From: Sporopachydermia quercuum
Taxonomy: Eukaryota; Ascomycota; Sporopachydermiomycetes; Sporopachydermiales; Sporopachydermiaceae
Direction: 5' to 3'
Assembly: GCA_001599295.1 (NCBI GenBank)
Contig: BCGN01000006.1
Location: 620,001-684,000 of the forward strand
DNA: 64,000 nt
Shown here: one piece after another, positions 1-64,000 of the stretch
Layout: each line of letters opens with the position of its first letter
How positions within the stretch are numbered: position 1 is the stretch's first letter
Position numbers and translations under genes: made by a program
The notes under the pieces: generated by a model
Database searches by the model: none
The model's input: the letters and a program-made list of their open reading frames with translations, nothing else
What the model was told of the DNA's origin: nothing

Positions 1-533
1 TCTTCTCCAGTATTGATTGTTATTCAGCCTTATCAACATTAAATGGCTAGTGCAAAAAATAAATCAAATTATATCGGTATTTGCCATTTGCTATCCGTTG
101 ATCAATTGCCAACAAAACTCTTCGCTTCCGTTCTCATTATCCCGAGTTCGCTATGCATCTCTAAACTCATTGAATAAATTGTAGGAAGAAATCGGAATGA
201 AAGACAGTAGAAAGCCGACTTTCGGTTCTCCTTCATAGGTTCTTTATTGCGAACCCTTTTTGACAGGACAATTACTCTTTAGTCTTGACTCCGGACAGGT
301 TAAAGTTGAAATTAGGTTAGAATGAACCAGGAGAGCTGAGAGGAGGAGCTATGGGACAGTAACGTCTCTGACTACATCAAATATTATGATTCTACATGAT
401 GAGAAGAAATATAATGAATGATAGAAACTGCCAAATTGATCCATTGAGTTTCTATCTGGGAGATGATGCTCATGATAGTTATGTTCAAGTTGGACATTGA
501 ATATCAAAGTTTCTGTAATAATGAAGCTATATT
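1..533. other. Non-coding stretch at window start
   Basis: No convincing gene. On the + strand, frame 1 of the first 42 bases reads open to a TAA (SSPVLIVIQPYQH then stop). This could be the tail of a gene cut by the window edge, but it is too short to judge. The rest is probably the 3' flank of UBA3. Confidence 0.4.
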
Positions 534-2141
534 TCAATGTTGGAATTTCACTATGATCCGTAGTGCCAATGGTAAAGAGGAATCCGTTATAACAATTTCT
601 TCACCATCATGAACCAAATCACCCAATCTTTTATTCAAATTGGGCCTAGTTACTCCTTCCAACTGAGGAGGGGCCCTCACATAGATACTTTTAGTGGCTG
701 TCCTTAGAGAAGGAGATTGCATAGATCTGTCGATATGGCGTTAGTTTCAACTTTTAAGAATTATACTGTAGAAAAAAAGTAATAAAAATACCTCCAGCAC
801 TTACGTTTCTTGTTTCAACGATAGATCTTCTATGAACTCTTGTAAAATCAAATCTGGGGAAACTATCACTGATTTGGCCAAGCTTCCACACACTGGACAG
901 TCCTCTTTTTTCATGTACTCGAACGTGTAAGTAAAAATGGATTCATTGCCAGAATACATCATATAGTTATTCAGATATGGGTTACATGATGTAGCTATTT
1001 TGAATGCTTCATTGCAACATGATGCAGCAATTATAGCATTTGTAGATGCAATAGAAGGAATAATGTTTTTCACAACTCCCATTGTTAAAGAATATGTAAC
1101 ACCTAATATGCCAAACTCTTCAGCTCTCGCTTTCGACCTTTCATAAAGCCATTTTAGATGATTTGGATTATCTGTGTCTAGCTTTTTATCTACAGTAAGT
1201 AAGTTAGAAATGTTGTTGATATAATCTCAATATGATATCAGAAAATACACTTTATATCAAACATAACTTACCTTTGAAAACTTTGGGCCATTCAATCATA
1301 CTAGCCCATTCTATACAATGCTCTGGAAGTCTAGGAGTATTGGCTATCGTACAAATTGGGAATGTTTCTTTGTTTCCTAACATCTCTAGTGAGCATTCAT
1401 AACATGAAGTAACTGTAGGTATAATGACTCTTGATTGACCTTTGAATCCTTCGGTTCCGCCATCAATAAGAATGGTCAAAGATGACGGATCCTCACTATC
1501 AACCATATTAACTAATGTGGCACTTATCCATCTTCTTGCCTCAACAGAGTCCAGTCCACATACGATTATGCTGAATGATTTATAGAAATCATAGTCCATT
1601 TCTTGAATTCTTTTAAAATGAGGGGTAATCTTCACTTTGTTATTGAACCTTTTCATAATGAAATTAGCAGCCGTCACGGCTTTTGATTGACCAATATCAC
1701 TCTCACGAAAAAGAAACTGTCGATTGAGATTTGATATATCTATGGTATCCATATCAATCACATGAATATCTTGAAAACCAGAAAGAACAAGGTCTTTTAG
1801 AATCTCGCATCCTAATCCCCCAGCACCAATAGCACTAAAATGTTTCGTATATGTTAGGAATAGACTCCAAGCAATTGATAAGTTTTGACAACAACACCTG
1901 CCAGATGTACATGGCACTTACAGGATTTTCAAGGATGACAGAAAGTCTTTCACCGAATCACCGGGAATGAACGTTTCGTCTGTAAATGGACCATTTGTAT
2001 ACATAAAAGGCTTTAATGCTGGATAACTAAATTTAATTGTTAGCAAACTAGTATATAATGCAACTAGTGTACTCTATTATTTATACTTGTCATCAGCTCT
2101 AACACCGACATCTCATCTCATTCATACCTTCGAGTGCTCAT
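534..2141 (-). CDS. UBA3: NEDD8/Rub1-activating enzyme E1 catalytic subunit, five exons
   Basis: Catalytic half of the E1 that adenylates the ubiquitin-like protein Rub1/NEDD8, forms a thioester with it and passes it to Ubc12; its usual partner is Ula1/NAE1. My exon model is 2141..2128, 2026..1922, 1834..1272, 1189..805 and 726..534, giving 419 aa. All phases agree and each intron has a CTAAC-like branch site. Visible: ATP-binding GAGGLG at about residues 43-48, the NRQFLF segment, the active-site Cys in [10 protein letters not shown] (about residue 201), two zinc-type CxxC pairs (SCYECS and DCPVCG), and a C-terminal ubiquitin-like E2-binding domain. The first intron uses a weaker GTATGA donor, so the first five residues are the least certain. 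Longer than S. cerevisiae Uba3 (about 300 aa), which lacks most of the C-terminal domain. Confidence 0.93.
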
Positions 2142-5100
2142 GGTGATTTTATGCTTTATCTGTCGTCCCAAGCATTAAACAAATATACAATGCGCTTTGT
2201 ATTTTAATCTGTTTATATAATTCCAAAGCTACAATTATTTGATAGAATTACTGTTCATGATTACTAGGTATCGTGGGCAACTAACATGAACCAATACTAA
2301 GAGTAGATAGATATTACAATTAGGGTCATTGTGGAGAAAGATACATTTGTCAAAAGGAGACCTGATGTTAGAAAACCAAACCGGAAATCATACCAAGTTG
2401 GATTCTAAGGTGGCCACAAAAGGGAAAAATACATTATTCTGAAGTATAGAATCAGTATAAAGATAGGGTTTCAAACAATCAGTTGATTTGTTTGATTCCT
2501 AGGGTTTTGCGGCGACATTTGACTTTTATAATATGGAAGCATTGCACTCAAATGTAAGTTTAGAAGGAAGTTTGACTATGGTTAGGATGCTAGTCTATGG
2601 CACATTTTAACTTTACAACCCGATCGACTCATATAGTGTAATCACAGGTTAGTGAACCAATTTGGAGCAGCTACGATTGGATGAAATAAACCCTTNACTA
2701 AAAAACGTTTTTTATTATTTTGAATACCTATCAAATCATCAAAAACCCAATAGCAAACTTTTTCGCAAGGATGTAAAAGGTGGACGCTTAGTAAGGTTTA
2801 GTACAACCACTATTAACCACTAGAACACCCTTAAATTAGCCTTATACCCCTTTACTAAATAGGTACTTCATTAGGCGAACTTAAAAAACAAGAGTATAAT
2901 ATAGCAAAACTTTAACTTAACTGGAAAACATTTCAGTACCAGATCTGAAAGGAAAACCTACAATACTGGTAGCTAAATTATGAAACAGCAGCACAGGGCA
3001 GTTTAATTGAAATTTAAGATATTCAACAATTAAGTACACTCTAAATTTTGAGTAAATAGCTAGTCCCTTCCTTTTTTGTCATCTCAATTGATTTAAGGTT
3101 AAAGCTAACCGAGGTAAAGCTTTTACAACTTGATTAAAGTTGACAGTGAGGCGCAATTTATCTACTTGATCACAGAATTTTCATTCCAAAACCCGTTACA
3201 CTAGTTCGGGATTATGGTAGTTACGGAATTTAACAACGATCGGGGCTACTAGGATATTTTTACTTATTCTAGAATTTGCTGAAGCTCATTCAGTTTTTCC
3301 TTCAGTGGAAATTGTTAAGATTGGGTGGTCAATTATTATCCTCTTAAGATGAAGCTGAAAAAAAGGTAAAGGACTCACTCTATTTATTTCACATATATTA
3401 GATAATTGGCTTTGAAGAGGAACAATCCCAAATGTAATTCTTAATTCAAATCAACTGATGGAGAAACTTGTTTCTTTGTCACAGCTACTTAACTCACTTT
3501 TTGCTTTTGTTTCTTTTCACATGGATCTTTACGAAAATAATACTCCATACTAAATCGACTTCATTGGTAGACTATCATTTGCCGTACAATAATTTTCGTT
3601 TTCACAAAAGCAGTAATAAATCAAAGTCATAGTGTCAACTTTGATTTTCCTGAAATTTTCCCAGGCATGATGGATCATCGGTTGATAATTGATTATTTTC
3701 TTTATGAATGAAGAAGGAAAACGAGATAGAATCCCGTACCTAGTTCTTAGTGATTTATAATCGGTTATATACCTTCACATTTTCCTTCACGTTCTCACAA
3801 TGTGAGAGCCTCCATTGATTGTATGATATTAGAGCACTACACAAAGATTGAGAATCAGAACAACAATTTTTACTTGAAGGTTTCGACGCGTAATCATAGC
3901 GCAATTTGAATTACCTGCTAACTCGGAACAGGGGTGAAAATATAAAGTTGTCTGAACTGTGTGTCAAAAGCTTATGTTGAATAAGAATAAGCTTATTAGC
4001 TAAAATAAAACTTAACTTCCTAAGGTACAAACGTTAGATATTGGCTTAAGAACATTTGACTAATAAACACTTGTAACAAAACCTCTAAATAATTGAACGA
4101 CAAAACATAAAACCTAACAGGAGTCAAAATTGGTCGATGAAATTTCTTCTTTTCACGGTTATGATTATTAGCTTGTACCAACAGAACGAAACATTAAAGC
4201 AGTAATCTCTCCCAGATATCTGAAATGAAAAGGGGGTTTCAATTGTTCAACTTAGTTAACTTCCAGTTCTATACTTTCACGCCATACTCTTTTGAAATCT
4301 CAAGACACTGAATTTATAGCAGCCCAATAAGCATGTGAAATGAATATCAGCGGAGGAGACTCCGAGTAATATATTGAATATAAGATAGGAAGTTTGAGCC
4401 CCGAATCAAAGAACCAATAGTTGAAAAGAATCGTAATAGTATGCAAGTCCCTCAATTCAAACAAAGAATAAATTTGATAATTGTAGTATTTTTCCTTTTA
4501 CTAATCAGTATGTTGCCTTTTTGCTCGATGTTACCGAGTGTTTCATCTCAACAATAGAATGCTTAACTATATGAATACTAAATCAGTGATATAACGTTTT
4601 TGCTCTACATATCGAAAATTATGAGTATTTTTCACTTCCCTCATTGGTTGTTTGAACCTTCATGAAAGTCGATGATGAATTTAGGTGGGGCTTTGGCTGG
4701 AACCATTTTAACTTTGAATTTCAGATTGAAAATAGATCAATCAGATAATTCGAAAGTCTTGATCAGCTTTAAGTTGAACTCTAAATGGCTCTACTATATG
4801 TGTTCCATATATAACTTAAATACTTTTGAGTATTAACGTTTAATAACCTTAATTTAACTTAAAGTACTTTGACATCAATGAACAAAAAAGAAACAAAATC
4901 ATCAGGCAAATAGTTATAATTTGCGATTGAAAGGATATATAACAATGTGCTGATTGGTATAAATTTATTGGTCAAACAGTGCTAACGGTAGTCCTACAAA
5001 TACGTATATAAGAAGAGATTGTTCCGTTTTCAAAGAAAAAACAAAAANAATTCCAATGATTATTATTAATGTTTAAAGAATGATTTTCTTGGTTATATTA

Positions 5101-5169
5101 TAGTACAATAGGAAAATGATATCTTCCAGTATCATCAACCAATTGATATAGAACCAATTGCATTTAACA
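2142..5169. other. 3 kb intergenic region between UBA3 and the ferric reductase
   Basis: No open frame of 60 codons or more on either strand. The region lies between two divergently transcribed genes, so it probably holds both promoters. One possible tiny spliced reading frame starts at 2533 (see findings). A small inverted repeat (CTCACA-A-TGTGAG) lies near 3793. I see no clear iron-regulatory motif that I would defend. Confidence 0.6.
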
Positions 5170-7311
5170 ATGGCACAGATAAGAACTTTATGTTTTGTCA
5201 TACTAAGCATCTGCGCTAGGTTGGTTGCAGGGTTTGATGCTACACCAGCTCAAATCGTAATCGATGCATGTGATACAATGCCGTACGTTTTCTGCGATCC
5301 TCTTGAGGTGCCATCATATTATTGCACTTGTGTAAATCCAACAAGGTTGTCTTCAGTCTTACTTTGTGGAATAACTTATGGACAGCAATCTAAGTTTGCA
5401 GAGATGGTTCAAGAAGTTATTGAAACATGCTCATATTACAATTTCACTCTACCTGAAGACATAGATTACTACGAGAAGTTAGCTCAAAACGCAAGTATAT
5501 ATGCAATTAATCCTGAAGAGGATCCAACTTTTAATGAAACTGCAATTCAAGACTTACCGGTTATTTACCCTAAAGATTTATACTTACCAAATTGGATCTC
5601 AGAAAATAACTACTACGTTAACATTCATCATTCTAACTATTTTGGTGGTGCTATTGTTGCTTATTGGCTATTAGTTATTCTAATTGCTGCAGTTTTTAAC
5701 TTTGGTCATAATTATATTAGGGGCTTTAAGGAAATGTTGGCAGGACCAGCAGTGAATACTTTTAGGAAATGGTTTGTTTTACCCGCAACTTTTGGCCAAA
5801 AGCATCAAACTGGTTACAGCTATTTCAAATTCATTTCTGGTCTCATCCCAACAAGAGCTCAAACATATATTCTTGGAGGTTACTTTATTCTGAATATTAT
5901 NTTGTCAATGGTTGGTTATAATCTTCTAGACTCAGAAGTGCTTTTCGATAGTCGTAAATTAGCTCTCACTAGATTTATTGCTGATAGAACAGGTATCATT
6001 TCAATTATTCAAGTGCCGGCATTGGTCATATTTGCCTCAAGAAACAATATTTTCATGTGGCTCACTAACTGGGATTTTGAAGTATTTATGGTNTATCATA
6101 GATGGATAGCTAGAATGATGTATATTCAAGCATTTGCTCATTCTGTTGCTTGGACACGATATGGTACATATTATGGCTCCTTGGCCTTATATTGGGAAGA
6201 TAACTATTGGATCTGGGGTGGAGTTGCAACCATTCTTGGTGGTATTATTTTATTCCAAGCCTTGAAATACTTTAGAGATAGATGCTACGAATTCTTCAGA
6301 GTGTTTCATATCATACTAGTTATTTTCTTCCTCATTGGATGTTGGTGGCATTTGATAGAATTAGGATGGATGGAATACCTTTACGCTAGTATTGCAATTT
6401 GGGCCTTCGATTGGTTTGTCAGAGTATTAAGGGTTATTTGGTTTGGTGTTGCCAAACAAGCGGAATTTGAACTTGTAAATGATTCAATTAGATTTGTTGT
6501 CGACAAGCCATCATCGTGGAAATCTTACCCTGGCTCTTATGCCTATATTTACGTTTTAGCATTTTGGAGATATCATGAATCGCACCCATTTACGGTCATG
6601 CCTTGTGCCGACGATCCTACCAAGTTGTTATTCATCGTGAAAGTGAAAAAAGGAATTACAAAGAGAATAGCCAAGCATTTAATCAAACAAGTTGGTTATA
6701 AAGCTACAATAAGAGTTTGGGTCGAAGGACCATATGGACCGAAGAGTGAAATTGAGAAATACAAGAACACATTGTGTATTACTGGTGGTAATGGTTTCCC
6801 AGTGCAGCTCTCCAACATTGCTAAATTAAGAGAAGCAAAAGAAGAAAAAACTCATTATGAAGCTGTGCATGTCATACGGGACCTGAAATTTTTGGACTGT
6901 GCTGAAAAAGAATTTCAAACTATTTCAAACTTTGCAAGTACTACGATTTACTGCACACAAGGATTCATAAATGGTTCTGACGGAGAGAACGACAAACAAA
7001 ACAATGAAACTAATGAAAATAATGATACAACAAAGGAAGTTGGAGCAGAAGAATCAACAAGTAGTGTTTCTTCAAACAACTCGTATGATTTAGAATTTTG
7101 GCAGAAAAGACTACCAAATGTTCAATTCAAGTCTGNAAGACCAAACATTGATGAAATTATCTCCGAAAAAATTAAGGATCTTAATGGATCTTTAGCAGTT
7201 GTCAGCTGTGGACCAGCTCAAATGAATGATGACGTTCGTAGATGTGTAGCAGCACATCTCAACGATACAACATATAGGATTGATTTGATTGAAGAATCAA
7301 AAGTCTGGTGA
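5170..7311 (+). CDS. Ferric/cupric reductase, FRE family
   Basis: Plasma-membrane flavocytochrome that passes electrons from NADPH through FAD and two hemes to extracellular Fe(III) or Cu(II), supplying reduced metal for uptake. I place the start at the ATG at 5170 (713 aa); the frame is open a little further upstream, but only from a TTG. The first ~22 residues form a secretion signal, followed by a Cys-rich extracellular part and then several membrane spans. Heme ligands are H310/H324 and H380/H394, each pair spaced by 14. The FAD motif HPFT starts near residue 472, VEGPYG follows, the NADPH-site GGNGFP comes next, and CGPAQMNDDVRR lies at the C-terminus. An Asn/Glu/Ser-rich insert (about residues 600-640) interrupts the NADPH domain. 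Three single Ns do not break the frame. Which FRE paralogue this is cannot be told. Confidence 0.93.
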   Translation: MAQIRTLCFVILSICARLVAGFDATPAQIVIDACDTMPYVFCDPLEVPSYYCTCVNPTRLSSVLLCGITYGQQSKFAEMVQEVIETCSYYNFTLPEDIDYYEKLAQNASIYAINPEEDPTFNETAIQDLPVIYPKDLYLPNWISENNYYVNIHHSNYFGGAIVAYWLLVILIAAVFNFGHNYIRGFKEMLAGPAVNTFRKWFVLPATFGQKHQTGYSYFKFISGLIPTRAQTYILGGYFILNIXLSMVGYNLLDSEVLFDSRKLALTRFIADRTGIISIIQVPALVIFASRNNIFMWLTNWDFEVFMXYHRWIARMMYIQAFAHSVAWTRYGTYYGSLALYWEDNYWIWGGVATILGGIILFQALKYFRDRCYEFFRVFHIILVIFFLIGCWWHLIELGWMEYLYASIAIWAFDWFVRVLRVIWFGVAKQAEFELVNDSIRFVVDKPSSWKSYPGSYAYIYVLAFWRYHESHPFTVMPCADDPTKLLFIVKVKKGITKRIAKHLIKQVGYKATIRVWVEGPYGPKSEIEKYKNTLCITGGNGFPVQLSNIAKLREAKEEKTHYEAVHVIRDLKFLDCAEKEFQTISNFASTTIYCTQGFINGSDGENDKQNNETNENNDTTKEVGAEESTSSVSSNNSYDLEFWQKRLPNVQFKSXRPNIDEIISEKIKDLNGSLAVVSCGPAQMNDDVRRCVAAHLNDTTYRIDLIEESKVW

Positions 7312-7728
7312 AAGAGGGAAAATTTTATTTTTATTTTAGATTATGGAAAGTGTATATATAATATAATATTTATTTATTTATTTTTTTAATTTCTGTTTGC
7401 TCTTAACTTGATTCCGACTTTAAGGTTATGACTGAAGGACTAATTTTTTTTATTTTGACAAAGTTCAATATTAGTGGAAATCGTATATTAAGTTCAATTG
7501 CCAAAGTTGGATTGATTTCAATTGGCTAGAACCTCAACTGCACCCTGAAATTCTCTGGGCAATATTCGGTCAACATAAAATCTCGTCTTGCAGGTAGNAT
7601 AATTGGCATGAGATCCGATGGTGTTTTCANTGCTATTTTTTTAATACTTTATTTCTTCCATCGAATTGTGATAGCAAGTATTTCCTTAGCAACAACGGGA
7701 GGTCCCAAAGCAAAAATCAACCTTACTT
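7312..7728. other. Intergenic region, ferric reductase to WDR89-like gene
   Basis: Contains the 3' end of the reductase (A/T-rich run at about 7320-7400) and the promoter of the next gene. A TGCACCC heptamer at 7539-7545 matches the core of Aft-type sites but lies downstream of the reductase, so I attach no function to it. Confidence 0.5.
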
Positions 7729-9171
7729 ATGACCAGCGAATTATTAATTGTCCTATTATACACTTATTTAAATCCACTCAGTATGCTGCTAAAAAACGCA
7801 AGCTCTTGGTTTTCTAATGAAAAAAATGCTTATATTATAGAGCTTACCCAAACAAATCATGGATTAGTATCTCTATCGTCAAGCAATACGATAATCTTAC
7901 ATAACTACGAGACGTTGAAGCCTTTGAAGTATATTGAGCATGCACGTNATAATAAAGATACTACAGTGACAAGTATACGGAAAATTGATAATCATGTGTT
8001 TGCCAGTAGTGGAGGAAATGAAATCAGACTATGGGACATGAGAACTGACATGCAGCAGCCATGTGAGAAAGTCTCCATAGATTTTGACCCCAAAAGCAAG
8101 CATAACTTCCTTTGCTTCGACTACTATAATCAGTATATTGCCGGAGGNACCGATCTTGTTGGAGTTGATGCTGAAGTGCATATTTGGGATTTAAGACGAG
8201 TGAAGCCAGGGAAAGCATTCCGATCTTTCATTGATTGTCATCATGACGATGTTACCATATTGCAATTTAGCTCATGGAATTATGGCACTGGAAATGGGAC
8301 TTCTGAAGATATGAATTTATTATTATCAGGTTCAGTTGATGGACTTATCAATATATACGATGCCAATATTGAAGAGGAGGAGGATTCCCTCAAACAAGTT
8401 GTTAATCACAATGCTTCAATTCATTCAGCTGGTTTCCTTGCAAAAGATAGAGTGTTTGGTTTATCTCATATGGAAACATTTAGTTTATATCAAGTTAATA
8501 ATTTTGATTTAGAGGAATCAATCGAGCCCAAACCAACAGATATAGGTGATGTACGTAAAATATGGGATTGTGAGTATGTTGTTGAGTTGTATACAAACCA
8601 GGGTAGTGGATTCTGTGCTGTGGGCAGCAATTCTACTGCGACTTGCAAGCTATATCCGTTTGCTAGTGAGAATGTTGTACTAGAAGAAAATTCATATTTC
8701 AGTTTGGCGGGTGCTCATGGGGAAGAAGTTGTCAGAAGTATTAGTTTTGATTGGAGGAACAATAGTAGAAACAAGACAGTTTACTCTGGTGGTGAGGATG
8801 GATTTATAAGGACGTGGACGGTCTCGGATGAGCAGATTGGCAGCTTCCTTGATAAATTGCATACACTGAATATTGAAAACACTGAACTTGCATCTAAAGA
8901 GGCTATGGATGTTGATGCAGAGGAAGTTGAAGCCGAAAAGGAAGTAGAGGAGGGAGATGATAGTGATCAGGTCGACGAGAGTGAATCTGATGCTAAAGCT
9001 CAGCTAGAAGTGAATTTACAAGATGAGGCCCATCAACAAAGAAAACTGAAGCACCGTCATAAGAACAAACACAAGGAGAAAAAGAGGAAAAACAAGGAAA
9101 GAAAGATCAACAAGGATAATCCCCTAATGAAGATGAAAGGCGATAGGAAGAAAGGATTTTCTCCATATTAA
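7729..9171 (+). CDS. WD40-repeat protein, WDR89-like (S. cerevisiae YNL035C type)
   Basis: A 480-aa beta-propeller protein. WD-type repeat ends are visible (NEIRLWDMR, EVHIWDLRR, DGLINIYDA, DGFIRTWTV), with GGEDG and SGSVDG turns before them. The order and spacing resemble WDR89 and the nuclear S. cerevisiae protein YNL035C, whose role is not established. The C-terminus has an acidic stretch (about residues 385-420) followed by a Lys/Arg-rich tail (KHKEKKRKNKERK), which suggests a nuclear or nucleolar location. Met19 (7783) is an alternative start and may be the real one, since the first 18 residues are hydrophobic and unlike a WD40 N-terminus. No intron is needed. Confidence 0.82.
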   Translation: MTSELLIVLLYTYLNPLSMLLKNASSWFSNEKNAYIIELTQTNHGLVSLSSSNTIILHNYETLKPLKYIEHARXNKDTTVTSIRKIDNHVFASSGGNEIRLWDMRTDMQQPCEKVSIDFDPKSKHNFLCFDYYNQYIAGXTDLVGVDAEVHIWDLRRVKPGKAFRSFIDCHHDDVTILQFSSWNYGTGNGTSEDMNLLLSGSVDGLINIYDANIEEEEDSLKQVVNHNASIHSAGFLAKDRVFGLSHMETFSLYQVNNFDLEESIEPKPTDIGDVRKIWDCEYVVELYTNQGSGFCAVGSNSTATCKLYPFASENVVLEENSYFSLAGAHGEEVVRSISFDWRNNSRNKTVYSGGEDGFIRTWTVSDEQIGSFLDKLHTLNIENTELASKEAMDVDAEEVEAEKEVEEGDDSDQVDESESDAKAQLEVNLQDEAHQQRKLKHRHKNKHKEKKRKNKERKINKDNPLMKMKGDRKKGFSPY

Positions 9172-10225
9172 AGGATGGACATCTAGGCATAAGAAATAGT
9201 GATAGAGATAGATATAGAGAGACTGTGACATAGTAGTTATTATGTCGTTTGTCCAAGGATGTAATATAATGAGGAAAATATCCTAAATATTCAAGTTAGA
9301 AGATATTTACTGGTAAAAGTAGAGTTGAAAGACAATTGAAAAAACTATTCTTGAAAATGTTACCAGTAGTCATATCACGTCTCACTTCATAAACAATATC
9401 TCATTACAGGACAAATTCTCTATATTGCATTACAAGTAGCAATAGAACCCAAAACTTATACCAACTATGCTAATGAAGACCTGTGAAGTTATTATATTGT
9501 TTTTTATAATCTAGATTTTACATATTAACCGTCAAACATTATGTCACTTCTTACTCCCAAATACTTTTTTCTTGCTCTCTTTTCTCTTTCTTTCAAGCCT
9601 TACTTTACATATCTGCATGCCAGTCTCAAGGCTTACCCCTTATTAAGTCCAATAACAAGTCCATAGCATCTCATTACATCAAAACTCATATTAACCCAAT
9701 TTCATATCCCTGTACTGTCTCTATTGTTGATTATCTAACAACTACTACTATTCTATCTATAGAATCAGTAAACAGAAGTTTACAAGACAATCCATCTATC
9801 AAATTACCAAGTAACTTGACCAAGATCCAATTCACCTGGAGCTGTGCAATATACAGTGATTCAATTAGACGGATCAACCAGTTGTAATAACGTGTTTGGC
9901 ATTTGGCATTTGGTTGCTTGCATGCTTGCATTGTTACTAATACTTTCTGTTCATTCTCCCTTGGTGACCCTGCCAAGAAAGAGATCCTGCTGGATGAAAG
10001 TGTGTCATTTTTAACCTATCAGTGAATTGCAATTGATTAATATTTGCATAGTGTCAATAGCTGATCTGTAAGGGAAAAAAGTAATTAACCCAACTGCGGT
10101 ATTTGTATTGTATCACCAATACCAATCCTATAAACACTATTCTTAGTCACACACTAGACTTTGCTATAAAAGTTTCTACAATAGAGCGCTTTTGAAGCTG
10201 CCGAAAGACCACATAAGCCAGCCTA
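9172..10225. other. Intergenic region upstream of the kinase gene
   Basis: The frame on the minus strand at 9731-9976 begins with TTG and resembles no family I know. I see only the promoter of the kinase gene and the 3' flank of the WD40 gene here. Confidence 0.5.
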
Positions 10226-12739
10226 ATGACACCACCGCCTGACGCTTATACTCCTGGCACAGTTCTCACTGTGGGAACGCATAAAGCGGTTATAAAACAC
10301 TATTTAGCNTCTGGAGGCTTTGCTCACGTCTATGTAGTAGAAATAACTCCCCCGAACCATGGTGTATCTGTTGCCTGTTTAAAAAGAGTAGCAGTGCCGG
10401 ATAAACCTAGCTTGAATCTTCTACGGAAAGAAGTAGAGTCTATGAAGCTTTTGAAAGGCTCTCGTTATGTGGTAGANTATATTGACTCTCATGCTGCTCG
10501 TATGAGCAATAATATAAACTATGAAGTTTTCGTGCTGATGGAATATTGCTCAAAGTCTTCTCTCATCAATTTTATGAACACCAGANTGCAATACAAGCTT
10601 TCTGAATCCGAAGTTATTCAGATTATGTTTGATATCAGTCAAGCCGTAGCTTCTATGCATTATATGACGCCTCCTTTGATTCATCGTGATCTCAAGATTG
10701 AAAATGTCCTTATTGCTGGTGATGGGACATACAAATTATGTGATTTTGGTTCCACATCTTACCCATTTCCTGTACCAAGAAACGCTCAAGAATTTGGTTT
10801 CCTTCAAGATGATATTATGCGCTATACTACTAAACAGTATAGAGCTCCTGAAATGGTTGATCTATATCGCGGATTCCCTATCGACGAAAAATCAGATATA
10901 TGGGCGTTAGGTGTGTTTCTATATAAAGTGTGTTACTTCATAACTCCATTTGAAACTCAAGGTGATTTGGCTATTCTTCACTCTTCATTCTCATTTCCCA
11001 AAACCCCAGCTTTCTCATCTAAGCTGAAAAACCTTATATGCTTATTGCTGCTCCAAGATCCTCGACAGAGGCCTAACATTTATGATGTTGTAGAAGAAGT
11101 GTCAGCTATGAAACATGTGCCTGTTCCCATTGAAAACATATACGTTGCAAAAAACTCTACGCAGAGAATATCCACCAAAACTGAAACATCTCTGCCTCAG
11201 ACTACCTCCCAATTGAACATATCGCAATCACAAACTACTACTGGTGCTTTAACACCTATTCTGTCTCGAAGTCAGAATCACTCTCCTACTCAGCCAAGCT
11301 CCAGGAAAACGTCCAATTTGGATCTTTTAACCTTTCAAATGGAATCCGTTGTCCTTCAGGATGATGCTCCCCCTCCTCCACGAAGACCTCCTAAAGCTAC
11401 TCCTAAAACATCACAGGTTCCAAGACAGCCTCGTGAAGCTGAAGAGTATGAATTGCCTGTGCGCCCTGCAAGAAATAAACAACTAAACAGCAGTAAGAAA
11501 AGACCTACAAGCATGTATATTCCCAGAAGCACATCTCCTCTTGATGACGATTATTCTGATTATGATCCACGTGCTTTACAACGACTTGTCACGGGATTAT
11601 CTGCTACAGGATCGACTGTTGATTTGGACAATGAAGCAGTAACGATCAACTCAAATCTGGATTTCCTACGTACTCTTGACCAGAATGAAAATATACGTTC
11701 GACCAACCGGTCTGTTCACTTAACAGGAAATTCTATTAACAAACAGGATTATGTATCATCATGGGTCAGTGGTAATACTATGATGAACACCGAGCCTCAA
11801 ATAACTGGTTCCTCCACTCATAGTAAACGGTCTAGCATGTCTTCTATCAAGCATACATTCACTGGAGCATTCAAACGATCCTCATCACCTACGAGATCGT
11901 TTTCTGCGGAGGAGAAACAGTCGAACTCCAACTTTCAGTATAAGAATAGAAGCACCGATTCATTCAATAGAATCGGGAAACCAACACTTGAGCCCTATCA
12001 TGATTCTACACCTACCATAACAGACAGAGAAAGAGAAAAAGAACCGCATAAACGATCAAGTTCTATTCAGCGAAGAGTTCAGATGTTATTCAACCGTTCC
12101 GAAGCTCCTACTTCTACAAGAACCGCTTCTGGTTATGGCAAATATACTGATGATAAAGAGAGCATCAACAGTCATAGTAATAAATCCAGTAAGGGAGGAA
12201 ATATTTCATCCGCTGGTAGCACCAACACTACTAGTGTGCATACTGCTACATCTAGTGCAGCTGGAACAACCTTTTCACAGGCTAATAGTAATAAGATGAA
12301 ACCTCCAACTGCAACGGCCGTGAATAAGAAACCATTACTGCCTAACAGAGATGTTAATAAGACTCCTATCACTGTTTTGAAACACACTACTACAGAGCTT
12401 CTACATACACCAGAATTGCTAATTGGCAAGCTGACATCGGAACGGAGAAGCATTGCTGACAGTCCTGCTACAGAGACAACAGATACTGACAGCAGTAGTT
12501 TTTCTGTTACAGAAGCTCCTAGTACCCCAACGATCATTCGGCGAAAATCTTCTAAGCCTCCACCTCCAAGACCTAGTAAACCATTGCATTTGAAATCCCC
12601 TGCTAGGAATGGTAGTAGTTTTTCGGAGAAAGGAAGCAACTCGGCTGATGGTGAATCTATTCGTGATGATCGCAGTGATGTTGATGTGGATGAGATGCAG
12701 AGAAGGTTCAATGAAAAGTTTCCGTCGATCAAAACATAG
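10226..12739 (+). CDS. PRK1: Actin-regulating Ser/Thr kinase, Ark1/Prk1 family
   Basis: Kinase of cortical actin patches. In S. cerevisiae, Ark1 and Prk1 phosphorylate Pan1, Sla1 and epsins to disassemble endocytic coats. The kinase domain (about residues 15-290) has the family's glycine loop (SGGFAHVY), the ATP lysine in VACLKRV (K53), HRDLKIEN with catalytic D155, DFGS at D173 and the activation segment [10 protein letters not shown]. The long tail is Ser/Thr-rich with Pro-rich stretches (PPPPRRPPK and, near the end, [11 protein letters not shown]), suited to binding the Abp1 SH3 domain. It is convergent with HDA1, 236 bp away, as ARK1 and HDA1 are in S. cerevisiae. Because PRK1 and ARK1 are a duplicated pair there, this gene is the single pre-duplication copy and the symbol could equally be ARK1. 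Confidence 0.93.
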
Positions 12740-12975
12740 AGAAACACGAAGAGTAAAAGTTAAGGATTTACAAGTAAGGAAAACATAACAGGTTTAGGAT
12801 AGTCATTATTAAATAGAATAATAATTAAGGATCAGTCCAATCCTTGGTTGATGATATATAAAAATACAAAGAAAGCATTTAACATAAATTTGAAATGGTG
12901 ATTAGTTTTTTCTCTTCTTCTAGTCTTTTAGTTGCAAGAGCAAACAAGCAAGCAGATGAACGAACAGCAGTGCCA

Positions 12976-15900
12976 TCAACTAGTATCACTAGACTCGTCT
13001 TCCAAGGACTCGTCGATAAACTCAATGACTTCCGAGAATCTTTCATTGATATTATTATCAAGACCTTCAGAGTCGCACCGCAAAACTCGGCCGAATTTTC
13101 GTCTTGGTCGTTTCATATCACCACTGCTTGTAGCCGAATCATTATCACCCCAACAAGGATGCCTGCTACCAGTGAAAATTAAAGAGTTGCGGTAAAACCA
13201 GTCGGTTACATATTCATCAATAAGAGGAACCACAGGCTTTAAAGGTGATTTCCCTATGAAAGAAATAACTGCTCTACTCACGTCTCTTAACTCACGATGA
13301 CCAATTAAATGAACAATACCTCCATACGCTTCACCAATTCCAATGAAAATGATCTTATTGATGGGATAATACTGCAGATAATTGTCCCAAACATAAATAA
13401 GTATTTCTTGCGCCGAGATACTTGGATTATATCCATCCTCTTCGGGTCCAGTTAAAGCTGACGGTATGTTAATGTCCATATAACCAAATTGGTGTTTCCT
13501 GGCCCAATTTATGAATCGTAAGGAAGGATCAACCGTAAGTGCAGTAGATGTATCAAGCAAACCAGTAACAACGTCTGGACGAGCCCATATTTCACAAGGG
13601 TCATGCGTCATAACTACAAGTGTTTGAGCTTCAAATAAGCCAGGAGAAATAAGTATTTGATCTTCATAACTTGGTGATGTTCCTTCCCTAACAAGAGGTA
13701 GAGGTACCAAATTGTAATCTGTTTGGAGAATATGACTTTGGTATGTTCTCATAGCATCTTGTACTCTAACTGAACTCTCACTCAATACTTCATGACTGTC
13801 CTCGTAATGGGCTTCCAAACCAAAGTAGTTGGGTCTCATACACTTCCAATAAGGTGCTTGACATCTGATAACTTCTTCAATAGTTTCCACAGCTTCAGGT
13901 TTGGGAATCGGTTGCTTGATTTCCAGAGGTGCTTCTCCAATTAATACTCTTGTTACACTCAAAGCACTATTAGCAATGGAGTCCAAATTATATCCTCCTT
14001 CTAGCACAACACATAGATTACCATCGGCAAGACTCTTCATCATATGTGTCATTTGACCATAGCACTCTGGTGTTACATGACATGCTCCTAGTACATCACC
14101 ATCAGCAGCATCAAATCCTGAAGAGATGAAAACAAAGTCAGGTGAAAACTCTCGACAAATCGGCATGATTGTCTTCTGGAAAGCGTAAANATACTCAGCA
14201 TCTCCCATTCCCGGGCAAGGCCAGGGGATGTTAACAGAATACCCTTTCCCTTTGCCATCGCCCACTTTATCAGGACCACCAAAAGTAGTACCTGGATAGA
14301 ATTTCCCGCCTTCATAACGATGAAGTGAAATGTACAAAACTCTGGGATCATCATAGAAACATTTCTGAGTGCCATTACCATGATGGATATCCCAATCTAA
14401 TATGACGATTCGTCTTACGGATTCAGGGAAGTTTTTCAGCAGATAGCTTGCACCTACGGCTACATTAGAGAACAGACAGAATCCTCCAGGAGCGTCTGGT
14501 TCTGCATGATGTCCAGGAGGTCTTACCACGGCTATAGAGTTTTTAACCCTTCCTTCTACAACTGCTTTTGCTGCTTCTATGGTCCCTCCACAAGAAAGCT
14601 TTGCAGCTAGAAAGGATTCATGGTTATAATAGACGGAATCACCCTTTTCTGTTTCTTCCAGTAACCGTTGTTTTGACATAGTGGTAGTGGAGGCTATGAA
14701 GTTCAAATGTTCCTCTGAGTGAACAAGTAAGATTTCTTCTTTTGTTGCTTCTCTAACAGGGATTTTTTGCATTAGATCACCAATATCGTCTCTTCCAATG
14801 AGACATGGATCGTTGAGAAGCCCTGCTTCGGCCAAAATTTTATATATTCGATAAATACGTCTAGGATCTTCTGGATGCGGATCAATGTATTCAAAGTACG
14901 AAGTGACAATCTTTGCATGATACCGCATTCGGACATCGTAACATATACCTGTTTTTAATGGAACATATTGTAGTTTTGGAGGTCTTTCCGGAACGATGAT
15001 GGGTCGTTCTTTGACTACCACATGCCCAATTTGAACTTTGTTATCAACAGAACTACTCATTTCCACGTCCACAACGGAAGGTTTGACATCATTTGAAACA
15101 ATTTCATTAGCTAAGAATTCTGCTGAGTTGTTTATACCATTTGATTGGACAACTGGTGAGTCTGATCTCTTTCTCTTCCCAGGGTTTTCTGTGGTGGTGA
15201 TATCAACTGGCTTGACGAATATTTCTTCGCGTTGATCTGCGGACTGTGATTCTTGAACATTGTCACTGGAAATAATTGCTGGTGTATATTCGGTTGCTGT
15301 GATAATGGAATTTGTATTATCCTTGATGATGTCGGTTGATGTGTCTAGTTCATTATTTGGCACGAGTTCAGACCCAACGGGAACCTCAATGGTTTCTGTC
15401 TCAATTTTCACTGCTTCCTGTTCGACTGATTTTAGAGGTTCCTGTTTCACCGTTTGTTCAGGTTTGTTGATATGATCAGATTTTCCATCAAGCTGACTAG
15501 CACTTAGAGAATCAGTTTCTACAGCTTCGACAGCCTCAGCAATGGGTATCACAGGCTCAGTTGGTGCTTCTGATGATTCAGACGCAGGATCTACAGCATT
15601 CCCTTCAACAGAGTCAGTGATATCAACTGTAGACTCCAAATCAGTGCCGGATATCTCATTCGCTTGTTTCAGAGGGAGAGAACTTTGATCATTATGTGTC
15701 TCATTGACCTGCTTCTCTCCTAAAATATCACCCTCGGCATATTGTTCTGGTACTACAATGATCGTTCCAGAATCTACAGCAACATCTTTCATCTCAATAT
15801 CTAGATCAATTTCTAAAGAAGGGACTTGATCAATGGACGACTCCGTTGATGAATGCTCAGCGTTTGTTCCATTCTCTTCTCTATTAGACATAGCAGAATC

Positions 15901-16275
15901 CTCTGTTGAGTCAACCGCTATTGCCTCTAAANATGCGACAGGTCTTAGAGCACCATTAGAATCAGATGCTTTCGCTAAAGAGGAGTCATTAACATACGTT
16001 TTCTCATATGTTGTAGTAGAACTCACTACAGGGTAATCTAATCCATCTGTAGGGTTGGCTCCAACTCTTTCAGAGTTAATCTCATCACTTCTGCTGGTTT
16101 TCTCGCTTTCAGCACTATTTTCAACAGACACATCAACTACATCAATAGGAAGCTTGCCATCAGCACCGAAAACCTCATCAATAACTTCATTTAACTCCTT
16201 TTGTTTCCCTGCCTCGCTATCACCATTACTCCCACTTGCCCCACCATTACTAACATCAATCACATTGTCCGACAT
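12976..16275 (-). CDS. HDA1: Class II histone deacetylase Hda1 with long acidic N-terminal extension
   Basis: Zn-dependent lysine deacetylase acting on histones H2B and H3, catalytic subunit of the Hda1-Hda2-Hda3 repressor complex. Of 1099 aa, roughly residues 440-800 form the deacetylase domain: PPGHHAEPDAPGGFC with H589/H590, LDWDIHHGNGTQ with D627/D629, and SSGFDAADGD. The C-terminal part matches the Arb2-like domain of S. cerevisiae Hda1 and ends with GRVLRCDSEGL. The first ~430 residues are low-complexity, rich in Glu, Ser, Asp and Val, with a KRKRSDSP nuclear-localisation-type motif. S. cerevisiae Hda1 is only about 706 aa, so this extension is unusual. It is one unbroken frame from an ATG. 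An ATG near the conserved core could give a short form. Confidence 0.95.
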   Translation of the reverse strand: MSDNVIDVSNGGASGSNGDSEAGKQKELNEVIDEVFGADGKLPIDVVDVSVENSAESEKTSRSDEINSERVGANPTDGLDYPVVSSTTTYEKTYVNDSSLAKASDSNGALRPVAXLEAIAVDSTEDSAMSNREENGTNAEHSSTESSIDQVPSLEIDLDIEMKDVAVDSGTIIVVPEQYAEGDILGEKQVNETHNDQSSLPLKQANEISGTDLESTVDITDSVEGNAVDPASESSEAPTEPVIPIAEAVEAVETDSLSASQLDGKSDHINKPEQTVKQEPLKSVEQEAVKIETETIEVPVGSELVPNNELDTSTDIIKDNTNSIITATEYTPAIISSDNVQESQSADQREEIFVKPVDITTTENPGKRKRSDSPVVQSNGINNSAEFLANEIVSNDVKPSVVDVEMSSSVDNKVQIGHVVVKERPIIVPERPPKLQYVPLKTGICYDVRMRYHAKIVTSYFEYIDPHPEDPRRIYRIYKILAEAGLLNDPCLIGRDDIGDLMQKIPVREATKEEILLVHSEEHLNFIASTTTMSKQRLLEETEKGDSVYYNHESFLAAKLSCGGTIEAAKAVVEGRVKNSIAVVRPPGHHAEPDAPGGFCLFSNVAVGASYLLKNFPESVRRIVILDWDIHHGNGTQKCFYDDPRVLYISLHRYEGGKFYPGTTFGGPDKVGDGKGKGYSVNIPWPCPGMGDAEYXYAFQKTIMPICREFSPDFVFISSGFDAADGDVLGACHVTPECYGQMTHMMKSLADGNLCVVLEGGYNLDSIANSALSVTRVLIGEAPLEIKQPIPKPEAVETIEEVIRCQAPYWKCMRPNYFGLEAHYEDSHEVLSESSVRVQDAMRTYQSHILQTDYNLVPLPLVREGTSPSYEDQILISPGLFEAQTLVVMTHDPCEIWARPDVVTGLLDTSTALTVDPSLRFINWARKHQFGYMDINIPSALTGPEEDGYNPSISAQEILIYVWDNYLQYYPINKIIFIGIGEAYGGIVHLIGHRELRDVSRAVISFIGKSPLKPVVPLIDEYVTDWFYRNSLIFTGSRHPCWGDNDSATSSGDMKRPRRKFGRVLRCDSEGLDNNINERFSEVIEFIDESLEDESSDTS

Positions 16276-18021
16276 TCTGAAGACTCTTATGCCACCTTTT
16301 CCACTATTTTCATATCACGTAATCTGATAATCTAACTCTTCGCTATGTGACAGAAACTCTTACAGTAGAAAAGGGACCTAGTTTCAAGGTACAATCCAAG
16401 CCAGCTTAATCACAAATTCGCACTAATAATATACAAACAGAAAGTAACGATAACAATCAAATCAATTCAACAACGCAGCCATCCAAAATCTATTGATTAT
16501 CAACCAATCAATCAACAACACAGACCACTTCTGCTTCAAACACGTCTACAAGACTTTTTCAACTACCGCAAAAACTGGGAAGTTTCGTTATCTTACCAGC
16601 GGTGAAATTGGTAAGACACTCAGTAGCTAGTGACACTCTATTCGTTGGTCACAGTCTTTACTCTGCTATATCGATTCTAACAGTAATCCCCACCAACTAC
16701 TAAGAACTTTAATTATCCAGCGTTAATATAAAACAGCTCTTTTTGCTTTGATTCATCTATTTGAATCACAATTGGTTGTGTTTACTCATCTCATTCTTGC
16801 TACAACAACAAGTGAAGAGAAAGAAAAGCGAAATGTGAAGAGAAAGCTGAAAAAGTAACAACGAAAGTTTAATGGGGTTTCCTATTCAGGATAGTAAGAA
16901 AAGTTTATTTCAGACTCTGAGAAGCTGACTAGAGAGATAAGTTGAGGTGAAGATAATAAGGATATGGGCCCTGTATTGATAAAGATGATACTTAAGACTA
17001 CCGCTTAATTTTCTAACGATATCTAGATTCATTGACTGAACGTTGATGTACTTGGATTTCGAATTGATTGTACATAATGATAGTTGGAATGATTTGAACT
17101 GCTATAAGGCGAAGGGAATTAGAGTTTGGTTGAAGAAATGAGTAGTGGAGCGAAGGATTTGATTCTAGCAATGGAGGAGTCGTTTGTCTGAGTGCAAATG
17201 CATCTATTGTTTTAAGACAAGTGGGTATTTGTCTATAATGAAAGTATAATACATATTTGTACTAGATGCTATTGTTGGATCGTTTTTATTGAATTAACCA
17301 ACAATTTCCTATATACTGATAGAAGGTAATACATANCTTCACCCATTTTTGTCATATGCAACTCCCGCATAAAATACCATAATCTTAATTTAAACTTTTG
17401 CTGATGATTTTCGAATGTCGTTTCAAGAGTTCTACACGAAGTATTTTACTATCATCTGAGTTTCCAAACAACTTCCAGTCAAAATTTTCAAAGTTTTACT
17501 ATACCTATTATTTGGGAGGTAGTTTATACTTTTGTTCATCTAAGTTATTCAGATTTCTCAGTATCGTAGTTAACTTTTTTGATGGAAATTGGCTTTACCA
17601 ACTTGATAACCTAATATGGTAAACATGCATAGAGATGCATGAAGCACCGTTGTGCTTTAGAAGCTAGCCAAATGGATGTGTAATTGCCGGCTCTAATGCA
17701 GTTCGGCAAGATCAGATGACTTAACAATTATTCAAATAAATATAACTATTTGAAAAGTGGTGATTGAATTGATAATCAAGTTCTGGATGGGTGGGTTTGT
17801 GTAGTCACTAAAAAAATATCCCAGAAGAAGGAAGAGTATTTCCGACTGAGTTACCGAGGGGCTTTCTACGAGGCTTTCTACTGGAGGAAGGCATTCTTCC
17901 TTTTAGACGGAAACAGAAGAAACCACGATTATTGGAGTACAATTCAAAGTTCTCAACATGTGACTAACGAAAAGTTCACTAGGAGAAGATTCTCTTTGCC
18001 TTCTTCTTTTTTTTTGTCACC

Positions 18022-18210
18022 ATGATTTCTTTGGTAGAGCACTTGGAGGAGCTTTCGAGTGAGATGATCTTTGAGTCTTCAGACAAACCGTAAGTTTACA
18101 ATAATTGAGCAGCACACTTTTATTTATCTATTTGCTTACTCTTCTAAACATTTAGTTATTCTAAAGGAGGTGCACATCGAACCATCATTTCAACAGGTTT
18201 CCTCAGATGA
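18022..18210 (+). other. Possible small spliced ORF, unrecognised
   Basis: ATG at 18022 opens 22 codons (start MISLVEHLEELSS) ending at a perfect GTAAGT donor at 18090. A 66-nt intron with TTCTAAAC as branch site would end at TTTAG (18155), continuing in frame for 17 residues to a TGA at 18210, about 40 aa in all. Later AGs give different 41-50 aa endings. I recognise no family. It could be a small gene, a leader ORF or chance. Confidence 0.25.
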
Positions 18211-19013
18211 ACATTTGCGTACATATATTGTTTTTCGATGCTGTACCATAAGTTATAAAGACTATAATAATCCTTCAATTGCATCTAGAAACGTTCATTG
18301 TTAGAAGGAAGCTAAATAATCTTTTATAATAATATTCTGACTAAACTTAAANTTTGGGATAACAACTGTCAATTTATTTCATCAACAACTCTTTCGAAAC
18401 AAATTTGCATGAATATATAATAGACAAGTCTTATACTCCCCTTCATTCCTTTAATCGTCACCTGATCCCGTGTACTGTAGTATGAGTCTGAACTTTATTT
18501 TGTAAGGTTGAACCTAAATCGTGCACTCCTTTGCGGTATCCTGAACAGCATCATATATTCATCTCAAGTATTTTATTGTCTTTATGGATCCTTTCAGTAT
18601 GTGTATTAACCAATATATATATATTTTCTTCTAACAAAGTTGAAATAAGTAAGGTGCTATATAAATCTTTGTCAGATTGCGTTGTTTATATATTAGAGCT
18701 TAATATTCATTCTCTTCTTGAGTTATACTAATCTTTTTCAACTATACCGTTGATTGGCGATTACCTAATCATTTAGCGTGGCACTTGTAGCTCTCACAGC
18801 ATCCCTCACACTTACACAAGCTACCATGAATCACGAAATATTACTAGTGATTATTACTTTATAGATTAATACAGAGACTTAGATTATCTTCCTAATCCTT
18901 TCAGACTTGCTGCTGGTATTCCAATAACCAGACATGCAAGTCTCCACTTTAGCTCTCAGACTGTTAATTGTCTCATCAATTATTATCGCTTGACTTCGCG
19001 TCTCCTTGCAAGC

Positions 19014-19042
19014 TGAAAAATTTCCCTAAGCATGAAAAATTC
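19014..19042 (+). promoter_or_regulatory. RRPE-like ribosome-biogenesis promoter elements upstream of RCM1
   Basis: TGAAAAATTT at 19014-19023 matches exactly the S. cerevisiae rRNA-processing element, and a near copy TGAAAAATTC follows at 19033-19042. They lie about 230-255 bp before the RCM1 ATG, as expected for a ribosome-biogenesis gene. AT-rich context makes chance matches possible. Confidence 0.5.
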
Positions 19043-19268
19043 CAAAAAAATTATTACTATGGGAAACTTCATTTATATCTTGCTTTAAATCTTTATTTGT
19101 TCTATTTACTTCTCCATATATTAATAAAACCGTCACCAAAAAAACATGATTTTCTCACTATTGCCTTATTCATTAAAGATTTAAATACCTTCTTGATGCT
19201 AGGTTTTCACAGTTCACACTAAGCATTCCTTTTGTTAACTATCTATCTACTCACAGTGTCTTTTCATA

Positions 19269-20699
19269 ATGCAAGCATACTACGACGCTTCACAGTTCTT
19301 GAAAGCTGATCCCAAAGGTGGATCATTGAATTCAAGAATATTTTCAAAGAAACTGAAAACGCCACCAAAGCAAATTTTTGCATTAGTACATTCAACATTA
19401 AAATATAAACCATACATTCTAAAGATCATCAAAAGAGCAAATCTTCTATCAGTGGAAAGGAAACTAGCAAAGGATATCAATCTGACCATCCTATTAGTTC
19501 ATGACTTACTTTTCACCAAATCTCGTAGAATAAGATCATCAAAACATCCTATAAAAGATGCTATATTGAAAAATAAAAACCGCTTGAATGCCGAGCTTGT
19601 TAAGATGAAACTAGAGATGAAGGTAACTGATGTCTCTCAACTTGTTACCGCCGAGAAGAAACCACCAGTGAGATGGATCAGATTAAACACTTTGAAATCC
19701 AATAATTTACAAGAAGCAATTGCATCAGATATAGAATTAAGAAAATTAGAAACTGTAAGTTCTTGGCAGGAAGTGGCTAAGAATACCAAAGGAATTTATT
19801 TCGATGATTATATTCCAAATGTTTTCTGTGTACATCCTTCACATCCTATCACNAAGTCAGAGTTATACACTACGGGGTCCATTATACTACAGGACCGTGC
19901 TAGTTGCTTCCCTGCTCATATTCTATCCCCTTCAGCTGAAGATTATGTTATTGATGCTTGTGCAGCACCTGGGAACAAGACAACTCATCTAGCGTCATAC
20001 ATCAGAAGTGGTGAGAGCGGCAAAGATACTACACCTCAGATTTATGCTTTTGAAAAGGACAAAGCAAGAGCGAAACTACTACAGACAATGATTGATAGAG
20101 CAGGAGCTTCAAAGATTATTTCTGTCAAAAATAAAGATTTCACATTAAGCCAATACGATGCTGAATATGATCATGTAACAGGTTTAATTCTTGATCCATC
20201 TTGTTCAGGCTCCGGTATCTACGGTAGAGAAGTTGAAGATCAAGACAGAAATGATTCTACCAATNGCAATAGAAGTGTTAATAATAATAAGGAAGAATTC
20301 TCTGCCGAGTCTTCAAACGACAAACATCAAATAAGAATAATCAAATTATCTCAATTCCAATCCAGTATCGTTTTATATGCTTTGACCGAATTTCCCAATG
20401 CTGAAAAAGTAGTTTATTCTACTTGTTCTCATAATGGAGAAGAGAATGAAAAAGTGGTAGCTAAAATACTTGCACAAGAATCTGTGAAAGAGAATGGCTG
20501 GTGTTTAGCGAAAAGNGCTGCTGTTGTTCCTGCATGGTCAAGACGAGGGCAATCTAAATGGTTTGTTGAAGAAGGATTCACAGAACAGGAGGCTGAAGGC
20601 TTAGCTGATAGCTGTGTTAGATTTACTAAAGAAATAGATGGAGGTATTGGGTTTTTCGCGGCTTGTTTCGAGAGAAAGCCATGGTCAGGATTTGATTAG
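19269..20699 (+). CDS. RCM1: 25S rRNA (cytosine-C5) methyltransferase, Rcm1/NSUN5
   Basis: Nucleolar SAM-dependent enzyme that makes one m5C in large-subunit rRNA (C2278 in S. cerevisiae). 476 aa, close to the family length. Visible: an N-terminal RNA-binding part, the SAM-binding motif [14 protein letters not shown], motif [12 protein letters not shown] with C312, and motif [14 protein letters not shown] with C386. In NSUN enzymes the motif VI Cys attacks the base and the motif IV Cys helps release the product. An Asn/Ser-rich insert (about residues 330-355) follows motif IV. Single Ns fall in three codons without changing the frame. Neighbour of HDA1 as in S. cerevisiae (YNL022C/YNL021W). 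Confidence 0.95.
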
Positions 20700-20947
20700 G
20701 AATGGATAGGTTAGAATAGAATACGAATAAGAGATTCGGAATTAATTTGATAATACGATACTACTATTTAACGTGTTTAATCAAATATCATTATCAACAC
20801 TACTAGTATGTTAGCTCTACTGCTAATAACATTTTATGAACTCAATGATTACATAATACCAAAAGACCGCTTATGAGACCATCATTGCTGATGATGATCG
20901 CAATCCTAGTTAGTAATCATACCTAATATATCTAACTATCACTGTTC

Positions 20948-23194
<2,247 letters not shown>

Positions 23195-24056
23195 TTTGAA
23201 TGAATATTATAGTAATTGAGCACAGCTAAAATGAACAATTATGAGTGAATACCCTATCTGATCAAATATTTCTAACAAGTACAGTAAAACTAAGCTTCCT
23301 GCTTAATAGACTTATCAATAGTGTCACTGATTATACGTTGAATCTCAGCAATTACAAACCAATGAAAGATTGATGATAGTAGCAAGAAAGAAACGATCAA
23401 AGGGGAAATAGCATAGCAACAATCAATGAAGGAAATCTACTCAACATTTGAGATGTTGCTTTGATTCGGCGACTGAAAAATAAGGGGATTTTCTTCGACG
23501 TGCTTTGTGATGTGGAGAAATTTCGGAAATGATAGTGAAAAGGGGAGAGGCCTGGAGCTTAGGATGTTGTGTGATGAGATGTGAACAGTAAAATGGGGGG
23601 CAGGTGAGAGATTTAGGGGACATAGCAGATGAAATTAATGTATGATTAGGAGTAGTTTATCCTTATAATTGTGCTTATAATATGGCAGAAACTGGTAAGA
23701 ATAGCTTGCTAATAAGTAAAAGATGGCTTAGGGATAATAGCCACTTATTTATTTATTATTTTGTTCTCTCATGTCCAAATTACGGAGTATAAAGACCTGT
23801 TAGTAGGAATTAAGGTTACAGCACCATGCATTCAACCTGCATGAACTAAGCTGATTTCAACCCAAACGATTCATAAAGCGGAAAAATTCTGAAATATGTC
23901 GGAAACTATATCGGATAACTGCCATAGAATAATAGACTTCTATCTACAATACGAATAATCACTGAAAATACTGGAAATAAAGAGAAAGAAAAAAAGAAAA
24001 CTCTATTGGCAGAGTTGGAGCTCATGTCAGGCAATGATATTGGCATAACTATCCAT
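23195..24056. other. Intergenic region between LYS12 and FAP1
   Basis: Both flanking genes are on the minus strand, so this holds the LYS12 promoter and the FAP1 3' flank. Nothing else convincing is seen. A 60-codon frame at 23441-23623 has no recognisable features. Confidence 0.5.
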
Positions 24057-27000
24057 TTAATCTAGTAAATCTTCCCAATTCTCAACCGAGGATGCTTCAT
24101 TTAGGTAAACCTCCAATGTATCATTTTTTGTGTCCGTAGCCGAGACGGGAGCAGCAATGGTTCCTTCAATAGTTGGCTTACCCAAAGGGTTAATCCACTC
24201 ATCTACTCCGTTTCCAACATCGTTTCCGGAATTTGCTGCACCATTTTCTCTGGCTGTTCCAGCTATATCATCTCCGCTCTCGTTTCCGCTTTTATCGCCG
24301 TAATCCGATTTCCGAACATTCAAAACTGCTGATGCATCAGTGTTGATCTTGCACAACACAGCGTCAAATCCTATACTGCGATCGCGGATCTTGTTTCGAA
24401 CTTGTCGCAACATCCGAGACAACTTATCTTCATCTTCCGTAGTAGCTACTATATAGTTCTCTGGATAAACAAGGTATTTGTCTTCGCATAGCCAACTTGA
24501 AAGTAATTTGATTCGGAATGCCGCTGCTATCNGCGATAATGCTGTCAAAATAGTATCGCGAGTTACTCCGAACGCACAGTCTTCCAGCATTATAGCGTTG
24601 AACTCTGCTGGTTCCGGACTAATTCCGGAGGTATCCATAACCTTATTTTTAGTCTTTAGCCGATTATAATACTTTAAACCTTCTTCGAGTGTCATCCCAG
24701 GAATTTCGGCTTGCTGATTATAATATACAAATACATTCCTATAAGGTTCTTTATCCTTGGATTCAACTTTAAGTTTGAAAACCTCGGCCAATAAGTGAAT
24801 GAATTTCCGTTGTGCCGTTCTCATTGGAGGAAAATTAAACACGTTTTTACCAGATTCCTCCCGATTGGAATATATGAATTTCCGAAGCCTTGCTTCAATC
24901 ACCTGGCACCACACTTTCTGCTGCTTGTACATTTCCAGAATCTCTTCACTGTACTCATTCTCGGCTAATCCTGGTTCATTTACTTTTGTCGGATCGAGCT
25001 GTAGAGCCTCAAGCAATCTCCTATTTCGAGCAAGTCTGGCGCATTCTTCGTTGCACTCAATATCGTGAATGTTAGTAGATTTTCCGAGCTTCCTAGATGC
25101 TCCGCATTGCACTGTTTTCCGGATATTCCCGCATGGACAAGCCAGTTCCGCTCGGAACGCGCATGACTGAGATTCTGGACACTGGAATGGCGCATGACAT
25201 TTTTCGGTACATTCATGCCCGCATGATTTCCGCTTCCCACACAAAGAAGTACATTTTACCAAGCATTTTCCTGGCTCGTGGCATGTTTTACTGCATCTAT
25301 GTTGTCCGCAACTCAGTACCTTATTACAGACCTCTCCACAGGACACCCGAGTTACAGAACACGCAACCTTTAGCTTCCGTTTATGGCACATACAGTCCTT
25401 CATGACTAATGTCTGACATGGAGGACAGTACTCATTGTCCAGATGACATTCATGAGGAATAGTCGGATGTCCACATGACAATTCTCGGATACAAGGAAAC
25501 CGGCATCTCGGCATAACTGTCCCACATCGGATGGGCGCTTGGAGCACAGTTTTGCCACAATTGCAGTATTCATCTTCTGAAGACGATTGCAGACATGGCG
25601 GACATGATCCCGAATGACAGATCTCCATACATCTATGCTTTCCGCATTTCAACGGCATATTACATATTCTGTGGCATATATGTGCTGGTTCTATTTCATC
25701 ATTTGGGTCTACTGGTGTTTGTTGCTGTTGAAGAAGATTGTCCAACCTGATTACTCTCGTTTTTGCCAGCTTTCGCTTCTGCTTTTCTCGTTCTTTCGCT
25801 CTAGCCTCGGCTGGGCAACACTTCACTTGACACCTATGCCTTCGACAGTTCAATAAAGTATCATCTTTATGCTGGCATTTAGCCGTGTATCCATCCTGGA
25901 TAAAGGCACATGGAACATCAAATGAAGCATGTTGACAGTCACACTTGACTGGTAGTATTTTATAACATGGTGAACATTCACCATCATGACATTTCCATAC
26001 ACAGTGATGGCCACATTCCAATTGTTTCCCGCAAATTTCCGTGCAAGCTGGAATAGGTTCCTGGCAAGAGTCACGTGGTCTTCCAAGGATCTTGGAGACT
26101 TCTGTTTTACCGCAAAAACAGGTTTTAATCAATTCAGGAGACAATGGGCATTCATGACAGGTTTCCGTTATTTCGTGACACGTCAATTCACAGCTATGAA
26201 TTCCGCAGTCGTACATTTCAGAACATTTGGTACCACAGTCAAACTTCCCTATCCAAGGCTCTGGTCCACGAGAAAGTTTCGGGTGGGTTTCCCCGCATAA
26301 TATTTCTTTATTCCGCGTTTTCCCGCAGTAGCAATCCGCTTGTATGACTTTATGACATGAACCGCATAATCCCCCATGACACTTTTTCTCACATTTATGC
26401 TTCCCGCATGGCATCATCTCTTCACACAGTTTCTCACAATGCCAACCTTCTTTATATGGTGTTATTGAACACGGAAGTGTTTGAACTGATTGGCCACAGG
26501 CACATCTAATAGGTGGTCCCAAGGCAGAACAAACAGCGTGCTTGCCGGGATGACATTCTAACGAGCATCCGTGCACACAGGTTTTTAATGGAGCATTACA
26601 TGTTTGGCCACAGGAATGTGGTGATAGATAGTTAACAGCAGGATGCATGACTTTGCCACACCAGCAACGGTAATCCATCGGGATTTCTGTCTGATCGCTA
26701 TTACAAGCAGGGCACCGCCATATGTGCTGTGACTGTCCTGTAGCTTGTTCATCTTGTTGTACTGTAGACGAGCCTCTAATTGCCCAGTCTCTTACACAAT
26801 CTAAATCGTATACTCTATAGCAATCATTGCAAGACCAAATTTCGGATTCGTGGTCAATTTCTCCGGTACAAATTAAGCATGTGTAGGTTCCTTTTTGTAT
26901 TTCTGAGGATATTCTTTCTGCTAAGGTTTGTAAAGAAGGATGATTAGACTCAGAATCCGAGTCCGAGTCCGAGTTCGAATTTTCTAGTTCGGATAAATCA

Positions 27001-27065
27001 TATTCTGAGAGCTGTGATATGTCCGAATCATCATCACTTCCGGTGTTTGTTTCTAGTTCTATCAT
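24057..27065 (-). CDS. FAP1: NF-X1-type zinc-finger protein Fap1
   Basis: Homologue of S. cerevisiae Fap1 and human NFX1, a Cys-rich protein that binds FKBP12 (Fpr1) and may act as a ubiquitin ligase. Of 1002 aa (S. cerevisiae 965), the N-terminus is acidic and Ser-rich; a RING/PHD-like Cys cluster follows (CLICTGEIDHES...CNDCYRVYDLDC, then RCPACNS). About nine NF-X1 fingers (pattern CGxHxCxxxCHxGxCxxC) occupy roughly residues 140-680. The C-terminal region (about 720-800) looks like an R3H-type single-stranded nucleic-acid binding segment, followed by an RNA-recognition-like part. FAP1 is inverted relative to S. cerevisiae, where RCM1, FAP1 and EFM6 point the same way. Confidence 0.94.
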   Translation of the reverse strand: MIELETNTGSDDDSDISQLSEYDLSELENSNSDSDSDSESNHPSLQTLAERISSEIQKGTYTCLICTGEIDHESEIWSCNDCYRVYDLDCVRDWAIRGSSTVQQDEQATGQSQHIWRCPACNSDQTEIPMDYRCWCGKVMHPAVNYLSPHSCGQTCNAPLKTCVHGCSLECHPGKHAVCSALGPPIRCACGQSVQTLPCSITPYKEGWHCEKLCEEMMPCGKHKCEKKCHGGLCGSCHKVIQADCYCGKTRNKEILCGETHPKLSRGPEPWIGKFDCGTKCSEMYDCGIHSCELTCHEITETCHECPLSPELIKTCFCGKTEVSKILGRPRDSCQEPIPACTEICGKQLECGHHCVWKCHDGECSPCYKILPVKCDCQHASFDVPCAFIQDGYTAKCQHKDDTLLNCRRHRCQVKCCPAEARAKEREKQKRKLAKTRVIRLDNLLQQQQTPVDPNDEIEPAHICHRICNMPLKCGKHRCMEICHSGSCPPCLQSSSEDEYCNCGKTVLQAPIRCGTVMPRCRFPCIRELSCGHPTIPHECHLDNEYCPPCQTLVMKDCMCHKRKLKVACSVTRVSCGEVCNKVLSCGQHRCSKTCHEPGKCLVKCTSLCGKRKSCGHECTEKCHAPFQCPESQSCAFRAELACPCGNIRKTVQCGASRKLGKSTNIHDIECNEECARLARNRRLLEALQLDPTKVNEPGLAENEYSEEILEMYKQQKVWCQVIEARLRKFIYSNREESGKNVFNFPPMRTAQRKFIHLLAEVFKLKVESKDKEPYRNVFVYYNQQAEIPGMTLEEGLKYYNRLKTKNKVMDTSGISPEPAEFNAIMLEDCAFGVTRDTILTALSXIAAAFRIKLLSSWLCEDKYLVYPENYIVATTEDEDKLSRMLRQVRNKIRDRSIGFDAVLCKINTDASAVLNVRKSDYGDKSGNESGDDIAGTARENGAANSGNDVGNGVDEWINPLGKPTIEGTIAAPVSATDTKNDTLEVYLNEASSVENWEDLLD

Positions 27066-27781
27066 ATTGAGATGTTACTCTATGTCTAGTTGATCTATGC
27101 AATATGTGGTGCTCTTTACGGTTATAGAAGATGCAGAAACCAATGAATAAATGCAAAAAAAAAGTGGTTCTACGCCAATAGTAGAAACTAGCTATTACCA
27201 CAAGAATACTGGAAAATTCCTGCAGTAAATGTGCTAAAATTGTATGTTTTGAAATAGTTTCGCTCTATCAAAAGTAAGATCCAATGGCAACAAGAGGTAA
27301 ATAGGAAATGCCTGTGCAAAGAAAAAAAATGAATATTAAGGTAAAAATATTTCGGATATAATAATGTAAGAAATGATAAAACGGAAACAGAGTAACGGAA
27401 ATAATGTTTTATTTCCTTTTACTCATCACGTGAACAGATGATAACTGTAGGGGAATTTGCAAGACTGTCTATCCACAGCTTTTCTTGTTACTTACCATTA
27501 TTAACTGATCATATAATCTAATAATTATTCTTTCTCTTTCTCTGAACCAATAAAACATCGAGAAAAATCACATACAAACTATTTACTTTATCAACATATC
27601 CTAGTATATGATGAGCTGAAAAGATTGTCGATTATCGTTAAATAAACGGGTTGATGCAGATAACTAAGGTTGTAATTTGTATTTATTTGTATTAATATTC
27701 AGGGACGACATAAAATCAGGGTGTCAGGGTTGTACCAGAGGAAACAGGCTATAAACTCATAATCATAAAGAATATATCGCA
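27066..27781. other. Divergent promoter region, FAP1 and complex I B12
   Basis: On the minus strand an ATG|GTAAGT junction at 27498-27495 is followed by a possible acceptor (TTTGCACAG, ending at 27312). The simplest reading is a 5' UTR intron of FAP1 (see findings). No protein gene is evident. Confidence 0.45.
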
Positions 27782-28109
27782 ATGGCAGGACTCAAGGACC
27801 CATGGGCTAGAAGGTAAGTTTAGTGAGCTAGAGAAATGATTCCAGCGGGGATACTGAACGATATCTAGTGAATTTCTCTCGATGGAAATTACTGGTATTA
27901 GGGGAGCTTGGTAGATAGGAAACAAGATCATTACAGACCATTGATTGGAGGAACAGCACTAACATCACTATAGGGACGCTTGGAGATATACAGGTCTTTT
28001 CACTAGAGCAAATAGGTTTAAGGGAGCCCTCCCAGGGCTCGGACTTGGTACATCTGCATTTGTTGTGTATTGCGTGTATGAGAAGTTTTTCTTGAAATCA
28101 GGACATTAA
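27782..28109 (+). CDS. Complex I accessory subunit, NDUFB3/B12 type
   Basis: Small membrane subunit of mitochondrial NADH:ubiquinone oxidoreductase. Exon 1 is 27782..27813 and exon 2 is 27974..28109, giving 55 aa, separated by a 160-nt intron (GTAAGT donor, CTAAC branch, TATAG acceptor) that splits an Arg codon. The protein starts MAGLKDPWARRDAWRY, carries TRANRFKGALPGLG and ends with one membrane span and a charged tail, as in fungal B12 subunits. The exons are too short to appear in a simple ORF search. S. cerevisiae has lost complex I, so the presence of this gene between FAP1 and EFM6 is informative about the lineage. Confidence 0.88.
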
Positions 28110-29639
28110 GTAGCTACATCAGGAAAGAAAGAAACGGGAGTGACCACTGGAAGAGATCATTGCACGTTCAATAGAAAAAACTTGTTCAATCAAAGAGCAT
28201 GAAGTAAAGAAAATAAAAATTCCAGCACGAATAGAAGAACCATAAGGATTTTTGGAGACAAGTGATTTTCTATTGCAGTTAAGAGATGCGGAAATATGAC
28301 ATGTCTTGTCAGACTGATGTTGAATCGCTTTGTTTGATAGTTTATATTTCAATCGCTAAACGTTTTTGAACAATGAACTGATGGAGGAAGATGAAGTGTC
28401 AAAAGGGCTTGAATGATATTGAATAGTTGGCTGAAACTACTTTCAATGAATACAATATAAAAGGAGAGTTGTTCTTTTTTTTTTTGCATATCTGCATCGT
28501 CAACAGTACAACAATCGTGTATCATTTATTCACATACATATTCATATATATATTATATCTATTAAATTAACAAGGATGATGCATGGTTAAATTGCTCAAC
28601 TTGCTGTTTGTAAGAGTGGATTTGTGAGGTACTGAATGTCGGTGCGATTCATTGCGTTCATGTGTCAATTAAGGGTATATAGCTGATCGCTACAATGTTG
28701 GAGAAAAGAAGGATTTATTATTGAGTAGAGGATAAAGGATAAATGATAAAGTATTCCTCGTACTCTGTCGGCATCTTTGATCGTTTTCATCGTGATGAGT
28801 CTTTCCACGAAGTAGAAGCTAAATAACAGCAATTATCCAAAGGCTTAGTTGCATGCGTAAAAATACCTTATGGGTCGGATGATCCAAACCGAAACTTGAT
28901 CCTATCAAGATAATAGTTCAGAATGAACTAAACCAAGCTCAATACTGAAAACTCTCATGGCCTCTGCCTCATCTCATCATAAAGACCATGTTTTATCAGT
29001 TTGGTTTCTATACGACTTTCAACTTACCCTTCACCAAAGGAACTTCGATCAAACCAGAATAATAAAACATGATTTTCAATGGCTTCCCATAAAGAATTGT
29101 TCTTCTCCCTCTCTTCTCAAACGCACCACATTTTATTTAACCAGCCCTCCGATATATGTTCAGTAGTGTAATATGAATCAATAGTAATCCTAAATCAATA
29201 ACCCTTTCATTCTCATTCCATTTCTTTTCATAATATTACGAATACTTCGCGGTTCGTTGAACCGTTGAACCTTTGATCTAATCAATTCACATATCAGTCA
29301 ATTTATCCGATCCGGTTCGGTATCTATCTACAAAATCTCCTCCCCACAATCAATCTTTCATTGATTGTGCGAATAATTATTAATCATCGAAAATTTAATG
29401 GTAAATGTATTGATCTATATTATCGTCGGAAGACTACTATAACAAATTCCCACATTCTCTATTACTTGTTTATCTGTTTATCTGTTTCCTTGTTTATCTT
29501 TGTTCGCATGCACTATAGCAAAAATCCAAGATAACATAATCAAACTTCAGATCAGGTCAAACATTGACCGTTCTTGCTATTTGTTGCATGTGGTACTATT
29601 GAACCAGCTTATTTAGTTCAATTTAGTCTATCATTTATC
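28110..29639. other. 1.5 kb intergenic region before EFM6
   Basis: No supported gene. A frame on the minus strand (28119-28352) and one on the + strand (28957-29166) have no recognisable features. A T-run at about 28478-28489 and AT-rich sequence near 28545-28565 are the only simple-sequence features. Confidence 0.5.
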
Positions 29640-30736
29640 ATGGATATATTCTCAACAGATCTAATTTCTGAAGATCTAGTCCCGGTTCGAGAAGTGACGA
29701 ATTTAGGAGAATCATCAATAGATTTTGATGGACTTTTGCTGGATCCCTTACTGGTATATGAAGATGGTGGAGCATCCGGCTGTGGTGGAAAACTATGGCC
29801 AGCTGGTGAACTTCTATCAAGATACGTGATAAGAAATGGAGTTGTTGGTTCTAAGATAGTTGAATTAGGTAGCGGCACAGGACTTGTTGGATTGGCTTTG
29901 GCCAAAGCAACGCCTAATGATGTCAACCAGAAAATATGGATTACGGATATTGAGTGAGTAGAGAATAAGAGTCAAAAAATGAGAAACAATAAACTTTGAT
30001 TAAATATAATTGGACTGGTATCATGATAACTGGCTAACAAACAATAGGAAGCTTGTTCCGTTGATGGAGAATAATATCAAGTTGAATAGATTGGAAGGAA
30101 AGGTTGAAGCTCAAGTATTGAATTGGTACGTTCATTTGAAAAGTTGACTTGTAAAGTTGCATGATCATGTTGGGATTATATATTATTAGTTAAATGAGAT
30201 TATATGATAACACTATAAACTAACATGGGATTCATAATGTTAGGGGTGAAAAACTACCTGACTATCTAAATGGTAGAGTTGATACAGTGTTGGCTGCTGA
30301 TTGTGTTTATTTAGAAGCAGCTTTTCCTCTATTAGAGAAGACACTTCTGGATTTATGCGATAGCAACACTTATGTTTTAATGTGTTACAAGAAAAGAAGA
30401 AAGGTATGTATTTAGGAATATAGGTATTTGCGACTGAGGAAATAACCTCAAGCAATAATCTTAGGAGCTAACATCTTACTATCCATTTTACAGGCTGATT
30501 CCAAGTTTTTCAAAGCTATCAGAAAGAACTTCGAAGTAATTGAGGTATGTCGCGCTGCTGAAACTGCGGTGAAGCTTATACTATACTTAAGAAGTATGGA
30601 ACATCCATCTTGAGCTTAATGTTCTAACATTTTCTCCCAGATTAAAGACTATGAAGAGTTTGAAAGCTTCAATCGTCAAGCTGTCTACCTCTTCCAACTA
30701 AAACGTAAACAGAAGAAAATTCAACAACAAAGGTAA
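29640..30736 (+). CDS. EFM6: Protein-lysine methyltransferase Efm6, five exons
   Basis: SAM-dependent seven-beta-strand methyltransferase; S. cerevisiae Efm6 methylates a lysine of translation elongation factor EF-1A. Exons 29640..29953, 30048..30125, 30244..30403, 30494..30544 and 30641..30736 encode 232 aa; all phases agree. Visible: EDGGASGCGGKLWPAGEL, SAM motif VELGSGTGLVGLALA, ADCVYLEAAFPLLEKTLLDL and CYKKRRKAD, all shared with S. cerevisiae Efm6 (246 aa). The four introns are 90-118 nt with donors GTGAGT, GTACGT, GTATGT and GTATGT. The start is the ATG at 29640; an upstream open stretch has only a TTG. Order next to FAP1 and KSH1 matches chromosome XIV of S. cerevisiae. Confidence 0.94.
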
Positions 30737-30995
30737 AGGAAAATTCAAAAGTACCTCCAACGGGAGAAAAGAGTTATCTAACTGGTTTTGAACCAAATCA
30801 ATAGAAATTAGCTGTAGGAGTGTTAATGCGTCCTTGTAAATAGTGTCACAAGAATAACATAGCATGTATAGATTTATAAGAATAAATGATTATTTTATTT
30901 GTTTTCAAACCAATGAGAAAAAGCCTGCCATGCCTTTGGTCACAAGACAGATATATACAAGATGCTCAATAGTCAAATCAAATAATTCTATGAGT

Positions 30996-31841
30996 TTAAT
31001 TAACAGGATTGGGCTCCTCAGTTTGTTCTGCTGAAGCTTCCCCTTCTGGGCTTTCATTGGAAATTTCGTATCCACTATCAACAGTTTCGCCAACCTTAGC
31101 TTTATCGGTTTCTGATAATTTGAGTGCTTCTTCTCTCCATGCTTCCAAGAATTTCTGTTCTGATTCTAGACCCTTTTCAACGGGTGTCTTATAGTAAACG
31201 GATCCAAACATTTCATTTTCTTCCAATGCTACCTGTTGTTCTAATTCTTCTTCCATTCGTACTCTGTAGAATTCAAATCTTGCTTGGTCGTAGGCCTCTA
31301 GCATACTAAGTTTTCCCTCCTCATTAGCATTCCTCAATAGCCACATTGTTCTTCTCACAACACTATTATAATTCTATGTTAATAAACAGTGACAGCTTAC
31401 AGGCAAAACCATATAAAACTTTGTAACAAAAAAGAAAACTCACCTTTCGCCATCAAGAGGTTTGGAAACCTGTCGGATGGACGCCCAGTTTTCTCTTGAG
31501 CTGTCTTGTCCATCGATTTCAACAACAGTTCGGCTTCTAGCCAATTCCCAAGGATGTTGTTTATAAAACAAATTTCGTAATTGATCTTCCACAAAGGTGA
31601 TTTTCACAGGTTTAAACAAATCAGATTGTTTTCGAACTGTCTTGTCTTTTGTTGGATATAGAGCTTTAGATTTTGATGTCCTCTTTTTAATATTATCAAG
31701 TTTTGGTTTCCAAGTAAAGTCCTTGGTTGGAGGATACGAAGCAACTACTTTATACCATGCTGGCTCCGTCACGTAAACTCCATTCTTCAGATACTTGGAG
31801 TATCTCTCAAAGATACTCACTGCTTTTGTTTGTAATCTCAT
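30996..31841 (-). CDS. RSM25: Mitochondrial small-subunit ribosomal protein mS23 (Rsm25), two exons
   Basis: Component of the small subunit of the mitochondrial ribosome. Exons 31841..31444 and 31362..30996 give 254 aa (S. cerevisiae 264). The 81-nt intron (GTGAGT donor, TTAAC branch) lies inside the conserved PLDGES/VVRRTM segment and splicing restores the match. Other shared parts: the N-terminus MRLQTKAVSIFERYSKYLKNG, WYKVVASYPP, DQLRNLFYKQHPWELARS and EEELEQQVALEENEMFGS. The C-terminal ~40 residues are acidic and variable. Same strand relative to LYS12 and UTP25 as on S. cerevisiae chromosome IX. Confidence 0.95.
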
Positions 31842-32645
31842 TTTGTTCTTTCCTTAGTTATGAAATGGAGCAGTTTATCCTTTCCTTCTGTATGGTCCTT
31901 TGGCTTATGCTCGATCTACCAATATCTGATTTCTTAACTCTAGACAGCGAAATATAAACCCAGGAGCAAATATTTATAAAACCAACCCATTCAATTCCCC
32001 AATTAAGGTCCACTATTCTAATAAAATAAAAAAGCTTTTGTTTATGTCTAAAGTCTACACTTTTCCAGGCTTCATATCATCAAATGATCCTCATATTCAT
32101 TCATTCATGAAACTTGTTTCAATTTTGGACTGTAATTTTTCAGTTTGAGTCCCAATATGGATTTTGTGTAATTTGAAACTTCTAGGTGTTCGGATGTTGA
32201 ATATCAAATTTCGGAGATAATACTAACTGCGGTAACGAGCGGGGCTTCTCCGGTTTACTGCAATTAAGATAATTTCGGAAACTATCATCATCGAACTATG
32301 AGAAAAGTTCATTCTTACGCCTAGTGTGAGAGATTGGAGATTTGAGAGGCTTTGCAAATATTCACAGAGATTATAGGATAGAACTTTTTACGAGAAGGAA
32401 GTTAGAAATAATTGATAAGTTACTATTGGAAAGTGTTGCATTAAATGTATAATAGTCAGATTCATTTGTTAGAAGCGTGGAAACAGAAACCGCCAGTATA
32501 TTGAGTAGTTGTTGCATTGTATCTCCTATCACATGGTGACAGTGGAATTAGTGAAGTAGATGTTCATAGGTTTTGATAATGGAATACTGCTGAAGAGATG
32601 ATGAGAACTAAGCAAGGAAATGAATAGACTTACAGCAAACAGTTT
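31842..32645. other. Divergent promoter region, RSM25 and helical-repeat gene
   Basis: Between two divergent mitochondrial-type genes. I see no further gene. Confidence 0.5.
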
Positions 32646-34628
32646 ATGATGTTGGCTCGGAGCTGTTCAAGATATTTGCCCGAAATTCGAATACTGAGCA
32701 TAGGAAGCCTTTCAAGTATCATAAGAGTAAACCAGAGTAGGCATGGGTACCGAGAAGCTAGAGAAAATGGTCATAAGCTCAGCTTCTATGGTTCAGATAT
32801 AGAGAGCCGAAGGGTGTTTTCTGCTTCTCAGGTAAAAGAAACTGATGTAGAGGATAAGCAAAAAGAAGAGTTTGACGTCAAAGAGTTTGATTATGAAGGA
32901 AAGATATTATCGAATAGCAGGTTTGTTTCCGTCGATAACCTGCTGGAACAGCAATTACTGATACTGAAAATACCTTTCGAAGGTGAAGATGATTCATGGA
33001 TGTTTGACATTGTTGATGGTTTTGGTACAAGCACAAGTAACAGCAATGCTAAAGCATTGTACAGAAAATGGAACGAACAGGAATCAGAGATAAGGCATAA
33101 GAGATTGAGCATACCAAGGAGACGCAGAAACGTAGATCCAGTTAAGTATGCTGAATTTTTGAGATGGCTGTTTCCAAATGAAGGTGGTAAACGGAAGCAT
33201 AAGACTGTACAGAATCTCTTCAAAGCTTACAAAGCTTTAACGAACTCATCAACACCTATCCACATTGAGCCGTTCCATCTGGAATCCCTAATATCTGTTT
33301 TCATGGGCAAATGTCCAATGTATGCATTAAACGATATGGCTCATTACATGGATACTCTAATTAAAGATCTAAAAGCCTGCGACATGCCTGTTACTACGAG
33401 AGAGTTGATGTCGTCTTTATATCTTAATTGTAAAGTGACCCTCAGAGGACTATACAGAGCGAAACAAAACAAAGAGAGGACGTTTGAGAAATATCTAAAG
33501 TTTAAGAATATATTTGACAACATGATAGGTATATTGCATGACCTGAAGGGTTCAAAAGATACATCTGTTTACAATATGGCCTTACACTTAGCTGTAATGT
33601 ATGGAGATGAAAAACTGATTACTGAAGTACTAGAAATATACCATCAAAATANCATATCTCATGACCTTACAACTGATTGTTTGAAGGTGAGATTTTACGG
33701 CCGCAGTAATAAACCAGAACTTGTTGAAAACATGTTGAAGACATATCTTACAACTTCACCCTTTCTAGATATAAAAACTATAAATCTTTATATGCATGCT
33801 TTGGTGAGAGGGAATAGGTTTCCATTGGCGTTCAAGCTATTAAAGCTTGTGGAAAGTAAAGCATCAGAGCAGTTGAGTGCAGGGTTTTTAAAGAAAGAGA
33901 AGCTGTTCCGTGAACGAATCCTTGAAGAGAAACAGCTCAAACTGATCTATAGTGCTCATTATGAAAATGAAAAGAACATCAGTTCTGCTATAGATGATAT
34001 CGAACCCGGTGCGAAAGACAGTGATTTGCCCAAAAATGAAGTTAATGACAAACTGAACAACAAACCAACAGACCCTTCAAAAGTTCCACCATTGTTTCCG
34101 AACTTTCAGACTTATAAGGTATTCTTGCTTCATTATTGTTCTCAAGACTCAACCAATTTTCATGATGTATTGGCACTGATCACATCCATGAAGAAATATA
34201 ACGTTGATGTGCTAGAATCGTTTTATTTTTGTTTGATTTCGGGTTTTCAAAGGAACTATCATGATCAAACTCTTGGATGGTCATTACAAAGACTTGTTGG
34301 CTTTCTTAGAATACTTGTTAGAGAAGCAACAGTAGATGACAGTAAAATCTCTCTGTCGCTTTTCTCTGAAACTTTCTGGCGAAATGCTTACGAGGTTTTA
34401 TACTGTTTGAGTAGAGATAGGTTTGCTTCTAATGGTAATGATGGATCTTTTCTAGAAGAGGAAGAATTTCTGCAGTTTGCTGAGTCAACTGATCGATCAA
34501 TAAATGAACTTGCTGAAAAGATGGAAGACCATGAAGGATACGAAACGAATATGAGATTGTCTAGAAGTATTATGAAAGGGATAAATGATTTAGTTTTCCA
34601 TCCAGTGTTGGAAAAGTTGGTCAAGTGA
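32646..34628 (+). CDS. Probable mitochondrial helical-repeat protein; positional match of S. cerevisiae YIL092W
   Basis: I do not recognise this 660-aa protein from sequence alone. The N-terminus (MMLARSCSRYLPEIR, Arg/Ser-rich and poor in acidic residues for about 50 aa) looks like a mitochondrial presequence. The middle and C-terminal parts are all-helical, with units resembling pentatricopeptide repeats (for example SVYNMALHLAVMYGDEKL and INLYMHALVRGNRFPLAFKLL), which would suit organellar RNA binding. It lies between RSM25 and UTP25 on the opposite strand to both. In S. cerevisiae that place is held by YIL092W, about 633 aa and of unknown function, so orthology by position is likely. One N falls at codon 336 without breaking the frame. 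Confidence 0.6.
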   Translation: MMLARSCSRYLPEIRILSIGSLSSIIRVNQSRHGYREARENGHKLSFYGSDIESRRVFSASQVKETDVEDKQKEEFDVKEFDYEGKILSNSRFVSVDNLLEQQLLILKIPFEGEDDSWMFDIVDGFGTSTSNSNAKALYRKWNEQESEIRHKRLSIPRRRRNVDPVKYAEFLRWLFPNEGGKRKHKTVQNLFKAYKALTNSSTPIHIEPFHLESLISVFMGKCPMYALNDMAHYMDTLIKDLKACDMPVTTRELMSSLYLNCKVTLRGLYRAKQNKERTFEKYLKFKNIFDNMIGILHDLKGSKDTSVYNMALHLAVMYGDEKLITEVLEIYHQNXISHDLTTDCLKVRFYGRSNKPELVENMLKTYLTTSPFLDIKTINLYMHALVRGNRFPLAFKLLKLVESKASEQLSAGFLKKEKLFRERILEEKQLKLIYSAHYENEKNISSAIDDIEPGAKDSDLPKNEVNDKLNNKPTDPSKVPPLFPNFQTYKVFLLHYCSQDSTNFHDVLALITSMKKYNVDVLESFYFCLISGFQRNYHDQTLGWSLQRLVGFLRILVREATVDDSKISLSLFSETFWRNAYEVLYCLSRDRFASNGNDGSFLEEEEFLQFAESTDRSINELAEKMEDHEGYETNMRLSRSIMKGINDLVFHPVLEKLVK

Positions 34629-35502
34629 CTTCAAGCCTTGTTCGTGATGAAGCAAATTGGTTAAGTAAGCATTTGTGGTCAAGGTCAACACAGCACAACC
34701 TACTACAGCACAAGCAGCTCATGATATCCTAAAAAGTCAAGGAAGACAGCATGTCTACTCTCAGAAAATGATTCAACACTTTTCATTTAATTCACGGCAA
34801 TAAAAATTATTTCTCAAACAGTCCAGACTATACTTCAAACTCAACATGTAAGTCTCATCAATTAATTAATCAACAATCTAGCAGCTTTCGGAGTAACAAT
34901 TTCCACAGTTTTCATATGTTACATCCCATAGATTTCTTGTACATACCAATAATACCTTTTTCCTTTGATTTTGAATAAATTTTTACTTACTTTTCGCTCA
35001 TTATCAGTACTGTATTGTCAATCTTCGATAATCAGTCCCCACAGGGCACTGACCGTCCCATAACATATACTAGCACTCTTGCTTGACTTTCCCCGTTGTA
35101 GTCCTTATAACTGGATGCCTTTAATGAAACTGATGATATCTTCCCATTTCCCCTCGTCTTAAAACAGGTGTCTTTTGAATTGAAGCTCATCGAAATGTGT
35201 GATTCAATTTCGCATGGTACTTAACCTATCTATCAAATGACTTATAGATGGATGTAAGGCATAAGGTCGTTATTTATAGGTTGCAATGAAACATGATAGA
35301 AAAACGATCGAGGATTCGGTATTTTTCACGTTTTTATTGCTGATACAGAGCCTGAGGTCAAATAAGGTACAGACGGATAGTTCGTTCAGTGTTGTATCAA
35401 CAGAGCAGTGCTAGATTCATCACGAACGTACACACTATACGTGTTACAACTAATTGCAACTAATTATAATATTTGATAATATTTATATAGATATCCGACC
35501 AC
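34629..35502. other. Intergenic region before KSH1
   Basis: No gene I can support. On the minus strand an ATG with a GTAAGT donor (35001-34985) and a 17-codon frame (34862-34915) were examined and not joined into a convincing gene. Confidence 0.45.
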
Positions 35503-35834
35503 ATGGTATGTTAAACTGTTTGCTAAGGTGCTTGCAATTTTGAAAAGGTTCAATTCTGGTGATAGTTAAACGACTTCCTCTACTGTAATTCATATGCATT
35601 TTCTAACACTTTTTTGTCCAGTCTGCGCTTTTTAACTTCCAATCACTACTACTGGTGATACTGCTGTTCATCTGCACAAGCACATATATTCATGCAGTTT
35701 TCCCTGCACCATTAGATAAAAACAAAACTGGAATGTTAGGAGCTTTCTGGAAAGCAGCTAGAATAGGCGAGAGAATGAGTCCATATGTTTCAGTGTGTTG
35801 TTTGATCATGGCTTATATTCAACTACGGTCATAG
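35503..35834 (+). CDS. KSH1: Kish-family Golgi/secretory protein Ksh1; first exon is the ATG alone
   Basis: Small conserved membrane protein needed for early secretory transport and essential in S. cerevisiae. Exon 1 is just the start codon (35503..35505), directly followed by GTATGT; the 116-nt intron ends after TTCTAACACT with TCCAG at 35621. Exon 2 (35622..35834) begins [10 protein letters not shown]. The 71-aa product compares with 72 in S. cerevisiae and contains an N-terminal hydrophobic segment (signal/TM), the family core [21 protein letters not shown] and a second hydrophobic segment at the C-terminus. Too small and too split to show as an ORF. Its place near EFM6 matches YNL024C-A. 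Confidence 0.94.
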
Positions 35835-36113
35835 TGCTGAATACCAAGAAAAAGGCAGAGAATGCAGAATATGAAATATTGGAGAGAGGGAGGAAAGAAG
35901 GATTAAAAGCGGAAGGAATTTCGAATTGTGTCATATATTGACGTTTGTAATCTTTTAAATGCTGGTCACAATGAGGATATCTATGGATTAGCTAAGCTAA
36001 ATTGATACGAGTCATTAATTCATGTACAATAAATACTACATACATAAGTGTTTACCGTACACTATACGCATATCTTATCAGCGGATCATAACAGATCATT
36101 GAGTCTAGTTTAT

Positions 36114-38423
36114 TCACTTAAATTCATAGGTTTCACTTGTTCCCTCACATAAAGTACTCACCCGTGAAGTTCCAACAATTCTTTCTAGTTTTAATGCATC
36201 CCATTTGGAATAAACACCTTTCACTCTGCTTATATCAAAATCAGTCTCAGCTTTATTCAGAAACAAGAACTTGACAACTTCAGCATAGAAAATAGGATTA
36301 TTAGGTAAATCGTAAAAGTAAACTGATTGTACTCCCTTGATATCAAATCGTCTATAGTGATGTAAACGTTCAGTGTACAGCATAATTTTCTTTTTACCAT
36401 TGGCAAATTGTTGTCTATGACGAGTTAACTCTGATTGAGTTGAATATTCATCAATATAAGTATATGAAGGCGTAACATGGAATTTCAAGTTCTTGAGGTA
36501 GTTCTTCAACCTAATATAGTCAGAGAAGTTGGAAATGAAAATTAGAGCCCCATTTTCTTGTGAAGAAGCTGTTAAAAGTTGTGGTAAAATTATTGAAGTA
36601 AAAAACTTGAATCTTCTATCAACGTCATCCAAGGGAGTATCGCAGTAAAATCTAGTGAAAACTTGCTTGACCTTTAGGCCTATTGTTCCAATAGCAGATG
36701 GTATAATCAATGCCGATGATGTATCTGAAGCTTCATTAGCTTTACCAGTTGATGCACTAGTAGTAATAGTAGAACTAGACTTAATATCACTTTTCTTACC
36801 ATAGAAGGGTCTCACTTTCACCTTCCCACTTATATTTTGACAATGGGACATGAAAACCGAGTTTATCTCAGGACTTAGATAGTCTGTAAATATTAGTGTT
36901 TGACGGAAGCATTTGGCCAAATTGTCAATATACCAAGAACGAATTCTGGAGAAATCAGCATCGTGGAATTTCTTTGGAATCAGATTCAGATGTTTCATTA
37001 CGATAGAAACGTTATCCCAGTTTTGTAACTGGGCAGCATGCATCTTATCGAATACTAACAATTCAATTGAGGACAAAAAATCATAGTCTTTCTTTGATTT
37101 ATCAGGACTGGTAACAATCATTTTGAGGCCTAAAGGTGAACAAATTATCAAGTCTGATTGGTAGAAAGAAGAATAAAACTTCATAGTCTTTCTAGTGAAT
37201 TTGATACCCAAACAGAACAAATCATCAGTATTTCCTCCAAACAAATGACAGAAATCTTCCGGTTTATTCTCTGGTGGCATAGCGTCTGAATGGAAAGAAT
37301 CTTTAAACCTCTTCTTATTTTCCTGCTGCTCGGTACCTGATAATTCAATCAAATCATCAACAATAAGATCACAGTAGTTTCTAGATGGAACAATAATCAG
37401 AACTTTAGGTCTAGTGAACCCTTGATCTGGACATTCGGGCAATTCTTCATTTTTCTGTTGAAGCTGAGAAAGTCTTTGGTTGTTCTTAAGTACTTTATCC
37501 CTGGTTTTGAAAATGTGATTTAGTATGTGTAAGCAGTATATTCTTCTGTATTCAGAATCATTTTTGTATGAAGCGATGGGGAAGCAAAAGTCTTGATAGT
37601 TGAATATAGGAGGAATGATGGATTTCTGAAGAGGTGTAAATATAAATCCATCAGGTTTATAAGATTTCTCAAAAGGTTCAATCAGACGCTTTTTCAGCTT
37701 GAATGCAGTAGCAAAATTGCTTTCCTTGGGTATTTCATCACATGCTGTGGGAGTGCCATTAGCAGCTTTGAAAGTAATTACACTGCCTAAGTATGAGTTT
37801 GATTTCTTCAAAGAATAACGTACTTTCTCCTCTGGCTTCAACTTAGACAATATTTCGTTGCCGCATGAAAAATGGACCTCGAAAGGATCTTTCGAAACGT
37901 ACTCTTCAGAATCTGAGTCAGAATCAACATCAACTTTCTCTTCCTTTTCATTATGTTTATCCGTTTTTGCCTCATTGTCGTCTTCGTCTTCTTCTCCTTC
38001 ATCTGCCTCTTCCAAATTCAAACCCTCAGGTTCCTCACTTTCTGCTTCAGAGCTCTCTTCTCCTGAGTTTTCTGCTTCGCCATTTATTTCCGCCTCGGAT
38101 GTTTCCTTCACAATCTTTCTCTTCTTCTTCAATGGCCTTTCCTTTTTGCTCTTGTGATCAGTCTTTAGTAATGTCAACAAAGCATTATAAGCTTTAGAAT
38201 CACGGATTCCACTATCATTTTCATCTTCACTATCATTGCTTTCTTCGACAGAGCTGTTTTCTTTGTCTGATGAAGCTGAAAGGACTTCTTGCTGCTCTTC
38301 ATTCAGTAGATCATCGCTGGATCGTTTTTTACTATGGTAAGATGATCTCACGATATCTCTAGCTTCAGTTCTTCCTGAACTGAATCTAGCAGGACGCTTC
38401 AACTTCGAAACTGTTGACGGCAT
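36114..38423 (-). CDS. UTP25: SSU processome protein Utp25
   Basis: Nucleolar factor of the small-subunit processome, needed for 35S pre-rRNA cleavage and 18S maturation. 769 aa (S. cerevisiae about 720). The first ~200 residues are highly acidic and Ser-rich with Lys runs, typical of nucleolar factors. The rest resembles a DEAD-box helicase fold (FTPLQKSIIPPIFNYQDF, PKVLIIVPSRNYCDLIVDDL, SDLIICSPLGLKMI, LLVFDKMHAAQLQNWDNV), but motif I and the DEAD sequence are replaced, as in other Utp25 proteins, so it is not expected to act as a helicase. Divergent from ICE2 as YIL091C is from YIL090W. Confidence 0.95.
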   Translation of the reverse strand: MPSTVSKLKRPARFSSGRTEARDIVRSSYHSKKRSSDDLLNEEQQEVLSASSDKENSSVEESNDSEDENDSGIRDSKAYNALLTLLKTDHKSKKERPLKKKRKIVKETSEAEINGEAENSGEESSEAESEEPEGLNLEEADEGEEDEDDNEAKTDKHNEKEEKVDVDSDSDSEEYVSKDPFEVHFSCGNEILSKLKPEEKVRYSLKKSNSYLGSVITFKAANGTPTACDEIPKESNFATAFKLKKRLIEPFEKSYKPDGFIFTPLQKSIIPPIFNYQDFCFPIASYKNDSEYRRIYCLHILNHIFKTRDKVLKNNQRLSQLQQKNEELPECPDQGFTRPKVLIIVPSRNYCDLIVDDLIELSGTEQQENKKRFKDSFHSDAMPPENKPEDFCHLFGGNTDDLFCLGIKFTRKTMKFYSSFYQSDLIICSPLGLKMIVTSPDKSKKDYDFLSSIELLVFDKMHAAQLQNWDNVSIVMKHLNLIPKKFHDADFSRIRSWYIDNLAKCFRQTLIFTDYLSPEINSVFMSHCQNISGKVKVRPFYGKKSDIKSSSTITTSASTGKANEASDTSSALIIPSAIGTIGLKVKQVFTRFYCDTPLDDVDRRFKFFTSIILPQLLTASSQENGALIFISNFSDYIRLKNYLKNLKFHVTPSYTYIDEYSTQSELTRHRQQFANGKKKIMLYTERLHHYRRFDIKGVQSVYFYDLPNNPIFYAEVVKFLFLNKAETDFDISRVKGVYSKWDALKLERIVGTSRVSTLCEGTSETYEFK

Positions 38424-40196
38424 TATGAGTATATAGAAAGATGCTATATTAGCGAGTACCTAGCCTATAGAAACCGTTTTCAATATTTATCTACATAAGA
38501 GCAGCCCCATTTAATAGGTGATCATCGAATTTGTAGTAGAAAATTCTCTCTAGCTACATAAAAATTTTAATTGTGTGATAACGAAGTGAGACCCGATGCT
38601 CTATGAGGGTAAATCTGTAGATTGCGAATGGGTTGGTATTAAGGTTCATGCCTTTTTTGATTGACGGTTATTGCTGTCCTGCAGGAAAGCGCAATCATAA
38701 TAACATTGTAATCGATGGATTGACTAGCTTCGCGGGTAGTTGGTAGATAAATCGCGGTGATTACAATGATAAACATCCTGAAGTGATTGCATATAATAAC
38801 AAGCAATGAAAATTAGTGTTAGAAGCAAAGAGGAGATATGGTGAATAAATGTGTAGCCGTGTGTAATTGATCGTGAGGGAATGTGGATTAAGCTAGGCCG
38901 TGAGGAAAACAAAAGACGACGGAATAGAGATTAGAAACTGCTGATTATGATATATGAGATATGATATATAATATATATTATATATTATATGTTGTATAGG
39001 ATTCTAGTACTAATTATATACTTGGAAATACCAATTATTGATGTAGTAATTGAATGAAATTGAACTAGCAGGACCATATACTACTTTCATCCACCATAAC
39101 AAAGATGTCTTAACACCTTGTAGCGATAAATAATATATGTAAGCGAGAGAACTATAGCTCCAAATTCTACTCTTACCAACTAACGCAAATTGCTGTCTTC
39201 TTATACAACCAAACAATAAATAAATCAACCGGACAAACTCAGAGCCTTTATTTGGATTATGAATAACAACACACGCTCATCATGGCAAGCATTCGATCTC
39301 TAAGCAGTCGATCAACATCAACATCAACATCAACAAACATTACATGCTTTCTTTCTATGCATATTTAAAGTTGCCATGCACCTTTTTTCTATCCTGCGTA
39401 GAATTTTCTCTTTTACGTGTACATACTTAATCTCCATTTATACATCAACACACAGAAAAACTAAAAAATCTCTTCTTTCTCAAGTGCTACGTTACATATG
39501 AAAGAAGGCTGGTTTTATATTATTATATCTAGTATTGACATATAAGTAATCAACAAACACGTTTGCAGTTACAAATCTATGAGAATAAAACGTGAATTGG
39601 GATCAATACAACGTTTGGTTATTTTCGGTAGCGCAATATTATGGGTGATAGAATTTAGAGGATTGCAAGCACTGTTTACAATTCAAGTGATCATAGATGG
39701 ATTCATGTTAGTGACAGTTTATCAGGAGAAATAACAATATAATATAAGAGAATAATATTATTGATATTTCAGCACTTGTGGATTGTTCTGCGATTAAAAG
39801 CCGCTTGTTAGATATTAATACAACTATAACAAAGTTTTCGTTTAATGCTTGCTTTGAAATCTTAGCACCTGAGAAACTCTCTACGAAGACGCAAGAGAAC
39901 GATAGTTCATGATACCGAAATTATCGCATACTTCAGCAATATATATATGAATCATCACACAACTATTTATGGAATTTAGCAAGGCGGTTATTTATTGAGT
40001 CTTGAAGTGTTTTTCTGTATTAAAATCTAGTGTAGATGACAACAATTATCATCAATTGGGTTGACAGAGAGAAATGATTTATTAAATATCGAAACAGTTA
40101 TTTTTATCGTATTTCAGAACAATATCTAAATTCGACAAAAGTGCATAGTTAGACTCAAGACTCAACAAACAAGAAACAAGCAAATAACAACTTACA
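38424..40196. other. 1.8 kb divergent promoter region, UTP25 and ICE2
   Basis: No supported gene. Holds an AT-rich near-palindromic run (GATATA/TATATA repeats, about 38948-38992) and four tandem copies of ATCAAC at 39311-39334. Confidence 0.5.
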
Positions 40197-41741
40197 ATGA
40201 GCTCTTTTGTCTCTACTCTCAAAGTGGTGTTCTCCGCATTATATTTGCTACTAATTCTGTTGACTATTCCTTTGGCATTTGATGCAGGAAGCGAAGACTG
40301 TGGATTAGCCTTCACATTTACGTTGATAGTGTTTTATTTTCTAATGACAAGTCTTAGATATGTCAGTAGAAATACTGGCTTCACATACACTGCGCACTTT
40401 TTTTACTACCTGCAGCATATCATCATTCCTTCATTATTGGTAGTCCATATTCAAATATTCTCAAGCGGGAACATACCTGCTATTTGGCTGAAAATTATTC
40501 AGCCATGGAAGTTCATGATGACCAATGCTACACCGTTTTTTACTATATTAGATGGCATTTGCTCTTTATTGACCATCCAAGCTTTGGGACATATGTCCAA
40601 ATGGCTCATTAGAGATAAAGCTAACACTTGGACTATCGCCTTTCTCATCACATCAGCAGGAATTATTTCAGCTTCTTTATATTTCTTATTCAGAGCGTTT
40701 GTTGTTCCTGAAATAACGATCGGCATTGGTTCAGCTATACTACTTGGTTCTATTATTACTTATTGCTGTATTATTGGTATTTATGGAATTGTCTCTGAAC
40801 GAGGCTCAGCATTGGAATCAAGTTTATTGTTTGCTTATATTGTTCGCTGTATTTACGAAACGTTCCCTGAGCTTGCAGAATCAACATCAGATTCAGTTCG
40901 TTACCTAATTTCCCAAACAACAGCAGCTTTACGACAGGAGATTCTGAATATTCCTATTCTCACAGATTTGAACAGAAGTATCAATGGTAACTACTACAAC
41001 TCTGACAGTTTTCTTAGCCAATCAGTGAGATTACTTTACTCGAACATATCAACTAATGTTCCCTATTCCTTTTCCACCGTTTATAACTTTCTACTGGTTG
41101 CTACTAACAAAGTAACAATACCAGTGATATTCAATCTTGCGTATCGTGTTGGAGTGTTTTACTGTGCTACAAGAATCATCCCTGCTATCCAATCATCATC
41201 GAGCCATGTATCAGTTCCTCATAACTCATCAGACGATGAGGCAAGCGAAAGTAGTGCCAACGAAAGAACCGTGAAAGCCTCAGGGCTGAGTATCAACATA
41301 TCTGGTTCTAACTCATTGAAATCCTCCAGCTCGCGGGTCTCTACTTCGCGTTCTCGTTCTCGAAGAAGAAGGAAGTCCAGGCATAGAAACTCCAATCGTA
41401 TGTTAGAGATACTGTATGCCTATGCACCATGTATAATTATAGCAGTTTACACACACTATATGATGCAACATGCAGGACTTCTACAGAAAGATATGAGGAT
41501 ATGGGGATGGTGGAATAACGAGAAGAATGTTGAAAACTATCTCACTCTGTTCGATAAAAGTAATCTGTATAATAGTTTGGGATCTGGGCAATTTGGATGG
41601 CGCACAGTAGTGTTGGTTCATGCATGGGAATTTTGGAATTGGGTTAATATGGTAACAATGTTAGCTCTTTATACAAGTGAACTTATTGCTCAAGGGAATA
41701 ATTATCAAGAACCTTTGTCAGTTCATTGGAAGAGTGATTGA
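40197..41741 (+). CDS. ICE2: ER multi-spanning membrane protein Ice2
   Basis: Integral ER membrane protein; in S. cerevisiae it supports cortical ER structure, ER inheritance and lipid homeostasis. 514 aa with about eight to ten hydrophobic spans. Shared with S. cerevisiae Ice2: SEDCGLAFTFTL, NTWTIAFLITSAGIISASLYFL, YGIVSERGSALESSLLFAYIVRCIYE, ATRIIPAIQ, and the C-terminal APCIIIAVYTHYMMQ and HAWEFWNWVNM. Between them lies a cytosolic-type loop (about residues 345-400), Ser-rich and ending in an Arg/Ser stretch (SRSRSRRRRKSRH) not expected from the S. cerevisiae protein. Adjacent to UTP25 as in S. cerevisiae. Confidence 0.94.
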   Translation: MSSFVSTLKVVFSALYLLLILLTIPLAFDAGSEDCGLAFTFTLIVFYFLMTSLRYVSRNTGFTYTAHFFYYLQHIIIPSLLVVHIQIFSSGNIPAIWLKIIQPWKFMMTNATPFFTILDGICSLLTIQALGHMSKWLIRDKANTWTIAFLITSAGIISASLYFLFRAFVVPEITIGIGSAILLGSIITYCCIIGIYGIVSERGSALESSLLFAYIVRCIYETFPELAESTSDSVRYLISQTTAALRQEILNIPILTDLNRSINGNYYNSDSFLSQSVRLLYSNISTNVPYSFSTVYNFLLVATNKVTIPVIFNLAYRVGVFYCATRIIPAIQSSSSHVSVPHNSSDDEASESSANERTVKASGLSINISGSNSLKSSSSRVSTSRSRSRRRRKSRHRNSNRMLEILYAYAPCIIIAVYTHYMMQHAGLLQKDMRIWGWWNNEKNVENYLTLFDKSNLYNSLGSGQFGWRTVVLVHAWEFWNWVNMVTMLALYTSELIAQGNNYQEPLSVHWKSD

Positions 41742-43246
41742 CCAAAGGTATTTTGATGGACGTGTATTATAGTATTTAGATAGGTATTAATAATTTTTAT
41801 AATGGGAACTGTCCTGTAGAAAGTAGATTGAAATGTCTATGAGGTGTTTGATTAACAAATAGTGCGGCCATCACAAACAACTTACGAGATTCAACTTCTA
41901 AGATTCAACTATTTTACGCTGATTGACTCCCTGATTGCTCTGCTGGGAAGGACAATCACCATCCAGTTAAGCAGCTCTTGGTATTTGCTTAATAAATATT
42001 TTCGCAAGTTATACATACTTTTTAGACAACACATTGCACTAGATCAGATAGTTTCAATAAATGTTCTCTACATTTCTTATATGTAAACTTCAACGCATCA
42101 ACAAGCCCAACGACTTTTCTTTATTAATAGCTGCATTTACAATCTAACGTCTCTCCTATTTCTCAAACCAATCTAAGTCCTTGTTTGATCAGAAAAAATT
42201 ATGCAATTCTCGTCGTTGTTAAAACTCTGAGCTTGACTCTATGTTGCTTAGTTATTTCATCATGTTAAAACAAAAGAACATGAAAGGTTATCAGAATTAT
42301 ACAACCGTCATTCGAAAGTAAGCTATATAGTTGATCCAGTGAGAACGCGATTGATTCCTTCCATCCTACGCAATTTTAAACTTTTAACCATTAAAGCGAA
42401 CTGAACCCGGCATATTTGACTATGCATCTTCCCCCCAAAGGACGGACTCGAAAAAAAAAATGGAAAAAAGTGGTTCATAGGATAAAAGTAAGCTCCATTG
42501 AGGTATCAACCCTAAATAAACAGGAAGATAATTGCATAACTATCGTCTAGAAAGATGTATGTAAGCAAGCTTACAGTTTCATTCCATCGTCGAAATAGTT
42601 AAAGGATGATTGCTCATCAACAGAAATGATCAACACATTACATCAAGAGGATTTGGATTGACCAAATCTATTCTGAGGTTAGCATCTCAGAGCGTTTCCG
42701 CTTTTTGACCGGAGACTTTCCCCAAAGCTTAGAATGACAAACAGATTAGATCTATTCGTCCTTTTGAAGGCTTTGTAACAATTCTTCTACCCTTATGATA
42801 AAGAATTATAATAGGACTTCTTATGTGAGTACTGATAGCTGTTATAAAGAAAAGGAAAAGGATAAAGAGAATTGGCATATAAATAGCACTAAAAGAAAAA
42901 TTTGTTTGTGGACAAACAGAATACTGAACGGAAGTTTAGTTTAGTTTACGGTAAAATGTCCGCTAATGTTTTGTGGCTAGGAACACTGGACAAAGGAGGA
43001 AATAGCAGCTGATTATGTAATCTGAATAGTATCATTGCTTTCAACATCTACATAATTCTCTAAAGATAATGCGATAGTGGTTAATCAATAGCATGAGGAA
43101 GGGGAGAAAGTTTAGCTTTGAAATGCTTGGTAAGAATATGTTTATTTGGTAAACAAGACAGTCTGATAACTGGAGATTTATTAGATGTAAACAGTGCTCG
43201 GAAGATTTGTTGAATAATGGATAGAATGTTGATTGAAGAATAGAAA
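41742..43246. other. 1.5 kb intergenic region, ICE2 to SSN8
   Basis: No supported gene. A frame at 41862-42086 starts with GTG and lacks features. Homopolymer C and A runs lie near 42431-42461. Confidence 0.5.
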
Positions 43247-44417
43247 ATGGTAAGTAATCTAGGTAGACTGTGGATGGATGACTTGATCGATTAGAAAAGA
43301 TAATAATGGAGAATTCTTATCTACCGGTACTAACAGATGTCAGGCGGCGAACTATTGGAATTCGAGTCAACGACACAAATGGCAATGTACCAGAGAAACG
43401 CTGGAAGAGCTGCGAAGTAAAACTTTGGAAATGGAGTATAGGCTATACAGAAGTGAATCGGCATTAAGTAAGAATGAGAAGCAGGGATTAAAAGAACAAA
43501 TGGGCTTCAGAGGAGCTGTTGGAGATTATAACGGAGCATCAATGTTGAGAGGGAATGATCATAAATCCGGTGCAAATCCGAGAATGCATAAATCGATACA
43601 GACAACTGAACGGATACTGAACGAGCTACACTATGATACATCTATGAGGATATATATACATAATCTGATAACAGCCTTGGGTAGACAGCTGAGAGTGAGA
43701 CAAAGAGCAATTGCAACAGCAGAAACATATTTATTGCGCTTTTTCACCAAAGCATCAATTCTAGAAGTTAATATATACATACTAGTTACAGCAGCATTAT
43801 ATTTGGCATGCAAGATAGAAGAATGTCCGCTTCATATAAGAGGAATAGCACTGGAAGCAAGAAACATGTGGCCACATCATATCTCAAATGATATATCAAG
43901 AATTGCTGAGTTTGAATTTTACCTGATTGAAGAAATGGATAGTTACCTGATAGTTTATCATCCTTATGAGCCGCTGAAACAAATAACCAAGGTTTTGTCT
44001 AAACTACCATCAACACAATCAATAATAGTACAACCAGACGAATTACATACAAGCTGGAGTATGATCAACGATATTTACATAACGGATTTGATTTTGCTAA
44101 TGCCACCTCATATCATAGCTATTGCATGTCTCTACATGACAATGGCATTGAAATCTACGTCCACTGCTAACTTCCAACAACAATCGGCCATGGTCATGCA
44201 AGGAATAAAAGCGGTGACTATATCTGGGAACATGGAAACTAATCGTGATGAACGACTGGCTCGTTTGATCAACTTCTTAGCAGTGTCAAATATCAATTTA
44301 AATGAATTAGTTGAGTGTATTCAAGAGATCATTTCTCTATATGAATACTGGGATAAGTTTGATGAGGTGAAGACCAAAACAATAATTAACTTGTTCTACG
44401 TGAAAAACTCTGCATAG
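43247..44417 (+). CDS. SSN8: Cyclin C of the Mediator kinase module; first exon is the ATG alone
   Basis: Cyclin partner of Cdk8/Ssn3 in the Mediator CDK module, which represses and tunes RNA polymerase II transcription. Exon 1 is only the ATG (43247..43249), followed at once by GTAAGT; the 94-nt intron ends TACTAACAGATGTCAG and exon 2 (43344..44417) begins AANYWNSSQRHKWQCT, matching the conserved cyclin C N-terminus. 358 aa (S. cerevisiae 323). The cyclin boxes show YLACKIEECP, EFEFYLIEEMDSYLIVYHPY and PPHIIAIACLYM. CTG codons sit at conserved Leu positions (GRQLRVRQ, SYLIVYHPYEPLKQ), good evidence for Leu decoding. An ATG at 43335 lies after the branch site and is out of frame. Confidence 0.94.
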
Positions 44418-46941
44418 ACTGACTCCCATGTATAAAAAATAATGACATAGTGTTAACGACTTAATAACATTTAATAACAATTAATGCCTTTTCTTTTATA
44501 GGACATTAGAAACAAAAATGTAAAGTCTTATTAACAAATCGATCCATACCATTCTGCTGGAAGAGAGCTAATTTTGATTACATAATCTAAAAGGTTAGAT
44601 TCACTATTTGCCTTATAATGTAAACCGTTACAACTTTCCCCATAAATATAAATAGTATAATTTCATCTTCTTGTTCTCATTCATTGCTTCAATAGGAAAT
44701 TAGATTTCCCTAACAATTCAAACTTTTGGGCTGGCCAAGTCAAGTGGCATTGTTGTTGGTCGAAAACGTTTCTGATATGAATAAGAGAAATTAGAATAAG
44801 AGAAATTAGTAGGTTGGTATTGCCTACATATATTATTGATTGTAAGCAACTTGATAGTTTTGTTTCTCGTTTGCTTATACGCCAGAACTCACGTAGTAAG
44901 ACCAGAGAGTTCAACTATCTAGTGGGAAACAGTTAGTTTGAGAGGTATTACATGTTCAGATAGAAATATGAACGATAAATAGAAGTGATCGCATCGGATC
45001 AGAAGAATAATCTTCCAATTCTCTATGTCGGATTTTTGATTTCGGTTTATCAAATACTAATGCTATAAACTAAAAATAAAATTATCATCACAGCCTTGAT
45101 ATTTTGTCATCAGATACGTGAAAACAATGTTTTGATACTGAGAATTTATTTCATAAGAAGTCCAACTGAACTTCACTGTGAGGTTTAGCTCTCGACTTCT
45201 CTTGAATCGCTAATGATGAGTAGAAGCGGCTCACACTTTTCAACAATTTTCACTGAAAATATAGGCAGCGCATTTGAAGTCGCGGGTTGTTGATAAGTGA
45301 GCACTAGACCTGCTATGGACATAATACTATCACTTGTTGTTAATTGGTATTAAGATAGATAGTTATCATGCACATATCGCATCTCATCATATATCATTAC
45401 TTTCCGATCACTTTTTTTACTTTGCTGTATGTTGAATTATCCACGTTTCTCCTTTCATGCCTCAAATCAAACAAACCAATTAATTGTTCCGTACATTGAT
45501 CCACCTCATATCTGAGTATCTTACTCGCTATTTTTTATTAAGAGAAAGAACAGTTTATCCTAGTTTTACAAGACATATATGTATATCTAATCTTCACAAA
45601 AGCTGTATCAATCACGTTCATGTTTACCTCAAATGTACATTGCCATTCTGGTCTCACTTCTGGCTACAAAGAACTATTCATATTGCTAACTCTCATTGAA
45701 ACTTCTCCAGTCAATCATTTCTACTGTAATATACACATATATTCTTTCCCGTTATTATTTTACAAAATTACTTCTTTCATCATCCTCACATCTCGTTTTG
45801 ATTTCTGTTACATAACCAGTAAAACCCTTCCCAAATACTCCATACTCGTAATCTCAATGTGCAAGCTCATTATTCCAGGTTATTTTTTGTATCCTTGAAG
45901 CTTCATTCTTCCTCTTAGTTCCTTTCATCCTCCATCCCTATATAAAAAATAAAAAATAAAAGAATATCTTGCTTTCCCATCAATTGCCCTTCAAAATTTC
46001 GCTTCGGTGGTCCTTGGTCTACTTCTGACCCACTAAATCTTGTTACTTACGTACACTACACTTGCTGTCCCACAGACTTGTGCTTGTCAGCTACTTTTCG
46101 CGTTTTGTGCAAACCTTAATTGAAAATTCCTGCGACCATTCGAACTCTATTGCGAACTCTTTCACTTAGAAAAATGTCATACTGAAGCATAACTTGTTGA
46201 AATTGAATTAACTTGATTCAACAATAACGAACCGGGCTACGTCAATTAAAAGGAGTGCGTGAGATGGTATTGAACTAGAAAGTCTTGAAAGAAAAATAGA
46301 AAGAATGAAATTCGGACGTTGGTGTTAGAATAGATTAGAAAGAAGTTGAAAATTAATGATAAGTTGATAAAAGGTAAAATAGAGTATAGTAGTATAGTAT
46401 AGACGAAGAGGAAAGAATAGCATTAACTAGAGTGAAAGTAAACAACTGGGGAAATCATTTCAATACATAACGGTGAAGCAACAGATTGGTGAATGATTGA
46501 ATTAGTTGATTGGGCCATTGGTTTGTATAGGTAGTCAACAGTTGTTGGGTGAAGCGAAAAAAAAAAAAGGTACCAGAAAGAATACCAAAATCGTCGCCAA
46601 AGAAAAGGTTGAAAAAGTATCAGAAATTACGTGGCTTCAAAAGAAGATGAGCAGTAATCTGAAGAAAGTACTGTTTCTATCATTATTTCAATCTATTTGA
46701 AGTGCATTTACNCTGTTAGTCAGTCAAAACAAAGGCAAAGCAGAATTACTGTTAGTAGGGAAAATCGCCCATATACCCTTAGTTTTATCAACTACTGAAA
46801 AAGTACTGAATCAATCAACTATAGTCAATAAAAATAGCAATTATACTCAAAACTCGAGGCAGATAAACTAACAGGATTACGAGCACAAATTCAATTGACT
46901 GAAAGCGGAATTTAATCTGTTGAGAACACTAAATTATTATA
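44418..46941. other. 2.5 kb intergenic region before the ceramide synthase gene
   Basis: No supported gene. Frames at 45484-45699, 45620-45898 and 46506-46700 begin with non-ATG codons or have chance-like composition. A perfect tandem duplication of a 15-base unit (GAATAAGAGAAATTA) lies at 44779-44808. Confidence 0.5.
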
Positions 46942-48159
46942 ATGATTGATCAGGATAGAACTAAAGCTTCGGGAGCTGATGTGGGTATTAACCTTGGTGC
47001 TCTCAATATAAGGACGAAATCATCGATTGGATCACCTAAAAACATCAACACTTTCCACAAGCAAAAAGTCCATGAGCGATCTGCAAACTCCGTATCAGGG
47101 AAACTGAAACCTAAATCAAACAATCATAGTAAATTAGGAGTTCTTTTCCTTGGCGAACAAATACAAATTACAAGCTTACTACTATTAGGTCTAATAATAT
47201 TAGACAAGCTTGAACTATTCCCTGAAACGGTTGATAAGTTAAGCCGTTTGCAATATTATGATAAAGAAACTGGTTTATATTTCATAGGAAAGAAGGACCT
47301 CTATTTTGTTGGTACTTGGGTCCTCCGATTGATATTAATTCGAGCAATATGCATGAAATATGTGTTGATACCTTTATCAAGATGGCAAAAGATCAAATCA
47401 ACAAAATCGATCATCAGATTTGCAGAACAGGGATGGTATCTTGTTTACTATGTTATATCATTTTTATCGGGAATGTATTTGTTTATCAATTCCTCGTATT
47501 GGAATAATTTAGATGCATTGTGGCTTGGATGGCCACATTTCCGGTTAACAAAAGAGTTCAAACTGTATTATTTGATTGAAATGAGCATTTGGTTCCAACA
47601 GTTATTTGTTTTAAATATTGAAGAGAGAAGGAAAGATTATTATCAAATGTTTACTCATCATATTGTGACTTGTTCATTATTGATTGGATCGTACTTCTAC
47701 TATTTTTTCCGAATAGGTCATTTAATCCTTGTTATTATGGACTTAGTTGATACTATGCTATCATCTGCTAAAATGCTTAAATACTGTCGCTTTCAAAAAG
47801 CATGTGATACCATGTTTGGTGTGTTTTTTGTTTCTTGGATTGTTCTTCGTCATGGTTGCTATAATTATTTGTTATGGTCAGCAGTATCAGATGCCGATAG
47901 ATTAATGAATAGTAGATGTGAAAATCTGAACTCGACAATTTATGAATCGACACTACAAACGTTTGATTTTATCAAATTGGAAAAACAACCAGTTGTTTCT
48001 TGTTATACAGAAACTACACTTCACATATTCTATTGGTTGCTTGGATTATTACAATTGCTTATGATTGTATGGATGGTGATGATTCTGAGAGTTGCTTTGA
48101 AAGTAGTTACCGGCAATGGAGCTGAAGATGTTAGAAGCGATGAAGAAGATTCGGATTAA
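46942..48159 (+). CDS. LAG1: Ceramide synthase catalytic subunit, Lag1/Lac1 type
   Basis: ER membrane acyl-CoA-dependent N-acyltransferase joining sphingoid base and very-long-chain fatty acid. 405 aa, as in S. cerevisiae Lag1 (411). The first ~60 residues are polar and basic; about six to eight membrane spans follow. The TLC domain covers about residues 135-385, with the family signature including the paired His of the active site (YYQMFTHHIVT), then LVIMDLVDTMLSSAKMLKY. The C-terminus is acidic (RSDEEDSD), which in S. cerevisiae is the kind of CK2 site found in this family. Whether it corresponds to LAG1 or LAC1 of other yeasts cannot be settled here. Confidence 0.9.
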   Translation: MIDQDRTKASGADVGINLGALNIRTKSSIGSPKNINTFHKQKVHERSANSVSGKLKPKSNNHSKLGVLFLGEQIQITSLLLLGLIILDKLELFPETVDKLSRLQYYDKETGLYFIGKKDLYFVGTWVLRLILIRAICMKYVLIPLSRWQKIKSTKSIIRFAEQGWYLVYYVISFLSGMYLFINSSYWNNLDALWLGWPHFRLTKEFKLYYLIEMSIWFQQLFVLNIEERRKDYYQMFTHHIVTCSLLIGSYFYYFFRIGHLILVIMDLVDTMLSSAKMLKYCRFQKACDTMFGVFFVSWIVLRHGCYNYLLWSAVSDADRLMNSRCENLNSTIYESTLQTFDFIKLEKQPVVSCYTETTLHIFYWLLGLLQLLMIVWMVMILRVALKVVTGNGAEDVRSDEEDSD

Positions 48160-48409
48160 ATTGATAATAAAAAGATCTTTTTTTCTTTCTTTGTTTACTT
48201 TGTTCATCTTTAGTTTTCTAATCATAACATTATTTTTCCTTTCTCGTTTAATTCTCATGTTACTAGTTACTCTCGTTAGTGTGAAGCATTAGCATAAGGT
48301 CATGGTTGATCATGAAGTATACCAAACACATAATAGTATATCTATCTAATAATAATAAAAAAAGATATCTTCTATTAAGAATAACAGTTTACTAATTATT
48401 GTATGGCTT

Positions 48410-49111
48410 TCAGTTGAAACTATCTTGTAAAAGTCTTAATGTTAAGTTCTTAGGTAGACCTACAACAGAGCTATAATCGCCGAATACTCTTTTCATAAGC
48501 AGTCCGCCAATCGATTGGATTTTATAACCTCCAGCAACAAACCAACCTTCTTGGGTATTCACATATTGTTGAAGTTGATCGTCCGTCCAGTTATCCATTT
48601 CCACGATTGTCTTCTCAACAGCTTTTGATACTTTTTCGATAGTCCCCTGCTCATTTGACTTTATCACTACTACTGCTGTCATTACTATATGTCTACTGAC
48701 AGAATCAGAGTCACCATTAGTAACTACAGCTGAATCAAAAGTTGATTGCTTGATCCTACTTTTATAGATATCTTTCAACATATTAAACTGTTCATTTGGT
48801 CCTCCTGGTTTCTCAAATATTCTCTCCTTACCATCTATTATTCCTACTACCACTGTGTCTGATGATACTATAAGGGTCTTCCTACCATTGTTTCCATATC
48901 TTTTGCTTACCTCTAGAGCTTTCTGATAGGCAGTCTGTAGAACATAAGTATCAGCTTTTTGTTCCTTTGAAAGGTTTTCCTCAAACAACGATGGGAATAT
49001 CGTTGGCTGAATACCCATTTCCTCTAGTATAGCTTTTCGTCTAGGTGACTGAGAAGCAAGTAGAATGTCATACTGAGTTATCTGAGGGATGAATGACTCA
49101 ATGAGAGACAT
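48410..49111 (-). CDS. Maf-family nucleoside triphosphate pyrophosphatase (YOR111W type)
   Basis: House-cleaning enzyme that hydrolyses non-canonical or modified nucleoside triphosphates to monophosphates. 233 aa. The N-terminal signature LLASQSPRRKAILEEMG and the catalytic SSDTVVVG are clear, followed by EKPGG (the loop that takes EKP in this family) and GGYKIQSIGGLLMKRVFGDYSSVVGLP at the C-terminus, where S. cerevisiae YOR111W and bacterial Maf share GxYxIQGxGxxLI. Cytosolic, with no targeting signal seen. ATG at 49111 immediately precedes the conserved region. Confidence 0.9.
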   Translation of the reverse strand: MSLIESFIPQITQYDILLASQSPRRKAILEEMGIQPTIFPSLFEENLSKEQKADTYVLQTAYQKALEVSKRYGNNGRKTLIVSSDTVVVGIIDGKERIFEKPGGPNEQFNMLKDIYKSRIKQSTFDSAVVTNGDSDSVSRHIVMTAVVVIKSNEQGTIEKVSKAVEKTIVEMDNWTDDQLQQYVNTQEGWFVAGGYKIQSIGGLLMKRVFGDYSSVVGLPKNLTLRLLQDSFN

Positions 49112-50665
49112 TTCGAAGAGATTATCGCAGAAATTGCTGTACAGAGATATACGTTGATAGTTGCATATAATAGAATTATATTAAGAAATATTGCTGAGTT
49201 ATTTAGTTGGTTGATATGTTATCTGAAAAGGTATCAATTGATCTGCGTAATAGCTTCTGATACTTATACTGATTCGTACCAAATGACTTCTTAGGTACTA
49301 TCACATCAAGTCAATGTCAACATCTGCAAACATGGTATAATGTCAGTATGAGCAATATCACAATTTCCTCTAATATTCCATTGTCTTTAAACTATATCTT
49401 CCTCTAGAAAGACAATCATAGAGAATATATTTTTATTTCAAGCAGGCAAAAGCTGGTTAATATACTTGATTACCACACGAACATGCATGGTCATGCATTC
49501 GTCTCAAAGTCCAAACTTAATTTTAACTACATCGAGTATTATATGATCTGACCACACTTGTATCATGTTTACTACGCTGTTTCTTTAGATGCTAAAATCA
49601 TGTTTTTTATTATATTCATATTTAATTAATAAAGGTGGGGAACATTTTGATTTATATATATCTGGACGATTATACCAATAAAATAAAGTTTATAAATTAT
49701 GCATATATATTAACTTTAATAATTTGGACATTACTTTGCATAACATTGCATGAACTTGGACACTTTCTTCAGTACATAACATGCGTGGACAAGTTCTCGT
49801 TCTAATCGTCTATTTATATCGAAGAGGATAATCAGCAATAGTCTTATCCAATACTTGAATGAATATTGTGTTGACCCTATCGTGACTTACATGTTTACTG
49901 AGTATTTAATGAAGGATTTGATGATTAAAAACCAAAGTGGGATTCTGGGGGAATGTTAATATGGGGTTTTAGTGCTTTTACGGTAACTTGTGATTTATCA
50001 CGAGAGAGATAATATCATTTCATAAACCTGTCTGTTATCCATATCAATTGACCAATTTGATCTCATCAACTGTCTTGCTATTGCTATAGTTCTATGATAA
50101 ATTGATCAATTAAATGTATACAAATATAAAAGATCCGCTGAACTCTCGTGCTTTATTATCATGATGCTTATAATCTAATAGAACATTTGATTTATCATCA
50201 TAGGTTCATACTTCTTTCACTGAATTGAATACCCATTCAGCTCAGGTGACCTTATCATTGGTAGGTTATCAACTTTGGAACTGATATTTACAATGTCTAC
50301 TCATTTTTGTCCACAAGAAAATACTCCTGGCACTCATTGTACTACAATATCAATAAGTTCGTGGATTCATGTTATTAGTTTATTAGTTAGATCTATCTTA
50401 TTATCCAATAAATTGTTATAAAGCTCAGTCGATGGTAAAAAGTAGATAAACACTACTCATCTGGCTGATCTGATGATATCAAGTAATTCAAATTGGTTGC
50501 CATTATAGTCATTTGGTAGTTAAATAATTAATACCTTGTTGATCATATTAGATGAGAACCCAACTTGACTTGAATTGATTAGATGAGTGTAATTAATATG
50601 TATAGTGTATGATAATTTGTTGTGTAATATTGTGTTGTGTTGCGTTATGTTATGTTACAGCTATA
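49112..50665. other. 1.55 kb intergenic region between the Maf gene and CYB5
   Basis: Promoter of the Maf gene and 3' flank of CYB5. No other gene is supported. A GT/TA-rich run lies near 50616-50657. Confidence 0.5.
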
Positions 50666-51453
50666 TCAAAAGAACAAATAAGCGAAAAGGCCAACGACGC
50701 CAGCAGCAATCAAATACAAGACAAAGCTGATGAAAAGAATAGTTGTTAGTATTTAACTTCAATAGCCTGTGAGGTAATTACTATTCAAATTAAGTGACAA
50801 CTTACTAGTTCTTGCTTTCTCCTTCAATCACATCAACACCAGTAGCAGCAGCCTTAGAAGATTCGGTGGGCTGTTGATAAAAAACTGTTAGTAACAATTA
50901 TGTAATAAATGATACTTTCGATAACAATAATAAACAGTATTTGTAAGAGTAATTGTTGATAGATTGTTAACAAAGCTTTACCATGAATATTAAATACTTA
51001 CTTTAGAATCAGGAACAACACCAATAAGTAATGGTTCTAACATTTCTCTGGCATCTTCAGAATGTCCAATATCCTAATAATTTGTTAGTAGTTTGGTAGG
51101 AAACTTCTAATATCAACAATTGCTTCGTTCTCCAGAAACTCTTGTCCTCTTCATTTGTTCTGTGCTGCAAAACTTACTTCAAAAGCATCAGTAGCATCAA
51201 CTCCACCGCAGTCAATCATAACCTCTTCTCCACCACTGTCAAGCAAATAAGTTAATAAATAATCACCATTTGACCATTAAAACCTAAATAAAAATATCAA
51301 CTTCTCTGTCATTTTTCAATCGTCATTCACATACGGATGTTCATCAAGGAAGGATGTGGTGTCGTACACTTTTCCATTAATCACCATCCACAAGTCATCC
51401 CTGGTGTTATGCTGGGAAACTTCTTCAAATGTAAAGATTTTTTCTTCGGCCAT
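50666..51453 (-). CDS. CYB5: Cytochrome b5, tail-anchored, five exons
   Basis: ER heme protein that donates electrons to lipid desaturases and hydroxylases and to some P450s. Exons 51453..51335, 51235..51178, 51073..51002, 50870..50806 and 50726..50666 give 124 aa (S. cerevisiae 120). The heme domain includes [13 protein letters not shown] and the first heme His in FLDEHPGGEEV; the second lies in [14 protein letters not shown] short polar linker leads to a C-terminal anchor ([19 protein letters not shown]). Intron 4 begins inside a Tyr codon so that unspliced RNA reads AAC TAG, stopping just before the anchor. A 5' UTR intron (51767..51468, CTAAC branch) is also likely. All exons are too short for a simple ORF search. 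In S. cerevisiae this gene adjoins NOP15. Confidence 0.94.
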
Positions 51454-51467
51454 TTTGAAATTGAGAT

Positions 51468-51767
51468 CTATTTACAATGTGTTAGTTTCTTTCAAATGCA
51501 AGCAGTTGGTGCCAATGACAAGATACTATCATACGATTATATCAGTATGCTACTCATAAAACGCGAATAGTACCATGGGAAGTGTAAAAAGATTCAATAA
51601 ATATCATTCGATGACGGTTTTAATATACAAGATGGCAACACATAAACCTATTACTGTTTTCTTCTTTTCTCTTCAGCATAGAATCAATCAGTCGTCAGCT
51701 AACCTGGCCAATCAGCTACCTAACATTCATTCACCTTATGCATTCCTCTTCCACTATACTTACTTAC
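51468..51767 (-). other. Probable 5' UTR intron of CYB5
   Basis: A GTAAGT donor at 51767 and an AACTAAC branch with TAG acceptor at 51468 frame a 300-nt interval ending 14 bases before the CYB5 ATG. No ATG lies in the roughly 120 bases just upstream of the donor, consistent with an untranslated first exon. Inferred from splice motifs only. Confidence 0.5.
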
Positions 51768-54302
51768 CGTATGATACAAACTAGCAATCAACTAAACAAC
51801 TGACGAGCAGAAAATTTCCTAGTAGACCTAACCCACAATTGAATAAAGAAATGATAAGTTCTATGAATTCAAATCAATACTTCTATTGCATTAAGATCAG
51901 CCAGTTTTCTCAATTTTATAATTAAAAGACAACATCTACCCTATCAGTGAAAATAAAAAGTTAACTTGTGTATCAATCAAGTTTGATCGGATGTCGAATA
52001 TTTCACTGTCCGGAAGGAATGGGAAAAAGTTTACTTAATTGGGAAAGGAAAGTGGAGTCGGACAAAAAGTCCCAGGACCAGAAGGGTAGTGATATTGGGC
52101 AGATAGAGATACAGAGGAATGTGATGGCTATGGTTGGTTATATGACAACGATTAAGATATTTGAGGGAAAAAATAGTGCATGCATTGTAGAGTATTGGAT
52201 TAATTGGACGTTCATTGTTTTTGAAAAACCACAATGAAAAGCCAATGTTGTATGAAGATTGATATTTCTTAGTTCAGTACAATTGGATTGACATTGATCC
52301 GATAAGACAGAGGACACTTGTAATAGTAATATCTGGTCTCCAAGTTCAACGATTTATTACTTACAAAACTATCTAGGCTAGGGTTCGAAGTAAGTGTCCA
52401 ATTGTTCCGATTGTTAAGTTCTTGAGCTTAATTTGGTATAGCCTTCAAGATTTAAAACGTAGGAAATGTGGGTTTACCTACATCGGTAGTTGATATGAGA
52501 CCAGGAATGATTTTGTTTCGCATACAATAGCTTTCGCAATCTTTTTACAGTTTGTTTTATTTAATTTTGATTTATTTCTTGAGTGAGAATTAAAGGAATA
52601 CTTGACTTCCACAGCAGCGATTTAATAGAGCGCAGCTAATGTGAACATGGAAAGAAGAATATTGATTGAAAGAGAACTTTGCTATTGTCGGATATTAGGT
52701 ATTTGAATCATATCCTCTATCTTTTCTCTCTGTACCCTTCATCAACGGCTGCGCTGGTCAATTGTCCGAAGCATTTCGTTTCATAGATTAGCCTTATATA
52801 AAATCTCATTTAGTTAAGCAACACTCCTCATGTATATTTAATCATAATTGTATATAAATACACTTTGTCCTCTTTCACTAATCACCAACAGGTGTGCGCT
52901 TTGCTTGATAATATTCACGATCTACAGATTCTCCCTCGTAGAACATTACTTGCTTCTCAGCCAATGAAACAGGTCGGGAAATTGCTTATGGAATAGCTTT
53001 GTCCGTCAAATGTTTGATTAATATTACTTATTTGGGCAAGATAGGACATAGAAAAAGGACCCCATCCTAGTCTAGGAAAGTAAAACAAACATTCTTAAAA
53101 TGAGTAATGATTATCCCAAAAATGAAGGTGGGGGGAAAAGACCTACGTTTTATTTGCTGTTGAGATTGTAAGATGAAGGATTATTCTCTTGTGCGAGCCC
53201 GATTTCAATAGTGCAATTGCTGATATCTCCTACTCTTAATGGTTTATCATCAGTTATCTTACATATACCTCTCGCTGTATGGACAGCAATACTTTCGGAC
53301 AGAGACGGTTTATCAGAACTGCTATCAAAAATTACTAAACATAGAAATTGAATACATTGTAAAAGATGAAGTTTCTTTATCTACAGCTACAATTTTTCTC
53401 CCCCATTTTCCATCATTTCTTTTCCCTGTTCCTGAAAACTGATAAAGCCATGTTCAACTGTTGATATTTGCTTTTCCCTTTTATGGGCAAAATATCCCCC
53501 GTATGGACAGTGTACACAACCGAATTAATCATTTATAACCGGACAGTAGTTTGATGGAAGTTTGAAGCAGTTTGTTCGTGAAACAGTTTCAAACTATACT
53601 ACCACTTTTCTCAAGAAGTGGAGAAGTATATTCTGTTATGCATAAATAATATTGACAATTTGATACTAGTGTACTCAAACTCTTTATTATTTTGAGATTC
53701 TGACTTCAACAAACACAGTTCAATAGTTGTAAGTCTTTCTCTCTGGACAAGAAAATAAAGTTCTTTTTATGCATAAACCTGCATCATCAATTAAACTTTA
53801 CCTATTATTTGATCATATAATCGCTTGCTAAGTTTTGCTTATCTCCATCTTTGTTTCCTAAGCGAAGTGAGAATCTGTTAAGAGCAATGTTATTGATTCC
53901 TATCGTAATACAAATGTTACTGTTTGGAACTTACCAAGTTTCATATTAGGATTCAATATTAAAAATGTCAGAAACCGGTTGATTTTTTGGTGGCAGCGCA
54001 TTCTGGCTGTATTATGATCTGCTGGGAGGATAAAAAGAGTCAAAGGCGAATTACAGTGAGCACTACCAAAACCAGTATATGGATATTAAATCAGATGGAA
54101 TGAAGCTTTTGCTTGAAAAAGACTATTATTGAAAGCTCAAATTGATATTTTGACTAGCCAATTGCAGTCGGAAACTCTGGTGTAAACGCTTTAAATCCTA
54201 TAAATGCTACAATGTCCAAACTATGACTGTCTGACCGATTAAATTATATCCTATGGTACATCATATTCAACTCTGAGCAATTCCCACGTCGTACTAATCT
54301 AA
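51768..54302. other. 2.5 kb intergenic region between CYB5 and the arylsulfatase gene
   Basis: No supported gene; the frames at 51968-52237 (GTG start) and 53239-53442 have no recognisable features. The whole interval, together with the arylsulfatase, separates two genes that are neighbours in S. cerevisiae. Confidence 0.5.
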
Positions 54303-55973
54303 TTATTTATATACAATCCTTGGATCATAAAACTCTGCTAAATTATTGTAAAACACATCTTGACATTCGACCAAGCCTGTTTCAGAAACATATTCACTCC
54401 AATGTCCAACAAGATTCTCGAGGACTTCTGGCTCCTTCTCAGCAAGATCAGTAGTCTCACCAGGGTCTTCCTTCAAATTGAATAACTGCCATTTGTTAGG
54501 TCCCAATGGTTCAGGAATGAACAAAGCCTTGTATTTACCCTTTCTCAGTGCTTGTTGAGCAAATAATTCCCAANCAACAATTGTTTCATCTCCATAGATA
54601 GTAACTGAATTACCTCTTAAATAAGGAACCCAAGATTTACCTCTCACTTTAGCAACTTCTCTTCCTCTGAATTGGGTACCAGGGTGATCAACACCAGCAA
54701 GTTCTAATACTGTAGGTAAAATATCCATAACAGTGTTGAACTCCGAACTAATGGAACCCTTTCCAAAGACATCATTCAGACCTGGATATCGAAGAATCAA
54801 AGGGCATCTAATTCCACCTTCTGAAGCCCAAAGTTTATACATGAAAGAAGGGGCAGTTGCAGCTTGCGCCCATTGATCTGAATAGTGTACAAATGAATCC
54901 TTGTTTCCAATATTCTCAAACCTATTATTATAATGTTTCATTACGTTGCCAAATGCCTTATCGTGTAAGGGTAAGGCTTCCAACATCATACCTTCAGCTC
55001 CATTGTCCGACATGAATACAATAAAAGTATTATCTAGTTCATTTAACTGTTCAAGTTTCTTGATGACTCTGCCAATATTAGTATCAAGGACTTCGATCAT
55101 TGCAGCATAAACTTCCATGATTCTGCTCTCTGTTTTTCTCTCATCTTCACTCAACTCAGTCCATGGCTTTCTGCCTTGACTAATAACTTCGTGAGGAACA
55201 ACTCCTTCAGGAACAATGCCTAATTTAACAGCATTGGCAAGTCTTTTTTGTCTTAATTCACCAGGACCATCGTCATAGACACCCTTGTACTTCTCAATGA
55301 TTTCCCGTGGTGCTTGATACGGCCAATGAGGCGCAGTGTAAGTGAGAGCACCAAAAAATGGTCTATTGTTTCTCTTTTCATGATCAATAAATTCTATAGC
55401 CTTGTCGGTGAAGTAATCTGTTGTATAGTAATCATCTGGTAGATCTTCGGGATCAAACTTTTCACCATCGGATTCGAACAAAGGGGGTAAAAAGTTTAAG
55501 TATTCACCATTTTCTTGTCTGGGAAAATACTTATAGTGATTTCCAGCCCCAGGAAGTAAACTGAACGTTTTCTCAAATCCTCTTTTAGATGGCCAGAAAG
55601 GTGGCAATAAGCCTAAATGCCATTTACCAGACAAGAAAGTATAGTAACCATTATCGTTTAAGATTTCTGGTAAAGCAGCGACTCTGAAGTTCAAGTATCC
55701 TTCATAACCAGGTTTACCATCGAAAAAGTCTTGAACGAATCCTCTAGCTTCGTTCATTTGGCCAACTCCTGCAATATGGTTATCAGTACCTGAGAAAAGC
55801 ATTGATCTTGTTGGAGAGCAAGCAGAGGCAGTGTGGAAATCGGTGAACCTGATACCATGTTTTGCTAGTTTTTCGATATTCGGGGTATTGATTTCACCGC
55901 CAAAAGCGCTGGTATCAGTGAATCCCAAATCATCCACAACGATAATAAGGAAGTTTGGTTGCTGTTTAGTCAT
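54303..55973 (-). CDS. Bacterial-type arylsulfatase, Cys-type, cytosolic
   Basis: Sulfate-ester hydrolase of the alkaline phosphatase superfamily, likely to free sulfate from organic sulfate esters. I use the ATG at 55973 (556 aa); the frame is open upstream only from a TTG. It follows Pseudomonas aeruginosa arylsulfatase AtsA along nearly its whole length: PNFLIIVVDDLGFTDTSAFGGE with metal-binding D14/D15, FHTASACSPTRSM with C52 as the residue to be oxidised to formylglycine and R56, GKWHLGL, APHWPYQAPREI, FMSDNGAEG and KLWASEGGIRCP. All catalytic positions I can recall are kept. No signal peptide is present, so it should be cytosolic. It sits between CYB5 and NOP15, which are adjacent in S. 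cerevisiae. One N falls in a codon in the C-terminal third. Confidence 0.93.
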   Translation of the reverse strand: MTKQQPNFLIIVVDDLGFTDTSAFGGEINTPNIEKLAKHGIRFTDFHTASACSPTRSMLFSGTDNHIAGVGQMNEARGFVQDFFDGKPGYEGYLNFRVAALPEILNDNGYYTFLSGKWHLGLLPPFWPSKRGFEKTFSLLPGAGNHYKYFPRQENGEYLNFLPPLFESDGEKFDPEDLPDDYYTTDYFTDKAIEFIDHEKRNNRPFFGALTYTAPHWPYQAPREIIEKYKGVYDDGPGELRQKRLANAVKLGIVPEGVVPHEVISQGRKPWTELSEDERKTESRIMEVYAAMIEVLDTNIGRVIKKLEQLNELDNTFIVFMSDNGAEGMMLEALPLHDKAFGNVMKHYNNRFENIGNKDSFVHYSDQWAQAATAPSFMYKLWASEGGIRCPLILRYPGLNDVFGKGSISSEFNTVMDILPTVLELAGVDHPGTQFRGREVAKVRGKSWVPYLRGNSVTIYGDETIVXWELFAQQALRKGKYKALFIPEPLGPNKWQLFNLKEDPGETTDLAEKEPEVLENLVGHWSEYVSETGLVECQDVFYNNLAEFYDPRIVYK

Positions 55974-56817
55974 CGTAAACAAGTTGCTTCACGAAATAAT
56001 CAACGAAAAATTAATCTACTAAGATACANTCCTGAGAAGAGTAGAATCAGTGTATCAAACAAAAATCAATCATCTCAACTGATCCAGCTCATGTAGAGGA
56101 ATCAACCATCTCTACAGTGGCAGCATGGTATCCATAAATATACAATCAACCAAAGAGAGCATCCATTACCGACAACTCCTACGTAGATGAAAATGTGTTC
56201 AGCATTGAACACTTCGTTATTCAAATCGCCGAAATAAAACAAACAATTAAGAACAATTTAGGAAAATGGTGTTGATACAAGCAAATTCACGTGATAATTT
56301 CTGGTTTAAAAGGGATAAGGGTCAATATTATTATAGACTGTGTAGCGAAGATCTCCACTGTCGGATTTTCGGTATTATGAAGCATGTCACATCTTCCATC
56401 AATGAACTCTAGTATTAACCTAGACAAATGTAATGTGTGGCTTTTATTACACATATTACTTATAGCATTAGAAACTGTTAGTATACCTATTATCCTTTCG
56501 TTTGTATATGTATATATGTATGTATTTAGATAGATTCTCAAGGATTAGAGTTAGTTAGTGAAAATCACACTTCATATCTGCTGTTACATCTGTTATTGGA
56601 CAAAAATATTGTTATTATGGGAAACTAAAAAAGTGTAAGAAATAAGAAGAATGAGAGGTGATAGATGAAGAGAGGGATCTCTCGTTTAATAGTAATCACT
56701 GTTGAAAAAAAGACTTTGCTAATAGATTCTACAGCATATTTACTGGGTTCTATGTGATACTAAGTAAAATGCAGTTTCATAAGATTGAAGATACAGTTAT
56801 TGAATAATACATAGAAA
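55974..56817. other. Intergenic region between NOP15 and the arylsulfatase gene
   Basis: Holds the sulfatase promoter and the NOP15 3' flank. A frame at 56287-56541 on the minus strand has no recognisable features. Confidence 0.5.
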
Positions 56818-57756
56818 TCAAGTCATCAGAGATTCATCTAGTTTTATACCCATTTCTAACAACTTCTCGAAACGACTCTTACGTCTATCAGCTTCTTTCC
56901 TTTTTAGAATATCAATTTTTGCCACAGATTTCTTTGAATCGTTTCTGAACTTTGAAATGGATTTCCAAGGCAAAACTTTGAATTTTTCATTAGAGCCAAT
57001 GAACATCTTCTCGATATAAACGTTGAAATCTTCTTCTGTCGATACTGTCTCAGGAGTGACCAGATTCACTTTGAGAATATGTCCAAACAATAGGTAGTTG
57101 TTCATTGTTTCCGCAGCGACTTTTGCAACTTCAGCATCTTTAAATTCTATGAAAGCGTAATGTTTTGGCTTACCAGTTTTCTTATTACGTGAGAGTCGAA
57201 GTCTTGCTATTTCACCAAATTGTCCAAAATAGCTTTTCATCTATGAGTATTTGTTAGTATGAGTCGATCAAACAAATATAATTTTCAGCGATCATCATTT
57301 CAATATTATACCTACTTCTTTTTCATAGAATCCATGAGGTATCCTGCCTATATAAATAACACCACGCTTATCTGATTTAGCATTTGGTTTTTTTATTTGA
57401 CCTTTCAACTTCTTCATTTCTCGTTCATACTCTTCGGCATTGATACCGCTGATCTCCTCTTCCTCTTCCTCTTCTCCATCTTCTTCTTGATCGTCATTTA
57501 ATTCTTCTTCTTCTTCTTCTTCTTCTTCTTTCTCTTCTTCGTCTTCTCCATTGTTATTTTCATCATTCTCGTTCTCACTTCCACTTTCGTCTTCATTTTC
57601 ACTCACTTCATCATCGGTACTCTCAAATCCTGCAAATTCCTCATCTGACACTTCAACCTGTTCGAAATCTTCTTCTTTCGCTAGTTGAGCTTTGGCTTTT
57701 GCCTTAGCCTTAGCCTTTACTTTAGCTTGAGCTTGAATACTTCCTTTAGGTGCCAT
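56818..57756 (-). CDS. NOP15: 60S ribosome biogenesis RNA-binding protein Nop15, two exons
   Basis: Nucleolar RRM protein required for ITS2 processing of pre-60S particles. Exons 57756..57316 and 57240..56818 give 287 aa (S. cerevisiae 220). The 75-nt intron cuts the RRM in phase 0 between FYEKE and MKSYFGQFGE, and the joined sequence aligns without a gap to S. cerevisiae FHEKELSKYFAQFGD. Its donor is the unusual GTAGGT, with TACTAAC as branch site. The RRM has RNP2 GVIYIGRIP and RNP1 KHYAFIEF. The N-terminus is an Ala/Lys-rich stretch followed by a long Glu/Asp run coded partly by a pure GAA repeat. CYB5 lies on the same strand, as in S. cerevisiae (YNL111C/YNL110C). Confidence 0.94.
57503..57530 (-). 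repeat. GAA trinucleotide repeat coding for poly-Glu in NOP15
   Basis: About nine uninterrupted TTC units on the + strand (GAA on the coding strand) within the acidic N-terminal part of NOP15. Such repeats commonly vary in length between strains, in steps of one Glu. Confidence 0.85.
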
Positions 57757-58169
57757 TGCAACTGTGTATCGCCTATATCTGTTTATTATCTAAACACTTC
57801 ACTATTCCCCAATACAATATCAATTGTTTCGTTTACTAATAAATCCCCTGTTTCAACTTATATAATCCTTCGACNTAAAAGAATAAATAGTTTAGCTCCC
57901 GTGCTATTATCTTACTCTAAGCTGAACATAAACTTCTTTCTCATCTACTACTCCTGCTAAATAAAATTTTTGATAGTAATATAAAGCCCTGTTCCGGGTA
58001 ATGAAACTTTACATAGTCTAATCTCCACATAGTAGTAGTAAATAAGGAGAAGACAACTCCATCCATTGAGAAGAATCCTCCAGATGAAAAGACGAAAGCC
58101 TATGAAAAAAATATTTCATAGGGGAAAACGTAAAAATACAAGCGCAAAAGAATTAATTTCAAAAAAGAT
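57757..58169. other. Intergenic region, NOP15 to tRNA-Gly
   Basis: NOP15 promoter side. A near match to the RRPE element (TCAAAAATTT on the minus strand, near 57963-57972) lies about 210 bp upstream of the NOP15 ATG; one base differs from consensus. Confidence 0.4.
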
Positions 58170-58239
58170 GCGTCAGCCCGGAGTCGAACCGGGGGCTCTT
58201 CGATGGCAACGAAGAATTTTACCGCTAAACCACTAACGC
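58170..58239 (-). tRNA. tRNA-Gly(GCC)
   Basis: The minus strand folds as a tRNA: acceptor stem GCGTTAG/CTGACGC (one G-U pair), D arm with GTGGTTTAGCGGT, anticodon arm CTTCG-TTGCCAT-CGAAG with anticodon GCC, and T arm CCGGTTCGACTCCGG. It differs only modestly from yeast tRNA-Gly(GCC). No intron and no encoded CCA. Confidence 0.96.
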
Positions 58240-58926
58240 TTATATGCTGTTCTCACGNTATTTGACTATTAGTATAGATATTAGTGAGAGAATGTTTTTC
58301 TCTAACCGGAAGATAAACAAAAGGAATGAGTGTCTGTTATAATGACGGCACAAAGTTGATAGATACTTGTTAGTTAAACTGGACTTCTATCAATTTAATA
58401 AATCAATTGTGTGTTCTAGTTATAAATTTGACANTTCTCCGTGCAACCAGTGCTTTGAAGAGTAAGTCAAGCGGTAAAGCAGTCCAGAAAGTCTATTAGT
58501 AGGTAAGAAGCATAAGCATCTGTTTCTTTCTCTTCTTTCTTACTACTTGATTTCTACAAGCTATGGGGAAATGGATCAAAACGTTCCTGATAAAAGCAGA
58601 TAATTTCAATAAAACACTTGCATAGGTTTTACTCTAATTATCAACAATACCCTTTTTCATCTAAGTGTTTTCTTAACTGTTTGTTCGCTGCTGATTGAAG
58701 ATTGGCTGATCTAGGTCAAACGATGTATGATAGAAACAGTCTGATTGATAGGATAGTTGTTGGGCAATCAAGTAGAATATTCAATCAACATGTTTATTAG
58801 TTGAGTCAATTCTATTTTGCCTTATATTCATTTTCTTCTGTATGATCTCATGACTGCCAAGCAACTATACTCTAGTGTTCTGTTCATATCAACATTCATA
58901 TATCTATCTATTCAGAACTCAGACCT
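58240..58926. other. Intergenic region, tRNA to SLX1
   Basis: Upstream side of both the tRNA and SLX1. Two single Ns lie here. I see no additional gene. Confidence 0.5.
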
Positions 58927-60265
58927 ATGTCGCAATCATTAACGAAATCTGTGATTTCATGCTCTGATGCTTCAGCAAAAGGGAAATCAAGGAAGATCCA
59001 TAAAATCCTTAATAAATCCATACATAACTCGGTCTTTCCTCCTTTTTACTGTGTATATTTATTACAGTCGGTTGCTAAACCCAGATCATTTTATATAGGA
59101 TCAACAAATGATCCGGTAAGAAGGTTAAGGCAACANAATGGTCTTATTAAAGGAGGAGCGTATAAAACGAAAAGAAATGGATGGAGACCTTGGAAAATGA
59201 TTATTAATGTATGGGGATTTCCGTCAAAAGTATCTGCGCTTCAATTTGAGTAAGTATTGATGAACTGATTGCAAGTATTGGTATGATTATTCTTATGTAG
59301 ATGTTTATTTACAACTTCAATTAACATTTAACATAGGCATGCATGGCAACATCCACATTTAACAAGACTGATTCCAAGCGAAGATAGAATAATCAAAAGC
59401 CAAGGAAGAAAACTGAAAGGAACACGATCATTGGATAATCATTTAGGGAATCTTCGTCTGTTACTAAGAAATGAGCCGTTTTGTAGATTGGATATGACCA
59501 TTCGTTTTCCGAATACTAATTTAGGTCTTGATACGCTTGAAAACAAAGCAGTAAAAGAGAAAACGATGCCAGAAAATGATAGTCTTGATGATAATGTAGC
59601 TGAAAGTGCAACCGATGAACATCTGACTGACAGCCACGAGTCTAATGAGTATACGCCTAACAAAGTGAATGATTTCAATCGAAACGTTTACGATAAATGG
59701 ATAGAAAACAAATATAAAATCAAATGCTCTCCGGGGATAAAAATTGATTTTGAAGCTATTAATAATACTCAAGGTAAGTAGTATCAAGTGAATGCTTGAA
59801 ATTATTGTTGATTATTTCGAGGACTTCGAAATTAATTACGTGAATGATGTAATATACAAGTACCTTTTTTGATTGATTCTAACAGCTAGTTCAGTTGATT
59901 CTCGNGTTGTCAATAAAGTAGAACATATTATAAATATGGTGAATATCTCTGCTTCTCATAAATGTTACGGCTGTAATGATGAGGTTACTCCTGTCAACTT
60001 TATTGCATCCTGTACAAGTGCAACCTGTTCATATCTCTGGCATTTGACTTGTCTAGCACAGTATCTAAAGGATCATAACAGTAGCAGTGGCAATAGAACT
60101 TCAAACAGTCTACAACAGATAATACCTATCAATAATTGTTCTTCAAGTAGTTCTACAAATAAGTCTACAAATGATTCGACAAATATTTGTCCATGTGGAC
60201 AAATATTTGTTTGGAGTAAAACTGCTCAAATTTCAGAATATGTTTATAGTTATTTCAATCAGTAA
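58927..60265 (+). CDS. SLX1: Structure-specific endonuclease Slx1, three exons
   Basis: Catalytic subunit of the Slx1-Slx4 nuclease, which cleaves branched DNA such as flaps, forks and Holliday junctions. Exons 58927..59249, 59337..59773 and 59895..60265 give 376 aa (S. cerevisiae 304). The GIY-YIG nuclease domain begins [28 protein letters not shown]; the C-terminal RING/PHD-like domain has [21 protein letters not shown] and CPCGQIFVW. An acidic Asn/Asp-rich linker lies between. Exon 3 could instead start at 59886, since two acceptors nine bases apart keep the same frame. A perfect 15-bp inverted repeat overlaps the last Cys codons. SLX1 is convergent with ROT2, 214 bp apart, as YBR228W is with YBR229C. 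Confidence 0.94.
60179..60210. repeat. Perfect 15-bp inverted repeat inside SLX1
   Basis: Arms 60179-60193 (ACAAATATTTGTCCA) and 60196-60210 are exact reverse complements around a TG centre. Each arm itself contains the 12-bp palindrome ACAAATATTTGT. The repeat encodes the CPCGQIF part of the zinc-binding domain. Confidence 0.95.
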
Positions 60266-60479
60266 TTCACAAATGAGCTTATGAACAAGGACACATTTTT
60301 ATCATTTTATTATAAATATAGGTCTACTGGTATTACTTCAACTATTCACTGTACTTTAGCTTCATATTTACTCTCTTTTGATACATTACATAGACGTATA
60401 AATGTCTATATCTATGAATATTTATATAAGGTAATCCTCATTCTTTCTTTTGTCAATTCAACATTTCATTATAAAAACT

Positions 60480-63401
60480 TTAGTTAATTTTAATTGACCA
60501 ATCATCAACAATGTTCACTTTGGGGTCTCTTATCACATATACATTTGAGACGTATTCAATTTCACCATTGAATGACCTCTCATGCTTCTTAATGCTTGTT
60601 TTCCAAGTCTCACCATTCTGCCTAACAGACACACTTCCTTCTGGTAATTCAGTACCAATAATGACAACCCTCTCAACACGGACATTATGCTGAAGCAACG
60701 ACCGAACAAAAGATCCTCTCTGGGCTTTGGTTGATTCTTCAGCACTATCTTCTTGCTTGTTTTCAGAGGTAATCATCCCGTCTTCATATTTAAACTGTTT
60801 ATAGACATAATCACCAGTTTCATAGCCATAAGACTTACCATCATCAATGTATAGGCTTCCATTAGCTATGCCTTCTTTGTTAACAATAACAATTAATGTA
60901 TAAGGATCAAATGTCATAAGTTCAGCACTTCTTCTGTATCGTTCTTTCNTAGGAACAACATAACCGGCTTTATACAAAATAGGAATTCTGTTCAAAGGGG
61001 CTTCTATTTCATATTTGGTACTGCCAGCATAATGAGTATAGTCATAATAGTTGTAATAGTCATCTACTTCATAAGGAACATTGATAACAACGGAGTGAGC
61101 ATTCTCATCAGTCACAGGCTTGACCAAAATACCAGTTTCGCCAAGGATCACTTGATCTTCTATTCGATACACTCGTAAAGCTTCAGGGTATTCATACACC
61201 ATTGGTCTAACAATAGGATCACCGTATACGAACGCTGTGTAAAACGCGGTATACCAAGCAGGTAGTAAAGAATATCTGATTCTAACAGCTTCACGCATAA
61301 TAGAAGTGAAGGGCTCACCTGCAATCCACGGTTCTCTTCTCTTTGAATCTATATGGGCATGAGCTCTAAAGAAAGGGTACCAAATGCCTGCTTGATACCA
61401 TCGAGTGAGCAACTCTTTACTAGGATCACCAAAAAATCCACCAACATCTGAACCTGAAAATGGCATACCAGAAATACCTTGAGTAAGCAGCATTGGTAAT
61501 GATATCTTGAGATACTCCCATTTAGACATATTGTCTCCACTCCACATAGCAGCAGATCTCTGAGAACCCGCAAAATAAGACCTGGTTAAAACAAAAGGCC
61601 TGGTTTTATCGTCTTCGCCAAACCGTGTAATTAATGCATCTGCTGTGCTGTTATGTACAGTCAATCCATATAAGTTATGAACACTGCGATGCTCCCAGTT
61701 GCCCGCATGAATACTGTCTTTAGGCATAGTAGTCTCTGGACCATTAAATACAGATGGTTCATTCATATCGTTCCAAATGAATATATTCCTATGTTTCCTG
61801 CACAAATTTTCACCATATTTGTAGAGAGATTCCCAATACTTTCTAGCCTTTTCGCCAAAAGTGTCTATCCAAACAGATTCACCAGGCCAGCAATGCCCAT
61901 GGTATGTATCACCTTGAGAATTCAACACTGCTAGTTTCTTATCGGCAATAGTTTTGTACACATCGTAGTCTGGAGCTACCTTTATATGAGGATCTATAAT
62001 AGCCACCAGTTTTCTTTTGACTTCATCAAGCCTATCTAACATATAATCAGGATCACCAAATGTCTCAGGCTTCCAAGTGAAATATTTCTTATCGTCAGTG
62101 TATTCAATATCAAGCCATAGAACATCATTGGGTAGGCCATATTTATCCATATTAGCCGACACCTCTAGTACATCTTCTTGGTCGTTGTAATTCCATCTAC
62201 ACTGATGGTATCCTAAGGAAAACAGCTGTGGTAAAGCTGTAGTTCCTGCTAGGGAAGCATAGGAACGAATGACAGATTTGGGAGTAGGCCCAATCATTAC
62301 AATGAAGTCCAAGACACCATTTTCAGAGATCCAATGTGTAATGGTGCTCTCTTTATTAGCGACATTTCGGTATTTCTGAATATCAACGTAGGTATCAGCA
62401 GCGTTGAGCCAAAATAGGCCAACGGTGACATTAGGCTTATAAGCTTGCATCAAAGGAATTGATCCATACATAGGTAGAACGCTGTTCGTAGTGTATTCAA
62501 ATATATCAACGTTGTAGAGTCTATAGGGCTGGTTATGAGTATTATCGTTGCTATCATCAGCTGAGGAAATTCCTGTTTCTTTTAATGCAAATGAATCACT
62601 ATGCTCGGGTATACCATATACATTACTATAGCCAGGGAAATTGAAATCAACAGCAACTGACTCTGGGCCAATAACACGTTTCTCTCCAGAAGAGTCCTTA
62701 AACGAGTCTTTCCACATGTCATCGCTGATTTCCAACTCTGACAATGTTTCATCAATAGCTTCTTCTTCAGATTTAGCTCTAAAGTGCTCAATATTCAGTA
62801 ATCCCAGCTGATTGACCCCTAGTTGTAGTTCTCCTTTATAATAGAACACCAGTTTGAACGGATTAAACGTCAAGTGGAACTCATAATTGTTGTCCTCACC
62901 GTAGCTTGCTATCAAACTAGAGGAGTCCTCGCTGAAGCTGTATTGGGCTGCTGATGGTTTGACCCCATTTGTTAGAACCCATTTCTCAGCTTCGTTGTAC
63001 CTTTGTTTCCGAACAAGATTATTTATCAGATCTGCGCCCTGGCGAGCTTTTTCATCAGCAGTGAATCTGACAGTGTTGTCCTGTAGTACTGTTAGTTTGA
63101 AAGGGAATTCCACCAGTTCTGACGTTGGTAGCTGCTTGAAAACTGTACCTGTGAGAGTACCATCGTGTTGTAAGTTGATAGATAGCTCATCAGGGTTGAT
63201 GAAATAAGGAGACTTGAAAGTTCTACCAAGGTTTGCTATTTGGCTGGCATAGTGTCTATTTCTTTTACAGAATCCTGATTGTTCGCAGGACTTGAATAGG
63301 TATTCTTTGACTGCTAGAGACTGTNGAGGAAATAGAACTAAGCATATAGTGAGTATGGTTATGAACTTGATACCAAATATGTGATTGATCTTTGACAGCA
63401 T
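60480..63401 (-). CDS. ROT2: Glucosidase II alpha subunit (GH31)
   Basis: ER-lumen glycosidase that trims the two inner glucoses from N-glycans on newly made glycoproteins, acting with a beta subunit (Gtb1) in quality control; in S. cerevisiae it also affects cell-wall glucan. 973 aa (S. cerevisiae about 954). An N-terminal signal peptide (hydrophobic residues about 10-30) is followed by CEQSGFCKRNR. The GH31 catalytic barrel shows LPNDVLWLDIEYTD, the nucleophile in WNDMNEPSVF (D545) and the acid/base in FSGSDVGGFFGDP (D652), then WYQAGIWYPFFRAHAH. No HDEL, as usual for this subunit, which is held through its partner. Two single Ns lie in codons without changing the frame. Confidence 0.95.
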   Translation of the reverse strand: MLSKINHIFGIKFITILTICLVLFPXQSLAVKEYLFKSCEQSGFCKRNRHYASQIANLGRTFKSPYFINPDELSINLQHDGTLTGTVFKQLPTSELVEFPFKLTVLQDNTVRFTADEKARQGADLINNLVRKQRYNEAEKWVLTNGVKPSAAQYSFSEDSSSLIASYGEDNNYEFHLTFNPFKLVFYYKGELQLGVNQLGLLNIEHFRAKSEEEAIDETLSELEISDDMWKDSFKDSSGEKRVIGPESVAVDFNFPGYSNVYGIPEHSDSFALKETGISSADDSNDNTHNQPYRLYNVDIFEYTTNSVLPMYGSIPLMQAYKPNVTVGLFWLNAADTYVDIQKYRNVANKESTITHWISENGVLDFIVMIGPTPKSVIRSYASLAGTTALPQLFSLGYHQCRWNYNDQEDVLEVSANMDKYGLPNDVLWLDIEYTDDKKYFTWKPETFGDPDYMLDRLDEVKRKLVAIIDPHIKVAPDYDVYKTIADKKLAVLNSQGDTYHGHCWPGESVWIDTFGEKARKYWESLYKYGENLCRKHRNIFIWNDMNEPSVFNGPETTMPKDSIHAGNWEHRSVHNLYGLTVHNSTADALITRFGEDDKTRPFVLTRSYFAGSQRSAAMWSGDNMSKWEYLKISLPMLLTQGISGMPFSGSDVGGFFGDPSKELLTRWYQAGIWYPFFRAHAHIDSKRREPWIAGEPFTSIMREAVRIRYSLLPAWYTAFYTAFVYGDPIVRPMVYEYPEALRVYRIEDQVILGETGILVKPVTDENAHSVVINVPYEVDDYYNYYDYTHYAGSTKYEIEAPLNRIPILYKAGYVVPXKERYRRSAELMTFDPYTLIVIVNKEGIANGSLYIDDGKSYGYETGDYVYKQFKYEDGMITSENKQEDSAEESTKAQRGSFVRSLLQHNVRVERVVIIGTELPEGSVSVRQNGETWKTSIKKHERSFNGEIEYVSNVYVIRDPKVNIVDDWSIKIN

Positions 63402-64000
63402 GATGATGGTTATGATGGTGAATGATAGGACATCAAGGAAGCTATTCCATTAGATAATAATAAAAGCAAGAATTATTATGTTATTTAAACAAATTTTGAT
63501 CAGTAATTCAATTAGTATAACTGAATTGTAGTGCGTTAGTATATGATTGTAGTGCCAGTCCTTCTCTTCTGTTGTGTAGTTAACAGTACTCAACAAAGTG
63601 GAGGAATCGTATCAATTGACAATTGACTGTGGAGTCTATCAACAAACAATCTCACGCTGATTACCAATCCATCAGTATGTAATCTGTAGTCAAATGTTCT
63701 ATTGATGCAGTTAAAAGTAGTTATAAGCCAATACTAGAAGTGTTTATAATAAATAAATGCATAAATATCAGAAACATAAGATCAGAGTAATTATTGCAAA
63801 AGACCTGCTTTCTGAAGAGAAAACTGTGAATGCATATGAGATGGTTTCTTGATAGATTATGCATAATCACGCATATTGAGAGAAAGGTACACAAAGAGTA
63901 GTAGCTAGCAGGAAGATGACTGGGGAAATAACAGGGAAGCAAGATGTTTGTTGTAGTTGGTAGGCTTCATTTATCGGTATCCAGTTATTTTAAAGAANTT
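63402..64000. other. Non-coding stretch at window end
   Basis: ROT2 promoter side. The open frame at 63721-63942 on the minus strand has no recognisable features and I do not call it a gene. Confidence 0.4.

Follow-up and report, generated by a model that had tools for sequence, protein, structure and literature searches.

A likely cytosolic arylsulfatase of fungal ancestry, with a second gene copy, between CYB5 and NOP15 in Sporopachydermia quercuum

A 64-kb stretch of contig C6 of the yeast Sporopachydermia quercuum (the window) carries a gene for an AtsA-type sulfatase between homologs of CYB5 and NOP15 (Table 1). We consider it likely that the product is a cytosolic S1-class arylsulfatase that scavenges sulfate esters under sulfur control, and that the window copy is a lineage-specific duplicate. 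Building on what is read from the sequences (family, fungal ancestry, a second copy, the active-site residues, and an N-terminus too short for a leader peptide), we propose that the enzyme would hydrolyze sulfate esters in the cytosol, so that their sulfate could be assimilated whenever preferred sulfur sources run short. In catalysis, residue 52 would act together with a divalent metal ion, and Cbf1/Met4-type factors would act via an upstream CACGTG. Duplication within the yeast lineage would have brought the window copy between CYB5 and NOP15, and Cys52 would either be converted to formylglycine by a cytosolic route other than the known ones or act unmodified.

Table 1. Positions of the sulfatase genes, their neighbors and related elements (window positions unless a contig is given)
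Feature	Position	Strand	Basis
CYB5 homolog, start and first introns	50920..51453	-	cytochrome-b5 match; extent given is the 5' part of the gene
AtsA-type sulfatase CDS, 556 aa, no intron	54303..55973	-	frame reading, structure and Pfam matches
CSPTR signature, C52 to R56	55806..55820	-	counted from the frame; Cys52 codon 55818-55820
TCACGTGA, putative Cbf1-type site	56287..56294	.	CACGTG 315 bp upstream of the sulfatase start
NOP15 homolog, two coding pieces, one intron	56818..57756	-	domain and protein matches, intron reading
Sulfatase paralog, 75% identical to the window copy	C3:31453-33123	-	own-genome search
BDS1-like alkylsulfatase	C3:18375-20321		PF14863 and metallo-beta-lactamase domain

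The sulfatase gene is a single unbroken ATG frame, followed by a stop under the standard code; codon 467 contains one ambiguous base. Single N bases occur at 38 positions of the window, this codon included, and the paralog also has one; they are possibly unresolved heterozygous sites. The product scores 184.4 bits against the Pfam Sulfatase domain (curated cut-off 25), and its top match among solved structures is Pseudomonas aeruginosa AtsA (1hdh; E 5.9e-186, residues 4–539), bearing out an earlier claim, made in a first-pass annotation of the sequence, that the likeness to AtsA runs along the whole protein. A predicted model (pLDDT 78) resembles 1hdh with a TM score of 0.86 at 52% identity; the active-site loop (residues 51–80) was modeled with low confidence, and therefore no geometry is claimed. 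All ten residues that we take, from work on AtsA, to be catalytic and metal-binding are present (D14, D15, C52, R56, K117, H119, H216, D323, N324, and K380), as that annotation had held for the catalytic set. The same ten are conserved in 80/80 near bacterial relatives in the alignment and in each covering row among 204 non-bacterial database homologs. The sulfatase signature C/S-x-P/A-x-R, in the wording of the part of PMC6189696 drawn on here, appears as CSPTR at residues 52–56, so the Cys form of the active site proposed earlier is present in frame. On this evidence, the window gene encodes an S1-class sulfatase with an intact catalytic and metal-ligand set, for which aryl-sulfate hydrolysis is predicted.

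The conserved PNF block of the window protein starts after five residues. Among the 204 non-bacterial homologs, 184 have at most 12 residues ahead of this block, 16 have 13–40, and four have more. So short a stretch makes a leader peptide improbable, and the sulfatase should be cytosolic. Two CTG codons of the gene sit at columns that are mostly Leu or Ile in 14 relatives, and CUG is therefore probably read as leucine in this yeast.

Formylglycine has been demonstrated for P. aeruginosa AtsA, and the first-pass annotation had asked how Cys52 would be matured in a yeast. A six-frame genome search for the FGE domain (PF03781), which reads exon by exon in a genome that may be incomplete, gave no matches and no candidates even in a loose first look. 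When the same search was run on 30 bacterial genomes that hold an AtsA relative (those of 30 of the 80 bacterial loci), 29 of them gave FGE-domain proteins; because the FGE domain also occurs outside true FGEs, this count is an upper bound. The exception, Neisseriaceae bacterium JH1-16 (L019), has a Cys-type AtsA relative and no FGE-domain match in an assembly that may be incomplete. Five radical-SAM matches were found in the yeast genome, with MoaA, LipA, BioB, ELP3, and TYW1 as best models (the TYW1 match scoring below that model's cut-off), and none of the five is of the anSME type. The MoaA-type molybdenum-cofactor protein (C5:314222-314704; L009), a type that to our knowledge is lacking in S. 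cerevisiae, suggests the presence of a molybdoenzyme such as nitrate reductase. The maturation puzzle therefore stands in that neither an FGE nor an anSME-type protein was found, but this gene is not alone in posing it: judging from the parts of the review by Linder (2018) drawn on here, it is a real problem, general to fungal arylsulfatases and already in print.

Catalysis by unmodified Cys52, in which the fungal enzymes work without formylglycine and perhaps slowly, is a serious possibility to which we assign a little under even weight. The same parts of that review describe fungal arylsulfatases as apparently without formylglycine and note that the Kluyveromyces lactis enzyme has been characterized (Linder 2018). 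In the portion of PMC6189696 used here, an unmodified choline sulfatase from E. meliloti achieves many turnovers, though slowly, and the failure of the FGE and radical-SAM searches to find a known maturase points the same way. However, the whole CxPTR motif, and not Cys52 alone, is kept in 202/202 non-bacterial homologs covering the site and in 80/80 near bacteria. If fungi had a cytosolic Cys-to-formylglycine route independent of FGE and of radical-SAM enzymes, selection for it would have kept CxPTR unchanged in the fungal AtsA-type sulfatases examined; we regard such a route as unlikely. In the same portion of PMC6189696, the machinery with which E. coli modifies Cys-type sulfatases is described as not identified. 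A human Cys-type sulfatase produced in Pichia pastoris needed, according to the part of PMC4932491 consulted, no added SUMF1 to show activity, which rose up to 1.8-fold when SUMF1 was supplied, a result that fits a basal yeast route and unmodified activity alike. Finally, an FGE gene could have been missed through introns, divergence, or an assembly gap, given an exon-by-exon search of a possibly incomplete genome. This is very improbable: the loose look gave zero candidates where 29/30 bacterial genomes were positive, and a sulfatase without a leader peptide would not meet an FGE located in the ER, as the animal enzyme is.

Turning to the second copy, the paralog lies 31 kb from the end of contig C3, and the only other Sulfatase-domain match in the genome is a partial domain within a 960-aa frame (C8:825446-825754). 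Around the paralog, C3:14–41 kb holds four TauD dioxygenases, the BDS1-like alkylsulfatase, which accounts for the one PF14863 match in the whole genome, and MFS transporters. Within this region, sulfatases of two unrelated families lie together at C3:14638-33123 (L007, L004, and L005). TauD has 16 matches genome-wide, four of them at C6:1404360-1424048, at most 31 kb from the end of the window's contig. Apart from a single 21-base match at E 0.29, the two sulfatase copies align over the coding region alone, and a shared duplicated flank was accordingly rejected.

Most likely, the window copy is a duplicate that arose within this yeast's lineage. Unique changes in the window copy outnumber those in the C3 copy with each of three near outgroups (47:29, 48:32, and 49:31; chi-square 3.2–4.3) and less so with two distant ones (35:31 and 34:25; chi-square 0.2–1.4). 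The contig-end copy, having changed less, may be the likelier parent; this is a weak indication of the direction of duplication, as the rate difference is small with the distant outgroups and the copies have no common flanking DNA. Alternatively, the sulfatase between CYB5 and NOP15 could have been there first and given rise to the contig-end copy, or the pair could have been acquired from another yeast. The mixing of yeast families near the window pair in the gene tree lends this some plausibility, but the excess of unique changes in the window copy with near outgroups speaks, as a weak argument about age, against the window copy being the older one, and on balance we hold this alternative to be somewhat unlikely.

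The window copy would lie in an unusual setting, CYB5 and NOP15 being given in the first-pass annotation as adjacent in S. cerevisiae. The CYB5 frame matches cytochrome b5 (E 5.9e-10), and its GT..AG introns were read by eye. The NOP15 frame encodes an RRM protein whose strongest match is a putative RNA-binding protein (E 1e-29), with Ribosome biogenesis protein 15 entries among the matches (E 2.1e-18). Its intron, at about 57241–57315 with a TACTAAC site, was likewise read by eye, its 5' end being placed approximately. The earlier description of an intronless sulfatase between two intron-bearing genes is thus accurate: the sulfatase frame is uninterrupted and introns can be read in both neighbors. 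Between the CYB5 start and the sulfatase stop lie about 2.85 kb (51454–54302) with no convincing gene. Compared with the yeast's own genome by a search that leaves simple repeats and high-frequency words out of account, 51600–54302 matched only itself, and a repeated element there was rejected on this basis. An Rfam scan of 49000–60000 (E up to 0.1) found no RNA family between CYB5 and the sulfatase, ruling out a known RNA family in this gap; its sole match was a tRNA at 58169–58239.

Both sulfatase copies have a CACGTG upstream, that of the paralog at 459 bp, from which control by Cbf1/Met4-type factors may be inferred; CACGTG is described as the Cbf1 site in the part of PMC13170222 drawn on. 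Two more lie 272–290 bp upstream of TauD genes. The motif shows no overall enrichment in the window (4 observed, 4.6 expected), and C3:1–50 kb holds 4 against 2.4 expected. A CACGTG within 500 bp upstream was found at 4/7 organosulfur genes versus 1/22 others (Fisher p 0.007, in a test chosen after the cluster was seen), the other three of the seven having none within that distance. This pattern agrees with the published sulfur regulation of Candida arylsulfatases. In the sources as consulted, two arylsulfatases of C. parapsilosis depend on Met4, and C. albicans AYS1 is up under sulfur limitation with its promoter bound by Met32 (PMC13170222). Control of the window gene through the Met31/32 element CTGTGGC was rejected: its promoter has just the short core TGTGGC, once, out of 18 occurrences in the window.

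As for ancestry, the top database matches of the window protein come from Suhomyces, Ambrosiozyma, and Yamadazyma (67–69% identical), and among its best 120 matches all those with an organism name are fungi. A search from distant fungal members retrieved, among others, Penicillium, Colletotrichum, Trichoderma, Ascobolus, Ustilago, Kwoniella, Gonapodya, and Hyaloraphidium, with a single named bacterium, a Pseudomonas, among its best 120 matches. Homologs thus span yeasts, other Ascomycota, Basidiomycota, and chytrid-like fungi. An IQ-TREE analysis used 92 of 242 rows under LG+G4, without a mixture model (likewise for the AU-test trees), with the far row L097 on a long branch. The duplicate loci L094, L127, and L154 and the short or partial matches L118–L123, L136, and L143–L153 were not made rows, and the 204 non-bacterial rows include database proteins without an organism name, part of which the trees placed. 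One branch (98/100) set apart a fungal set of 55 of the 92 rows, made up of the window pair, 39 named fungi, and 14 rows without an organism name. The window sulfatase and its paralog were sisters (100/99) inside a 45-row clade (100/100) whose named members are all yeasts.

A FastTree analysis of 148 rows, comprising the 92 earlier rows and 56 of the 86 new proteins from the distant-member search, again gave the fungal grouping (109 rows, support 85). Its coarse fungal order places basidiomycetes with chytrid-like fungi, then filamentous ascomycetes, then Pezizomycetes beside yeasts. The database protein P0327 was counted as bacterial in this tree because it fell beside a Pseudomonas. In an earlier FastTree, from which 6 of the 40 far rows were removed for being too short or missing the signature residue, group labels required extra changes, arising in part from near-type rows labeled far and from window rows counted apart from fungi. 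Families are mixed in the yeast part of the gene tree, with Suhomyces and Clavispora, Ambrosiozyma and Brettanomyces, and Cyberlindnera all near the window pair, which implies past duplications, losses, or yeast-to-yeast transfers. The fungal clade lies inside the near bacterial rows in the IQ-TREE result but beside them in the 148-row FastTree (support 83). These conflicting placements neither demonstrate nor exclude that the ancestor of the fungal clade exchanged the gene with bacteria long ago.

The first-pass annotation had suggested a horizontal gain from bacteria or an unusual retention. A recent gain from a bacterium, in this yeast or its near relatives, might seem to follow from the resemblance to AtsA and from an intronless gene in an unusual place, but it is exceedingly improbable and, at present sampling, already refuted by the sequences: the closest matches are yeasts, the gene is nested among fungal sulfatases in both trees, a tree forced to join the window pair with 30 near bacteria (a grouping picked after the tree was seen) is worse by 176 log units (p-AU 1.3e-5), the genome holds another copy, 75% identical, in a different place, and GC3 (31.6%) falls within the 29.8–35.1% of nine neighbors, showing no foreign base composition. 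Absence of introns was rejected as a mark of bacterial origin, yeast genes being usually without them. As evidence against its own view, the annotation had named a place inside a vertically inherited fungal sulfatase clade together with a shared gene order in related yeasts; the tree half of this is what the analysis gave. By its relatives, the window gene is itself an ordinary fungal arylsulfatase from an enzyme family old in fungi; the annotation's observation is confirmed and its interpretation partly supported.

Comparison with known systems draws on parts of PMC5857272, PMC11502921, PMC13170222, PMC6189696, PMC4659905, PMC5066984, PMC4932491, and PMC10025432. P. aeruginosa AtsA, assigned to class S1_4 in the part of PMC5066984 consulted, is like the window protein in full-length match, fold, signature, and metal-ligand positions, whereas the window gene, at about 52% identity, belongs to the fungal clade. 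The K. lactis enzyme, C. albicans AYS1, and the C. parapsilosis arylsulfatases are of the same family, and a K. lactis-named row falls in the same 45-row yeast clade as the window pair. The Candida enzymes are sulfur-regulated in the sources consulted, whereas for the window gene such control is proposed here; this yeast differs in having two copies, one beside CYB5 and NOP15. The BDS1 alkylsulfatase of S. cerevisiae, reported as gained from bacteria in the part of Linder (2018) drawn on, would share the scavenging role but belongs to the metallo-beta-lactamase family, not PF00884, and has its own separate counterpart here on C3.

These results sharpen a question about fungal sulfatases: a cytosolic family keeps the formylglycine motif unchanged in the fungal homologs examined, in a genome where no known maturase was detected. 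The alternatives are an undiscovered formylglycine route or chemistry by an unmodified cysteine. Should the former be true, this yeast, with two sulfatases and no detected known maturase, would offer a host for discovering the route.
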